The notes under the pieces were generated by a model. The model was not told where the DNA came from and made no database searches. It saw only the letters and a program-made list of their open reading frames with translations. A stretch of DNA of 44,211 nucleotides, from assembly GCA_017963755.1 (NCBI GenBank), contig JAGCTF010000085.1, positions 1-44,211 on the forward strand, read 5' to 3'. Position numbers and translations under genes: made by a program. The DNA comes from Clostridia bacterium (GTDB taxonomy: Bacteria; Bacillota; Clostridia; UBA1212; UBA1255). Positions 1-44,211 of this stretch are shown here, piece by piece; within the stretch, counting starts at the first letter, position 1; each line of letters starts with the position of its first letter.

Positions 1-859
1 CGTCCATCAGCTCTTTTGTCACCCTGTAGGGAAGGAGGTCGTTTATTCGCTCCGCCCAGATGTCGTCAGGTTCTCCCATCGAGACCCACACGTCCGTATA
101 AATAACGTCAGCGCCCTTTACCGCTTTGGAAGGATCGGTAAGGAACGAAATGCTTCCGCCGGAAGAGCTGCAAAGAGATTTGCATTTCTCGACCAGTTCT
201 TTCGACGGAAAATATTTTTCAGGGGCACACGCCACGAAATCCATACCTGCTTTAGCACAGCCCACCATCAGGGAATTACCCATATTGTAACGCGCGTCGC
301 CCATATATACGAGTTTTTTACCTTTCAGAGTCCCGAAATGCTCACGTATCGTCAGAAAATCCGCAAGTATCTGCGTGGGATGGAATTCATTCGTAAGTCC
401 GTTCCAGACGGGGACGCCGGAATACTGCGCCAGTTCTTCAACGATGGACTGCCCGAATCCGCGGTATTCTATGCCGTCAAACATTCTTCCGAGCACGCGC
501 GCCGTATCGGCAATGCTTTCTTTCTTACCGATCTGCGAGCTCTTCGGGTCAAGGTATACAGGATGCATTCCCAGATCCGCGGCGGCAACTTCAAACGCGC
601 ACCTCGTCCTCGTGCTTGTTTTTTCGAAGATGAGGGCTATATTTTTTCCTTCGTGGATCCGGTGGGGGATACGCGCTTTCTTGAGCTTTTTCAACACTGC
701 GGAAAGGTCAAGCAGCGTACCGATCTCCTCTGCGCTGAAGTCGAGCAGTTTCAAAAAACATTTGCCCCTGAGTCCAGATGCCCGGTCAAGCACTTCGTAT
801 AGTTCCGCCAGCTGAGCGATCGCGCAGCCCTTAGATCCGTTCGTATATTTTTCCGACAT
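1..859 (-). CDS. argF: Ornithine carbamoyltransferase (3' end cut by window edge)
   Basis: Makes citrulline from ornithine and carbamoyl phosphate in arginine synthesis; cytoplasmic. The 286 visible residues carry the carbamoyl-phosphate motif STRTR (82-86), HPTQ (160-163) and a [11 protein letters not shown] segment (about 256-266) typical of the family; the C-terminus lies beyond base 1. I chose the ATG at 857-859 because an AGGAGG sits 8 bases upstream on the minus strand. This leaves about 25 residues before the usual family start ([12 protein letters not shown], from residue 30), a longer N-terminus than normal; a GTG at codon 23 would give a standard length but lacks as good a ribosome binding site. 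It lies 94 bases downstream of argG on the same strand, probably in one operon. Confidence 0.95.
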
Positions 860-881
860 GAAGCAGTCCTCCTGATAATAA

Positions 882-932
882 CAAAAGTGTTTTGACTTTT
901 CCATATATGATACGGCAGTCAAAGCACTTTTG
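882..932 (-). terminator. Large inverted repeat between argG and argF
   Basis: Arms at 882-896 and 918-932 pair at 14 of 15 positions around a 21-base loop. It sits in the 94-base argG-argF gap, between the argG stop codon and the argF ribosome binding site. There is no clean U-run after the hairpin, so it is more likely an RNA stability or attenuation element than a full terminator. Confidence 0.45.
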
Positions 933-953
933 CAAGAAATGATTCTTATAATG

Positions 954-2183
954 TTATTCTATGCCGTTGGCCTGGGCGACCTGCGCCTGAACTTTTATAG
1001 GCAGACCGTACAGATTGATGAAGCCCGCCGCATCCGCCTGATTGTAAACGTTGTCCGCGCCGAAAGTAGCGAGTTCTTCGGAATAGAGCGCGTTCGGAGA
1101 CCAGACGCCCGCTTTGATAATATTGCCCTTGTAGAGCTTGAGTTTGACGGTGCCCGTAACTTTCTGCTGAGTGGAAGTGACGAATGCCGAGAGCGCCTCG
1201 CGAAGGGGAGTGAACCATTGACCGTTGTACACGAGTTCCGCGAATGTGATGGAAAGCTCCTGTTTTTTATGCATCGTCATTTTATCGAGCGTAAGCGTCT
1301 CTAAGTAATTATGTGCGGCATAAAGGATCGCGCCGCCGGGAGTTTCATAAACGCCCCTGCACTTCATTCCTACGAGCCTGTTCTCGATAATATCGAGGAG
1401 CCCGATGCCGTTCTTTCCGCCGATCTCGTTCAGCTTCAGCACGATCTCTTTCGCGGTCATTTTTTCTCCGCACAGCGCGATAGGTACGCCTTTTTCAAAA
1501 TCGAGCGTGATGTACGTCGGTTCATCCGGAGCGGCCATAGGGGAGACGCTCATTTCGAGGAATCCGGGTTTATCATACTGAGGTTCATTTCCCGCGTCTT
1601 CGAGGTCAAGTCCTTCGTGCGAAAGGTGCCACAGGTTCTTATCCTTCGAATAGTTTGTCTCGCGGTTGATCTTCAGCGGGATATTATGCGCTTCGGCGTA
1701 GTCGATCTCCTCTTCGCGGGATTTAATGGACCATTCACGCCAGGGGGCAATGACTTTCATGTCCGGTGCGAACGCTTTAATGGCGAGTTCGAAACGTACC
1801 TGATCGTTTCCTTTACCGGTGCAGCCGTGGGCAATAGCCTGAGCGCCTTCTTTTTTTGCGATCTCTACGATCCTTTTGGCGATGAGAGGTCTTGCGAATG
1901 ACGTTCCGAGCATGTACCCTTCGTACAGCGCTCCCGCCTGTACAGTAGGGATAATGTAGTCGTTTACGAATTCTTCAGTCAGATCTTCGATATAGATCTT
2001 GGAGGCGCCTGTTTTCAGCGCTTTCTCTTCGAGCCCTTCAAGCTCGTCCGCCTGACCTACGTTACCCGATACGGCGATAACTTCGCAGTTATTGTAGTTC
2101 TCCTTGAGCCACGGGATAATGATCGAGGTGTCAAGCCCGCCGGAGTATGCCAGTACTACTTTTTTGATGTCTTTCTTTTCCAT
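954..2183 (-). CDS. argG: Argininosuccinate synthase
   Basis: ATP-dependent ligase joining citrulline and aspartate to argininosuccinate, the step after ArgF. The N-terminal ATP pyrophosphatase motif AYSGGLDTS is plain, as is the [13 protein letters not shown] segment, and the length of about 409 residues is normal. Two start codons are close together: ATG at 2190-2192 has AGG directly abutting it, so it cannot use it, whereas ATG at 2181-2183 has that AGG at 9 bases; I prefer the latter. The promoter at 2252-2280 is strong and the upstream AT-rich stretch carries ArgR-like half sites. argF follows on the same strand, so argG-argF is probably one arginine-repressed operon. Confidence 0.96.
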
Positions 2184-2251
2184 TCTTCTCATCCTGCCGT
2201 TTTCGTATGTTTTATGCCCGGATTATTTATCTCTCTCCGGAGCATGTCCCA

Positions 2252-2280
2252 ATGATACACCCGCGTTTCTGCTTTGTCAA
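2252..2280 (-). promoter_or_regulatory. Sigma-A promoter of argG
   Basis: On the minus strand TTGACA (2275-2280) and TATCAT (2252-2257) are separated by 17 bases. The leader to the argG start is about 60 bases. Confidence 0.8.
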
Positions 2281-2287
2281 TACCCTA

Positions 2288-2357
2288 AACGAAAAAATAT
2301 TCATTTTTTTTGAAAATTTTTTGAATATTTCCATTTGCCAATGAATAAACCGTGAAA
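2288..2357. promoter_or_regulatory. Possible ArgR operator region
   Basis: Three TGAAT half sites (as ATTCA at 2299-2303 and TGAAT at 2322-2326 and 2342-2346) lie at 20-23 base spacing in a very AT-rich stretch. ArgR boxes of Bacillus and E. coli are built on TGAAT/ATTCA arms and come in pairs about 21 bases apart. The 2288-2305 element, just upstream of the argG -35 box, is the best match but has a poor second arm. The 2193-2494 gap between the divergent argG and RHS genes otherwise holds only the two promoters. Confidence 0.4.
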
Positions 2358-2401
2358 ATATCCAAGCGATACTGGCCGCCCGGAAGCACGCCCACGTTTA
2401 C

Positions 2402-2430
2402 TTGACAGTCTCCAGATAATATGTTATGTT
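2402..2430 (+). promoter_or_regulatory. Promoter of the RHS gene
   Basis: TTGACA (2402-2407), 17-base spacer, TATGTT (2425-2430). The stretch 2414-2463, covering the spacer, -10 and early leader, is repeated at 9995-10044 with 45 of 50 matches. Confidence 0.7.
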
Positions 2431-2463
2431 TGCAATCGTAAATTTAGACAAAGTAAGGCATAT
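2414..2463 (+). repeat. Promoter/leader repeat, copy 1
   Basis: 50 bases that match 9995-10044 at 45 positions, including an uninterrupted 20-base block and an 11-base block. It covers the -10 region and the start of the RHS leader. Keeping leader bases downstream of the -10 identical suggests a regulatory site rather than only a promoter. Confidence 0.8.
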
Positions 2464-2494
2464 ATTTAGAGCAGTATTTCAGGGGGCAAGAGCT

Positions 2495-5400
2495 ATGAAC
2501 AGGTTAGAATCATTAGGCTTCATCAAATGGCGGGTCATTGCGGTTTTATTGATCATCACCCTCACTATTCAGCTGATCCCTTCCAGATTTGCAGATCTTA
2601 TACGGTCAAAAGTATGCGCTTCCGAAGAATCGGTATTTTGTGGCAACGAATATCCTGATCTTATTCCCGAGGTTAGTATTGAAGAAGATAATACTGATAT
2701 TTCTAAAGATAAAAAAGGACTTTCAGTAAACGGTGAACTCACAGATCTGAGGAGCAGACACAGTAAGACATACAGATTATCTGACGGCTCGTTTTACAGC
2801 ACTCAATTCAGCTATCCAATACATATCATCGAAGATGATCGCTGGATAGATGTGGATAATACGCTTATTTCGGATCCGGACTGCGGCAGGGTCAAAAATA
2901 CAAAAGGAGTATTCAATGTCAGTTTTCCTCAAATCATTACTCGGGATAAGGAGCAGACCGAAGAAAACAGTATAAGCGTTTCTGGTGAGCAGGGCGGCAT
3001 TTCGTATACTCTTTCTTTACCGGGGCTTACAAATGGACCTTCGTACGAATCATTCGCTGATATTATTCCGGAAACGAAGGATGAAAATACTCAAGATCTT
3101 TCAGTACTTCAGCAATTAGAATTGCTTCCAGCTCTTGAATCCGGTTTGAAATACAGCAACATCACAGATGGAATCAGCCTTGAGTACACTGTAACACCAG
3201 GCGGCATTAAAGAAAACATAATGCTCGAATCTGCGCCTTCAGTAGAATTGCTTGATCAGGGATTTCTTTATAGTTTTGATACAAAAGACCTGATTCCGGA
3301 GCTCGAAGAAAATCGAATCATATTTTTGAATGAGGATGGATATCCTGTCTGTATTTTTTCTGCTCCACTTATGTATGACAGTGCCGGAGCAGTTTCGGAT
3401 AATCTGACTCTCTCTCTTGAAGAAAAAGACGACGGCCTTTTTGAAGTCCGTCTTCTTGCCGATACAGACTGGATCATGGACAGCAAGCGTGTGTTCCCAA
3501 TCGTGATCGATCCGGAGGTAACTGTTGAAGATTCCGAAGTAATCGATTCGGCAGCTACTTTTGATTCGTCGGATAACAGTGTGGCTGCCGGTGTAGCTGT
3601 GGCCGGAGCAAATAAACATGCTGCAGTGAGGCTTAACTGGCCTGAACTGCCGCCGTTTGCTCTGCCTGTAGAAGCAAACTTTAGAGTGAATCACGGCGCA
3701 GTTAATTACAGCGACTGTTATTTGTCCGCGACTGCAGTGAATGAAAACTGGACTGTTTCCGGTCTTGCAAACGGTCTTCCGGCGCATGAACAATTTCCGT
3801 TTCAGCACTTTCATCATATGTTTTACGCTTCTTCATATTTTACACTCGACGTGACTGGGGAAGCAAAAAAGAACTACATTTATGCTCAGAACTATGGTTT
3901 TTTAATCGAAAGCTCAGGCCTGACATCACCTGCAACTCTGTTTTATGCATCAAATATTGAGGCTACTGTTCTGACACTAAGATATCTCAATTACCAGGGT
4001 CTTGAGGAACAATGGAACACACATGCCGCTTCTGTTTCGGATATGTCCGGAACAATATACGTTAAAGATGCTTTCGGCGATTTTGTATATGTTCATGACG
4101 ATCTGACTACTCCGGGAGACGTTCTTCCGCTCAGTGTTAGTCATATATTTAATTTTACTGATGGAAAAGATGAGTTCGGCTATGGCTACGGATTCAGGCT
4201 AAGCCTCTGCAGGACGCTTGAATTTAATCCGGATATCGACGGGTACATCTATACTGACGAAGACGGGACAAAGCATTATTTCCTTTATTCTTCGCAAAAT
4301 GAATATTTGCTGGAAGAAGACCATTCCGTTAAAATAAAAACAGACTCAGGGATTCCGTATATAGTCTGGCCGGATTCAAGCAGACTGACGTTCGGCGATT
4401 CACAAAATAATATTTTGTACGCCTCATCGTATACCGATTACCGGGATATACAGCAGACCTTTCAATACACGTTATTGTCCGGCAGGAAACTTATGACGAA
4501 AGCCATTGACGGCGCCGGTAATTATCTGCAGTTTACATATAATTCCTCCGGTATGCTCACCGGGATAAATGTAAACGGGAGCACAACCAGAAAGTTAACT
4601 TTTACATATGACAGCGGTAAACTGAGCCGCATTACTTATCCGGACTCATCGTACACAGAATTCTACAGTACGTCGCGAACGGTAAACGGAAAAGCGTATT
4701 ATTATCCAAAAAGAATAGTTGATCCGTCCGGTGTTATGATGCGAGTCGCCGTCAGCAGCGGCACACTGAGAGTCAGCAAAATTTATAAAAAAGCGGCAGG
4801 AAGCGGAGACAGTACGGTCGTTGACGCGGATTATGCATTATTTACATATGAACCGTCACGGACAACCGTAAAATACGGATTTGGCAGTCATGAAACAGGC
4901 TCGGAAATAATCAGCTTCGATTATTACGGCAGAGCGGTCAATGCGTTGGATGATAAAGGCAATTCTGTTATTCTTAATTATGACGATACTAATAACGTAT
5001 TTAATAATATAAACAAAGTCCATTCAGAATTGACCGCCGGTCCGAATTATCTTAAAAACTCATCGTTTGAATACGCGAGTCTGTTAAACTGGAGTTTATA
5101 CAGTGGATCGTCCTCCGCAGTAAAATCCGCAGAATACATTTTCCCGGGATTATGCTTCGGATCGAACGTTATGAAATTGACTTCAAACCAGAGTTCAGGC
5201 TATACCGGATACGTCCAGAGCTTATCTTTGAGTTCGGGAACATATACTGCAAGTGTTTATTGCAATGCTTCTTCAGGCACCGGTTCCGGAGGTGCGGTTA
5301 TTGCGTTCATATACAACGATGCAAGTGGAATTACGCAAACTGTAAGCAGTATTCCTGAAAAAGGAAACGGCAGGATGCAGGTGACTTTTACTGTGCCTGC

Positions 5401-8400
5401 CGGAACGTCATCGCAAAAGCTGCTTTTGGGGACGTACAATTACACAGGAACCGTTTACTTTGATGCAGCGCAGGTAGAAACAGGCGGAAGAGCTTCGTAT
5501 TACAATGCTGTTGAAAACGGAGGAGCGCTGTATTCCGTAAGCGGCAATTGGAGCGGAGATATCTCCATAACCACAACTGCGGGGCGAAGCGGATACGTCC
5601 TTTACCTGAGCGGGTCAACTGCTGTTAACCGTTCAGGGGAGCAGCGTATTTATATTTCCAAGACAGATAGCGCGAAACAGTATATACGGCTGTCCGGATG
5701 GTACAAAGCGCCTAACTACTATAATGTCAGAAACGCTAATATTCAGGTCTCGTTTTACAATTCCTCCGGAAGTATTATAAGCGGCAAAACTAAAACAGTT
5801 TATCCGGACAATAATCTGACAGACTGGCAGTATCTTTCAGAATCGTTTTCTGTCAATTTCCCATATTCATATGTAAAAATTACGCTTAATAATTATGGGC
5901 CGGGATATGTTTATTTCGATGACGTGTCATTAATCGCCGAAACGTCATACGAAGATTTTGATATTGACGCCGAATATACATATAACCAGTTCGGATGGGT
6001 CGAAACAGAGACTGCCGCCGACAGATCGGTGACAGATCATACATATTATACCGACTCTGCATCTTCGCTTTTCGGCCGGATAAGAGAAGAACTTACTGCA
6101 GATAAATACGGAAATGAAACTTTTACGGAATATATATACTCGTCATATTATAACGAAGTAACGGATCTGCAATACGTTACATCTGTATATACTCCTTCTG
6201 ACGATGATCTTGAACCGGTTACGACGGTCACGGAGTATCAGTACGGGAATGAAAATACTGATTCGGCGAAATACTGTGGTCATCCGACGCTGATTTTTAC
6301 CAAAGTCAGAGAAGGAAACGGCAATTACAGCGTCACGGAGTACAGTACAAAGAATTACAGATCGGATATGCTGCTTTCCTCAGAAACAGATCTTTTCGGA
6401 ACGGTGACGTCGTATTCCTACAATTCCTACGGCGAACTTACGTCAGTTACACAGAATGGCAGTCCCACGACGTATACGTATGATTCTATGGGACGCGTTA
6501 CGGGAACATCGGGTAAGGCGAGAGTCGGGACAACGAATAATTCTACGGTAAGTGTTTCATTTGCATACAATGCCGGCAGACTCGGCACGATTACACGGTC
6601 TAACAGCTATTACGGTTTAAATTATGACTCCCTTGGGCGTTCGCTGTCCGTGACAGTAAACCGCACGTCGGGCGGCAATACTTCATCAACAGCTATCGCA
6701 AATTACACGTACAGTTCTTCAAACGGGCTCGTTTCCAGGCTGACGTACGGAAACGGGAAATACAAAGATTATACATATAACGCGGCCGGTCAGGTAACCG
6801 CGATCGATTATTCCGGCACTTCCGGTACTGACTATACAAACACATATTCCAATGCCGGCGATGCAATAACAAGGTATAACTCTTTGGAAAATATAACAAA
6901 GAGTTATTCATATGACAGCTCAGGCCGCCCTGTTTACACCGCCTTTTCTAACGGGAAAAGTCTTAAATACACTTATTTAGATAAAAACGATGAATCGTCC
7001 GTCACTTTCCGCGGACTCGCCGCGCAGCCGGATAAATTCAATTACAGGACGTATCCGGCTCAAAGATATACACAAACCGGCTTCAGCGGAAATGTGACCA
7101 CAGAGGCATACAGGTATTTTGATGAGTTCGGAAGACTTTCGTATACAAAAGCAGGTAATAGTGCTATATTGAAAACAGATCTTACATATTTGACGGCAGG
7201 AACTTATCTTGATCAGTCGACATTTAACTATTACAGCAAACTGACAGGCAGAGTCGGTTCTGTGAGTTTTACAAAAAAAGCCTCAAATTCAAACAGTTAT
7301 GTTTCCGTTTCCGGGCTGCCTACGCTGACTTATACTTATGATGCCAAAGGAAACATCGAAACGATATCCGAGGGCGGAGTACTGAAGGTCAAGTATTATT
7401 ACGACGCTCAGAATCAGCTCATACGCGAGGACAATAAGTATTTAAACAACGGCGATGGATACACAGTCGAGTATCGGTATAACGCAGACGGAAATATGAC
7501 TGCCAAGCTTCCTTATGCCTACACAACGGGCAGCACATTCCCGTATGAGTATAGCAATTCCATCGCTCCTTTATATATTAGTTACTCCGCAAGCAATGGC
7601 TGGCGTGACCAGATGACAAGCTATAACGGAAATACTGTAACGTACGACGGAGCGGGCAATATATTGTCATACAACAACGGCGCGTCAATGACGCTTACAT
7701 GGACTCAGGGGAACCGCCTTGCGTCTGTTAACAGAGCCGGTACAACAAGCTCATACCTATATGATGAAAACGGATACCGGACAAGAAAAACAGTTGGTTC
7801 AACGGTTTATACCTATATTTGGGACGGTGAGCGCCTGGTTTCTCAAGATACCGGTACCGCCGGAAGTGAAATTGTTTTTCTATATGATGACTCCGGCAAT
7901 ATGTTTGGTTTCAGAAGAGCCAATACAGTATATTACTACGCTAAAAATTTGCAGGGTGACGTAATCGCAATACTGAACAGTAGCATGAATGTGGTTGCGA
8001 AATATACCTACGACAGCTGGGGAAAGTTGATATCCATAGCAGACGGTAACGGCAACAATATAACCAATAGCACTTCGACCATAGGGTATATAAACCCGAT
8101 AAGGTATCGCAGCTATTATTACGATAATGAGGCAGGATTGTACTACCTGAAGAGCAGATATTATGATCCGGAGATAAACAGGTTTATGAGTGCGGATTTG
8201 GTGATAGGTTCTAATTATTCAGTTATAGGATATAACATGTACATTTATTGTAGTAATAATCCTGTTAATTTTGTTGATCCCTCCGGGAATATTCCTATTG
8301 GCTTAATAATTGCAGCACTTTTTCTCTTCACTCCCGTTGGCGGCACAGCACTACAGATAATAGCATCTGCCGTTTCATATTTAGGAATGTTAGTTGTGTC

Positions 8401-8875
8401 AGTATTTGACAAAGAGGTTAGAGATGATTTAAAATCCATCAAATATAACCCTTTTAATGTCAAAGAAAACAAAGTGTTGTCTTCCCAAAAAGTGTCTTTC
8501 TACAAAGGCGTTCCTGTGTTTAGAACAAATGGAAAAAGATCTGGCACATTTGGCGGCATTTTTTTAAAGAGAGGTGAAACAGAAACTGAACTAAAGCACG
8601 AGAGGGGTCATAGCTGGCAGTTGATGATGATGGGTATTGTTACATATGCTATAACTGTAGCAATTCCTTCGGCTGGCGTTTTGGGTGGATATGATGGAAG
8701 ACCCGACTTAGGAAGGGAGGCATATTATTATGCGCCTTGGGAGACTATGGCTGATATTTTAGGAGGGACGTCTCATGGACAATCAGATAAATATATCACG
8801 GATGCATGGATTTATTATATTACAGGACATTTGATTATCCCAGCTTTCTTTTGGTGGGGAGACGATCCAAAGTAA
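2495..8875 (+). CDS. RHS/YD-repeat surface protein with metalloprotease-like C-terminal tip
   Basis: A 2126-residue secreted or membrane-anchored RHS protein of the WapA type. I chose the ATG at 2495 because AGGGGG lies 8 bases upstream; the reading frame is open from 2426. An N-terminal hydrophobic segment (about 12-30) is the signal or anchor. Then come a DNRLRE-like N-terminal part, two CBM-like beta domains (each ending near VYFDD; about 848-1000 and 1006-1149), tandem YD repeats (about 670-835 and 1160-1850) and the RHS core SRYYDPEINRFMSADL (about 1886-1901). After NPVNFVDPSGN (about 1922-1932) the sequence turns AT-rich and unrelated: a hydrophobic stretch (1933-1972), then HERGH at 2035-2039 and a WETMAD motif (Glu 2083), a plausible zincin site. 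By analogy with WapA and Rhs toxins this tip is probably a contact-delivered toxin; the enzymatic role is inference. Confidence 0.88.
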   Translation: MNRLESLGFIKWRVIAVLLIITLTIQLIPSRFADLIRSKVCASEESVFCGNEYPDLIPEVSIEEDNTDISKDKKGLSVNGELTDLRSRHSKTYRLSDGSFYSTQFSYPIHIIEDDRWIDVDNTLISDPDCGRVKNTKGVFNVSFPQIITRDKEQTEENSISVSGEQGGISYTLSLPGLTNGPSYESFADIIPETKDENTQDLSVLQQLELLPALESGLKYSNITDGISLEYTVTPGGIKENIMLESAPSVELLDQGFLYSFDTKDLIPELEENRIIFLNEDGYPVCIFSAPLMYDSAGAVSDNLTLSLEEKDDGLFEVRLLADTDWIMDSKRVFPIVIDPEVTVEDSEVIDSAATFDSSDNSVAAGVAVAGANKHAAVRLNWPELPPFALPVEANFRVNHGAVNYSDCYLSATAVNENWTVSGLANGLPAHEQFPFQHFHHMFYASSYFTLDVTGEAKKNYIYAQNYGFLIESSGLTSPATLFYASNIEATVLTLRYLNYQGLEEQWNTHAASVSDMSGTIYVKDAFGDFVYVHDDLTTPGDVLPLSVSHIFNFTDGKDEFGYGYGFRLSLCRTLEFNPDIDGYIYTDEDGTKHYFLYSSQNEYLLEEDHSVKIKTDSGIPYIVWPDSSRLTFGDSQNNILYASSYTDYRDIQQTFQYTLLSGRKLMTKAIDGAGNYLQFTYNSSGMLTGINVNGSTTRKLTFTYDSGKLSRITYPDSSYTEFYSTSRTVNGKAYYYPKRIVDPSGVMMRVAVSSGTLRVSKIYKKAAGSGDSTVVDADYALFTYEPSRTTVKYGFGSHETGSEIISFDYYGRAVNALDDKGNSVILNYDDTNNVFNNINKVHSELTAGPNYLKNSSFEYASLLNWSLYSGSSSAVKSAEYIFPGLCFGSNVMKLTSNQSSGYTGYVQSLSLSSGTYTASVYCNASSGTGSGGAVIAFIYNDASGITQTVSSIPEKGNGRMQVTFTVPAGTSSQKLLLGTYNYTGTVYFDAAQVETGGRASYYNAVENGGALYSVSGNWSGDISITTTAGRSGYVLYLSGSTAVNRSGEQRIYISKTDSAKQYIRLSGWYKAPNYYNVRNANIQVSFYNSSGSIISGKTKTVYPDNNLTDWQYLSESFSVNFPYSYVKITLNNYGPGYVYFDDVSLIAETSYEDFDIDAEYTYNQFGWVETETAADRSVTDHTYYTDSASSLFGRIREELTADKYGNETFTEYIYSSYYNEVTDLQYVTSVYTPSDDDLEPVTTVTEYQYGNENTDSAKYCGHPTLIFTKVREGNGNYSVTEYSTKNYRSDMLLSSETDLFGTVTSYSYNSYGELTSVTQNGSPTTYTYDSMGRVTGTSGKARVGTTNNSTVSVSFAYNAGRLGTITRSNSYYGLNYDSLGRSLSVTVNRTSGGNTSSTAIANYTYSSSNGLVSRLTYGNGKYKDYTYNAAGQVTAIDYSGTSGTDYTNTYSNAGDAITRYNSLENITKSYSYDSSGRPVYTAFSNGKSLKYTYLDKNDESSVTFRGLAAQPDKFNYRTYPAQRYTQTGFSGNVTTEAYRYFDEFGRLSYTKAGNSAILKTDLTYLTAGTYLDQSTFNYYSKLTGRVGSVSFTKKASNSNSYVSVSGLPTLTYTYDAKGNIETISEGGVLKVKYYYDAQNQLIREDNKYLNNGDGYTVEYRYNADGNMTAKLPYAYTTGSTFPYEYSNSIAPLYISYSASNGWRDQMTSYNGNTVTYDGAGNILSYNNGASMTLTWTQGNRLASVNRAGTTSSYLYDENGYRTRKTVGSTVYTYIWDGERLVSQDTGTAGSEIVFLYDDSGNMFGFRRANTVYYYAKNLQGDVIAILNSSMNVVAKYTYDSWGKLISIADGNGNNITNSTSTIGYINPIRYRSYYYDNEAGLYYLKSRYYDPEINRFMSADLVIGSNYSVIGYNMYIYCSNNPVNFVDPSGNIPIGLIIAALFLFTPVGGTALQIIASAVSYLGMLVVSVFDKEVRDDLKSIKYNPFNVKENKVLSSQKVSFYKGVPVFRTNGKRSGTFGGIFLKRGETETELKHERGHSWQLMMMGIVTYAITVAIPSAGVLGGYDGRPDLGREAYYYAPWETMADILGGTSHGQSDKYITDAWIYYITGHLIIPAFFWWGDDPK

Positions 8876-8894
8876 TATTGACAAGGAGGCAGTT

Positions 8895-9470
8895 ATGAAA
8901 AGAAAGTTTATTCCCCTTTTTAGTATAGTTATACTATGTTTTATTTTGGCATCCTGCTGTTTTGTAGCGTGGGACCCGGGTAAGTTTAGGATATCTGACG
9001 AACTAGTTTCGAATGATATTAAGGAAATTAATTACATAATTCTTAATACAAATGTTCCTGTGCTCAAATATCCGAGGGAAATAAATCAACCTGAAGCAGA
9101 TATCGATCTCGAAAGTATAGAAGTAATAACTACACTTGATGGCGAAAGAATAACAACGTTTTTTACAGAATTATCAGAACTTTCATTTTGGGTGGCATAT
9201 CCGTTTAACGTTAGAAAATATCCAGAAACTCCATTTGGGCAAGGCGCTCAGATAAAACTCACAGATGGCTCTTTTTATTTAATAACTTATTATAATGATA
9301 TGAATAATACCAAAGGAGGATATACCGGCAGAATCGATTTATATGATAAAAACGGAGGGCATTTGAGATGTTGCTCAAATTTTAATTATGCTTACGACTT
9401 TGAAGCTTTAATGTTAAAATATTTTGATAATTATATAGCTATCCTTCCAGAATTGCCTACGGTGAAGTGA
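8895..9470 (+). CDS. Small lipoprotein, candidate immunity protein
   Basis: 191 residues with a classic lipoprotein signal: basic start, hydrophobic core, lipobox LASC with Cys near residue 21. It would be anchored on the outer face of the membrane. The start has AAGGAGG 5 bases upstream and lies only 19 bases after the RHS stop, so the two are co-transcribed. I recognise no family in the body. It shares the AT-rich composition of the RHS tip. In polymorphic toxin loci the gene directly after the toxin normally encodes the immunity protein; a surface lipoprotein would fit a toxin acting outside or at the membrane, but this is inferred from position only. Confidence 0.75.
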   Translation: MKRKFIPLFSIVILCFILASCCFVAWDPGKFRISDELVSNDIKEINYIILNTNVPVLKYPREINQPEADIDLESIEVITTLDGERITTFFTELSELSFWVAYPFNVRKYPETPFGQGAQIKLTDGSFYLITYYNDMNNTKGGYTGRIDLYDKNGGHLRCCSNFNYAYDFEALMLKYFDNYIAILPELPTVK

Positions 9471-9638
9471 AAAGTTAAAATCTACTCTCGGATTCTGCAA
9501 AAAAGAAGACTTTACTCTTACACTTTTGCAAGAAAAATTTAGTTTTTCTTATCACTTTTAGCAGAATTTGCAGGCGTTGTAAAGGCATCGGCTTCGCCTC
9601 GTTTGAAACGGCCTTGACACCCCCTGCAAGGAAGATGC
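9471..9638. other. Gap after the RHS operon
   Basis: No gene. An AT-only hairpin (AAGAAAAA / TTTTTCTT, 9530-9550) might act as a weak terminator for the RHS operon. A TTGACA near 9614 has a TATTAT only at 19-base spacing, so I do not call a promoter. Confidence 0.35.
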
Positions 9639-9885
9639 TATTATTCAGATTCACTCAGATCCATTCCCGGAAGAAGCCTTCTGAAAATATGCAGTCAATA
9701 AAGTTTGGCGCACCGGAATATTGAGATGCAGCACTGGATTCTTGATGTTCAATTGAAGGAAGATAGATAGAGATATTTCGAGAAAAGATAATGCAGTTAA
9801 AAACAACTCGATTATTAAAAGATTTGGCATGCACGTTAAGAATAACTGCAAATTCAAAGAGTACAGGCTTTCAAATTTTTCATGA
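9639..9885 (+). pseudogene. ISAs1-family (H-repeat type) transposase C-terminal remnant
   Basis: In the frame from 9639 the translation runs YYSDSLRSIPGR..., then HRNIEMQHWILDVQLKEDR (9711-9767); after a frame change it continues SRKDNAVKNNSIIKRF (9778 on). This follows the order of the ISAs1 transposase C-terminus, whose usual form is YYISSL, then HWxIEN-LHWVLDV-F-ED, then SR-RK-NA-N. In-frame stops at 9699 and 9768 plus a frameshift show it is dead; the N-terminal part and both ends of the element are missing. E. coli Rhs loci carry H-repeats, which are ISAs1-family elements, at their 3' side, so the position here is notable. The call rests on motif memory, not an alignment. Confidence 0.6.
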
Positions 9886-9982
9886 ATAATCTGTTCAAGA
9901 TTGAGAATGTAACAGAAATCCTTGCTGCTCAAACCAATAATCCTTCTTCATGCCTTTGCGATAGCCCGTTTTGCTTGGCCGG

Positions 9983-10011
9983 TTTACATTGCTAAGATAA
10001 TATGTTAAAAT
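9983..10011 (+). promoter_or_regulatory. Second copy of the RHS-type promoter
   Basis: TTTACA (9983-9988), 17-base spacer, TAAAAT (10006-10011). Same architecture and mostly same sequence as the RHS promoter at 2402-2430. It would drive the membrane protein at 10145 with a leader of about 125 bases. Confidence 0.65.
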
Positions 10012-10044
10012 CGCAATCGTAAATTTAGACAAGGTAAGGCATAT
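9995..10044 (+). repeat. Promoter/leader repeat, copy 2
   Basis: Direct repeat of 2414-2463 (45 of 50 bases). The two copies bracket the RHS gene, the lipoprotein and the transposase remnant. The stretch from here to 10144 holds no other gene I can see. Confidence 0.8.
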
Positions 10045-10144
10045 GATTTAACCACTTCAGTAATAGTCAGTGCTTTATCCTGGCTTGGTGGGTTAGTCAT
10101 GAAACAAGCAAAAAGTAATGCATGAGTTCATTTAGGAGGAAAAG

Positions 10145-10684
10145 ATGAAAAAAATGTATGCCGGAGGGTGGTTCGAGATAGTACTGATTTTTGGTCCTTT
10201 TTTCGGTATATTTCTCTATGTATTGCCAGGGGTTATTCTGTTCTGTAATTATGGGTTCAACGAAGCAGTATTGATTATCGCAATTTGTGTTTTTCTTATG
10301 TTTTGCGTTTTTGGTATTCTTATATGGCACGGCAGAATTCTGTTTCTTACGTGGATTACTTTCCTTGATGAGTATTTGATCATCAAAACACTTTTTCGGA
10401 AAGCAGTAATAATGCGTTATAATGAAATTGCTGGATGTGGGATAGGTTATTATTTTCATGGAAGAATGATCTCTGGTATTGGTATTATGCGATATTACTT
10501 TTTTTTATCGAACGGCGAATTTGACGATTCCCTTAGGAAAACAATAAACAGATGGAGGCCCAAAAAACAAAAGTACGTTAAAATCGCGTTTAGTCAGAAA
10601 AAATATGATTATATACTGACAAAATTGCCGAAAAATCTTTCAACAATTATTCGTTATGACCACGATCGATTCATTCCGAGGTAA
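10145..10684 (+). CDS. Small membrane protein with possible bacterial PH-like domain
   Basis: 179 residues, start supported by TTAGGAGG 6 bases upstream. Two hydrophobic segments lie at about 9-32 and 38-60, followed by a cytoplasmic domain whose layout (LDEYLIIKTLFRKAVIMRYNEIAG) resembles the bPH-like domains found after a pair of membrane helices in Firmicutes proteins. The gene is AT-rich like the RHS tip and unlike the flanking chromosome, and its promoter copies that of the RHS gene. It could be a second immunity or accessory gene of the island, but no function can be read from the sequence. Confidence 0.7.
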   Translation: MKKMYAGGWFEIVLIFGPFFGIFLYVLPGVILFCNYGFNEAVLIIAICVFLMFCVFGILIWHGRILFLTWITFLDEYLIIKTLFRKAVIMRYNEIAGCGIGYYFHGRMISGIGIMRYYFFLSNGEFDDSLRKTINRWRPKKQKYVKIAFSQKKYDYILTKLPKNLSTIIRYDHDRFIPR

Positions 10685-10818
10685 TTATTTTACGCAGATT
10701 ATAAGCTTGGACCATGGAAGGAAAAGTAGACTGGTACGGAAAAGTATTAGTGGGTAATGCGCAGGTACGATATCCGTTGGCACACGCTTTTCACCAAGGT
10801 AAATCTACCGTCAGGTCC
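10685..10818. other. Gap between island membrane gene and tRNA fragment
   Basis: No gene. A 36-codon open frame at 10714-10824 lacks a ribosome binding site. CACACG at 10781-10786 can pair with CGTGTG at 10818-10823, so part of the stretch may fold together with the tRNA-like end. Confidence 0.3.
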
Positions 10819-10861
10819 GTGTGAGAGTTCTCTCATACAGGTTCAAGTCCTGCTATCCGCA
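10819..10861 (+). pseudogene. tRNA 3' fragment (variable arm, T arm, 3' acceptor strand)
   Basis: A long variable-arm-like hairpin (GTGTGAGA 10819-10826 / TCTCATAC 10831-10838) leads into a T arm with CAGG, loop TTCAAGT and CCTG (10838-10852), then an acceptor 3' strand TATCCGC and discriminator A. No matching 5' strand GCGGATA or anticodon arm is present upstream. A long variable arm points to a Leu, Ser or Tyr tRNA, most likely Leu. A stranded tRNA 3' end followed by its terminator is what an integrase leaves at one border of an island. Confidence 0.5.
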
Positions 10862-10871
10862 CTATAGAATG

Positions 10872-10905
10872 GCCCCGAGATTTACTTCCCGGGGCTGTTT
10901 TCTTT
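10872..10905 (+). terminator. Rho-independent terminator after the tRNA fragment
   Basis: GCCCCG (10872-10877) pairs with CGGGGC (10890-10895) around a 12-base loop, followed by TGTTTTCTTT. The position just after a tRNA 3' end suggests it ended the original tRNA transcript. Confidence 0.8.
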
Positions 10906-11029
10906 AGTGGGTCCGGGCTTCAGCCCGCATCTTTAGCCAAAGGTTTGGCGCCTAGGCGGCAAGACGAAGGCGATGCTCGCTTTCTTTCACCGAAATATTG
11001 GCCGGTTTACATAGTGGCCGGAGCAATGC
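10906..11029. other. Gap before the phosphatase promoter
   Basis: No gene seen. A small GGGCTTCAGCCC hairpin lies near 10915-10930. TTGGCCGGTTTACAT at 10999-11013 repeats exactly the stretch upstream of the second RHS-type promoter (about 9975-9989), but here it is not placed to act as a -35 for a good -10. Confidence 0.4.
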
Positions 11030-11058
11030 TTGAAAAATCGCGCTGTTTTTGGTATATT
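11030..11058 (+). promoter_or_regulatory. Promoter of the metallophosphoesterase gene
   Basis: TTGAAA (11030-11035), 17-base spacer, TATATT (11053-11058). It overlaps the first codons of the longer open frame, which argues for the downstream start at 11114. Confidence 0.7.
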
Positions 11059-11113
11059 CTTTCCGCTCCCGTTAAAAAGAGCAGAAGCACACAGGAGCCC
11101 GGAGGTACGCGGC

Positions 11114-12535
11114 ATGGAACACAGCAACAAAAAACACGCCATATTACTTATAATATTGACAGCGATAGCGGTGCTGACCGTTGTCCTCGTACTCGTTATA
11201 ACGAATATCGGACGCGGCAGGAACAGAGCAGGAACCAAACTGCTGAACATTGCCGTCACTTTCGGAGACGATCCGTGCACGCAGAAAAATTTTTCGTGGT
11301 ATACCGAGGACGATTCTCAAAATGCCGTGATCCAGTATTATCCCGCGTCTGAATCCGATAAGGTCGGGGCTAAATTTGATACATCAAGAGCGGTCACGGC
11401 CGAAGGCTTTACCGAAAGGCTCGATACCTATATTCCGAAAGCAGGGGAGGAGTATTCCGCCTCAGCGGCACTCGAACCGAAATCATACACGCGCCACGCG
11501 GTTTTTGTGACAGGGCTTGAACCGGGCATGCGATATATGTACCGGATCGGAGACGGTAAAAACTGGTCTGACACTGCCGAATTCACTACCGCGCCTGACA
11601 GCTCCGTTTCTGCCGGGAACGGCTTTTCGTTCCTTATTGTTTCAGATATGCAGGGATATATCTACAGTGATTATGAACTCTGGGGTAAAGTCTTCGGTAA
11701 AGCCATGGACAAGTGCGGTTCTCCTGCGTTTATGGTCAATCTCGGCGATTTTGTAGAACGCCAGGACAATGCGCTCGTCTGGAATTATTACTTCGGCCTT
11801 GCCGACGGCCTTGAAAACGTGACCACAGTTCCTGTCGCGGGTAATAAAGAGGATAAAATGTTCCTCAAGTATTTCCTGCTGGGCTCCCAGGACGGTATCA
11901 CAGGCCTGAACGGCTACTATTCTTTCGATTATATGAACGTCCATTTCACCGTGCTCAATACGGGAGACGGTACGAAAGACCTTTCAAAATCGCAGGTAAA
12001 ATGGCTGAAAAATGATCTTTCTTCGGATAAAGCTAAAAATGCCGCTTTCCGCGTCGTACTGGTCCACAAAGCTCCGTATTCCGACAGAAACCATGCGGAT
12101 GATTCCGAGATCGTTAAGATACGCCAGCAGCTCCTGCCGTTGTTCGATGAATACGGTGCGGACGTGGTGCTTGAAGGGCACGATCACTATTACTTCCGCT
12201 CCGAACCGGTCGTGAGCGACGGAACTGTTAAAGCGGAATACGAAAGTTCGAGCGTCAGCGCAGGCGGAGAAAAGATCGACGTATTCAAGCTGCAAAAAAG
12301 CAGTACGGGCTCCTCAGGCGTATTCTATTTTATGCCGGGAGCGTCAGGAGTGAGACAGCACAGCAAGGAATTCAGAGACATGCCCGAGATACTGGCGGCG
12401 CGGTCAATAATTCTTAACGATCCTACTTTCTGCGTGTGCGACGTGACGGAAGATCATATCTACTTCCGTACGTACGAAGTTGACCGCTACAAGCTGACGG
12501 CAACTCCGGTAGAATGCTGGGGGATTCAGAAATAA
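11114..12535 (+). CDS. Membrane-anchored purple-acid-phosphatase-like metallophosphoesterase
   Basis: 473 residues. Start chosen at 11114: GGAGGT lies 7 bases upstream and the promoter is at 11030. An N-terminal helix (9-31) anchors it with the enzyme outside the cell. Residues about 41-160 form a fibronectin-like N-domain as in purple acid phosphatases, followed by the metallophosphoesterase core: SDMQG (D178), NLGDFVE (D212), AGNKED (N244), VLVHKAPY (H318) and EGHDHYY (H356, H358). The usual GNH motif reads GNK here, so the conserved His is Lys at 245. Likely releases phosphate from extracellular phosphoesters; the substrate is unknown. It stands alone, with its own promoter. Confidence 0.9.
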   Translation: MEHSNKKHAILLIILTAIAVLTVVLVLVITNIGRGRNRAGTKLLNIAVTFGDDPCTQKNFSWYTEDDSQNAVIQYYPASESDKVGAKFDTSRAVTAEGFTERLDTYIPKAGEEYSASAALEPKSYTRHAVFVTGLEPGMRYMYRIGDGKNWSDTAEFTTAPDSSVSAGNGFSFLIVSDMQGYIYSDYELWGKVFGKAMDKCGSPAFMVNLGDFVERQDNALVWNYYFGLADGLENVTTVPVAGNKEDKMFLKYFLLGSQDGITGLNGYYSFDYMNVHFTVLNTGDGTKDLSKSQVKWLKNDLSSDKAKNAAFRVVLVHKAPYSDRNHADDSEIVKIRQQLLPLFDEYGADVVLEGHDHYYFRSEPVVSDGTVKAEYESSSVSAGGEKIDVFKLQKSSTGSSGVFYFMPGASGVRQHSKEFRDMPEILAARSIILNDPTFCVCDVTEDHIYFRTYEVDRYKLTATPVECWGIQK

Positions 12536-12555
12536 AGTTTTATCGCGCAGATTTT

Positions 12556-12584
12556 TTGCAATTGCCTCCGTAATTTGATATAAT
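12556..12584 (+). promoter_or_regulatory. Promoter of the 12613 to dnaG/rpoD gene run
   Basis: TTGCAA (12556-12561), 17-base spacer, TATAAT (12579-12584). The start would fall near 12591, leaving a leader of only about 20 bases before the ATG at 12613. Confidence 0.8.
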
Positions 12585-12612
12585 ACGATATCCGGAGGTT
12601 TATGCTGCGGAA

Positions 12613-13530
12613 ATGAAGAAAAAATACGTAAGATCACTTAATGAAATATGGCATGAGAGGAAACGCACCGTAGGCTCGATGCTTGTGCTTTTTGCTGTCG
12701 TAATGGTTGCGATCATGGGCGTCCGCGCCGTGCTGAACTACGTAGATTTCGAAAATCTTAAAAAGATCTTCACTCCGACAGAAGAGCAGCATAAATATTC
12801 CACGCTTTATAACGCCTCGCGCTACTTTTTCCGCATATATTATCCTGAAGATAAATGGGAAGTGGAAGGAGAGACGCACGGTTTCTTTATGGATGAAAAA
12901 ACCGGGCTGGTCGCTGAGATGTACCCGCTCGTATTCGCAGATCCTGTCACTCCCGCGCCAGACTCCGATCCGAAGGCAACTGCCGTCATTTCTACAGATA
13001 AAGTGCGCGATATGTCCCTGGTCATAAGCTATTACTATCGTGAATACACCGATGAGATGCTCGAAGAGGCGGAGAAGCAGGGAAATGATGATAATGACGT
13101 GAATTATGAAAATGACGTTGAAACGCCTGCGCAGGAAGCGACCGGAGGAACGTCAGAGCCTGCCGGTTCGACCCCTGTCCCGGTAAAGACCGACATAGTT
13201 CTGCTCGACCTTGCCGCGGAAAAAGTGCACGGAGACTATGAAGCTTCCGCCGGGCTTTTGTACGATATAAGCGAGCTGAAAACGTATAAGACAGACCGTT
13301 ACGGATATACGCTTCGGTGGTTTACTTATACTTATAAAAATGCTTCGGAAGGAAACCCTGGCCGTAAAACAGATGTCTATATTATCGCGCGAAGCTCGAA
13401 CTATATCGTGATAACCTATGAGGGCATTGACCGCGTAACTTTTCTCGAGACACCTGAAAGCTATACTAAATACAAAGCGGATTTTCTTGATGTACTGAAC
13501 GAATTCCAGTTGTCAGTGTTTGACGACTGA
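12613..13530 (+). CDS. Single-pass membrane protein of unknown function
   Basis: 305 residues. A basic N-terminus (KKKYVRSLNEIWHERKR) precedes one transmembrane helix at about 20-40, giving an outside C-terminal part. The ectodomain has an acidic, Pro/Thr/Gly-rich insert (about 150-195) between two folded-looking halves. I recognise no family. GGAGG lies 14 bases before this ATG, but only 3 bases before another ATG at 12602 that opens a four-codon frame whose TGA overlaps this start (ATGA), so translation may be coupled. It leads a run through the PrsA-like lipoprotein to dnaG, with 32 bases to the next gene. Confidence 0.8.
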   Translation: MKKKYVRSLNEIWHERKRTVGSMLVLFAVVMVAIMGVRAVLNYVDFENLKKIFTPTEEQHKYSTLYNASRYFFRIYYPEDKWEVEGETHGFFMDEKTGLVAEMYPLVFADPVTPAPDSDPKATAVISTDKVRDMSLVISYYYREYTDEMLEEAEKQGNDDNDVNYENDVETPAQEATGGTSEPAGSTPVPVKTDIVLLDLAAEKVHGDYEASAGLLYDISELKTYKTDRYGYTLRWFTYTYKNASEGNPGRKTDVYIIARSSNYIVITYEGIDRVTFLETPESYTKYKADFLDVLNEFQLSVFDD

Positions 13531-13562
13531 CGGTATTAATAAACTGATCTGAGGCGGGAGTA

Positions 13563-14705
13563 TTGTTGAAAAACGGCTCTTTCATAAACGAAGTCAGCAG
13601 AGCGGGGCACGTAAATGCCTGCGCTTTCGCTTTGCGCAGGAAGACCGTTTCGCTGTTCTCTGTCATAATTGCCATGATGCTTGCGTCTGTTGTTTTAGGC
13701 GGATGTTCAAAGCCCGCTGAACAGGACAGCGGGCCTGTTTACGCGGGTGAAACGGTATATAAAGAAGGCGCTGCTATTCCTGATTGTCCGGAAGACAGTA
13801 TTTCTTATAAGCTGCTCCGGTACGTAACGGTTCCTGAATACATTTATTTCGGAGGAGTCACGGGCGGAGCGCCGATATTTACGCGGGAGCTTAAGACCGT
13901 GATACTTCGCCTCAAAAACTGTTTCGCATCGGCGGTGGCGGAAGGCTACGATCTTTCGGAAGAAGAACTTGAAGAACTTGACGCAAATACTAAAAACGCC
14001 CTGTATCTTGAGTATCAGACGGACAGCGAGATCCGGAGCAGATACGAGCAGGAATTTGATACGTACGACGCGGAAAATTTCTGCAATACCGTATACGGGA
14101 TCCCGTTTGAATGGTATATGCAGGTAAAGCGCGAACAGGCGGCCGCGGACAAATACGTTTCCGCACTTGAACCGGAAATTGCCCCCGGCGTATCCGAAGA
14201 CCGCGTCTGGGAGTATTATCTTTCTCATAAGAGCGAATACGATTACGCAGAAGCGGAAATAATATTGACCGCGAGAGCTCCCGAAGATAAAGATGAAGCG
14301 ATGAGGCAGGCGCAGGTCGCAGCCGAAGAGATAAACGCGGCTTCTGATAAAAAGGCAGCATTTGAGGATTCGGCTCTTCAGTTTCCTGAAACACTCGATT
14401 GGAGGGAAGAGTCAGGCAGCGCGGTGCTGATCATGAGCTTGGATTATACAGGGCTTTACGGAGAGATACAGAAAAGAGTTATTCAAGGGGAGGAAAACTG
14501 TTACGCGCTCGAGCATGAAAACTGCATTTACGTGATATTATGCAGTTTTGGAGCAGAATATACGAAAGAACAGTTGTCCGAAAACGGATTATCGGATACA
14601 ATAAGGACAATGATCGCGCGTGCGGAGGCGGAAGAGGCCGCCTGCGGCTACGGCATCACCGACATTAAGGAGATCGCGCTCCCTCATACGGCATATAATC
14701 ATTAA
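13563..14705 (+). CDS. PrsA/parvulin-like lipoprotein
   Basis: Up to 380 residues from TTG at 13563, or 379 from the adjacent TTG at 13566; GGGAG sits just upstream. A basic N-terminus is followed by a hydrophobic core and lipobox LGGC (Cys about 48). The middle is helical and charged; the segment around 200-260 (VSEDRVWEYYLSHKSEYDYA and following) has the look of the start of a PpiC rotamase domain as in PrsA and SurA foldases. The parvulin core motifs are weak, so it may be a foldase-like chaperone without isomerase activity. It lies 19 bases before dnaG. N-terminal region before the hydrophobic core is unusually long (about 27 residues). Confidence 0.7.
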   Translation: MLKNGSFINEVSRAGHVNACAFALRRKTVSLFSVIIAMMLASVVLGGCSKPAEQDSGPVYAGETVYKEGAAIPDCPEDSISYKLLRYVTVPEYIYFGGVTGGAPIFTRELKTVILRLKNCFASAVAEGYDLSEEELEELDANTKNALYLEYQTDSEIRSRYEQEFDTYDAENFCNTVYGIPFEWYMQVKREQAAADKYVSALEPEIAPGVSEDRVWEYYLSHKSEYDYAEAEIILTARAPEDKDEAMRQAQVAAEEINAASDKKAAFEDSALQFPETLDWREESGSAVLIMSLDYTGLYGEIQKRVIQGEENCYALEHENCIYVILCSFGAEYTKEQLSENGLSDTIRTMIARAEAEEAACGYGITDIKEIALPHTAYNH

Positions 14706-14724
14706 AGGCGACAGGACGAGTTCA

Positions 14725-16536
14725 ATGGCAGGAAGAATTTCACAGGCACAGATAGAGGAGATCATAGACAGGAATAACATCGTTTCCGTCGTGGGAGAAT
14801 ACGTCCATCTTAAGCGCAGCGGCGCGAATTATATGGGACTGTGCCCCTTCCACAATGAAAAAACGCCGTCTTTTTCCGTCAATGAAAGCAAGCGGCTGTT
14901 TAAATGCTTTGGCTGCGGTAAAGGCGGAGGCGTCGTTCAATTTATCATGCTCGCGGAGAACCTCGATTACGTAGGGAGCCTCGAATTTCTTGCCCGCCGC
15001 GCCGGTATCGAGATCAAGTATGAAAACGGGAAGAGTGAAAACGACGACAAGCTCAAGCTGAAAAACGATATATTGTCCCTGAACGAAAAGGCGCAGGCTT
15101 TCTTTAAGGATGGTCTTGCGAGATCGAAAGAGGCACAGAACTACCTGGCACAGCGCGGACTTGATCAGGAAACTGTTAATAAATTCGGGCTCGGATTTGC
15201 GCCTGACGACTGGGAGCAGCTGACGAAAATATGCACGTACGGGCCGCTCGGAGTGAGCCCCGAGCTGATGGTGAGCGCCGGACTTGCGCTGAAGCGCGAC
15301 AACGGAACGTGCTACGACCGCTTCAGGAACCGCGTTATGTTCCCGATATTTGACGAGACAGGCAGAATAATCGCCTTCGGCGGTAGAGTGATGGACAAAT
15401 CTCTGCCTAAATATATGAACTCTCCTGAGACTGCGGCGTATAACAAAGGCAGCCATCTGTACGCGCTTAATTTTGCAAGAAAGTCAGGGTCAAAGCAGGT
15501 CATAATCGTTGAAGGATATATGGACGCGATCGCACTTCATCAGAAAGGTATCACTTCGGCGGTGGCTTCGCTCGGTACCGCTCTTACGATAGGGCAGGCG
15601 AGGCTGCTCAAGAGGTATTTTGAAGAGGTAATAATAGGTTACGACAGCGATTCGGCAGGCCAGACGGCGACTGTGCGCGGGATGGAGATACTGGCGGCGC
15701 AGGGGCTCAGGGTTCGGATACTGAAACTCGGAGTCGTTGACAGCGAAGTAAAGGATCCCGATGAGTTTTTGAGGAAGCATTCTGCCGAAGACTTTATGGT
15801 CTGCGTGGAAAAGGCAGAGACGCTCGTGAATTTCAAAATAGAAATTGCCGCCCGCCGTTTCCCGCCCGAAAAAGAATCTGAACTGCCTGACTTTATAAGG
15901 CAGACGGTGAAGATCATTGCCGCCGAACCGAGCGCTTCGGTAAGGGCTGTGAATATTGCCTCGGTATCTAAAAAGTACGGGATAGATGAAGTTTCGCTGA
16001 AAGAAGACGTTGAAGCGGCCGCTTCAGGAGACGCACCCTTAATAAATACGGAGCGTGTCCAGGGCGCGTATAAGCGTGTACAATACAGAAAAGGCGAAGA
16101 AAATGCGGCGCAGAGTCCGGAACTGTCGCCTGACGGAAAAAGGCTTGACAGGCTCGAAAAAAGAATGATCATTTACCTGGCAGACAATCCTTCGGATATT
16201 CCTGCGTACATCGATAAATGCCGCGAGGAATTCTGTTTCGAGGACAACAAAAATCTTGCCAATATTTTGCATTCGTGGTATATTAACGGGTACGCCGTAA
16301 AGAGGGAGACGCTTCTGGTCGATTGTTCTTCTAAGCTCTCCTCTGAACTTACGGATGAATTTGAGCAGGTAGGCAGTATGACGACAGCGGCGGAGCTCTT
16401 AAAGAATCTCAAAAAATTCCGTTTTAAGTATGAATACGGTCTGCTGACTGAAAATCTCCGCTCTGCGCGTACTCCCGAAGAAAAAAGTGCCGCTATGAAA
16501 AAACTGAACGAACTGATCCGGAGCAGCCGCACGTGA
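14725..16536 (+). CDS. dnaG: DNA primase
   Basis: 603 residues; makes RNA primers for replication. Start at 14725 (AGGA 8 bases upstream); a longer open frame from 14620 overlaps the previous gene and is not used. The CHC2 zinc finger is complete (C40, H43, C61, C64 in CPFH...CFGC), followed by the catalytic core with TOPRIM motifs VEGYMDA and GYDSDSAG, and a C-terminal helicase-binding domain (roughly 450-603). It precedes rpoD as in the macromolecular synthesis operon, but rpsU is not upstream; a foldase-like lipoprotein and a membrane protein take that place. Confidence 0.97.
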   Translation: MAGRISQAQIEEIIDRNNIVSVVGEYVHLKRSGANYMGLCPFHNEKTPSFSVNESKRLFKCFGCGKGGGVVQFIMLAENLDYVGSLEFLARRAGIEIKYENGKSENDDKLKLKNDILSLNEKAQAFFKDGLARSKEAQNYLAQRGLDQETVNKFGLGFAPDDWEQLTKICTYGPLGVSPELMVSAGLALKRDNGTCYDRFRNRVMFPIFDETGRIIAFGGRVMDKSLPKYMNSPETAAYNKGSHLYALNFARKSGSKQVIIVEGYMDAIALHQKGITSAVASLGTALTIGQARLLKRYFEEVIIGYDSDSAGQTATVRGMEILAAQGLRVRILKLGVVDSEVKDPDEFLRKHSAEDFMVCVEKAETLVNFKIEIAARRFPPEKESELPDFIRQTVKIIAAEPSASVRAVNIASVSKKYGIDEVSLKEDVEAAASGDAPLINTERVQGAYKRVQYRKGEENAAQSPELSPDGKRLDRLEKRMIIYLADNPSDIPAYIDKCREEFCFEDNKNLANILHSWYINGYAVKRETLLVDCSSKLSSELTDEFEQVGSMTTAAELLKNLKKFRFKYEYGLLTENLRSARTPEEKSAAMKKLNELIRSSRT

Positions 16537-16637
16537 CGGAGTACGGGTTAAAGCGCGAAGCTGATGTAACAATGTGAGTGTTTAAGGTAACATATATAGA
16601 GTAGTTTACCGGGAATTGGAAAGGGCTGAATCTACGA

Positions 16638-19094
16638 ATGGCTACAAAGAAAAAGAACGTCGTTTCCGAAGAAGCGAATAAAACAGAAATTAAAGACACT
16701 GAAGCGAAAACGGCTGCGGCTTCAAAGAATGCCGCTGAGAAGAAGGCCAAAAAGCCTGTGCAGTCTGCTGCCGCTGCTTCTAAAACTGTCGCAAAGAAGG
16801 CCGCTGCTGTAACTGTTCCTGAGTCAGAAGCGAAGCCCAAAGCCAAGAAAACGGTAAAAGCTGCGCCTGCAGAGGAGAAAAAAGCCGAAAAGAAGGCCGC
16901 TCCTGCAGAGGAGAAAAAGGCTGAGAAGAAGACCGAGAAGAAGGCCGCTCCTGCAGAGGAGAAAAAGGCTGAGAAGAAGACCGAGAAGAAGGCCGCTCCT
17001 GCAGAGGAGAAAAAGGTCGAGAAGAAGGCTGCTCTTGTAGAGGAGAAAAAGGTCGAGGAAAAGACTGAACCCGCTGAAGAGAAAAAGACCGGTAAAAAGG
17101 ATAAAAAAGCACCTGCGGTTAAGGCTGAAATAAAGCCTGAGCCGAAAATCGAAGTTATACCTGAATCTGCAGCCGAAGTGACGCCTGAACCCGAAGTTAA
17201 GACAGAAGTCAAATCGAAGTCCAAAACAAAGGCAAAAGTAAAACCGGAGCCCGAAGTCAAGGCGGAAGTCAAGGCAGAGCCCGAAGTCAAGGCGGAAATC
17301 AAGCCGGAGCCCGAAGCAAAAGTCGAAGCAATAACTGAAACAAAAGCAGAGCCTCAGGCTGAAACGAAATCAGAAGCTGCTGCGGAAGAAAAGCCGGAGC
17401 CTGACGTAAAGCCTGAAGAAAAACCGTCGCCTAAAGCAAAATCTAAAACGAAATCAAAACCTAAAGCAGAGAAGAAGGCTGAAGCAAAGCCGGAAGCAGA
17501 GGTCAAACCCGAGCCGGAAGCAGAGATCAAACCCGAGCCGGAAGCAGAAGTCAAACCAGAACCCGCAGCAGAGGTCAAACCCGAGCCCGAAGCAGAAGTC
17601 AAACCAGAACCCGCAGCAGAGGTCAAACCTGAACCTGCAGCAGAAGTCAAACCTGAGCCTGCAGCAGAAGTCAAACCTGAGCCGGAAGCAGAAAAAAAGT
17701 CCGAACTGCCTGCCGCCGCACCGGAAAAAGCGCAAAATACAGAAAAATACGTTGACGACGACTATATCGACGACGTATTTGAACCCGATGCTGACGACGA
17801 TTACGTAAACGAAGATATTGACGACGAGGACAACGAAGAAGAGGAACCCGACTACGCTCACTTAGAAGAAGACAAAGAACTTGAAAAGGAAGAAATAGAC
17901 CTCGACTCGATTGACCTCAATAAAATTGCCGAACTTGACCACGAATACGAACCTTCGGGCTCGAAGCGCAAAGACGGGTACGAGGAAGAACTCGGCGGCG
18001 AATACGAAGAAGAGAACCTTGAAAAAATGGATCTCGGCATTTTCGGCGACAACGCTCAGATAATGCAGATGCTCAAGCAGGGGCGCGTCACCGGTTCTGT
18101 CACTGTCGAGGACTTCAACCAGGTAACGGGAGAGATCGACCTTGACGCGGAATCAGTTGAAAAACTTTACGACCTTTGCATACGTCTCGGGATCCGTATC
18201 GTCGATGAAAACGGAGCTGCGGAGAAACTCTACGAACACAGCTATGACGATATTACCGAAGGCGTAGGGCTTGAAGATCACGTCCGCATGTACCTTAAAG
18301 AGATCGGAAAGGTCCCGCTGCTCTCGGCGGAAGAAGAAATAGAACTTGCCAAACGTGTCGAAGAAGGCGACGAAGATGCAAAGAACAGGCTGTACGAGGC
18401 GAACCTCAGGCTCGTTGTAAGCATCGCAAAACACTACGTCGGAAAAGGAATGCAGTTCCTTGACCTTATTCAGGAGGGAAATCTTGGCCTGCTTAAAGTC
18501 GTGGACAAATTCGATTACCGCAAAGGGTGCAAGTTCAGTACGTACGCCACGTGGTGGATAAGGCAGTCGATCACCCGTGCGATCGCCGATCAGTCCAATA
18601 CGATACGTATTCCCGTTCATATGAACGAAAATATCAATAAATTGAAGCGTACTTCGAGAGAACTTGCGCAGAGGCTGGGTAAAGACCCGACGTCCGAACA
18701 GATAGCGGAAGAGCTCGGGATGCCCGTGGCAAAAGTGCGTGAGATCATGAAGTACTCTCAGGACACCGTTTCACTTGAATCGCCTGTTGGCGAAGAGGAA
18801 GACAGCCATATCGGAGATTTCATCAAAGACGAAAGCTCGCCTTCGCCTTCGGACAGTGCCGCTCAGACGCTCCTTCACGAACAGCTCATGGAAGTGCTTA
18901 AGACCCTTACCGATCGCGAACAGCGCGTGCTGAAACTGAGATTCGGTCTTGAAGACGGGCGCCAGCGCACGCTGGAAGAAGTAGGCCGCGAATTCAACGT
19001 TACGAGAGAAAGAATCAGGCAGATCGAGGCAAAAGCGATAAGGAAACTGAAAAATCCCAACAGAAGCAAGAAATTAAAAGATTTTTATGAGTAA
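16638..19094 (+). CDS. rpoD: Primary sigma factor RpoD with very long low-complexity N-terminus
   Basis: 818 residues, about twice the usual size. Residues 1-360 are Lys/Ala/Glu/Pro repeats ([10 protein letters not shown] units, then EVKPEPEA units), followed by an acidic tract (about 370-460). The conserved part is complete: sigma-1.1-like (about 467-527), region 1.2 from [14 protein letters not shown] (543), region 2 with [18 protein letters not shown] and [19 protein letters not shown], region 3, and region 4 (about 754-815) with [13 protein letters not shown]. The weak ribosome binding site (AAGGG, 12 bases away) leaves the start less certain, but the KKK-rich sequence after it is in one uninterrupted frame. 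It follows dnaG by 101 bases and precedes a second sigma factor. Confidence 0.93.
16860..17063 (+). repeat. Lys/Glu-coding tandem repeats in rpoD
   Basis: The PAEEKK coding unit recurs at 16866, 16902, 16950 and 16998 (spacing 36, 48 and 48 bases), with almost identical DNA. The 48-base unit encodes 16 residues. Near-identity at the DNA level suggests recent slippage or unequal exchange. Confidence 0.85.
17490..17690 (+). repeat. 24-base EVKPEPEA-coding tandem repeats in rpoD
   Basis: About eight 24-base units each coding an 8-residue EVKPEPAA or EVKPEPEA motif, with few third-base differences. Copy number is likely variable between strains and these units are prone to assembly collapse. Confidence 0.85.
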
Positions 19095-19184
19095 TATTGA
19101 GTGAAAAATAATACGGATCAGCTGAATTGATTTAATTGCTATGAAATGAATTAAAAATTATTTACAAAGAGGATAATTGAATTT

Positions 19185-20600
19185 ATGTCTGATGACGAGA
19201 TTATTTGCCCTGAGGAGCCGGAGACTCACGGAGAGTCCGGTTTTGAAGGGCGCGAAACAGATAAGAATCAATTTGATATTGGATCAGTAAATACCACGCT
19301 GTCGGATTATGACGATGCGGCATCTGATCAGGAAACTGATGACGATGACGAACTCGAACCCGATGAGGCTGAGCTTATTGCGGAAGAAAAGCGGCTTGAA
19401 TCAGGTGAATACGACGAGGAAGATGACGGCGGATTTGACGAGATCGGCGGAACTTCAGATACGGACGGGCAGGACGGGAGCGAAGGCGTTGACGAAAATG
19501 CACTTGCCGCCGTGCGCGGAAGCATTGACGCCGGCATATTTGAAAACGACGACGGCATTGTCACACTTCTTTGTATCGGAAAGATCCGGGGATATGTCAC
19601 ATTCGAAGACCTGGAGCACGTTATCGAAGAAAACGCGCTCGGAGGCGAACTCACAGACCAGCTATATGACGCTTTAGAACGAAATGAGATAAGGATCGTT
19701 AACGAGGCTGATATTTCTCAGTCTTCTGAAAAATCAGAGGACGGCGACACGCTGGAACAGCTCATATCGGGCGTCGGACTTGAAGATCACGTGCGACTGT
19801 ATCTGCGCGAAATTGGCAATATCCCGCTGCTTAGTGCGGAGGAAGAGCGCGAGCTTGCGATCCGTACTGAAGAAGGCGATCAGGAAGCACGTGAAAGACT
19901 TACGGAGGGCAATCTCCGGCTTGTGGTAAGTGTAGCGAAACATTATATGGGTAAAGGAATGCAGCTTCTGGATCTTATTCAAGAGGGAAATATCGGACTT
20001 CTTCGTGCGGTCAATAAATTCGATTACCGCAAAGGTTATAAGTTCAGTACGTATGCCACGTGGTGGATCCGCCAGGCAATTACGCGGGCAATTGCCGACC
20101 AGGCGAGAACTATCAGGATCCCCGTTCATATGGTCGAGACGATGCACCGTATGAACAGAATTTCGCGCACTCTTTCCCAGGAACTCGGCAGGGAGCCCAC
20201 AATTTCCGAGATCGCGAAAGAAATGAAACTTCCTGAAGAGCGCGTTACGCAGCTGCTCGTAGCCGGACAGGATACCGTATACTTCGACGATCCGGTAGGC
20301 GACGACGAAGACCGTACGCGCGGGGATATGATCGCGGACGATCTGCCATCGCCTTACGATCTGGCTTCAAATTCGATGCTGCGCGAACAGATATTCAAAG
20401 TGCTTGACACGCTCACAGAGAGGGAACGGAAAGTTATAATGATGCGTTTCGGGCTCGAAGACGGGAAAGAGCATACGCTTGAAGACGTTGGCCGGTATTT
20501 TAACGTTACGCGCGAACGTATCAGACAGATCGAAGCAAAAGCCAGGAGAAAGCTCAAGCAAAGCAGCAGGAGCGGTCACCTTAAGGATTATTGGGAGTAA
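19185..20600 (+). CDS. rpoD: Second RpoD-type sigma factor
   Basis: 471 residues with the full primary-sigma architecture: acidic N-terminus (1-105), sigma-1.1-like domain (about 107-172), region 1.2 from [14 protein letters not shown] (195), region 2 with [18 protein letters not shown] and [19 protein letters not shown], region 3 and region 4 with [13 protein letters not shown]. Promoter-contacting helices match those of the preceding RpoD nearly residue for residue, so both should read the same -35/-10 boxes. Starts 90 bases after rpoD; AGAGGA lies about 11 bases before the ATG. Either a tandem duplication with a divided role or a housekeeping/alternative pair; which is essential cannot be told. 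Confidence 0.93.
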
Positions 20601-20618
20601 AACGGCTTTTGGTGCAGG

Positions 20619-21476
20619 TCAGTTCATGAGACCCTTCTGACGAAGACCGATATTATAAGCGACTAAAGTAGACGCGAAACCCACGTTCAGAGATTCGACG
20701 GAGCCGAGCATCGGGATAATAACCGGTTCGGCTTCTTTTAACGTGCGCCAGACAGGGGAGATACCGGTATGCTCATTGCCCGCAACGACGGCGACGCGGC
20801 CCTCTGCCGGAATGTCGCAGAAATTGCGCGTGGCGGTAAGATCAGTCAGAATAATGCGGAAATGATTGTCCCTGAGCCAGCTTATGAGGCTGTCAATGTC
20901 CATATCGAGCACAGGCATCATGAAAGCGCTTCCGAGGCTCGCGCGAATGAGCCGCGGGTGAGTGACTTTTACCCTCCTGTTCGTCAGAACGGCAAAATCT
21001 CCTCCGGCGGCGTCAAGCGATCTCATTATTGCTCCTATGTTTCCCGGCTGCTCCTGGCCGTCGAGGACAATAGCGAGCATGTTTTCGCTGAGTTTTATAT
21101 CTTTTGCCTTTATTTCGGGCATGCGGGCAATTATGAAGCAGGCGTCTGCACCTTCGCGGTCGCTTATCTTTGCGCACGCTTTCGGAGAGATCGAATAGAT
21201 ATTTTCAGCCTTTGAACACACCAGCTCCAGAAGTTCGAATTCGGCTTCCGGCGCCTTTCCGTTCTCTGAATAGTATTCGGAATCGTAAAAAACAGAAACG
21301 ACCTCGATACCTTTCTTTACAAGCTTTTCGGCAGCCCAGAGCCCTTCACAGATAAACAGCGACTGATCGCCCGGGTGACGTTTCGCACCGAGGAGATCCC
21401 TTGCAGCTTTGACTTCAGGGGAGTTTATCCCTGCGATAACTGTGTTTTCACATATATGTTCACTGAGCCTTTTCAT
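20619..21476 (-). CDS. TrmH-family (SpoU) RNA 2'-O-methyltransferase
   Basis: 285 residues. After an N-terminal substrate-binding domain come the three SpoU motifs: LDGQEQPGNIGAIMRS (about 140-155), VAGNEHTGIS (about 233-242) and IPMLGSVESLNVGFAS (about 254-269), which build the knotted AdoMet site. Methylates a ribose in tRNA or rRNA; the exact base cannot be told. AAGGAG lies 8 bases before the ATG. It is the last gene of a minus-strand set with another TrmH protein and a flavodoxin, and it ends 18 bases from the convergent rpoD copy with no terminator between. Confidence 0.92.
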   Translation of the reverse strand: MKRLSEHICENTVIAGINSPEVKAARDLLGAKRHPGDQSLFICEGLWAAEKLVKKGIEVVSVFYDSEYYSENGKAPEAEFELLELVCSKAENIYSISPKACAKISDREGADACFIIARMPEIKAKDIKLSENMLAIVLDGQEQPGNIGAIMRSLDAAGGDFAVLTNRRVKVTHPRLIRASLGSAFMMPVLDMDIDSLISWLRDNHFRIILTDLTATRNFCDIPAEGRVAVVAGNEHTGISPVWRTLKEAEPVIIPMLGSVESLNVGFASTLVAYNIGLRQKGLMN

Positions 21477-21503
21477 TTTATCTACTCCTTAAGCAGGTCG
21501 CTT

Positions 21504-22280
21504 TCACTTTTGAAACGTCTGAGCAAAGCCGGTTCCCTGTGCGAACCAGTGCATTCCGATGCCGGCGGCTACAGTAAGATTAAGCGAATCGACGCCGGGC
21601 CCGTGAGTGATCCTGAGCGGCTTACCGAGCTTCAGATATGAATCGTCGAGGCCTGATGACTCGTTTCCGAAGATCAGGGAGCAGGGCAGGGCGGTCTCGG
21701 GCTTTTCTTCTTCCATCGGGTCGCCTTTCAGCATAAACGGATAATAAATACGGTTCCCGGCGGCTGTGGCATATTCTTCAAACGTGTCAAAGTGCTCAGG
21801 GCGGATATGAAAGACCGCGCCCATAGAAGAGCGTACCGTATGCGGGTCAAACAGATCGGCACCGGAACCTATAATTACAAGATCTTCGAAGCCGAAGGCC
21901 ACCGCCGTTCGGACAATATTACCGAGGTTTCCCTTATCCGACGGATCGACAAGGACGATATGGCTCTTCACAGGATCGGTCTTAGCCTCGAATTTCCGGA
22001 ACACACCTATTGCAAAACAATTGTCCTTGGGAGAAAGCCGCTCGATCGTTCTGTCGTCGCAAACGGTACAGATACCGGCGTTCTTTGCCCTTGCCTCGAT
22101 GACTTCGCGCCCGGATTCGGCAAGCTTAGAAGAAACGATGACACGGAAGACCGCCGCAGGCATGTTGTCGATCAGCTCAATGACAGGAAAAAGCCCGAAA
22201 ACGTAGGAGTAAGAGTAATCCTTCTTATACGGACTAAGCCGCATCTCCTTATAGTTATCGGGCAATCTCTGATATTTCAT
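21504..22280 (-). CDS. Second TrmH-family RNA methyltransferase
   Basis: 258 residues with SpoU motifs LVDPSDKGNLGNIVRT, IFGNESSGLD and ITHGPGVDSLNLTVAAGI. It differs clearly from its neighbour, so this is not a recent duplication. The N-terminal part (KEMRLSPYKKDYSYSYVFG) is short. No good ribosome binding site is seen before the ATG; it may be translated by coupling to the flavodoxin gene 36 bases upstream. Target RNA unknown. Confidence 0.88.
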   Translation of the reverse strand: MKYQRLPDNYKEMRLSPYKKDYSYSYVFGLFPVIELIDNMPAAVFRVIVSSKLAESGREVIEARAKNAGICTVCDDRTIERLSPKDNCFAIGVFRKFEAKTDPVKSHIVLVDPSDKGNLGNIVRTAVAFGFEDLVIIGSGADLFDPHTVRSSMGAVFHIRPEHFDTFEEYATAAGNRIYYPFMLKGDPMEEEKPETALPCSLIFGNESSGLDDSYLKLGKPLRITHGPGVDSLNLTVAAGIGMHWFAQGTGFAQTFQK

Positions 22281-22316
22281 TTATTCGTGATATTCTTAAA
22301 ACAATCAGTACGGCGG

Positions 22317-22871
22317 TCAATACTTGTAGATCGTCTTTCTGCGTTCCAGTTCTTCCTGTTCGATCATCTTCTCGGCGCGTTCGGAGACTTTTTCCGCCCA
22401 GTCGGCCATATCCTTCAGGATCGCTTCCGTTTCCGATTCTTCGTCGCACCAGATGGGCTCTACACAGTGCTTCGTATCGAGAACTACAGATTCTTTAAGC
22501 CAGTCGTTTGAAAGCTTGGTGAGCGCTTTCGTATCTTCTTTTTCGCCGCAGGAGAAGAGAGCGACCTTTCTGTCGTATATCTTAATAACGTTGAACAGCG
22601 TATTGTATACGGGGTTGTATGAATCGAACCATACGGGTGTGCCTATAAAGATCAGGTCATAGTCGCGCGGGTCCCATTTGAAAGGGAATATGTCCGGCTT
22701 CTTATGACGGATTACTTCGGAATGGAGCTTCAAATTGTTGAAAAAGCCAAACCCTTTAACACGCTTAACGCGAACAAGACGCGCGGTATCGGCGCCTATC
22801 CTATCGGCGATAGCATGTGCGACCGCATCCGTATTTCCGTCAACACTTGTATATAACACCAGTTTCTTCAT
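22317..22871 (-). CDS. Flavodoxin-family protein
   Basis: 184 residues, FMN-binding electron carrier or NAD(P)H-quinone-oxidoreductase-like. The N-terminal phosphate-binding loop YTSVDGNTDAVAHAIA and the IFIGTPVWFDSYNP loop are typical of flavodoxin folds; the first strand of basic KKLVLYTS fixes the start at 22871, which has AAGGAG plus AGGA upstream. The open frame extends 13 codons further to 22910 but overlaps the promoter leader. First gene of a three-gene minus-strand operon with two RNA methyltransferases. Confidence 0.85.
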   Translation of the reverse strand: MKKLVLYTSVDGNTDAVAHAIADRIGADTARLVRVKRVKGFGFFNNLKLHSEVIRHKKPDIFPFKWDPRDYDLIFIGTPVWFDSYNPVYNTLFNVIKIYDRKVALFSCGEKEDTKALTKLSNDWLKESVVLDTKHCVEPIWCDEESETEAILKDMADWAEKVSERAEKMIEQEELERRKTIYKY

Positions 22872-22925
22872 AGATCCTAACTCCTTCCGCTTCGAAAAGC
22901 TCTGCGGCATAAAAATACACCATTG

Positions 22926-22954
22926 ATGTTACGCTTTTTCGAGGTGATTGTCAA
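22926..22954 (-). promoter_or_regulatory. Promoter of the flavodoxin operon
   Basis: Minus strand TTGACA (22949-22954), 17-base spacer, TAACAT (22926-22931). Confidence 0.75.
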
Positions 22955-22993
22955 CTTCTTTTTTGCTTTTGAGTGCTGTTTCGCGGCGGGCAA

Positions 22994-23554
22994 TTATTTA
23001 CCGAACAGGCCCATTATTGACCCGAGCAGCCCGGTCTTTTTCCCGCCGGCAATACCACTTATAAGGCTCGTGACGTCTCCGCTTCCAAGCAGGCTTCCCA
23101 TAAGTCCCGATATTCCAGAAGCATTGTTCGAAGAAGAATTCGAACCGGAAGAGACCTGCTGCCCTATGAGACTCATGAGCAGGGGAGCTGCGGCGGAAAG
23201 AATATTATTGGCTTTCGTTTCTTTTACTCCTGCCGCTTCTGCAGCTTCTTTCGCTGCACCGGACGCACCGCTTCCGAGAAGATGGTTTATTATCTTGCTT
23301 CCGTCGTTGATGTCGATCCCGGAAATAAAGGAACCGATATCGGTAGTGTCGTCTTTTGCGTGATCTGAAAGCGCTTTTACAAATCCGGACGCAGTGTCAG
23401 TGCTGTCCGCCTGAGCTTTAGCACCTGAAAGCATCGAAGGCAATGCAGATGCGAGCACGCCTTTAACGCCTTTCTGAGAAGTTCCTGTAAGTTTGCCAAG
23501 CCCTTTTAAAGTGTCCTTGCTGAGCATCGTGCTCATAAGTCCGTTAATATCCAT
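22994..23554 (-). CDS. DUF937-family protein
   Basis: 186 residues rich in Gly, Ser and Ala. It has the DUF937 (YidB-like) layout: an N-terminal helix set (GLMSTMLSKDTLKGLGKLTG), a central Gly-rich stretch (IINHLLGSG) and a C-terminal GLMGSLLGSGDVTSLISG repeat-like end. No signal peptide. Function of the family is not established. AGGAGA lies 9 bases before the ATG. It lies 56 bases after the secreted protein at 23611 and may share its transcript; no good promoter is visible in that gap. Confidence 0.8.
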   Translation of the reverse strand: MDINGLMSTMLSKDTLKGLGKLTGTSQKGVKGVLASALPSMLSGAKAQADSTDTASGFVKALSDHAKDDTTDIGSFISGIDINDGSKIINHLLGSGASGAAKEAAEAAGVKETKANNILSAAAPLLMSLIGQQVSSGSNSSSNNASGISGLMGSLLGSGDVTSLISGIAGGKKTGLLGSIMGLFGK

Positions 23555-23610
23555 TTTGATTATCTCCTATCTCAATAATTGTAAACTATGCCAAGCCCGA
23601 TAAAAAGCAA

Positions 23611-25008
23611 TTATTTCTTTTTCTTCTTGCCCACGACGATGCCGATAACTACGGCTGCAACTACGACCACACCGCCGATTATCGCGATCACCGGCCACGG
23701 GAAACTCTTTCCCCCTTTATCTCCGGTATTTGCGCTGCCATTGTCAGTTGCGTTGGAATTTCCGCCGTTATCCGCCGTGGCCTGCTCCGCCTCGGTGGGG
23801 ACAGGAGTAGGAATCGAAGTGGCTTCCGATTCTGGTGTAGCGGTCGGCTCCGGAGTAGGAGCTTTCGTGGGAGTGGGGGCGGGAGTAGGTATTATTTCAT
23901 CGCCCTTCTCAAGCCATTTATCACCGAAAGCAGTAGCGGCCTTTTCGTTTTCAAAGAAGGCAACGTAATACACTTCGAAATCGGCGATTCCGTTGCACTC
24001 TCCGAGCGGGTCTAAACGCGTATCGATCATCATTCCGGTCCAGGTCTTTTTTCTGCCCATATTTGCGTTAACGTACTGAAGTGCGTCCGTATCTTTATAA
24101 GAGAGGGAGATCGCCTGCGGCTCGGAAAAGCCGGGATTCTGGTCCGTCTGGAAATAGATCTGGCCCGTCAAACCGGCCGCGGGATTGCTGAGCCTGAAAC
24201 CGACCTGCATAATTTTATAAGTGTCGGCGTCAACTATGTAGCTGTCGTCTTCCATGGATGCCAGCGTGAACTGCATGACCGCCCAGGGATCGCTGATGTT
24301 TTCCATATGGATCACGTAGCACTTCTTCTCTGCGTCAAATTCGATGGAATCGATATTATTAGCCGCTCCGAAGATACCGCCTTCCACATATTTATCCTCA
24401 GCGTCGAAACGGAATATGGGACCTGGCTCATACGCTTTATCACCTGTTTCAGGTTCTTTGGTAGGCTCCGGCGTGGAGACGGGTCCGTCTGCGTTGAAAT
24501 TAAATTCTACCACGTCTCTCTGCATCGTGCTCATAATAAATATGCTTCCGTCCTGGGTCTGGCAGACGAACGTGAATTTGTGGGTCCCTTTAAGGCCTTC
24601 TGTACTTACGATCAGATGAAATCTGGAAGCAAATTCACAGCTGAAAGCATTCGCGGCGGCAATAACGTCATCGCCTGTGAGGGCTTTATATTCTTCACTG
24701 AGCACGGGCTCGCCGTCGTCGATCATATATCCGAATGCTTTAATATCCTGAGTAGAAGCGACCCAGCCCGCAACACCGACCGATTCGGCAGGGCCGGGGA
24801 GCGTATCGTTATGATCGGAAAGGTAATCAAGCGGATGTCCGTCTACGCCAAGGATCGTATCGTCAGTTCTTACGCTGTCCCAAAGGACAACGGCGTTGTT
24901 TCCTTCGGCAATAAAATCGTCTATATCGAGTACTTCGGCACTCGAAACCACGGTGAAAAGCGAGAACATAAGCATTGCGATAAGTGTCAAAGAAAGCAGT
25001 CTTTTCAT
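23611..25008 (-). CDS. Secreted, C-terminally anchored surface protein of unknown function
   Basis: 465 residues. Signal peptide at 1-23 (cut near VSSA-EV), then two beta-rich ectodomain halves joined by a short TPEPTKEPE linker (about 180-190). A long Thr/Pro/Glu linker (about 375-410) and an Asn/Gly stretch lead to a membrane helix (about 440-460) and a five-Lys tail. That layout lifts a domain off the cell surface. The second half, with FEVYYVAFFE and FRLSNPAAG, recalls adhesin or carbohydrate-binding beta-sandwiches, but I cannot name a family. GGAGG lies 8 bases before the start. Its promoter at 25042-25070 is divergent from that of glpK. Confidence 0.8.
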   Translation of the reverse strand: MKRLLSLTLIAMLMFSLFTVVSSAEVLDIDDFIAEGNNAVVLWDSVRTDDTILGVDGHPLDYLSDHNDTLPGPAESVGVAGWVASTQDIKAFGYMIDDGEPVLSEEYKALTGDDVIAAANAFSCEFASRFHLIVSTEGLKGTHKFTFVCQTQDGSIFIMSTMQRDVVEFNFNADGPVSTPEPTKEPETGDKAYEPGPIFRFDAEDKYVEGGIFGAANNIDSIEFDAEKKCYVIHMENISDPWAVMQFTLASMEDDSYIVDADTYKIMQVGFRLSNPAAGLTGQIYFQTDQNPGFSEPQAISLSYKDTDALQYVNANMGRKKTWTGMMIDTRLDPLGECNGIADFEVYYVAFFENEKAATAFGDKWLEKGDEIIPTPAPTPTKAPTPEPTATPESEATSIPTPVPTEAEQATADNGGNSNATDNGSANTGDKGGKSFPWPVIAIIGGVVVVAAVVIGIVVGKKKKK

Positions 25009-25041
25009 CAGATAAACCTCCGATAATTATAGAATGGTAAA

Positions 25042-25070
25042 ATTATACTATGTGTGCGGAGATCTGTCAA
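25042..25070 (-). promoter_or_regulatory. Promoter of the anchored surface protein
   Basis: Minus strand TTGACA (25065-25070), 17-base spacer, TATAAT (25042-25047): a consensus promoter. Confidence 0.85.
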
Positions 25071-25073
25071 ATA

Positions 25074-25087
25074 AAAAGGCGCCTTTT
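25074..25087. promoter_or_regulatory. Perfect 14-base palindrome between divergent promoters
   Basis: AAAAGGCGCCTTTT is centred between the two divergent -35 boxes (25065-25070 and 25098-25103), where a repressor or activator could act on both. Confidence 0.5.
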
Positions 25088-25097
25088 AACCTCGATA

Positions 25098-25127
25098 TTT
25101 ACAAAACTCCCTTTCCGGTTGTATAAT
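25098..25127 (+). promoter_or_regulatory. Promoter of glpK
   Basis: TTTACA (25098-25103), 18-base spacer, TATAAT (25122-25127). Confidence 0.7.
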
Positions 25128-25209
25128 TCATTTACAAACGCGGAGCTGATTCAAAAAACTGAAGTCAGTCTGCCTGCGGATAAAATTATATGACAGGAAC
25201 GTAATTATT

Positions 25210-26694
25210 ATGAAGAAAAAGTATATCCTCGCGCTCGACGAGGGCACTACAAGCGCAAGAAGCATTTTATTTGACGGAGGAATGAACATAATTGCCGTCG
25301 CGCAGAACGAGATCCCGCAGATCTTTCCAAAACCCGGATGGGTCGAGCAGGATCCGCTTGAAATATACGCGAGCCAGTACGCGTCGATGACGGAATGCGT
25401 TGCCCGCAGCGGAATTTCGCCGGAGGAGATCGCGGCTGTCGGTATTACGAATCAGCGCGAGACCACGATAGTGTGGGAAAAAGCGACCGGACGCCCCGTT
25501 TACAACGCTATAGTATGGCAGTGCCGCCGCACCGCGGGAATATGCCAGGAATTGTCCGACGCGGGATTTGACGATATGATCGCACGGAAGACAGGACTTA
25601 AAACGGACGCCTACTTCAGCGGCACAAAGATCAAATGGATCCTTGACAACGTTCCGGGGGCGAGGGAAAAGGCGGAAGCGGGGGAGCTGCTGTTCGGGAC
25701 CGTCGATACGTGGCTCATGTGGAAACTTTCGGGAGGCCGCATCCACCTGACGGATAACACGAATGCTTCACGAACCATGCTCTATGATCTTGCAGGCTGC
25801 GGCTGGGACGACGAATTGCTAAAAATGCTTAGCGTTCCGCGCTCGATGCTGCCGGGCATCCGCCCGAGCGGGTCGTTTTTCGGCGAGATCAGTCTTATGG
25901 GGACTACGCTTCCGGTGTGCGGAGTCGCGGGCGACCAGCAGTCGGCGCTGTTCGGGCAATGCTGCTTTGACCCGGGCGAGATGAAAAACACGTACGGTAC
26001 GGGCTGCTTCCTGCTCGTAAATACGGGGGACAATATTGTCCGCTCGCACCACGGCCTCATCACGACCGCGGCGTCAACTCTTTCCGGCGAAGCGCCTTCG
26101 TACGCTCTTGAAGGCAGCGTGTTCGTCGGAGGCGCGGTGATCAAATGGCTGCGCGACAGTATGCGCCTTATCGACGAAGCTCACGACACCGAATATTTTG
26201 CGAGAAAGGTGAAAGACACCGGCGGTGTTTATATGGTACCCGCTTTCAGCGGACTCGGAGCTCCTTACTGGGATATGGACGCGCTCGGCACGATAGTTGG
26301 AATAACCGGAGGCACAAGGCGCTCTCACATAATAAGGGCGGCGCTTGAATCGATCGCATACCAGACGAACGACGTTATCAGATCGGCCGCCGGCGACGCC
26401 GGGACCAGACCGACTTCACTGAAAGTGGACGGGGGAGCGTCGGCAAACGATTTCCTTATGCAGTTCCAGGCGGATATTTCAGACATCGAAGTGATCAGAG
26501 CGGAAATGAAAGAGGCTACAGCAGCCGGAGCGGCGTACCTTGCCGGATTGACTGCGAAAATATTTAAGGACAGAGCTGAGATCAAATCGATCGTCAGCGC
26601 AAAAAGAGCGTTCTTCCCTGAGATGGACGAAAAGGAAAGAGCTAAAAAACTTGACGGCTGGCAGAGGGCTGTAAGAGCGTGCAGGGCGTATTGA
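25210..26694 (+). CDS. glpK: Glycerol kinase
   Basis: 494 residues, normal length. Phosphorylates glycerol to sn-glycerol 3-phosphate with ATP. FGGY kinase signatures are plain: N-terminal ALDEGTTSARS, GITNQRETTIVWEKATGRP, AIVWQCRRT, GVAGDQQSALFGQ (catalytic Asp) and NTYGTGCFLL. No glpF or glpD lies nearby; instead a lipase-like and an SGNH hydrolase follow, suggesting glycerol from lipid breakdown. Ribosome binding site AGGA is about 11 bases away. Own promoter. Confidence 0.97.
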   Translation: MKKKYILALDEGTTSARSILFDGGMNIIAVAQNEIPQIFPKPGWVEQDPLEIYASQYASMTECVARSGISPEEIAAVGITNQRETTIVWEKATGRPVYNAIVWQCRRTAGICQELSDAGFDDMIARKTGLKTDAYFSGTKIKWILDNVPGAREKAEAGELLFGTVDTWLMWKLSGGRIHLTDNTNASRTMLYDLAGCGWDDELLKMLSVPRSMLPGIRPSGSFFGEISLMGTTLPVCGVAGDQQSALFGQCCFDPGEMKNTYGTGCFLLVNTGDNIVRSHHGLITTAASTLSGEAPSYALEGSVFVGGAVIKWLRDSMRLIDEAHDTEYFARKVKDTGGVYMVPAFSGLGAPYWDMDALGTIVGITGGTRRSHIIRAALESIAYQTNDVIRSAAGDAGTRPTSLKVDGGASANDFLMQFQADISDIEVIRAEMKEATAAGAAYLAGLTAKIFKDRAEIKSIVSAKRAFFPEMDEKERAKKLDGWQRAVRACRAY

Positions 26695-26722
26695 AAGCGC
26701 GATATGAACGGAGGATACTAGC

Positions 26723-27643
26723 ATGCAGAGAAATGAATTATCAGTGCTGTCTTCGGACGGATTTCATGAACTGAAGGGCGTCATTTACGAGCCTGACGAG
26801 AGGCCGAAAGGGCTGATGCAAGTCGTGCACGGGATGGCAGAACATATAGGCCGCTACGAAGAATTTATGCAGAGATGCAGTGAAGACGGGTGGCTCGTTT
26901 TCGGATTCGACAATCTCGGTCACGGCTATACCGCCAGAAACGATAAAGAACTTGGATTTATAGCTAAAAAAGACGGCTGGAAGCTGCTCGTTAAAGACGT
27001 GGAGGTCTTCTTCCAAGCGGTAGTTCAGAAATACGGCATAAGCTACCCGTACGTGCTTTTCGGGCACAGCATGGGCTCGTTCATCGTCAGGCACAGTGCC
27101 GTTTCCAACACGAAACCGGATAAACTGATAATTATGGGAACTGGAGGCCCGAATCCTGCTGCCGGTCCGGGATACGCCATGGCCAGAAGCATAAGCACGT
27201 TCAAAGGCGCCGAGCGCACGTCTCCGTTCCTCGAAAAAATAATGTTCAAGGGCTACAACGACCGCTTTAAGGACGAGCCTGACGCAGATGAATTCAGCTG
27301 GCTATCGACGCTTAAGAGCACACGCGTGAAATATCTTGCGGACAAATATTGCGGTTTTCCTTTTTCCGCGAGCGCTCTGGGAGACCTCGTCAAACTGGTG
27401 GGCAACGTAAACAACAAAAAACTCATTGCCGCAACCAGCAAAACGATGCCTATTCTTATTGTCTCCGGCGAGCAGGATCCCGTGGGCAATTACGGTGAAG
27501 GCCCTGCGAAAGTTGCTGAGATGTTCAGAAAAAGCGGCGCGAACGTAGAATTGAAAATATATCCCGGAGTGCGGCACGAGATCCTCAACGATACGAGCCG
27601 GGAAGAAGTAATAAACGACATTCTCGAATTTATGAACAAATAA
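26723..27643 (+). CDS. Alpha/beta hydrolase, monoacylglycerol-lipase-like
   Basis: 306 residues, cytoplasmic. The serine-hydrolase triad is visible: GHSMGS (S116), QDPVGNYG (D252) and GVRHEIL (H285), and HGMAEHIGRYEEF (about 36-48) is typical of the Hydrolase_4/monoacylglycerol lipase branch. GGAGG lies 8 bases before the ATG and glpK ends 28 bases earlier, so they are probably co-transcribed. A lipase next to glycerol kinase makes sense: it would free glycerol from acylglycerols for phosphorylation. Lysophospholipase activity is an alternative. Confidence 0.9.
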   Translation: MQRNELSVLSSDGFHELKGVIYEPDERPKGLMQVVHGMAEHIGRYEEFMQRCSEDGWLVFGFDNLGHGYTARNDKELGFIAKKDGWKLLVKDVEVFFQAVVQKYGISYPYVLFGHSMGSFIVRHSAVSNTKPDKLIIMGTGGPNPAAGPGYAMARSISTFKGAERTSPFLEKIMFKGYNDRFKDEPDADEFSWLSTLKSTRVKYLADKYCGFPFSASALGDLVKLVGNVNNKKLIAATSKTMPILIVSGEQDPVGNYGEGPAKVAEMFRKSGANVELKIYPGVRHEILNDTSREEVINDILEFMNK

Positions 27644-27695
27644 GCCATAAACAAATAATTACAAATATACAGAAAAAAGAAAGGAAACGACGATT

Positions 27696-28250
27696 ATGAA
27701 AAAAGTTACTCTGCTCGGAGACTCGATCCGCTTAAATTACGAAGGGCGCGTAACAGAACTTCTGAAAGACGAATTTACGGTATTCCGCTATGATGACAAC
27801 GGCCGTTTTGCGCAGTATACGCTGCGCAGCCTGTTCGAATACAAAAGCTTTATTGAAGGAAGCGACGTGATACACTGGAACAACGGTCACTGGGATCTCT
27901 GCGACATATTCGGAGACGGTTCATTTACGCCTGAAGATCAGTACGTGTACAACATCAAGCGTATCGCTGGGCATTTGTTAAAGATCACTCCAAACGTTAT
28001 ATTTGCGACAACTACTCCGGTCAGACCGGAAAACCAGTACAATGACAATAAAGTTATCTGCAGGTACAACGAGCTCGCAGTCGAGGCGCTAAGGCCGATG
28101 GGAGTGATGATCAACGACCTCAACGCCGCTGCTTCGAAAGATATTGACCGCTATATCTGCGATGATCTCATCCATCTTACTCAGGAAGGGATCGAACTTT
28201 GCGCAGGCCTTGTCGCGGCTTCGATCAGAAAAGCAGGCGGGATCAATTAA
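27696..28250 (+). CDS. SGNH/GDSL-type hydrolase
   Basis: 184 residues. LLGDSIRLNYEG (catalytic S10), WNNGHWDL (Asn block near 62-63) and DDLIHLTQEG (D157, H160) give the SGNH order. Single compact domain, no signal peptide, so cytoplasmic. Follows the lipase by 52 bases on the same strand; may deacylate a lipid or sugar ester. A bidirectional terminator lies just after. Confidence 0.85.
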   Translation: MKKVTLLGDSIRLNYEGRVTELLKDEFTVFRYDDNGRFAQYTLRSLFEYKSFIEGSDVIHWNNGHWDLCDIFGDGSFTPEDQYVYNIKRIAGHLLKITPNVIFATTTPVRPENQYNDNKVICRYNELAVEALRPMGVMINDLNAAASKDIDRYICDDLIHLTQEGIELCAGLVAASIRKAGGIN

Positions 28251-28321
28251 CATTGCCCGGCGCGGCGCTCTTTTACCGCGTAAACAGCCTGAATCGATAA
28301 CATAGCTTGAACTTGCAAGTA

Positions 28322-28356
28322 AAAAAATGACCCCCGCCTTAACAGACGGGGGTTTT
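28322..28356. terminator. Bidirectional rho-independent terminator
   Basis: CCCCCG (28331-28336) pairs with CGGGGG (28347-28352) around a loop of 10 bases, with a U-run on each side (TTTTT on plus; ATTTTTTT on minus). It ends the glpK-lipase-SGNH transcript from the left and the tRNA-Gln transcript from the right. Confidence 0.9.
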
Positions 28357-28360
28357 TGAA

Positions 28361-28431
28361 CTGCGGAACTAGGATTCGAACCCAGACAAAATGAGTCAGA
28401 GTCATTCGTGCTGCCATTACACAATTCCGCA
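28361..28431 (-). tRNA. tRNA-Gln (anticodon CUG)
   Basis: On the minus strand the acceptor stem TGCGGAA/TTCCGCA pairs fully, the D arm has TGTAATGGCA, the anticodon stem AATGA/TCATT holds loop CTCTGAC (anticodon CTG), and the T arm CTGGG-TTCGAAT-CCTAG is normal. 71 bases with discriminator G; the CCA end is not encoded. The promoter is at 28465-28493. Confidence 0.95.
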
Positions 28432-28464
28432 ATCTGACACCGGCTTTCAAAACCGGCAAGCCGT

Positions 28465-28493
28465 ATTATACTCCCTCAAAAAATAAAATGCAA
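28465..28493 (-). promoter_or_regulatory. Promoter of tRNA-Gln
   Basis: Minus strand TTGCAT (28488-28493), 17-base spacer, TATAAT (28465-28470). A GCCGG hairpin lies between it and the tRNA. Confidence 0.8.
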
Positions 28494-28517
28494 CAAGAAT
28501 TTTTTTGAAAAAAGCTA

Positions 28518-28546
28518 TTCAAATCCCGTACCATATATGCTATAAT
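28518..28546 (+). promoter_or_regulatory. Promoter of RNase J
   Basis: TTCAAA (28518-28523), 17-base spacer, TATAAT (28541-28546), giving a leader of about 75 bases with a CGGGC/GCCCG hairpin. Confidence 0.7.
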
Positions 28547-28628
28547 AAAAAATACAGGAAGACGGGCGGCGGATATACGCGAGCCCGCCGATATTCAGCG
28601 AAACAATGAGTCACGGAGGACTTTTTAT

Positions 28629-30371
28629 ATGATAAATAACGTGAGTAAAAAACTGAGAATTATACCTTTAGGCGGTATTCGTGAAATCGGAAAGAATTTA
28701 ACCGTATTTGAAACAGATAAAGATATTATAATCGTTGACTGCGGCATCGCTTTCCCGGATGCCGATATGCCGGGCGTTGACTCCGTTATACCGGATATGA
28801 CGTATCTGATCGAAAATAAGGCGAAAGTAAGGGCGCTGTTCCTTACCCACGGCCATGAAGACCATATCGGAGCGATCCCGTTCCTGTACAAAAATATCAA
28901 CGTTCCGATCTACGGCACGCGCTTTACGCTCGGGCTGGTCGAAAAGAAGCTCGAAGAAGAGGGAATGAATAATAAAGGCATCGAGATGATCGAGATGCAC
29001 TACGGAGAGATGGTCATTAAGGGCGATTTCTGCGTAGAATTTATAAGGACGAACCACAGCATCGTTGACGCTGCCGCGCTCGCCATCATAACACCGTGCG
29101 GTATCGTTATGCATACGGGCGACTTTAAAGTTGACTACACGCCCATAAACGGCCAGCCTATTGACCTTATGCGTATGGCTGAACTCGGAGAAAGAGGCGT
29201 GCTGCTGCTCATGTCTGACAGCACAAATGCTGAGCATAAAGGCTTTACGATGTCAGAACGCATAGTAGGACGCACTTTTGAAGATATATTCGCTGCGACG
29301 AAAGGCAGAATAATAGTGGCGACGTTCTCTTCGAACGTGTCAAGGGTCCAGCAGATCATCAATACCGCGGTCAAGTTCGGGCGAAAATGTGTTATCTGCG
29401 GCCGCAGCATGGTAAACGTCATTGACGTCGCGATAGATAAGGGGTACATACTTGACACCGATGCTCTCATCGAGCTTGAAGATATGGACAAATATCCTCC
29501 CGAGGAACTTGTCATCATCACGACCGGAAGCCAGGGCGAGCCTATGTCGGCGCTTACGAGAATGGCCGTGGCGACTCACAGACAGATCGATATTATTCCG
29601 GGGGACACGGTCATCATTTCCGCCAGCCCCATTCCGGGTAATGAAAAGCCTATCGCCCGCATGATCGACGAACTTTGCAAACGCGGCGCGAAAGTTATCC
29701 ATAAATCGCTCGCGGAAGTTCACGTTTCCGGCCATGCCTGCGAAGAGGAACTCAAACTGATCCAGACTATCCTGAAACCCAAATATTTCTGCCCGGTCCA
29801 CGGCGAATACAGGCAGCTTATGCGTCATAAAGACATCGCTGTCGAGCTCGGTATTCCCGAAGAAAACTGTTTCCTCCTCGAAAACGGACGCGTGCTCGAA
29901 TTTGAGGGCGACACCGTGCGGTGCGACGAAATGGTGCAGGCAGGGAACATACTTGTCGACGGCCTCGGAGTAGGAGACGTCGGAAGCATCGTTTTAAGAG
30001 ACAGGCGCCACCTCGCGGAGGACGGACTGATCGCCGTAGTTATGACGGTGGACTCGAGGACGGGGGCGCTGCTCGCCGGACCGGACGTTATTTCGCGCGG
30101 ATTCGTATATATGCGTGAATCGGAAGATATTATAGAGCATATACGCGAGACTACCAAAGAGGCGCTCGCAAGAAGCGACGTATACGGCGGCAGGAAAGAC
30201 TGGGTGTATAAGAAAACGCTTATCCGCGACGCCATACACGAGTACGTATATGAACAGACCAAGCGTAATCCGATGATACTTCCGCTTATTATGGACGTGG
30301 CGCTGGGAGAGGAAGAGCAGCACGAGATCGCACGGGATGAAGATTCAGAAGATAATACTCTTTTTCAGTGA
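28629..30371 (+). CDS. rnj: Ribonuclease J
   Basis: 580 residues. Metallo-beta-lactamase/beta-CASP nuclease with 5'-3' exo- and endonuclease action in RNA decay and maturation. The zinc motif HGHEDH has H74, H76, D78 and H79; the beta-CASP part and the C-terminal domain (about 470-580) follow, with PVHGEYRQL and SGHACEEE motifs in between. GGAGG lies 9 bases before the ATG. Single rnj gene in this window, followed after 41 bases by tmcAL. Confidence 0.96.
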   Translation: MINNVSKKLRIIPLGGIREIGKNLTVFETDKDIIIVDCGIAFPDADMPGVDSVIPDMTYLIENKAKVRALFLTHGHEDHIGAIPFLYKNINVPIYGTRFTLGLVEKKLEEEGMNNKGIEMIEMHYGEMVIKGDFCVEFIRTNHSIVDAAALAIITPCGIVMHTGDFKVDYTPINGQPIDLMRMAELGERGVLLLMSDSTNAEHKGFTMSERIVGRTFEDIFAATKGRIIVATFSSNVSRVQQIINTAVKFGRKCVICGRSMVNVIDVAIDKGYILDTDALIELEDMDKYPPEELVIITTGSQGEPMSALTRMAVATHRQIDIIPGDTVIISASPIPGNEKPIARMIDELCKRGAKVIHKSLAEVHVSGHACEEELKLIQTILKPKYFCPVHGEYRQLMRHKDIAVELGIPEENCFLLENGRVLEFEGDTVRCDEMVQAGNILVDGLGVGDVGSIVLRDRRHLAEDGLIAVVMTVDSRTGALLAGPDVISRGFVYMRESEDIIEHIRETTKEALARSDVYGGRKDWVYKKTLIRDAIHEYVYEQTKRNPMILPLIMDVALGEEEQHEIARDEDSEDNTLFQ

Positions 30372-30412
30372 TCCGGATCAATTACTGAAGAAGCCAGATC
30401 TCCGGAGTTGTT

Positions 30413-31699
30413 ATGAAGATAGCTGCAGTAATCAGCGAATTTGATCCGTTCCACAACGGGCACAAATATCTGATAGAAGAAACACGCCGCCGCACCGGAT
30501 GCGACGGCGTTGTCTGCATTATGAGCGGAAGCTTTACCCAGCGCGGGAAGCCCGCGGTATGTGATAAGTGGGCCAGGGCAGAAATGGCCCTGAGGGCTGG
30601 TGCCGATGCCGTTATTGAGCTGCCTTTCTGGTACGCTGTGTCGTCGGCACAGTTTTTCGCGCTCGGAGGCATCACTGCCTGCAAGGCGATCGGGGCGGAA
30701 GTGCTGTCGTTCGGCATAGAGTCGGACGAGGACAGCGTGCGCGAGTTTGCAAAAAGACGCGCTTCCGAAGAATACGGTAAGGAGCTCGTTGCGGGGATAG
30801 AAGCGGGCGGCTCTTACGCATCTTCGGCAGGAGCTGCGATAGGTGAAAAAAGGCTGAAACCGAACGACATACTGGCGTGCGAATATATTGCCGCCGCCGG
30901 GACCGCCGGATACAGTCCGCAGATCTTAATGATCAAAAGGGCAGGAGCGGGCCACGGATCAAAAGAGACTGAAGGATGCTTTGCCAGCGCCTCGCAGATC
31001 CGCGATATGCTTTTAGATGAAAACTGGCAGGAACTTGTGCGGCCCTTCGTGCCTGAAAGCACGCTTGAAATACTTGCCCGCTGGCGTTCTTCCGAACGTT
31101 TCGTCACCGCAGATGCTTTTTCTGCCGCGCTTTGCGTTAAAATACGTACAACTTCTCCTGAGCGTATCGCGTCGCTGCCTTTCGGAGGCGGAGGCGTGGG
31201 GCAATTATTGTATAACGCCGTAACGCGTCTTAATTCGTGGGACAATATCGTTTCGGCATGTACTTCTTCGAGGTATACGTCTTCGCGAATTTCACGGCTG
31301 ATGGTACGTGCGCTTGCGGAAGGCGAAAAAGCGGATATGCCGGATCCCGCAGAAAATGAACTTGTTTATTTCAAAGGCTCCGTTCCATACGTCCGCGTGC
31401 TCGGAGTATCGTCGAAAAGTTACGGGAATCGCGCAAAAGAAGATGCGGGCGAAAACGTCAGTTTCAGGATACTTTCCGAACTGGCATGGAGGTGCCGCGG
31501 GAAAGCGGTGCTCGTAACGGCGCCGTACGACTATTTAAGCAAAAATGTCGCAGAAATGAACGAAGGCTCATATGAGACCGGAAGAAAAATGCTCCTGGCG
31601 GACATCACGGCGCAGGCGGTGTATGATTCGGTACTTTCTGATGAACGCCGCTCGGCTGCGGACAGGGATCTTACAGAACAGTTTCTAAGGATAGGATAA
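30413..31699 (+). CDS. tmcAL: tRNA(Met) cytidine acetate ligase
   Basis: 428 residues. TmcAL makes N4-acetylcytidine at the wobble base of elongator tRNA-Met from acetate and ATP. The nucleotidyltransferase-like start ISEFDPFHNGHKYL (HxGH type) and MSGSFTQRGKPA are diagnostic of the family (formerly YlbM). GGAG lies 6 bases before the ATG. Probably co-transcribed with rnj. Confidence 0.93.
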   Translation: MKIAAVISEFDPFHNGHKYLIEETRRRTGCDGVVCIMSGSFTQRGKPAVCDKWARAEMALRAGADAVIELPFWYAVSSAQFFALGGITACKAIGAEVLSFGIESDEDSVREFAKRRASEEYGKELVAGIEAGGSYASSAGAAIGEKRLKPNDILACEYIAAAGTAGYSPQILMIKRAGAGHGSKETEGCFASASQIRDMLLDENWQELVRPFVPESTLEILARWRSSERFVTADAFSAALCVKIRTTSPERIASLPFGGGGVGQLLYNAVTRLNSWDNIVSACTSSRYTSSRISRLMVRALAEGEKADMPDPAENELVYFKGSVPYVRVLGVSSKSYGNRAKEDAGENVSFRILSELAWRCRGKAVLVTAPYDYLSKNVAEMNEGSYETGRKMLLADITAQAVYDSVLSDERRSAADRDLTEQFLRIG

Positions 31700-31724
31700 G
31701 CCCTCAAATGTATAAGCCCTCAAA
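31696..31724 (+). repeat. Short direct repeat in leader of the GNAT gene
   Basis: ATAAGCCCTCAAA occurs at 31696-31708 and again at 31712-31724, a 16-base period spanning the tmcAL stop codon. Probably a small local duplication. Confidence 0.6.
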
Positions 31725-31744
31725 GGGACGGGAGGAAGATCGAA

Positions 31745-32428
31745 ATGATATTGACGACGCGCAGACTCGAACTGAGACCTTGGAATGAAAGCGACGCGGA
31801 AGTACTTTTTAAATACGCGAAAGAACCGGACGTAGGCCTGAACGCCGGGTGGAAGCCGCACGTGAGCGTAAGCGAAAGCATTGACGTCATAAGAAATATA
31901 TTGTCCCGCCCGGAAACGTACGCTGTATGTTTTAAAGGCGAGAACGACCCGATCGGCTCCGTCAGCCTGCATCTTAAAGGTCATACCGATCTTACTGACA
32001 GGGATGACGAGTGCGAGCTCGGATACTGGCTGGGAAAACCTTTCTGGGGACGCGGGATCATGCCGGAAGCGGCCAATGAAATGCTCCGCCATGCTTTTGA
32101 GGACCTCGGCATGAGCAAGGTCTGGGCGGGTTATTACGACGGCAATGACCGCTCGAAGCGCGTTCAGGAGAAGTGCGGATTTATTTATCAGTGGACAACT
32201 CAGGACGTTGACGTCCCTGCGCTGGGCGAAAGGCGTGTGGGGCACGTAAGCGCTATAACGAAGGAAGCATGGCACGAACTTATGGATGAGAATTGTGAGA
32301 AAAAAGCGCAGCTTTATTATAAGCAGAAAGAACTGCTCGACACTTTTCTGAAAAGCGGCGCGATAACGCAGGCCCAGTACGATAAGAGTTTCGGTGATCT
32401 TACGAAAAAGATGGGTTTCGGGGAATAA
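31745..32428 (+). CDS. GNAT acetyltransferase (RimJ/RimL type) with SHOCT-like tail
   Basis: 227 residues. The N-terminal 175 residues follow RimJ/RimL acetyltransferases: RRLELRPWNESDAE, ELGYWLGKPFWGRGIMPEA (acetyl-CoA loop) and RSKRVQEKCGF. The last 35 residues (KQKELLDTFLKSGAITQAQY...) look like a SHOCT oligomerisation motif, an uncommon addition. GGGAGG lies 9 bases before the ATG. Substrate unknown. Confidence 0.85.
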   Translation: MILTTRRLELRPWNESDAEVLFKYAKEPDVGLNAGWKPHVSVSESIDVIRNILSRPETYAVCFKGENDPIGSVSLHLKGHTDLTDRDDECELGYWLGKPFWGRGIMPEAANEMLRHAFEDLGMSKVWAGYYDGNDRSKRVQEKCGFIYQWTTQDVDVPALGERRVGHVSAITKEAWHELMDENCEKKAQLYYKQKELLDTFLKSGAITQAQYDKSFGDLTKKMGFGE

Positions 32429-32485
32429 TAACTTACACGTGAACGGCTACGCAGCTTATTCAAGTGAAGACAGGAGATTTAATCG

Positions 32486-33811
32486 GTGACAATTAACGAG
32501 ATCAGGGAAAGACTCTTCGCGATGCGCGACGAGAAATACGCGTCAGGGCAGATAAAGATAATACCGTCTGTGGAGCCGGAGCGGATAATAGGCGTGCGGA
32601 CGCCCGAACTTCGCGAATTTGCAAAAGAACTTTATGCGGATAAAGAAGGAAAGAGCGACGTTGACGCCTTCCTGAACTCACTGCCTCACCGTTATTTCGA
32701 CGAAGACCAGCTGCACGCCTTTATAATATCACTCGAAAAAGATTTTGACAGCTGCATAGCGAAAGTTGAACAGTTCCTGCCTTATATTGACAATTGGGCA
32801 ACGTGCGACCAGCTTTCGCCGAAAGCGTTTAAAAAGTACCCTGAAAAGCTGCTTCCGTATATTGACAAATGGCTCTCGTCCGAAAGAACATACACGGTCC
32901 GGTTCGCGGTCGGTATGCTGATGCAGCACTTTCTTGACGAAAAATTCCGCCCTGAATATCCGCAAAAAGTGTCGCGGATAAGGTCGGATGAATATTATAT
33001 AAACATGATGGTCGCGTGGTATTTCGCCACTGCGCTTGCGAAACAGTACGATGCGATTATACCGTATATCGAAAACCGCGCGCTCGATCCGTGGACGCAT
33101 AATAAAGCGATCCAGAAGAGTATCGAGAGCTACAGGATCACGCCGGAGCAGAAAGAATTTCTGAAATCGCTCAAAGTGAAAACGGACAGAACTGCTAATA
33201 ATAAGACCGGCGCGGTCTTATACATACACGGGCGCGGAGGCAGCGCAAAAGAAGCGGAAAGGTACGCCGGGCTGTTCCCGGAATATGACGTGTGCGGCAT
33301 CGATTACAGCAATTACGATCCGTGGGACGCGGGAAAAGAAATATATGACGAGCTCGCAAGGCTCAGACAAAAGCACAACGAAATAACAGTCGTTGCCAAC
33401 AGTTTAGGCGCGTTTTTTACGCTGTGCGCAGATGCGGATAAGTTGATCGACCGCGCATATTTTATCTCGCCCCTGATCGACATGGAGCGTCTGATCATGG
33501 ATCTGATGAAGGGCAACGGGATCACGGAAGAGGAACTGAAAAACCGCGGCACTGTCATGACAGAGTCGGGAGAGGAGCTTTCGTGGAAATATCTTTCTTA
33601 CGTACGCGATCACCGCGTGCGCTGGAACGTGCCTACGCAGATACTCTGCGGTCAATATGACGACCTGGTGCCTTATGAAACCGTTTCGGCTTTCGCAGAA
33701 AAGTACGGCGCGGAGATAACTGTTATGGAAAACGGAGAGCACTGGTTCCACACCAAGGAGCAGCTTGCCTTTTTAGACGAATGGATACTTTCAAAAGAGA
33801 ACAGGAGATAA
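32486..33811 (+). CDS. Fusion: AlkD-like DNA alkylation repair domain + alpha/beta hydrolase
   Basis: 441 residues from a GTG start (AGGAG 9 bases upstream). Residues 1-230 are HEAT-like and match AlkD-family alkylpurine glycosylases: PYIDNWATCDQ (W104, D108) and MVAWYFATAL (W178) keep the Trp and Asp expected at the active site. Residues about 240-441 form a small alpha/beta hydrolase: YIHGRGG, NSLGA (S306), QYDDLVPY (Asp 392/393) and GEHWFH (H419 or H422), like YdeN/RBBP9 serine hydrolases. One uninterrupted frame with no spacer loss. The combination is unusual; whether both halves act together is unknown. The next gene starts 1 base later. Confidence 0.85.
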   Translation: MTINEIRERLFAMRDEKYASGQIKIIPSVEPERIIGVRTPELREFAKELYADKEGKSDVDAFLNSLPHRYFDEDQLHAFIISLEKDFDSCIAKVEQFLPYIDNWATCDQLSPKAFKKYPEKLLPYIDKWLSSERTYTVRFAVGMLMQHFLDEKFRPEYPQKVSRIRSDEYYINMMVAWYFATALAKQYDAIIPYIENRALDPWTHNKAIQKSIESYRITPEQKEFLKSLKVKTDRTANNKTGAVLYIHGRGGSAKEAERYAGLFPEYDVCGIDYSNYDPWDAGKEIYDELARLRQKHNEITVVANSLGAFFTLCADADKLIDRAYFISPLIDMERLIMDLMKGNGITEEELKNRGTVMTESGEELSWKYLSYVRDHRVRWNVPTQILCGQYDDLVPYETVSAFAEKYGAEITVMENGEHWFHTKEQLAFLDEWILSKENRR

Positions 33812-33812
33812 A

Positions 33813-34454
33813 ATGATGATCGATCATGACAGTAACGAATGCCTGATCCGCCCCGAGAGGGAGGAAGACTACAGGACAGTCGAAAATCTGATAAGAGAAT
33901 CTTTCTGGAACGTATACCGCCCGGGCTGCAGCGAACATTACGTTATTCACGTGCTGCGGAATGACCCGGCGTTCGTAAAAGAACTTGACTTCGTTATGGA
34001 AAAAGATGGAAAGATCATTGGCCAGAATATGTTTATGAGGACCGTGATAGATGCGGACGGCGGCGGGACCGTACCGGTGCTGACAATGGGGCCGATCTGC
34101 ATTGCCCCCGCGCTCAAGCGGAAAGGGTACGGCAGGTTTTTGCTTGACCGCACGCTCGAAAAAGCGTCCCAACTCGGATACGGCGCGGTTCTGTTCGAGG
34201 GCAATATCGGTTTTTACGGTAATTGCGGTTTTACGTACGCGAGCAAATTCGGAATAAGATATCACGATCTTCCGGAAGGTGCGGATCAATCGTTCTTTTT
34301 ATGCAAAGAACTGATACCGGGCTACCTGGACGGCGTCACCGGCGTATATCAGACACCCGCGGGATATTACGTTGACGACGCTGACGTTGAAGCATTTGAC
34401 GCGTTATTTCCGCACAAGGAAAAGCTGAAGCTGCCCGGGCAGATATTTGATTGA
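33813..34454 (+). CDS. GNAT acetyltransferase, YhbS-like
   Basis: 213 residues. CLIRPEREEDYRTVENLIRE start, GPICIAPALKRKGYGRFLLD (acetyl-CoA loop) and GFYGNCGFTYASKFGIRYH are typical of the YhbS group. AGGAG lies 5 bases before this ATG and 8 before a second ATG at 33816; either may be used. Coupled to the preceding fusion gene (stop 1 base upstream). Confidence 0.88.
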   Translation: MMIDHDSNECLIRPEREEDYRTVENLIRESFWNVYRPGCSEHYVIHVLRNDPAFVKELDFVMEKDGKIIGQNMFMRTVIDADGGGTVPVLTMGPICIAPALKRKGYGRFLLDRTLEKASQLGYGAVLFEGNIGFYGNCGFTYASKFGIRYHDLPEGADQSFFLCKELIPGYLDGVTGVYQTPAGYYVDDADVEAFDALFPHKEKLKLPGQIFD

Positions 34455-34474
34455 CGGAAGCAGAGGGATGAGGT

Positions 34475-35629
34475 ATGGATAAAAATGCGGCAAGGGGAAC
34501 CGTCTCGCTTATTCTAAAGATCATAGTAGTTATCTCAGCCGTCGTCGGAACGGTGCTGAGCGCGATCGCCGGGAGCCGCTCGTTTATGGGCGGCGGGACC
34601 GTATTTATGTACTTTACGATACAGTCAAATATTGCGATCGCGGTCATATGCGCAGTCGGTGCGGTCCTGCTGCTTCGCAAAAAGCCTGTCGCTGCGCCGT
34701 GGTACGTCGTCAAATTCGCCGGTACGGTGTCAATAACTCTTACAGGCCTTGTTTTCTGTTTCGTTTTAGCACCTACGCTGGGAAGCGCCGCCTGGAACAT
34801 ACAGAACGTCCTCACGCACGTAATTGTCCCCGTCGCCGCTGTGGCCGATTTCTTTGTCACAGGTGTGTGGGGCAATATCCGCTACCGCAGCGTTGTGTTC
34901 GTACTTCTTCCGCCTCTGGCGTACGCCGTCTATGCAGGCATCGGATTCGTGAATGGCTGGCAATTCGCTCCCGGCATTAATTATCCGTATTTCTTTCTGA
35001 ACTGGGGAAGCCCCGCGGGCGCGTTCGGTTTTACGAAAGGGCTGCCGTTTATGGGCTGCGTGTGGTGGATAATCGCTCTGCTGATACTGCTAATAGCGGT
35101 GGGCTTAGCTTATCTTGCCATCCTGAATGCCATAAAAAAGAGGCGGCTCAGGCGCGAACAGCCTGTGATCAGGCGGTTCAGAGGATCTGATGCAGACTGC
35201 GTTTCTGAATTGATACGGCGCACACTCAAAATATCGAATTCGAATGACTATACGCCGGAATGCATAGATGAACTGATCGCGCGCCACACGCCTGAATATA
35301 TTCGTAAGCGCGCGGAACACACACATTTTTACGTCGCTGAAAAATGCGGCGCGGTCGTAGGCTGCGGCGCGATCGGACCATACTGGGACAGCGAAACGGA
35401 AAGCTGCCTGTTCACGATATTCGTTGACCCCGCATACCAGGGCAGGGGCACCGGAAAGATGATAATTGACGCCCTCGAAAAAGACGAATACTTTTTGCGC
35501 GCTAAAAGAGTGGAGGTCCCCGCTTCGATAACCGCGCTCGAATTTTACAGGAAACTCGGGTATGATTATAAAGACGGCGTTAAGGAGCCTGACGGGGAAG
35601 GGCTTTACAGGCTTGAAAAGCGAAGTTGA
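34475..35629 (+). CDS. Fusion: Pr6Pr-like membrane domain + GNAT acetyltransferase
   Basis: 384 residues. Residues 1-225 hold about six membrane helices with TIQSNI, THVIVPVAAVADF and NYPYFFLNWG motifs that fit the Pr6Pr (FAR-17a/AIG1-like) family. After a basic turn (KKRRLRRE, about 223-230) a complete GNAT domain follows (about 230-384): IRRFRGSDADC, FVDPAYQGRGTGKMI and ALEFYRKLGYDYK. The basic turn puts the acetyltransferase on the cytoplasmic face. Continuous frame; 20 bases after the YhbS-like gene. Substrate unknown. Confidence 0.85.
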   Translation: MDKNAARGTVSLILKIIVVISAVVGTVLSAIAGSRSFMGGGTVFMYFTIQSNIAIAVICAVGAVLLLRKKPVAAPWYVVKFAGTVSITLTGLVFCFVLAPTLGSAAWNIQNVLTHVIVPVAAVADFFVTGVWGNIRYRSVVFVLLPPLAYAVYAGIGFVNGWQFAPGINYPYFFLNWGSPAGAFGFTKGLPFMGCVWWIIALLILLIAVGLAYLAILNAIKKRRLRREQPVIRRFRGSDADCVSELIRRTLKISNSNDYTPECIDELIARHTPEYIRKRAEHTHFYVAEKCGAVVGCGAIGPYWDSETESCLFTIFVDPAYQGRGTGKMIIDALEKDEYFLRAKRVEVPASITALEFYRKLGYDYKDGVKEPDGEGLYRLEKRS

Positions 35630-35654
35630 AAAACAGTCCGCTATCCGTTATAAT
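35626..35654 (+). promoter_or_regulatory. Promoter of prfC
   Basis: TTGAAA (35626-35631), 17-base spacer, TATAAT (35649-35654), overlapping the end of the preceding gene. The leader of about 115 bases has a GCGGC-AAT-GCCGC hairpin near 35663 and a 7-codon ATG frame at 35731 (no ribosome binding site). Confidence 0.8.
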
Positions 35655-35776
35655 CACACTTCGGCGGCAATGCCGCGGAAAAGGCAGGGATCGATAGAAC
35701 CGGGCTTTTTCACACTGTTTTTATATTAACATGAAACAGAATAAAACTAACTAAACTACACCGAGGCATACATAAC

Positions 35777-37381
35777 ATGGCAGATGAACTTTACGAAAAA
35801 ATAGGATCCGAAGTAGGGCGCAGACGCACGTTCGCCATCATATCACACCCCGACGCCGGTAAAACGACGATGACAGAAAAGCTGCTGCTGTACGGCGGGG
35901 CTATACGGCTTGCGGGTTCCGTAAAAGCGCGAAAGGCAACGAAGCACGCGGTATCCGACTGGATGGATATCGAAAAACAGCGCGGAATATCGGTGACTTC
36001 ATCTGTGCTCCAGTTCGAATACGACGGATACTGCATAAATATACTTGACACCCCCGGCCACCAGGACTTCTCGGAAGATACCTACCGCACGCTGATGGCA
36101 GCGGACAGCGCGGTCATGCTGATCGACGGAGCGAAAGGCGTAGAGGCCCAGACGCTCAAACTTTTCCACGTATGTAAGATGCGCGGCATACCGATCTTCA
36201 CGTTCATCAATAAAATGGACCGCGCCGCGAAAAATCCGTTCGACTTGATGCAGGAGCTTGAAGACGTTCTCGGCATCAAATCGTATGCAATGAACTGGCC
36301 GATCGGCACAGACGGAGATTTTCAGGGCGTTTATAACAGGCGCGAAAGGCAGATCGAACTGTACGAGGGGGGCAATCACGGCCAGGAGCAGGCGCGGACA
36401 ATAACCGGTGACCTTGACGATCCGTCGCTTTCGGAGCACCTGGGCAGCTACTACTTCGACAGACTCACGGAAGAGATCAGCCTTCTGGATATGGCGGGAG
36501 AGGATCTCGACATGAACGCGGTCCTGGGCGGCAGGCAGACTCCTATATTCTTCGGATCTGCGATGACAAACTTCGGTGTAAAAACCTTCCTCGAACACTT
36601 TATAAAAATGGCTCCCTGTCCGCACGAAACCATCGCGGCGGGCGAGACCGTCGTTGACCCGGTCACCACGCCTTTTTCCGGCTTTATTTTCAAGATCCAG
36701 GCCAATATGAATCCGGCGCACAGGGACCGCCTCGCGTTTTTGCGCATCACTTCCGGCAAATTCGAAAAGGGCATGGAAGTCTGGCACACCAGAACAGGCA
36801 GAAAGCTAAGGCTTACGCAGCCTACGCAGTTTATGGCGCAGGAGCGGACTATAGTTGACGAAGCTTACGCCGGTGATATCATCGGCCTGTTTGACACCGG
36901 GATCCTCGGGATAGGAGACACGCTCAGTATTGACAGCCAGAGCCTCAGATTCGAAGGAATGCCAGTATTCCCGTCCGAACATTTTGCCCGCGTCCAATAC
37001 GCCGACGCGATGAAGCGCAAGCAGTTCCAGAAGGGCATAGAGCAGCTTTCCGAGGAGGGTGCTATCCAGGTATTCAAACAGATGGATATTGGCGTAGAAA
37101 CGCTTATAATAGGCGCTGTGGGCGTGCTGCAGTTCGAGGTCCTCGAGCACAGGTTAAGAGGCGAGTACGGAGTGGAGATCCGCATGCAGCAGCTGCCGTA
37201 TCACTACGCGCGCTGGATCGAAGACCAGTCGGTAGATCCGCATAATCTGACGCTCACGTCGTCAACGCTTCGGGCGACCGACCGCGACGGCTCGAAGGTC
37301 CTGCTCTTCGAGAATGAGTGGGGTATCGAGTGGGCAATAGATAAGAATAAGAACCTTAAACTGCTTGATTGCAAAGTGTGA
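35777..37381 (+). CDS. prfC: Peptide chain release factor 3
   Basis: 534 residues. GTPase that recycles RF1/RF2 after termination. G motifs are clear: SHPDAGKTTMTEKLLL (P-loop), EKQRGISVTSS (switch I), DTPGHQDFSEDTYR and FINKMDR. C-terminal RF3 domains follow, with the VEFEV-type VGVLQFEVLEHRL. GAGG lies 9 bases before the ATG. Own promoter. Confidence 0.97.
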   Translation: MADELYEKIGSEVGRRRTFAIISHPDAGKTTMTEKLLLYGGAIRLAGSVKARKATKHAVSDWMDIEKQRGISVTSSVLQFEYDGYCINILDTPGHQDFSEDTYRTLMAADSAVMLIDGAKGVEAQTLKLFHVCKMRGIPIFTFINKMDRAAKNPFDLMQELEDVLGIKSYAMNWPIGTDGDFQGVYNRRERQIELYEGGNHGQEQARTITGDLDDPSLSEHLGSYYFDRLTEEISLLDMAGEDLDMNAVLGGRQTPIFFGSAMTNFGVKTFLEHFIKMAPCPHETIAAGETVVDPVTTPFSGFIFKIQANMNPAHRDRLAFLRITSGKFEKGMEVWHTRTGRKLRLTQPTQFMAQERTIVDEAYAGDIIGLFDTGILGIGDTLSIDSQSLRFEGMPVFPSEHFARVQYADAMKRKQFQKGIEQLSEEGAIQVFKQMDIGVETLIIGAVGVLQFEVLEHRLRGEYGVEIRMQQLPYHYARWIEDQSVDPHNLTLTSSTLRATDRDGSKVLLFENEWGIEWAIDKNKNLKLLDCKV

Positions 37382-37430
37382 AAGCTCATATATCGAACTC
37401 AAAAATTTTTTTAAATCAGTTCCGAAAACG

Positions 37431-37456
37431 GGAATGAAGCCCTTATTTTTTTCGTC
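37431..37456 (+). promoter_or_regulatory. ECF-type promoter of the sigma factor operon
   Basis: GGAAT (37431-37435) and CGTC (37453-37456) are 17 bases apart with a T-rich spacer, the form of GGAAC-N16-CGTC promoters used by ECF sigma factors. No sigma-A boxes are seen here, so the operon is probably read by its own sigma factor. Confidence 0.5.
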
Positions 37457-37484
37457 TGTATAGGTGCGAAAGGAGAAAAGGCTG

Positions 37485-38042
37485 ATGAACGACAAAGAAT
37501 TATTACTGCTTTTTGACAAACGTGACGAGAACGCCATAGCGCAGCTCGAACGCAAGTACGGCAGGTATTGTCGCTCGATCGCTTTTGAGATCCTGAAGAA
37601 TGAGGCGGATGCCGAGGAATGCGTGAATGACGCATATCTGAAAGTATGGGAAAGTATTCCGCCTGCCGCGCCTGAAAAACTCTCATCATACGTAGGCAAC
37701 ATCGTTAAAAATCAGGCGATAGACTGTTACCGTGCCCAGAGACGTCAGAAAGATATTCCGCCTGAGGTAATCATGCCTCTGGATAACGTCGCCCCGGCTG
37801 CGGTTTCTCAAGGAATAGAAGAGACTGATGACAGCGATGAACTTGCCGGATTGATTGCCGAGTATCTTAGAACGACCGATCGAAAAAAACGCCTGATATT
37901 TGTTGCACGGTATTACAAGGAACTTTCTGTCGGCGAGATTGCTGCAGAACTGAACGTGGCCGAAGGAACGGTCATGTCTTCTCTGTACCGTACACGTAAA
38001 GGACTGGAATCGTTTTTGAAAAAAAGAGGGGTATCGATATGA
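37485..38042 (+). CDS. ECF-like RNA polymerase sigma factor
   Basis: 185 residues with regions 2 and 4 only. Start at 37485 (AGGAG 9 bases upstream); the frame is open from a GTG at 37464. Region 2: LERKYGRYCRSIAFEILKNE and ECVNDAYLKVWESIPP; region 4: VARYYKELSVGEIAAELNVAEGTVMSSLYRTRKGL. Its TGA overlaps the ATG of the next gene (ATGA), the arrangement expected of a sigma/anti-sigma pair. Target promoters unknown apart from the likely autoregulatory one at 37431. Confidence 0.88.
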   Translation: MNDKELLLLFDKRDENAIAQLERKYGRYCRSIAFEILKNEADAEECVNDAYLKVWESIPPAAPEKLSSYVGNIVKNQAIDCYRAQRRQKDIPPEVIMPLDNVAPAAVSQGIEETDDSDELAGLIAEYLRTTDRKKRLIFVARYYKELSVGEIAAELNVAEGTVMSSLYRTRKGLESFLKKRGVSI

Positions 38043-40870
38043 ACGAAGCTAAACTTGCCTCATTAATGAAAAAAATGCCTGACGACATCGTGAATGAATT
38101 CAATGCCGCGACGGCAGGCGGATCTATTGCAGCTCTGTCGGATCCCGGGCCCGGAAACGGTTCGGGAGGAAGGAAAAACGGCCGTGACAGACGTCCGGGC
38201 GTAGGTATTCTTGTTGGACTTGCGACAGTGGCTGTCTTTTTCGTCGCAGGGATCATTATTTCAGTAAAGGTGCGAAGCGACAGACAGAGAGCTTCAGAGC
38301 CTGATATGACGAGCGTATTGACCAACAATACGCCTGACGTTGCCGCCAGCCCGGTTCCGTCTGAAACTGATGCCGGCCCCACGGCAGTCCCTGCATTGAC
38401 CGATATACCTGATTTGACCGATGCTCCGACCGCGACAATTTCTCCTGTAACCACTGACGTAAGTACCGCTACTGACGAACCGACAATATCCGCTGAACCG
38501 ACTTTGTCCGCTGACCCGACTGATACGGCCGGACAAACTGCAAATACCGAATCTTCTTCGACTCCGGCTCCTACTGCGACCCAGGTTCCTACCGCGACCA
38601 AGGCTCCTACTGCGACCGCCGTACCTACAGCAACTGCTGCCCCGACGGCAACTCCGGAGCCGGTTCCTACTCCGTATCAGAACAATAATCCTGACGGGCT
38701 TGCAGTGGTTCCGAAATTCGGTAAACTTATGACTGCAGATTTTGGGGGCAAAGATATCGATATACCGTATTTCTATATAAATGACGCACAGTACAAACCG
38801 GAATTAGGCGGTATGATGTATGCGGACGCGGCGCCGTTAGATTACCGTGCTCTCAGCCGGGAGGTACCTCTGCTTTATAATAACGGCAGCAGTATGAACA
38901 TAACTATGAAAATGCCGTGTATATGGGAGAGACTGGATTATATTGATTTGGACGGAAATCTATTGATGTCGTTCCCTGAAAGGATTAGTTCAATGCCGAA
39001 CAGTGTCTTAGACACCGGGTTTCCTAAAGAAATGGGCACTCCTGCAGACGCACTTGTGCGCGTAAGAATTATACTTCAGGGTGACTATATCGATTCCCTC
39101 GGAATAAACGAGTATACTACATACTACTGCATTTTCAGGGTGAAACGCGGAGAATCCGCACAGGACTCTTCACAGACACGCATTTCAAACATTACACCTT
39201 TTAAATTAAATAACACGCTGCTGCCGGGAGAGACGGTCTGGCTGCATTACACCGCGCTTCCGTATAACTATAATTACGGAACGGTAAAGTGGAGGATCAT
39301 TGAGGGCGCCGAGAATGCCATGATCGATCCGGTAAGCGGAGAATTAAAAGCCCTGAAAGACGGAACAGTCCGGGTCGCAGCGTACGTTGAGGAGTATGAA
39401 GCGGAAATCACGCCTGTCGATATAGTTATTAAGAGCAAAGAAGTCATATCCGAACCGGAACATGAGCGGCCGCTCGACGATCGATACAAGCCTGATGCAG
39501 TTGAGCCCGGAGGAAAGTGGACGGAAGAGATCCTTAAGTCACGCGCAAACTTCCTTGTATATAACGCCCGTACGCCGGACGAGCTTCCCGTATATACTTA
39601 CAGGAATCAAGACTATAAAGTAAGTCCTTATGAGACTGATTTTACGTTCTACGTGCAGCTTACTGATTACGCGAGATCTTACCGCGGCGATGCAAAATTG
39701 TCCGTGAAGGATGTGAAAGTCTGCTTTTACGACGATTCGGGCAGCCTGATCGGTTATTCTTATACGAACCGCGACGGTATAGCTATGTTCACGATCAAAA
39801 TGCAGAGCGATATGCGTTTCAGGCTCGGAGTGGAATCTAACGTATATACTTCAGAGTTCGGGATCAACACCACAGAGATCTTAAACAGGCCGTTCTTCCC
39901 GGGAGGAGGGATCAAATACCCTGGCGCAAATAGCAGTTCGGGCAATGCCTCTCTGTTTGCGCTGAACGTCGTTGACCGGAGCCTCTATACCCATTACAGA
40001 GCGGAGATCGTTGACGCCGTCACCGGTGAAAACATTACCGCGGGAACGTTGATAATATACGGCTCCGGAAAAGAACTTGAACGGTTCGATATAGGGACTT
40101 TAGGGTCAACGATATGGCAGTATCCTGAATTCTTTAGCGGCGCCACCCGCACGGTCCTCGAGTATACAGACGGAGATCAGCGTTACGTCGCGGAATGTAC
40201 ATTTACACAAAGCGGCAATTCATTGATCTTCCGCGCTGACATTGCCGGCAGGAAACTTTCCGCAGACTACCTGCCTCCTGTAGTCGTAAAGGGTATGAAG
40301 ATCCGCCTGGGCAGGTTTGAACAGGACGGAGAGCTTGGAAGAAGCGAACCTCTGGAATGGCTGATAGTTAAAACTGAAGGGAACAAGGCCCTGGTCGTAA
40401 GCAAGGACGTTATTTACGGCCTTCCGTTCAGCAACGGAAAGACGGCTTCCGCGACAACTAATTGGGCAGACAGTAACGTACGTGCCTGGCTGTCAGGGCT
40501 ATTTATTGAGAATGCTTTTAACAGTGAGGAGCTTTCTGTTATTCAAAACTCTTCGGGAAATGGATTGAGCGCTGATGATAAAATCTTTCTGCTGAGTGTT
40601 TCAGAAGCGGAATTGTTATCTCCGGAACAGCTCAAGGCGAATGCGACTCCGTTTTCTGCTTTATGCGGGTTGAATCTTAACAGCAATCAGAAGACCGCGT
40701 CATGGTGGCTCAGAAACATCGCCGGTATAAGCAGTTCAGCTTACGTCTGGTCTGAAGGGAAAGAGATCGTACGAGACGGGATCGCTCAGAGCAGCAATAT
40801 GGGTATACGGCCTGCAATGTGGATCGAACTTACGCCCACAGTCTTAGCGACACTTAGAAACGCAGATTAG
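38039..40870 (+). CDS. Transmembrane protein, probable anti-sigma sensor with large ectodomain
   Basis: 943 residues, start overlapping the sigma factor stop by 4 bases. A cytoplasmic head of about 54 residues (AKLASLMKKMPDDIVNEFN) could bind the sigma factor. One membrane helix at 55-76 follows, then a long Thr/Pro/Ala linker (about 110-225, with PTAT repeats), then the ectodomain: an Ig-like BIG2-type segment (around KWRIIEGAENAMIDPVSGEL, about 420-480), further beta-rich parts, and a C-terminal DUF6273-like module (about 755-935, WWLRNIAG and GIRPAMWI). The layout resembles RsgI-type sensors that read an extracellular ligand and release a sigma factor. Ligand unknown. Confidence 0.75.
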   Translation: MNEAKLASLMKKMPDDIVNEFNAATAGGSIAALSDPGPGNGSGGRKNGRDRRPGVGILVGLATVAVFFVAGIIISVKVRSDRQRASEPDMTSVLTNNTPDVAASPVPSETDAGPTAVPALTDIPDLTDAPTATISPVTTDVSTATDEPTISAEPTLSADPTDTAGQTANTESSSTPAPTATQVPTATKAPTATAVPTATAAPTATPEPVPTPYQNNNPDGLAVVPKFGKLMTADFGGKDIDIPYFYINDAQYKPELGGMMYADAAPLDYRALSREVPLLYNNGSSMNITMKMPCIWERLDYIDLDGNLLMSFPERISSMPNSVLDTGFPKEMGTPADALVRVRIILQGDYIDSLGINEYTTYYCIFRVKRGESAQDSSQTRISNITPFKLNNTLLPGETVWLHYTALPYNYNYGTVKWRIIEGAENAMIDPVSGELKALKDGTVRVAAYVEEYEAEITPVDIVIKSKEVISEPEHERPLDDRYKPDAVEPGGKWTEEILKSRANFLVYNARTPDELPVYTYRNQDYKVSPYETDFTFYVQLTDYARSYRGDAKLSVKDVKVCFYDDSGSLIGYSYTNRDGIAMFTIKMQSDMRFRLGVESNVYTSEFGINTTEILNRPFFPGGGIKYPGANSSSGNASLFALNVVDRSLYTHYRAEIVDAVTGENITAGTLIIYGSGKELERFDIGTLGSTIWQYPEFFSGATRTVLEYTDGDQRYVAECTFTQSGNSLIFRADIAGRKLSADYLPPVVVKGMKIRLGRFEQDGELGRSEPLEWLIVKTEGNKALVVSKDVIYGLPFSNGKTASATTNWADSNVRAWLSGLFIENAFNSEELSVIQNSSGNGLSADDKIFLLSVSEAELLSPEQLKANATPFSALCGLNLNSNQKTASWWLRNIAGISSSAYVWSEGKEIVRDGIAQSSNMGIRPAMWIELTPTVLATLRNAD

Positions 40871-40920
40871 AATTATTGAACTGACTGATTGACGGATTGA
40901 TTAAAATGGAGGAAATCGAT

Positions 40921-42378
40921 ATGAATAAACGTAAATTTATTTTTAATGCTGTTATAAGACCGGTCGCTGCCCTGCTGGCCGTTTTCGGCGTACTGTCATT
41001 GTCCGCGTGCAGGCAGAGAGATCCGAAAGAAGGGACTCGGGTATCAGCTTCTCCGTTCGATATGCCGGAGACAACAGAGCCTGCCGTGCCTGCACAAGAT
41101 TCCGTGACCGGAAGCATTGTCCTCGGCGTACCGGAACAGTATCAGAAAAACGACACGGATGCACTTGCGAAATTCGTTGTGGCGTTTAATAAAAAATATC
41201 CGGGCATCAGCGTGACCTTCAATACAGTTAAAGACGCTAAAGCAGCCCTTACGGCTCAAAAAGGAACGGATGATTACGCTGACGTCGTTTTCTTTCCCGG
41301 TTCGGAGGCGTTTGAATATGCTTACGTCGATAAGACGCTCATGTGCCTCGACCAGATCATCGCGGATACCGGTGCAAGGTATGATGTCTATTACGGAGTA
41401 TTTGAATCATCTACGGTGGGGAAAGAACAGTATGCGATAGGCACGAACTGCGATCCGCTGGTGCTTATTTATGATAAAGACGCGACAGACAGGGTACTTC
41501 CGGGCCGTACGATCGGCGGAAAGTGGAATTTTAATGAGTTTTGCGATATCTGTCTGGAGATAGGGCAGGCTGATGAAACGCTTGCCGGCGCTCAGCTCGA
41601 TTTAGAATATGAACCTGTATTCCTGACTCTGTTAAGGGTATATGAGGCTTCCGGAATAAAAGCCTGGGCTGATCCGGAAAAATGCAAGGTAGACATACGT
41701 TATTATAATTCATTGACTGAAATTGATAAATTAATATATTCGTACGGGTGCGCGATCATTCCCGCATACGATGTTTTTGAAGGCACCGGCAATCCTCCGG
41801 ATTTCGGTGTGGCAAAAGACGTCAGCGATGCTCTGGAGAAAAGAACGCCTGTTTTCCGCGCGACGCTTTTGAGCCGGCTCGGCAATATCGCCGCTGAATA
41901 TGAAGAAAAAGGAATCAATTGGGACGTAGCTCCGTTCCCGCGGTCGGGTGCTGACGATACTCGTTCGTGCACGGCTGTCGGAACTGATTGTTTCGGTATC
42001 AGAAATGATACGGATTCGGCCGGGGCAGCGTCAATATTCGTCTCATTTGCTTTAGATCCGGAAGGTCAATCGGTCCTGAATTTATCTCGCGGGACGCTTC
42101 CGTCGCTGTCGTCTCTTCCTGCCGGTGATTATATCGGTGTTCTGAGCGGCGTTAATACTTCCGGAAAGAACTTTTATGCCTGTATACCCGAACGTGAAGA
42201 AACTGTTCCGGCCTCGCTTTCATGCTATATGCCTCCTGTAATCGTAGAAAGGGCACGCGCAAAGATGTCGACTATGACCGGAAGAACTATAAAAGGAGCA
42301 GACTACTGGCTCGCTATCCTTAACGATCGCGATCTGTCTGAACGCTGGGTCGTATGGCAGCATGAACGTTCAGAATAG
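40921..42378 (+). CDS. Extracellular solute-binding lipoprotein
   Basis: 485 residues. Start at 40921 (GGAGG 8 bases upstream; the frame is open 8 codons earlier). Lipobox LSAC (Cys about 30). The body has the two-lobed fold of family 1 solute-binding proteins of sugar ABC importers: a start of GSIVLGVPEQYQKND, a hinge and WDVAPFPRSG-like C-lobe. No permease or ATPase genes lie near, so it is an orphan; together with the sigma/anti-sigma pair it may act as a sensor partner instead of, or besides, transport. 50 bases after the anti-sigma gene. Confidence 0.82.
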   Translation: MNKRKFIFNAVIRPVAALLAVFGVLSLSACRQRDPKEGTRVSASPFDMPETTEPAVPAQDSVTGSIVLGVPEQYQKNDTDALAKFVVAFNKKYPGISVTFNTVKDAKAALTAQKGTDDYADVVFFPGSEAFEYAYVDKTLMCLDQIIADTGARYDVYYGVFESSTVGKEQYAIGTNCDPLVLIYDKDATDRVLPGRTIGGKWNFNEFCDICLEIGQADETLAGAQLDLEYEPVFLTLLRVYEASGIKAWADPEKCKVDIRYYNSLTEIDKLIYSYGCAIIPAYDVFEGTGNPPDFGVAKDVSDALEKRTPVFRATLLSRLGNIAAEYEEKGINWDVAPFPRSGADDTRSCTAVGTDCFGIRNDTDSAGAASIFVSFALDPEGQSVLNLSRGTLPSLSSLPAGDYIGVLSGVNTSGKNFYACIPEREETVPASLSCYMPPVIVERARAKMSTMTGRTIKGADYWLAILNDRDLSERWVVWQHERSE

Positions 42379-42422
42379 ACGCAGATTTAGACTCGAAAGA
42401 ACATTTTGCCTCCAAAATCATA

Positions 42423-42451
42423 TTGCAAACTATCCCGCGATTTGGTACAAT
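42423..42451 (+). promoter_or_regulatory. Promoter of fba
   Basis: TTGCAA (42423-42428), 17-base spacer, TACAAT (42446-42451). Leader about 80 bases. Confidence 0.75.
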
Positions 42452-42538
42452 TACCATCGGTCGAATGTGGCTTTCGCACGATGCGCAGGTTACGGCTTCG
42501 ACCGCAGTGCATTCAATTTTTAAGGAGATGTTTTTGAT

Positions 42539-43477
42539 ATGCCGTTAGTAACTTCAAAAGAAATGTTTGCAAAAGCGTATAATGGCGGATATGCCATCGG
42601 TGCTTTTAACGTGAACAACATGGAGATCGTTCAGGGTATTACCGAGGCCTGCAAAGAGGAGAACGCCCCCGTTATCCTTCAGGTTTCGAAAGGCGCGAGA
42701 GCTTACGCGAACCATACTTACCTTGTTAAGCTGGTAGAGGCTGCTGTTATCGAATGCCCCGATATCCCGATCGTGCTGCACCTTGACCACGGCCCGGATT
42801 TCGAAACCTGCAAATCTTGCATTGACGGCGGATTCACTTCCGTTATGATCGACGCTTCTTCCAAACCTTTTGATGAGAATATAGAGATCACGCGCAGAGT
42901 CGTAGAGTATGCTCACGAACACGGCGTAGTGGTAGAAGCCGAACTCGGAACATTGTCCGGTATCGAGGACGAAGTTAAAGTGGCAGAAGGCTGCGCGTCC
43001 TACACGAGACCTGAAGAAGTTGAAGAATTCGTTACCCGCACGGGCTGCGACTCTCTTGCCATCGCCATCGGTACTTCCCACGGCGCATACAAGTTCAAGC
43101 CCGGAACGAAACCCCAGCTCCGCTTCGACGTGCTCCATGAGTGCGAGAAGAGACTGCCCGGTTTCCCGATCGTCCTTCACGGCTCTTCATCAGTTCCTCA
43201 GGAATACGTAACGATGATCAACGAAAACGGCGGCGCTATGCCGGGCGCTATCGGCGTACCCGAGGAGCAGCTCCGCGAAGCGGCCAGATCCGCAGTCTGC
43301 AAGATCAATATCGACTCCGACCTCCGCCTCGCCATGATAGGTACGATCCGCAAGTTCTTCAACGAGCATCCGGATAAATTTGACCCCAGAGAGTACCTGA
43401 AGCCCGCAAGAGCTAACATCAAGGAACTTGTCCGTCATAAACTCCGCGACGTTCTCGGCTGCAGCGGGAAAGCCTGA
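42539..43477 (+). CDS. fba: Fructose-bisphosphate aldolase, class II
   Basis: 312 residues. Zinc-dependent cleavage of fructose 1,6-bisphosphate to the two triose phosphates. IVLHLDHGPDFETCKSCID holds H81 and H84, with GTSHGAYKF and PIVLHGSSSVP completing the metal and phosphate sites. AAGGAGA lies 9 bases before the ATG. Next gene is the PPi-type phosphofructokinase, the preceding step of glycolysis, after a terminator. Confidence 0.96.
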   Translation: MPLVTSKEMFAKAYNGGYAIGAFNVNNMEIVQGITEACKEENAPVILQVSKGARAYANHTYLVKLVEAAVIECPDIPIVLHLDHGPDFETCKSCIDGGFTSVMIDASSKPFDENIEITRRVVEYAHEHGVVVEAELGTLSGIEDEVKVAEGCASYTRPEEVEEFVTRTGCDSLAIAIGTSHGAYKFKPGTKPQLRFDVLHECEKRLPGFPIVLHGSSSVPQEYVTMINENGGAMPGAIGVPEEQLREAARSAVCKINIDSDLRLAMIGTIRKFFNEHPDKFDPREYLKPARANIKELVRHKLRDVLGCSGKA

Positions 43478-43497
43478 AACCAAATAAGTTGATTGCG

Positions 43498-43528
43498 GGG
43501 CTTCGCAAACCGCGAAGCCCTGATTTTT
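43498..43528 (+). terminator. Rho-independent terminator after fba
   Basis: GGGCTTCGC (43498-43506) and GCGAAGCCC (43512-43520) form a 9-base-pair stem with a 5-base loop, followed by TGATTTTT. It lies before the phosphofructokinase start, so read-through would be needed for co-transcription. Confidence 0.9.
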
Positions 43529-43551
43529 AATAAAATATGAGGTGAACTACC

Positions 43552-44211
43552 ATGAGCAAATTAATCGGTGCGGCTATTTTCGGCCAGTCCGGCGGACCTT
43601 CTTCCGTTATTAACTCCAGCGCTGCCGGCGTGTTCCAGACTGCGCTTAAAGAAGAATGCATCACTAAAGTATACGGCGCCGCTCACGGCATCCGCGGTAT
43701 GCTTGACGAAGAATTTTACGACATGAGCAAGGAAGATCCGTATGAGATCGAACTGCTCAAGACCACCCCGTCTTCCGCGCTCGGATCCGTTCGTTATAAG
43801 CTGAAGGACGCCGACGTCGATGACACTGATTACAAACGTCTCCTCGAAGTCTTTAAGAAGTATAATATCCGCTATTTCTTCTATAACGGCGGAAACGATT
43901 CCATGGATACCTGCAATAAGATAAGCAAGTATATGCAGAAATCCGGGTATGAGATGCGCGTTATGGGCGTGCCTAAGACGATCGATAACGACCTTTACGG
44001 CACAGACCATTGCCCGGGGTACGGATCCGCGGCTAAATACGTTGCCACCTCTACGATGGAGGTCTATCAGGACGCGAGAGTGTACGATACCGGTATGGTA
44101 GCGGTCCTCGAGGTCATGGGGCGCCACGCAGGCTGGCTTACCGCATCTACGGCTCTCGCTGCTTATAAAGGCATGGGGCCGGATCTCATTTACGTGCCGG
44201 AACTGCCGTTC
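43552..44211 (+). CDS. pfp: PPi-type phosphofructokinase (3' end cut by window edge)
   Basis: 220 residues visible, start at 43552 with AGGTGA upstream. Interconverts fructose 6-phosphate and fructose 1,6-bisphosphate. GGNDSMDT (113-120) replaces the GGDGS of ATP enzymes, and VPKTIDND (140-147) has Lys at 142 before TIDND, both typical of pyrophosphate-dependent enzymes; MGRHAGW (189-195) is the sugar-phosphate loop. PPi use is inferred from these residues. Confidence 0.9.
   Translation, partial: MSKLIGAAIFGQSGGPSSVINSSAAGVFQTALKEECITKVYGAAHGIRGMLDEEFYDMSKEDPYEIELLKTTPSSALGSVRYKLKDADVDDTDYKRLLEVFKKYNIRYFFYNGGNDSMDTCNKISKYMQKSGYEMRVMGVPKTIDNDLYGTDHCPGYGSAAKYVATSTMEVYQDARVYDTGMVAVLEVMGRHAGWLTASTALAAYKGMGPDLIYVPELPF

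Follow-up and report, generated by a model that had tools for sequence, protein, structure and literature searches.

The best-studied Rhs/WapA toxins of Gram-positive bacteria are nucleases with cytoplasmic immunity. For S. suis WapA, a cleavage site TDPSG has been reported (PMC12704120). Metallopeptidase tips on Rhs proteins, those of Firmicutes included, have been predicted since 2012, and the zincin plan of the PVC-metallopeptidases has three strands, histidines on the second helix and a glutamate on the third (PMC3482391). The same collection contains Imm65, a lipoprotein that serves as immunity protein with Tox-JAB-1 and was termed the only one of its kind there (PMC3482391). The Tpe-Tpi pairs of Gram-negative type VI systems (VgrG2b/PA0261 of Pseudomonas aeruginosa and Tpe1/Tpi1 of Acinetobacter baylyi) include metallopeptidase effectors that act in the periplasm and require their HExxH motif; the third ligand in VgrG2b is a Glu at the top of a helix, and the Salmonella arizonae immunity ortholog is a lipoprotein (PMC6899460). 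TelC, an LXG toxin of Streptococcus intermedius (TelC/TipC), is harmful only if it is directed outside the cytoplasm (PMC5555719).

Here we describe a locus in a stretch of DNA of 44,211 nucleotides (the window) from a Clostridia bacterium, a source described as a gut-type bacterium with a giant secreted Rhs protein. Like other Gram-positive WapA/Rhs toxins, the protein has a Sec signal, YD repeats, an RHS core, a DPSG junction, a variable tip and an adjoining predicted immunity gene (Table 1). We think it probable that its C-terminal tip is an Rhs/WapA toxin of the gluzincin metallopeptidase type that acts outside the cytoplasm and is blocked by a surface lipoprotein. Judged from the sequence and a structural model, HERGH very probably marks a metallopeptidase site, and we regard it as very probable that the tip works as an antibacterial toxin to which a lipoprotein confers immunity.

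Table 1. Features of the Rhs locus in the window (residues of the tip are numbered from its first residue).
Feature	Coordinates	Strand	Basis
Rhs/WapA-like secreted protein, 2126 aa from ATG	2495..8875	+	translation; RHS_repeat, Rhs_assc_core and YD_repeat_2x matches
Probable Sec signal peptide, MNRLESLGFIKWRVIAVLLIITLTIQLIPSRFADLIRSKVCA	2495..2620	+	inferred from a basic start followed by a hydrophobic run
RHS-associated core domain, ending in NPVNFVDPSG	8009..8287	+	TIGR03696, E 7.9e-21
DPSG junction, where the tip is likely released	8276..8287	+	sequence; cleavage inferred
Probable toxin tip, 194 aa, predicted zinc metallopeptidase	8291..8872	+	sequence, alignment, AlphaFold model
Two hydrophobic tip helices (residues 1-37), possible membrane-binding hairpin	8291..8401	+	hydropathy; AlphaFold helices 3-13 and 15-37
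HERGH (tip residues 103-107), predicted zinc-binding and catalytic motif	8597..8611	+	all but Arg invariant in 30 relatives; in helix 98-114
Glu151 of PWETMAD, predicted third zinc ligand	8741..8743	+	invariant in 30 relatives; opens helix 149-158
Shine-Dalgarno AAGGAGG of the lipoprotein gene	8883..8889	+	sequence
Lipoprotein, 191 aa, predicted cognate immunity protein	8895..9470	+	lipobox Cys21; likeness to the G023 partner; family A4

The longest open reading frame of the Rhs gene opens at 2426 and encodes 2149 aa (2426-8875). The ATG at 2495, with a GGGGG element just upstream, is the better start. Translation from this ATG gives a product with a signal peptide, and it reproduces the residue numbers that the earlier note had assigned to the motif (2035-2039) and to the downstream glutamate (2083), which are correct provided that this start is used. 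The carrier matches RHS_repeat in Pfam (E 1.4e-19) and Rhs_assc_core and YD_repeat_2x in NCBIfam, so that YD repeats and an RHS-associated core lie ahead of the tip. The carrier in genome G023 is similar to it along the whole length, and unrelated tips are found behind the RHS cores of other relatives. Because related RHS bodies bear other tips, the tip behaves as a swappable cassette.

A 50-nt direct repeat (2414-2463 and 9995-10044, 90% identical) flanks the Rhs and lipoprotein genes and may mark the borders of a duplicated or inserted segment. The approximately 670 bases behind the lipoprotein gene (9471-10144) are AT-rich, without a clear gene, and possibly decayed. They are followed by a gene of low GC content (10145-10684) that encodes a membrane protein of 179 aa and has relatives in only three others of 97 genomes. 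This gene may be the orphaned immunity partner of some other toxin; it was compared with the downstream gene of another tip as a possible relative, and no match was found.

The earlier note had claimed that, at 8258-8875, the sequence after NPVNFVDPSGN becomes AT-rich and unrelated to the YD repeats, with a hydrophobic stretch, an HERGH motif and a downstream Glu in the pattern of a zincin. The tip is indeed in frame there, NPVNFVDPSGN running on into IPIGLIIAALF, and the HERGH motif is both in frame and kept in relatives. The RHS family models have no match to the tip, and the core model stops at 8287. The hydrophobic stretch is likewise borne out, as two segments that open the tip (residues 1-37) and one past HERGH (110-134). 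The compositional claim holds only in a mild form: the GC content of the tip is 0.397, against 0.43 in the RHS body and 0.50 in the remainder of the window, and the gene at 8895 stands at 0.33. Any HExxH motif occurs in a shuffled tip with a probability of about 0.0025, and conservation is the stronger argument for the motif.

Searches of related genomes gave matches in seven genomes, and among the matches is a further copy, 49% identical, from the genome of the window itself. An alignment of eight relatives then recovered more in Clostridia, and a scan of named genomes added further Clostridia, Acholeplasmataceae, Anaeroplasmataceae and one Treponema. The family is uncommon, occurring in 2 of the 398 genomes of a broad phylum sample, the window's own not counted. 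Searches with the single tip sequence against genome contigs, viral contigs, plasmids and phages found no match. Several of the Rhs-linked tips (L037, L038, L040, L042 and L049) come from wall-less Acholeplasmataceae or Anaeroplasmataceae; a search of one literature collection for Rhs toxins in Acholeplasma turned up no paper.

Nine residues (H103, E104, G106, H107, Q110, S127, E151, A154 and G158) are invariant in 30 aligned relatives whose identity falls to about 20%, an invariance that is in part circular for the wide set, which was extracted by the pattern HExGHxxQ. The first eight relatives, collected without a motif filter, hold all of these residues, and all relatives found by similarity that span the region retain the motif and the downstream Glu. 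The conserved pattern (H-E-x-G-H-x-x-Q, a Ser, and a downstream E-x-x-A...G) is a gluzincin-type signature. It combines a conserved HExxH within a predicted helix with a conserved downstream Glu in an ExxA context, and E151 would be a metal ligand.

An AlphaFold2 model of the tip built from eight sequences has a mean pLDDT of 86.6 and a pTM of 0.85. It begins with the two hydrophobic helices and continues with short helices and a small beta sheet of three strands (68-71, 74-79 and 90-93). Next come the helix that contains HERGH, more helices, and one that starts with Pro-Trp-Glu151. This predicted arrangement fits both the zincin plan of the PVC-metallopeptidases and the placement of the Glu in VgrG2b. 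A Foldseek search against the PDB found no solved zincin (the best E value, 3.3, is at chance level), and searches of solved structures by sequence and by profile gave chance matches only. Against viral models, Foldseek returned two small proteins with a probability of 1.00 (E 0.005 and 0.011, both above the line of 0.001) and, weakly, a crAss-like entry named Vgr2b binding protein (probability 0.91, E 0.39). The tip profile matched eCIS_core (20% probability) and M48 zincins weakly, resting on the motif itself, and an alignment of the lipoproteins, used as a negative control, scored even lower. The zincin reading is well backed by the invariant H, E, H and Glu in 30 relatives and by a confident model, but Foldseek found no solved zincin.

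The tip family is absent from Pfam, NCBIfam, PADLOC and PHROGs, and none of the Pfam models, including the toxin metallopeptidases (those Tox-MPTase models held in Pfam) and eCIS_core (PF13699), matched any of 30 members. Because Pfam, NCBIfam and the solved structures gave no match, we regard the family as uncatalogued. The earlier note had set a hit to a known non-protease family against its own reading; none appeared in the family and profile searches. A weak match of the tip to RAMP4 spans only the hydrophobic start and was dismissed as chance.

The gene behind the tip begins 20 bases past the tip stop, and its product has a signal peptide with a lipobox. It belongs to a family of six partners (A4). 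The lipoproteins of the window and of G023 are 34% identical over their length, and the corresponding tips are about 57% identical. Lipobox prediction places a lipoprotein gene directly downstream of 14 of the 15 RHS-linked tips of the family; behind the remaining tip, L046, is a gene for a single-pass membrane protein from the second lipoprotein family. In contrast, only 1 of 20 other RHS tips in related genomes has a lipoprotein gene behind it (Fisher p 9e-8, for related loci that are not fully independent and with a lipobox rule written after the pattern had been noticed). At least three families of partners (A4, A8 and A7) can be told apart, and their mature parts do not align with one another. 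They share a location and not an evident descent, because profile comparisons align mainly their signal peptides. A Foldseek search of the lipoprotein against the PDB found no match.

The distribution of the lipoprotein genes resembles that of immunity genes. In G026, most of the Rhs gene has been lost and the last residues of the tip, ERAWCYYALSYLIFPAFFWWDESY, remain nearly as in G023, with an open lipoprotein gene directly behind this remnant; in G030, the lipoprotein is present and no tip was detected. Both are draft genomes, in which a tip elsewhere could have been missed, and the retention of the lipoprotein after loss of the toxin is immunity-like behaviour. A second RHS core remnant follows the lipoprotein gene in G026 (L098 / L101, contig C31). 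Arrays of tip and lipoprotein cassettes occur at L037 and L048, and at L048 two different tips of the family stand in tandem, each with its own lipoprotein. With a cognate partner family and this retention, the adjoining gene downstream of the tip is a predicted immunity gene, and its sequence and setting suggest that the 8895 lipoprotein very probably protects the producer.

Several described systems resemble parts of this locus. The Tpe-Tpi effectors have an HExxH motif and a later Glu at the top of a helix, as predicted for the tip; they are antibacterial outside the cytoplasm, and their immunity proteins are exported or membrane-anchored, as we propose here from the lipobox in 14 of 15 partners and the predicted membrane anchor of the other. 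However, they are delivered by type VI secretion on VgrG or other type VI components, whereas the carrier in the window is a Sec-type Rhs protein with a signal peptide and a hairpin-bearing tip, and no sequence or fold match between these effectors and the tip was found. TelC uses another secretion route and is a lipid II phosphatase, not a peptidase. Tpe-Tpi and TelC are precedents for action outside the cytoplasm; our comparisons gave no sign of relationship for either. The Tox-MPTase1-5 and toxin PVC-metallopeptidase families (PMC3482391) are likewise predicted zincin tips on RHS proteins, and the PVC-type HExxHxxQ-E signature is common to the window tip family, but their Pfam models match neither the tip nor any of its 30 relatives. 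Imm65 works with a different toxin family, Tox-JAB-1, whereas the single toxin family of this study is paired with several families of lipoproteins. The earlier note had proposed a distinct effector class. Metallopeptidase tips on Rhs proteins are not new, but the family is uncatalogued and its pairing with surface lipoproteins is constant. We conclude that the tip is a new family within the known Rhs toxins, unusual for its constant link to surface immunity.

The analysis shows the architecture of the locus, a conserved predicted active site, the gene pairing, the lipobox and lipoprotein genes kept after toxin loss. On these features we build the following proposal, in which the tip would be a toxic, zinc-binding protease. 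The contact-type Rhs/WapA polymorphic toxin would be exported by Sec, and its tip would be freed at the DPSG junction. The tip would then reach the envelope of a neighbouring bacterium and settle at the outer face of its cytoplasmic membrane, either on the surface or embedded in it. There it would cut an exposed envelope or membrane protein of that cell. The 8895 lipoprotein, anchored on the same outer face, would bind and block the tip. We propose that the producer survives because the next gene encodes this outer-face lipoprotein.

A metallopeptidase tip could instead act in the target cytoplasm, the hairpin aiding the crossing and the lipoprotein blocking entry and not catalysis. The hydrophobic helices with which the tip begins fit such a route. 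Other types of Rhs tips in these genomes often have neighbours without a membrane segment, suggesting cytoplasmic action of those tips, and some immunity proteins may block uptake at the membrane (Zhang et al., PMC3482391). We nevertheless consider this rather unlikely: the partners belong to three or more unrelated families, every one of them anchored at the surface, for which a site outside is simpler, and there are established cases of metallopeptidase effectors that act outside the cytoplasm and have exported immunity proteins (PMC6899460). The hydrophobic residues (1-37 and 110-134) and the location of the lipoprotein partners at the membrane would also suit a domain whose helices permeabilize the membrane, with HExGH activity minor or regulatory. 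However, the hydrophobic N terminus is variable, and shorter in the RHS-linked tips L043, L048 and L049, whereas the HExGHxxQ...E set is constant in 30 relatives, which makes permeabilization very improbable.

Related standalone membrane proteins are spread widely over Clostridia without a lipoprotein neighbour, as might be expected if the tip were a processing or housekeeping peptidase borne on a surface protein and no toxin, with the lipoprotein as its partner or substrate. We give this little credence, given the placement of the tip after an RHS core and its exchange with other tips, the cassette arrays at L037 and L048, and the survival of lipoprotein genes after loss of the tip. Fold and family searches without a match would also be expected if HERGH were a chance motif in a non-enzymatic domain, but it is hardly believable that chance would leave precisely the zincin residues invariant at about 20% identity. 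Toxic proteolysis outside the cytoplasm is the reading that we prefer.

The standalone relatives bear on the history of the domain. In a tree with many weak forks, a single supported group of standalone proteins unites eleven distant relatives, and closer ones (the copy in the window's own genome and those of G006 and G001) are nested within the RHS-tip group, with the G001 protein as sister to the window tip. A lipoprotein is the next gene in none of these; it is the next gene at L018, another standalone ORF. Standalone relatives without an adjacent lipoprotein indicate that there are settings in which the domain does no harm. The simplest reading of the sequences, which we treat as a lead, is that tips were recruited as cellular membrane proteins in the window's genus. 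The own-genome copy (L011 387-1121, G000:C215) has extra N-terminal hydrophobic segments and overlaps the 3' end of the gene upstream, which encodes a protein of 375 aa. We speculate, as a possible though doubtful extension, that there is an uncatalogued superfamily of small membrane-bound HExGHxxQ metallopeptidases, comprising a housekeeping membrane protease of Clostridia and an Rhs weapon for cleaving membrane proteins from the outer side (in Clostridia and wall-less Acholeplasmataceae), with tips re-adopted as standalone membrane proteins in the window's genus.

The analysis brings to notice a putative metallopeptidase family, so far uncharacterised, with standalone members in Clostridia as well, and the tip and the 8895 gene make a cheap testable pair. 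A neighbouring lipoprotein could be a simple predictor of where an Rhs tip acts. If our reading is true, the weapons that Rhs proteins deliver would also include proteases aimed at the membrane's outer face.

What the first reader, a model, noticed from the sequence alone, without database searches (positions are those of the whole stretch)
10819..10905. Orphan tRNA 3' end with terminator marks an island border
A T arm, acceptor strand and variable arm end in a terminator, but no 5' half exists upstream. Everything from the RHS tip to here is AT-rich. This fits an integration event into a tRNA gene, probably tRNA-Leu, whose 5' part is elsewhere or lost.
Basis: inference. Interest (0 to 1): 0.55.

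Follow-up and report, generated by a model that had tools for sequence, protein, structure and literature searches.

The report
tRNA-targeting gene cassettes in rumen Clostridia
The stray half tRNA gene is one of about ten copies in this genome of a recombination site that ends movable gene cassettes, many carrying toxin-related genes, and related sites cut leucine tRNA genes exactly at their anticodon.

Summary
Window 10811-10861 is the 3' part of tRNA-Leu(CAG), starting in the anticodon loop, followed by a terminator, with no 5' half here. It ends an ~8.7-kb Rhs island absent between argG and a phosphoesterase gene in 6 of 6 congeners, whose intergenic DNA shows no tRNA piece. So the island did not enter a tRNA at this place. 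The piece belongs to a dispersed family: 11 places in this genome, and 35 places in 11 of 31 genomes of the order by its upstream "box".

Around a constant TCAG I found all four junctions expected of site-specific recombination: 5'half-3'half (intact tRNA), 5'half-inverted box, box-3'half (the window) and box-inverted box. An 837-bp cassette in a non-tRNA site shares only "TC" with its target, and a relative lacks it. One AbiE cassette occurs in two genomes, homology stopping at TCAG. Large serine recombinases sit beside replacement tRNA-Leu genes at split tRNA-Leu sites.

Best explanation: small cassettes lacking a recombinase, derived from or mobilised by large-serine-recombinase elements targeting the tRNA-Leu anticodon loop. 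Cassette mobility is well supported; the recombinase assignment is inferred; the window island's left end is unidentified.

The parts
2365..11028 (.). Island absent from 6 of 6 congeners; borders approximate, left end has no recognised att site
   Evidence: argG and phosphoesterase gene adjacent in G001-G006; no left att found
2426..8875 (+). Rhs gene, 2149 aa
   Evidence: PF05593; TIGR03696, TIGR01643
8895..9470 (+). 191-aa ORF, lipoprotein-like by eye, possibly an immunity gene
   Evidence: no family match
10145..10684 (+). 179-aa ORF, membrane-protein-like by eye, just upstream of the att site
   Evidence: no family match
10727..10753 (+). Module A (TAGACTGGTACGGAAAAGTATTAGTGG), 1 mismatch to consensus; repeated and inverted at other cassette ends
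10790..10810 (+). Box (H3), a half-site of the recombination site; 3 mismatches to consensus, so partly decayed
10811..10814 (+). TCAG at the crossover; probable 2-bp core TC at 10811-10812
10811..10861 (+). tRNA-Leu(CAG) 3' part (H2 half-site): anticodon loop onward, variable arm 10819-10838, T arm, acceptor 3' strand
10867..10905 (+). Intrinsic terminator shared with the other copies
10906..10985 (+). Separate REP-like repeat, also at L009:164-242 and after the C114 copy

Best explanation
The window feature is an attR-type recombination site (box, TCAG, tRNA-Leu 3' part, terminator) at the right-hand end of a mobile gene cassette, here an Rhs locus. Shown from sequence in this and related loci: joins occur exactly at a TCAG inside the anticodon loop of tRNA-Leu(CAG), and a circle with attP (box-TCAG-inverted box) inserted there would give 5'half-inverted box on the left and box-3'half on the right, which are the junctions found. 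Some elements instead begin with their own tRNA 3' half and terminator, so the tRNA stays intact and the old 3' half moves to the far end; repeated rounds give arrays of cassettes separated by box-3'half-terminator. Inferred: the enzyme is a large serine recombinase of the family found in G001 and G025, which targets tRNA-Leu and brings a substitute tRNA; the small cassettes lack a recombinase and would be moved in trans.
For: Four junction types around TCAG: intact tRNA-Leu(CAG) by ARAGORN in L013, L047, L048, L054, L055; 7 attL-type places in 5 of 31 genomes, control 0; 35 box places in 11 of 31 genomes, control 0; one box-TCAG-inverted box in L139/L129. Native promoter plus cut 5' half in L130 and L135. 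Box and inverted box are inverted repeats, 17 of 22 identical, 0 of 200000 shuffles as good. L146: 837-bp cassette in the 3' end of a protein gene sharing only TC with its target, absent at the corresponding site in G025. AbiE cassette 89.7% identical over 1984 bp in L053 and L108; right-hand homology ends at TCAG, beyond which the flanks differ. L108: four sites in one orientation with different cargo between. Recombinase: the G001 enzyme (PF00239, PF07508, PF13408) ends about 40 bp from the terminator of a full tRNA-Leu(CAG), beside an attL. A 48% homologue (L150) has the same layout and a similar half-site, CTACGCCACCTCGGTGA. A 41% homologue (L152) sits in a tRNA-Leu(TAG) whose two outer halves rejoin to a tRNA-like fold with matching acceptor strands. 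The 72% homologue in G025 is preceded by a tRNA 3' end plus terminator 94-95% identical to cassette ends in G027.
Against: No attL or other end was found at the window island's left border, so this copy's insertion route is not shown. The own genome (94% complete) has no PF00239 match. Box sites far outnumber attL sites (35 against 7 places), and L047, L048 and L055 have an intact tRNA behind the native promoter with no inverted box, which needs a second integration mode or later repair. The left edge of the AbiE cassette is not sharp: the promoter plus inverted module A is present in L053 and absent in L108. In the Subdoligranulum record a 51% homologue has no tRNA nearby, nor do the two ~30% homologues L153 and L154. 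No circle, expression or enzyme activity was tested.
Confidence: 0.62

Rival explanations
1. No dedicated recombinase acts now: box-3'half-terminator copies are old att remnants that spread and shuffle genes by ordinary homologous recombination between about 120-bp repeats, or with copied islands.
For: Repeats 77-89% identical over 100-180 bp; no PF00239 match in the own genome; excess of box sites over attL sites; decayed boxes, including the window's with 3 mismatches.
Against: AbiE cassette homology stops at TCAG in one partner with no tRNA beyond; L146 inserted at a 2-bp match in a site with no such repeat; all four junction types exist.
Confidence: 0.2
2. A tyrosine recombinase (for example the single Xer-type protein, or one not sampled) carries out the recombination, as usual for tRNA islands with a 3' identity block.
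For: tRNA 3'-end identity block from the anticodon loop is typical of tyrosine integrases (recalled; PMC9897764 and PMC10654092 passages on tRNA sites); a core-type PF00589 gene is present in G000, G001 and G002.
Against: 12 of the 13 PF00589 loci were fetched and none has a half-site nearby; the L146 join shares only 2 bp, short for the 6-8 bp overlap recalled for tyrosine integrases; serine recombinases, not tyrosine ones, sit beside the split tRNA-Leu genes.
Confidence: 0.12
3. A single island integrated into a tRNA-Leu gene at this very place and the 5' part was lost.
For: tRNA-Leu 3' part at an island edge.
Against: The same gap in 6 of 6 congeners shows no match to a tRNA; at least ten similar pieces in the genome.
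Confidence: 0.04
4. The unit is kept as a transcription terminator or small RNA: a tRNA-derived interspersed repeat selected for its RNA function, with cargo incidental.
For: Terminator and variable-arm hairpin conserved with paired changes; stable fold.
Against: Terminators differ at several sites (L047, L048, L049, L051) while box and TCAG stay; exact cassette joins.
Confidence: 0.05

Closest known systems
Elements and IMEs with a large serine recombinase (PMC5704250, PMC5357655, PMC10083194: passages read)
   Same: Large serine recombinase at one element end; short core; attP of inverted half-sites; relaxase and MobC in G001.
   Different: Target is the anticodon loop of tRNA-Leu, with a complete substitute tRNA supplied. 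PMC5357655 passages place streptococcal serine-integrase IMEs mostly inside protein genes that they disrupt; in PMC10654092 passages the tRNA attB sites belong to tyrosine integrases.
CIMEs and tandem accretion (PMC5704250, passages read)
   Same: Elements without an integrase that keep att sites and pile up at one site.
   Different: Here units are often one to three genes, lie at about ten places per genome, and share a uniform box-3'half-terminator end.
Integron cassette arrays (recalled; listing only)
   Same: Arrays of small gene cassettes with a common recombination site and toxin-antitoxin or defence-type cargo.
   Different: No integron integrase found; the site is a box plus tRNA 3' half; several units carry a promoter.
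SCC and ECC elements with Ccr recombinases (PMC6222049, passages read)
   Same: Serine recombinase, insertion in the 3' end of a gene, several att sites in one genome.
   Different: The G001 recombinase scores 84-100 bits against Ccr models with cut-offs of 700-900; the target is a tRNA, not rlmH.
Additive genomic islands with partial-tRNA repeats, and tycheposons (PMC10872708, passages read)
   Same: Recurring tRNA 3'-end repeats at added genes.
   Different: Those repeats are the last 20 bp of tRNA-Lys and the tycheposon carries a tyrosine recombinase; here the join is in the anticodon loop with an inverted partner site.

Membership tests
Large-serine-recombinase element (parent elements) | Resolvase + Recombinase + zinc-ribbon protein at an element end | tested here: met
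   L054 ORF: PF00239, PF07508, PF13408, about 40 bp from the tRNA terminator
Large-serine-recombinase element (parent elements) | Very short core and attP of two inverted half-sites | tested here: met
   L146 shares only TC; box and inverted box 17 of 22; sequence evidence only
Large-serine-recombinase element (the window cassette itself) | Encodes its own recombinase | tested here: not met
   3 island ORFs scanned, none a recombinase; no PF00239 match in G000
Integron | Tyrosine integrase IntI beside the array | tested here: not met
   13 PF00589 places in 8 genomes; 12 loci fetched, none with a half-site
Integron | attC sites with R'/R'' boxes folded as single strand | not tested
   no attC model was run
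SCC/ECC | Ccr recombinase and rlmH 3' end | tested here: not met
   Ccr cut-offs not reached; target is tRNA-Leu
CIME | No integrase but attL and attR both kept | tested here: inconclusive
   attR found, attL missing for the window island; 7 attL against 35 box places
Tycheposon or additive tRNA island | Tyrosine recombinase linked to a tRNA 3'-end repeat | tested here: not met
   tRNA 3' part present but no tyrosine recombinase linked to any site held
Functional tRNA gene | Complete cloverleaf | tested here: not met

The most novel reading that the evidence does not exclude
A gene-capture system that works like an integron but runs on a large serine recombinase: small cassettes, several with their own promoter, sharing an attR site made of a 21-bp box and a tRNA-Leu 3' half, collected in arrays and dispersed sites, and mobilised in trans by elements that cut tRNA-Leu at the anticodon and hand the host a replacement tRNA.
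Probability: 0.4. Interest if true: 0.8.

Novelty: new variant of a known kind. Interest (0 to 1): 0.62.

Why it matters
Integrons are the textbook way to collect single genes by site-specific recombination. If a serine recombinase does something similar in uncultured rumen Clostridia, with toxin-antitoxin, defence-type and Rhs genes as cargo, gene capture has arisen on a second chemistry. The elements also split a tRNA gene at its anticodon and replace it, which bears on why tRNA genes are integration targets and why tRNA fragments litter genomes.

Tried and rejected
Divergent intact tRNA was tested and dropped; a group I intron and tRNA-Sec were considered from the sequence only and dropped once one search showed a repeat family. 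A coding role for box and inverted box was considered, because changes often fall at third codon positions and in L146 the left end extends the host gene in frame to a new stop; kept only as a side note. A phage source: 0 exact matches to the two DNA patterns in viral contigs, no LSR relative there, none in phages at E<=1e-60. Serine recombinases of the cassette-bearing genomes: 14 of the 15 places were held; apart from L054 none had a box or half-site nearby, though L073 keeps a tRNA 3' end. Two of the 21 stretches (L102, L106) lack the box and look like chance matches. The 34 sites include four where something other than the full tRNA 3' part follows the box (L016, L053:2425, L105, L107) and four cut by a contig end or Ns (L057, L090, L098, L104). 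Papers: the listings show no title or abstract start describing serine-recombinase cassettes at the tRNA-Leu anticodon; the library is partial, so this is weak evidence of novelty.

Full report
WHAT IS THERE. Window 10811-10861 is the 3' part of tRNA-Leu(CAG), beginning inside the anticodon loop and ending at the discriminator base, followed by an intrinsic terminator ending near 10905. No intact tRNA is called there by ARAGORN or Rfam, not even at E<=10. Of 200 shuffles, 1 folds as well. G+C is 0.35-0.39 over 8001-11000 and 0.49 at 11001-12000.

IT IS A REPEAT FAMILY. Searching the own genome with 10690-10910 gives 11 places, the window included; best other E 1.3e-63. Three lie in contig C243 at 1865, 5815 and 9357, with BspA-like LRR and ABC-transporter genes between them. 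Aligned, most copies consist of an upstream box (TTCACCAAGGTNACRCTACCA), then TCAGG and the tRNA 3' part, then a terminator. One copy (C150) is a nearly intact tRNA-Leu(CAG), called by ARAGORN but with T loop TGGGGGT; another (C82) has the box without the tRNA part. A 27-bp module A lies upstream in many copies, and its inverted copy, after a promoter-like TTGACT-N17-TATCAT, lies downstream in several. In the order, the box pattern has 35 places in 11 of 31 genomes, in two of 12 genera, with 0 for the reversed control. The named contigs are mostly rumen Clostridia MAGs by their titles; two of 21 stretches look like chance matches.

THE ISLAND. In 6 of 6 congeners (G001-G006) argG and the phosphoesterase gene are close neighbours; in the window they are 8.8 kb apart. 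Homology stops near 2365 and resumes near 11029, and the tRNA piece has no counterpart in the congeners' gap. The congeners' gaps also differ among themselves, so the left border is approximate. Rhs genes lie next to att sites in L052 (between two sites), L048, L010 and, less clearly, L011.

THE JUNCTIONS. A scan for half-sites around TCAG and a search for the left-hand type gave all four combinations. H1-H2 is the intact tRNA. H1-H4 is the 5' half joined to the inverted box: 7 places in 5 of 31 genomes, two contigs with the native promoter in front (L130, L135). H3-H2 is the box joined to the 3' half, as in the window. H3-H4 is the box joined to the inverted box, once (L139). L136/L130 holds two H1-H4 sites 129 bp apart. 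Box and inverted box are inverted repeats (17 of 22; 0 of 200000 shuffles), centred on TC. L048 shows a whole event: promoter, intact tRNA, element-type terminator, inverted module A, a small gene, module A, box, second 3' half and a different terminator.

MOBILITY. L146 carries an 837-bp, one-gene (HEAT-repeat) cassette five codons before the end of a protein gene; host and cassette share only TC. G025 lacks it at the corresponding place before the tRNA that follows; G023, G024 and G030 are too diverged there to judge. One AbiEi/AbiEii cassette is 89.7% identical over 1984 bp in L053 and L108, and its right-hand homology ends at TCAG, where the flanks differ. L108 has four sites in one orientation separating different cargo: a lipoprotein-like ORF, AbiEi+AbiEii, and a DUF1016/YhcG nuclease. 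Other cargo: YhcG and HNH (L051), DUF4160 and DUF2442 (L047), ABC transporter and LRR protein (own C243), Rhs. Cargo is not always on the strand of the site: it runs the other way in L047 and for most ORFs of L051.

THE RECOMBINASE. Tyrosine recombinases are few: G001 and G002 have one match each, in a core-type setting. In G001 a large serine recombinase ends about 40 bp from the terminator of a full tRNA-Leu(CAG), which lies just downstream of an H1-H4 junction; relaxase and MobC genes follow. A search of 148 class genomes found relatives in 5 at E<=1e-60. Of these, L150 (48%) repeats the layout with a similar half-site; L152 (41%) sits within a tRNA-Leu(TAG) whose outer halves fit each other, and supplies another tRNA-Leu(TAG); L151 (48%) begins at a contig end just short of where the tRNA would be; L153 and L154 (30%) have no tRNA in the stretch held. 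G025 has a 72% homologue preceded by a tRNA 3' end and terminator that match cassette ends in G027 at 94-95%. A 51% homologue on a Subdoligranulum record has no tRNA nearby. So the link between this recombinase family and tRNA-Leu is good but not universal, and the link from recombinase to cassettes is by shared ends, not by activity.

HOW IT LIKELY WORKS. Shown by sequence: exact joins at TCAG, cassette presence and absence, arrays, and recombinases beside a substitute tRNA. Inferred: the recombinase acts in trans on cassettes; two modes exist (inverted-box ends that split the tRNA, and 3'-half ends that keep it whole); arrays grow by repeated use of the site. Not explained: the excess of box sites over attL sites, the role of module A, the missing left end in the window, and why T arm or acceptor is block-replaced in many copies.

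KNOWN KINDS. Passages read: PMC5704250 (IMEs, CIMEs, accretion), PMC5357655 (streptococcal IMEs), PMC10083194 (serine recombinases and core dinucleotides), PMC10654092 (tRNA attB sites with tyrosine integrases), PMC6222049 (ECC/SCC), PMC10872708 (additive islands with 20-bp tRNA-Lys repeats, tycheposons), PMC9897764 (tRNA fragments). None of the passages read describes this combination. I class it as a new variant of a known kind.

Noticed in passing
L013:161-245 (own C150); att sites in L009, L014, L012: The T loop of several tRNA-Leu(CAG) copies reads TGGGGGT instead of TTCAAGT, even in the one intact-looking copy. In G023, G024, G027 and L108 the T stem and acceptor are block-replaced instead.
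   Followed up: partly
window 10906-10985; L009:164-242; after the C114 copy in L010: REP-like repeats (AGTGGGTCCGGGCTTC... and, at other copies, CAGCTGCCTTCCCTTCGCAGAGCCGG...) tend to follow the att terminator.
   Followed up: no
L146:4470-4530: The cassette's left end extends the interrupted host gene in frame and gives it a new stop codon, so the protein loses only its last five residues.
   Followed up: partly
L152:700-3420: A roughly 2.6-kb element with a serine recombinase inside a tRNA-Leu(TAG) of another family, supplying a tRNA-Leu(TAG) with a different acceptor stem.
   Followed up: partly
L114 (G003:C317), argG-phosphoesterase gap: About ten similar TGTAGCCGCAAATGGCAAAAA-type repeats in tandem in the intergenic region.
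   Followed up: no
own contigs C43, C99, C150; L055, L058, L098, L104: Many att copies lie at contig ends, so the repeat probably breaks assemblies and true copy numbers may be higher.
   Followed up: no
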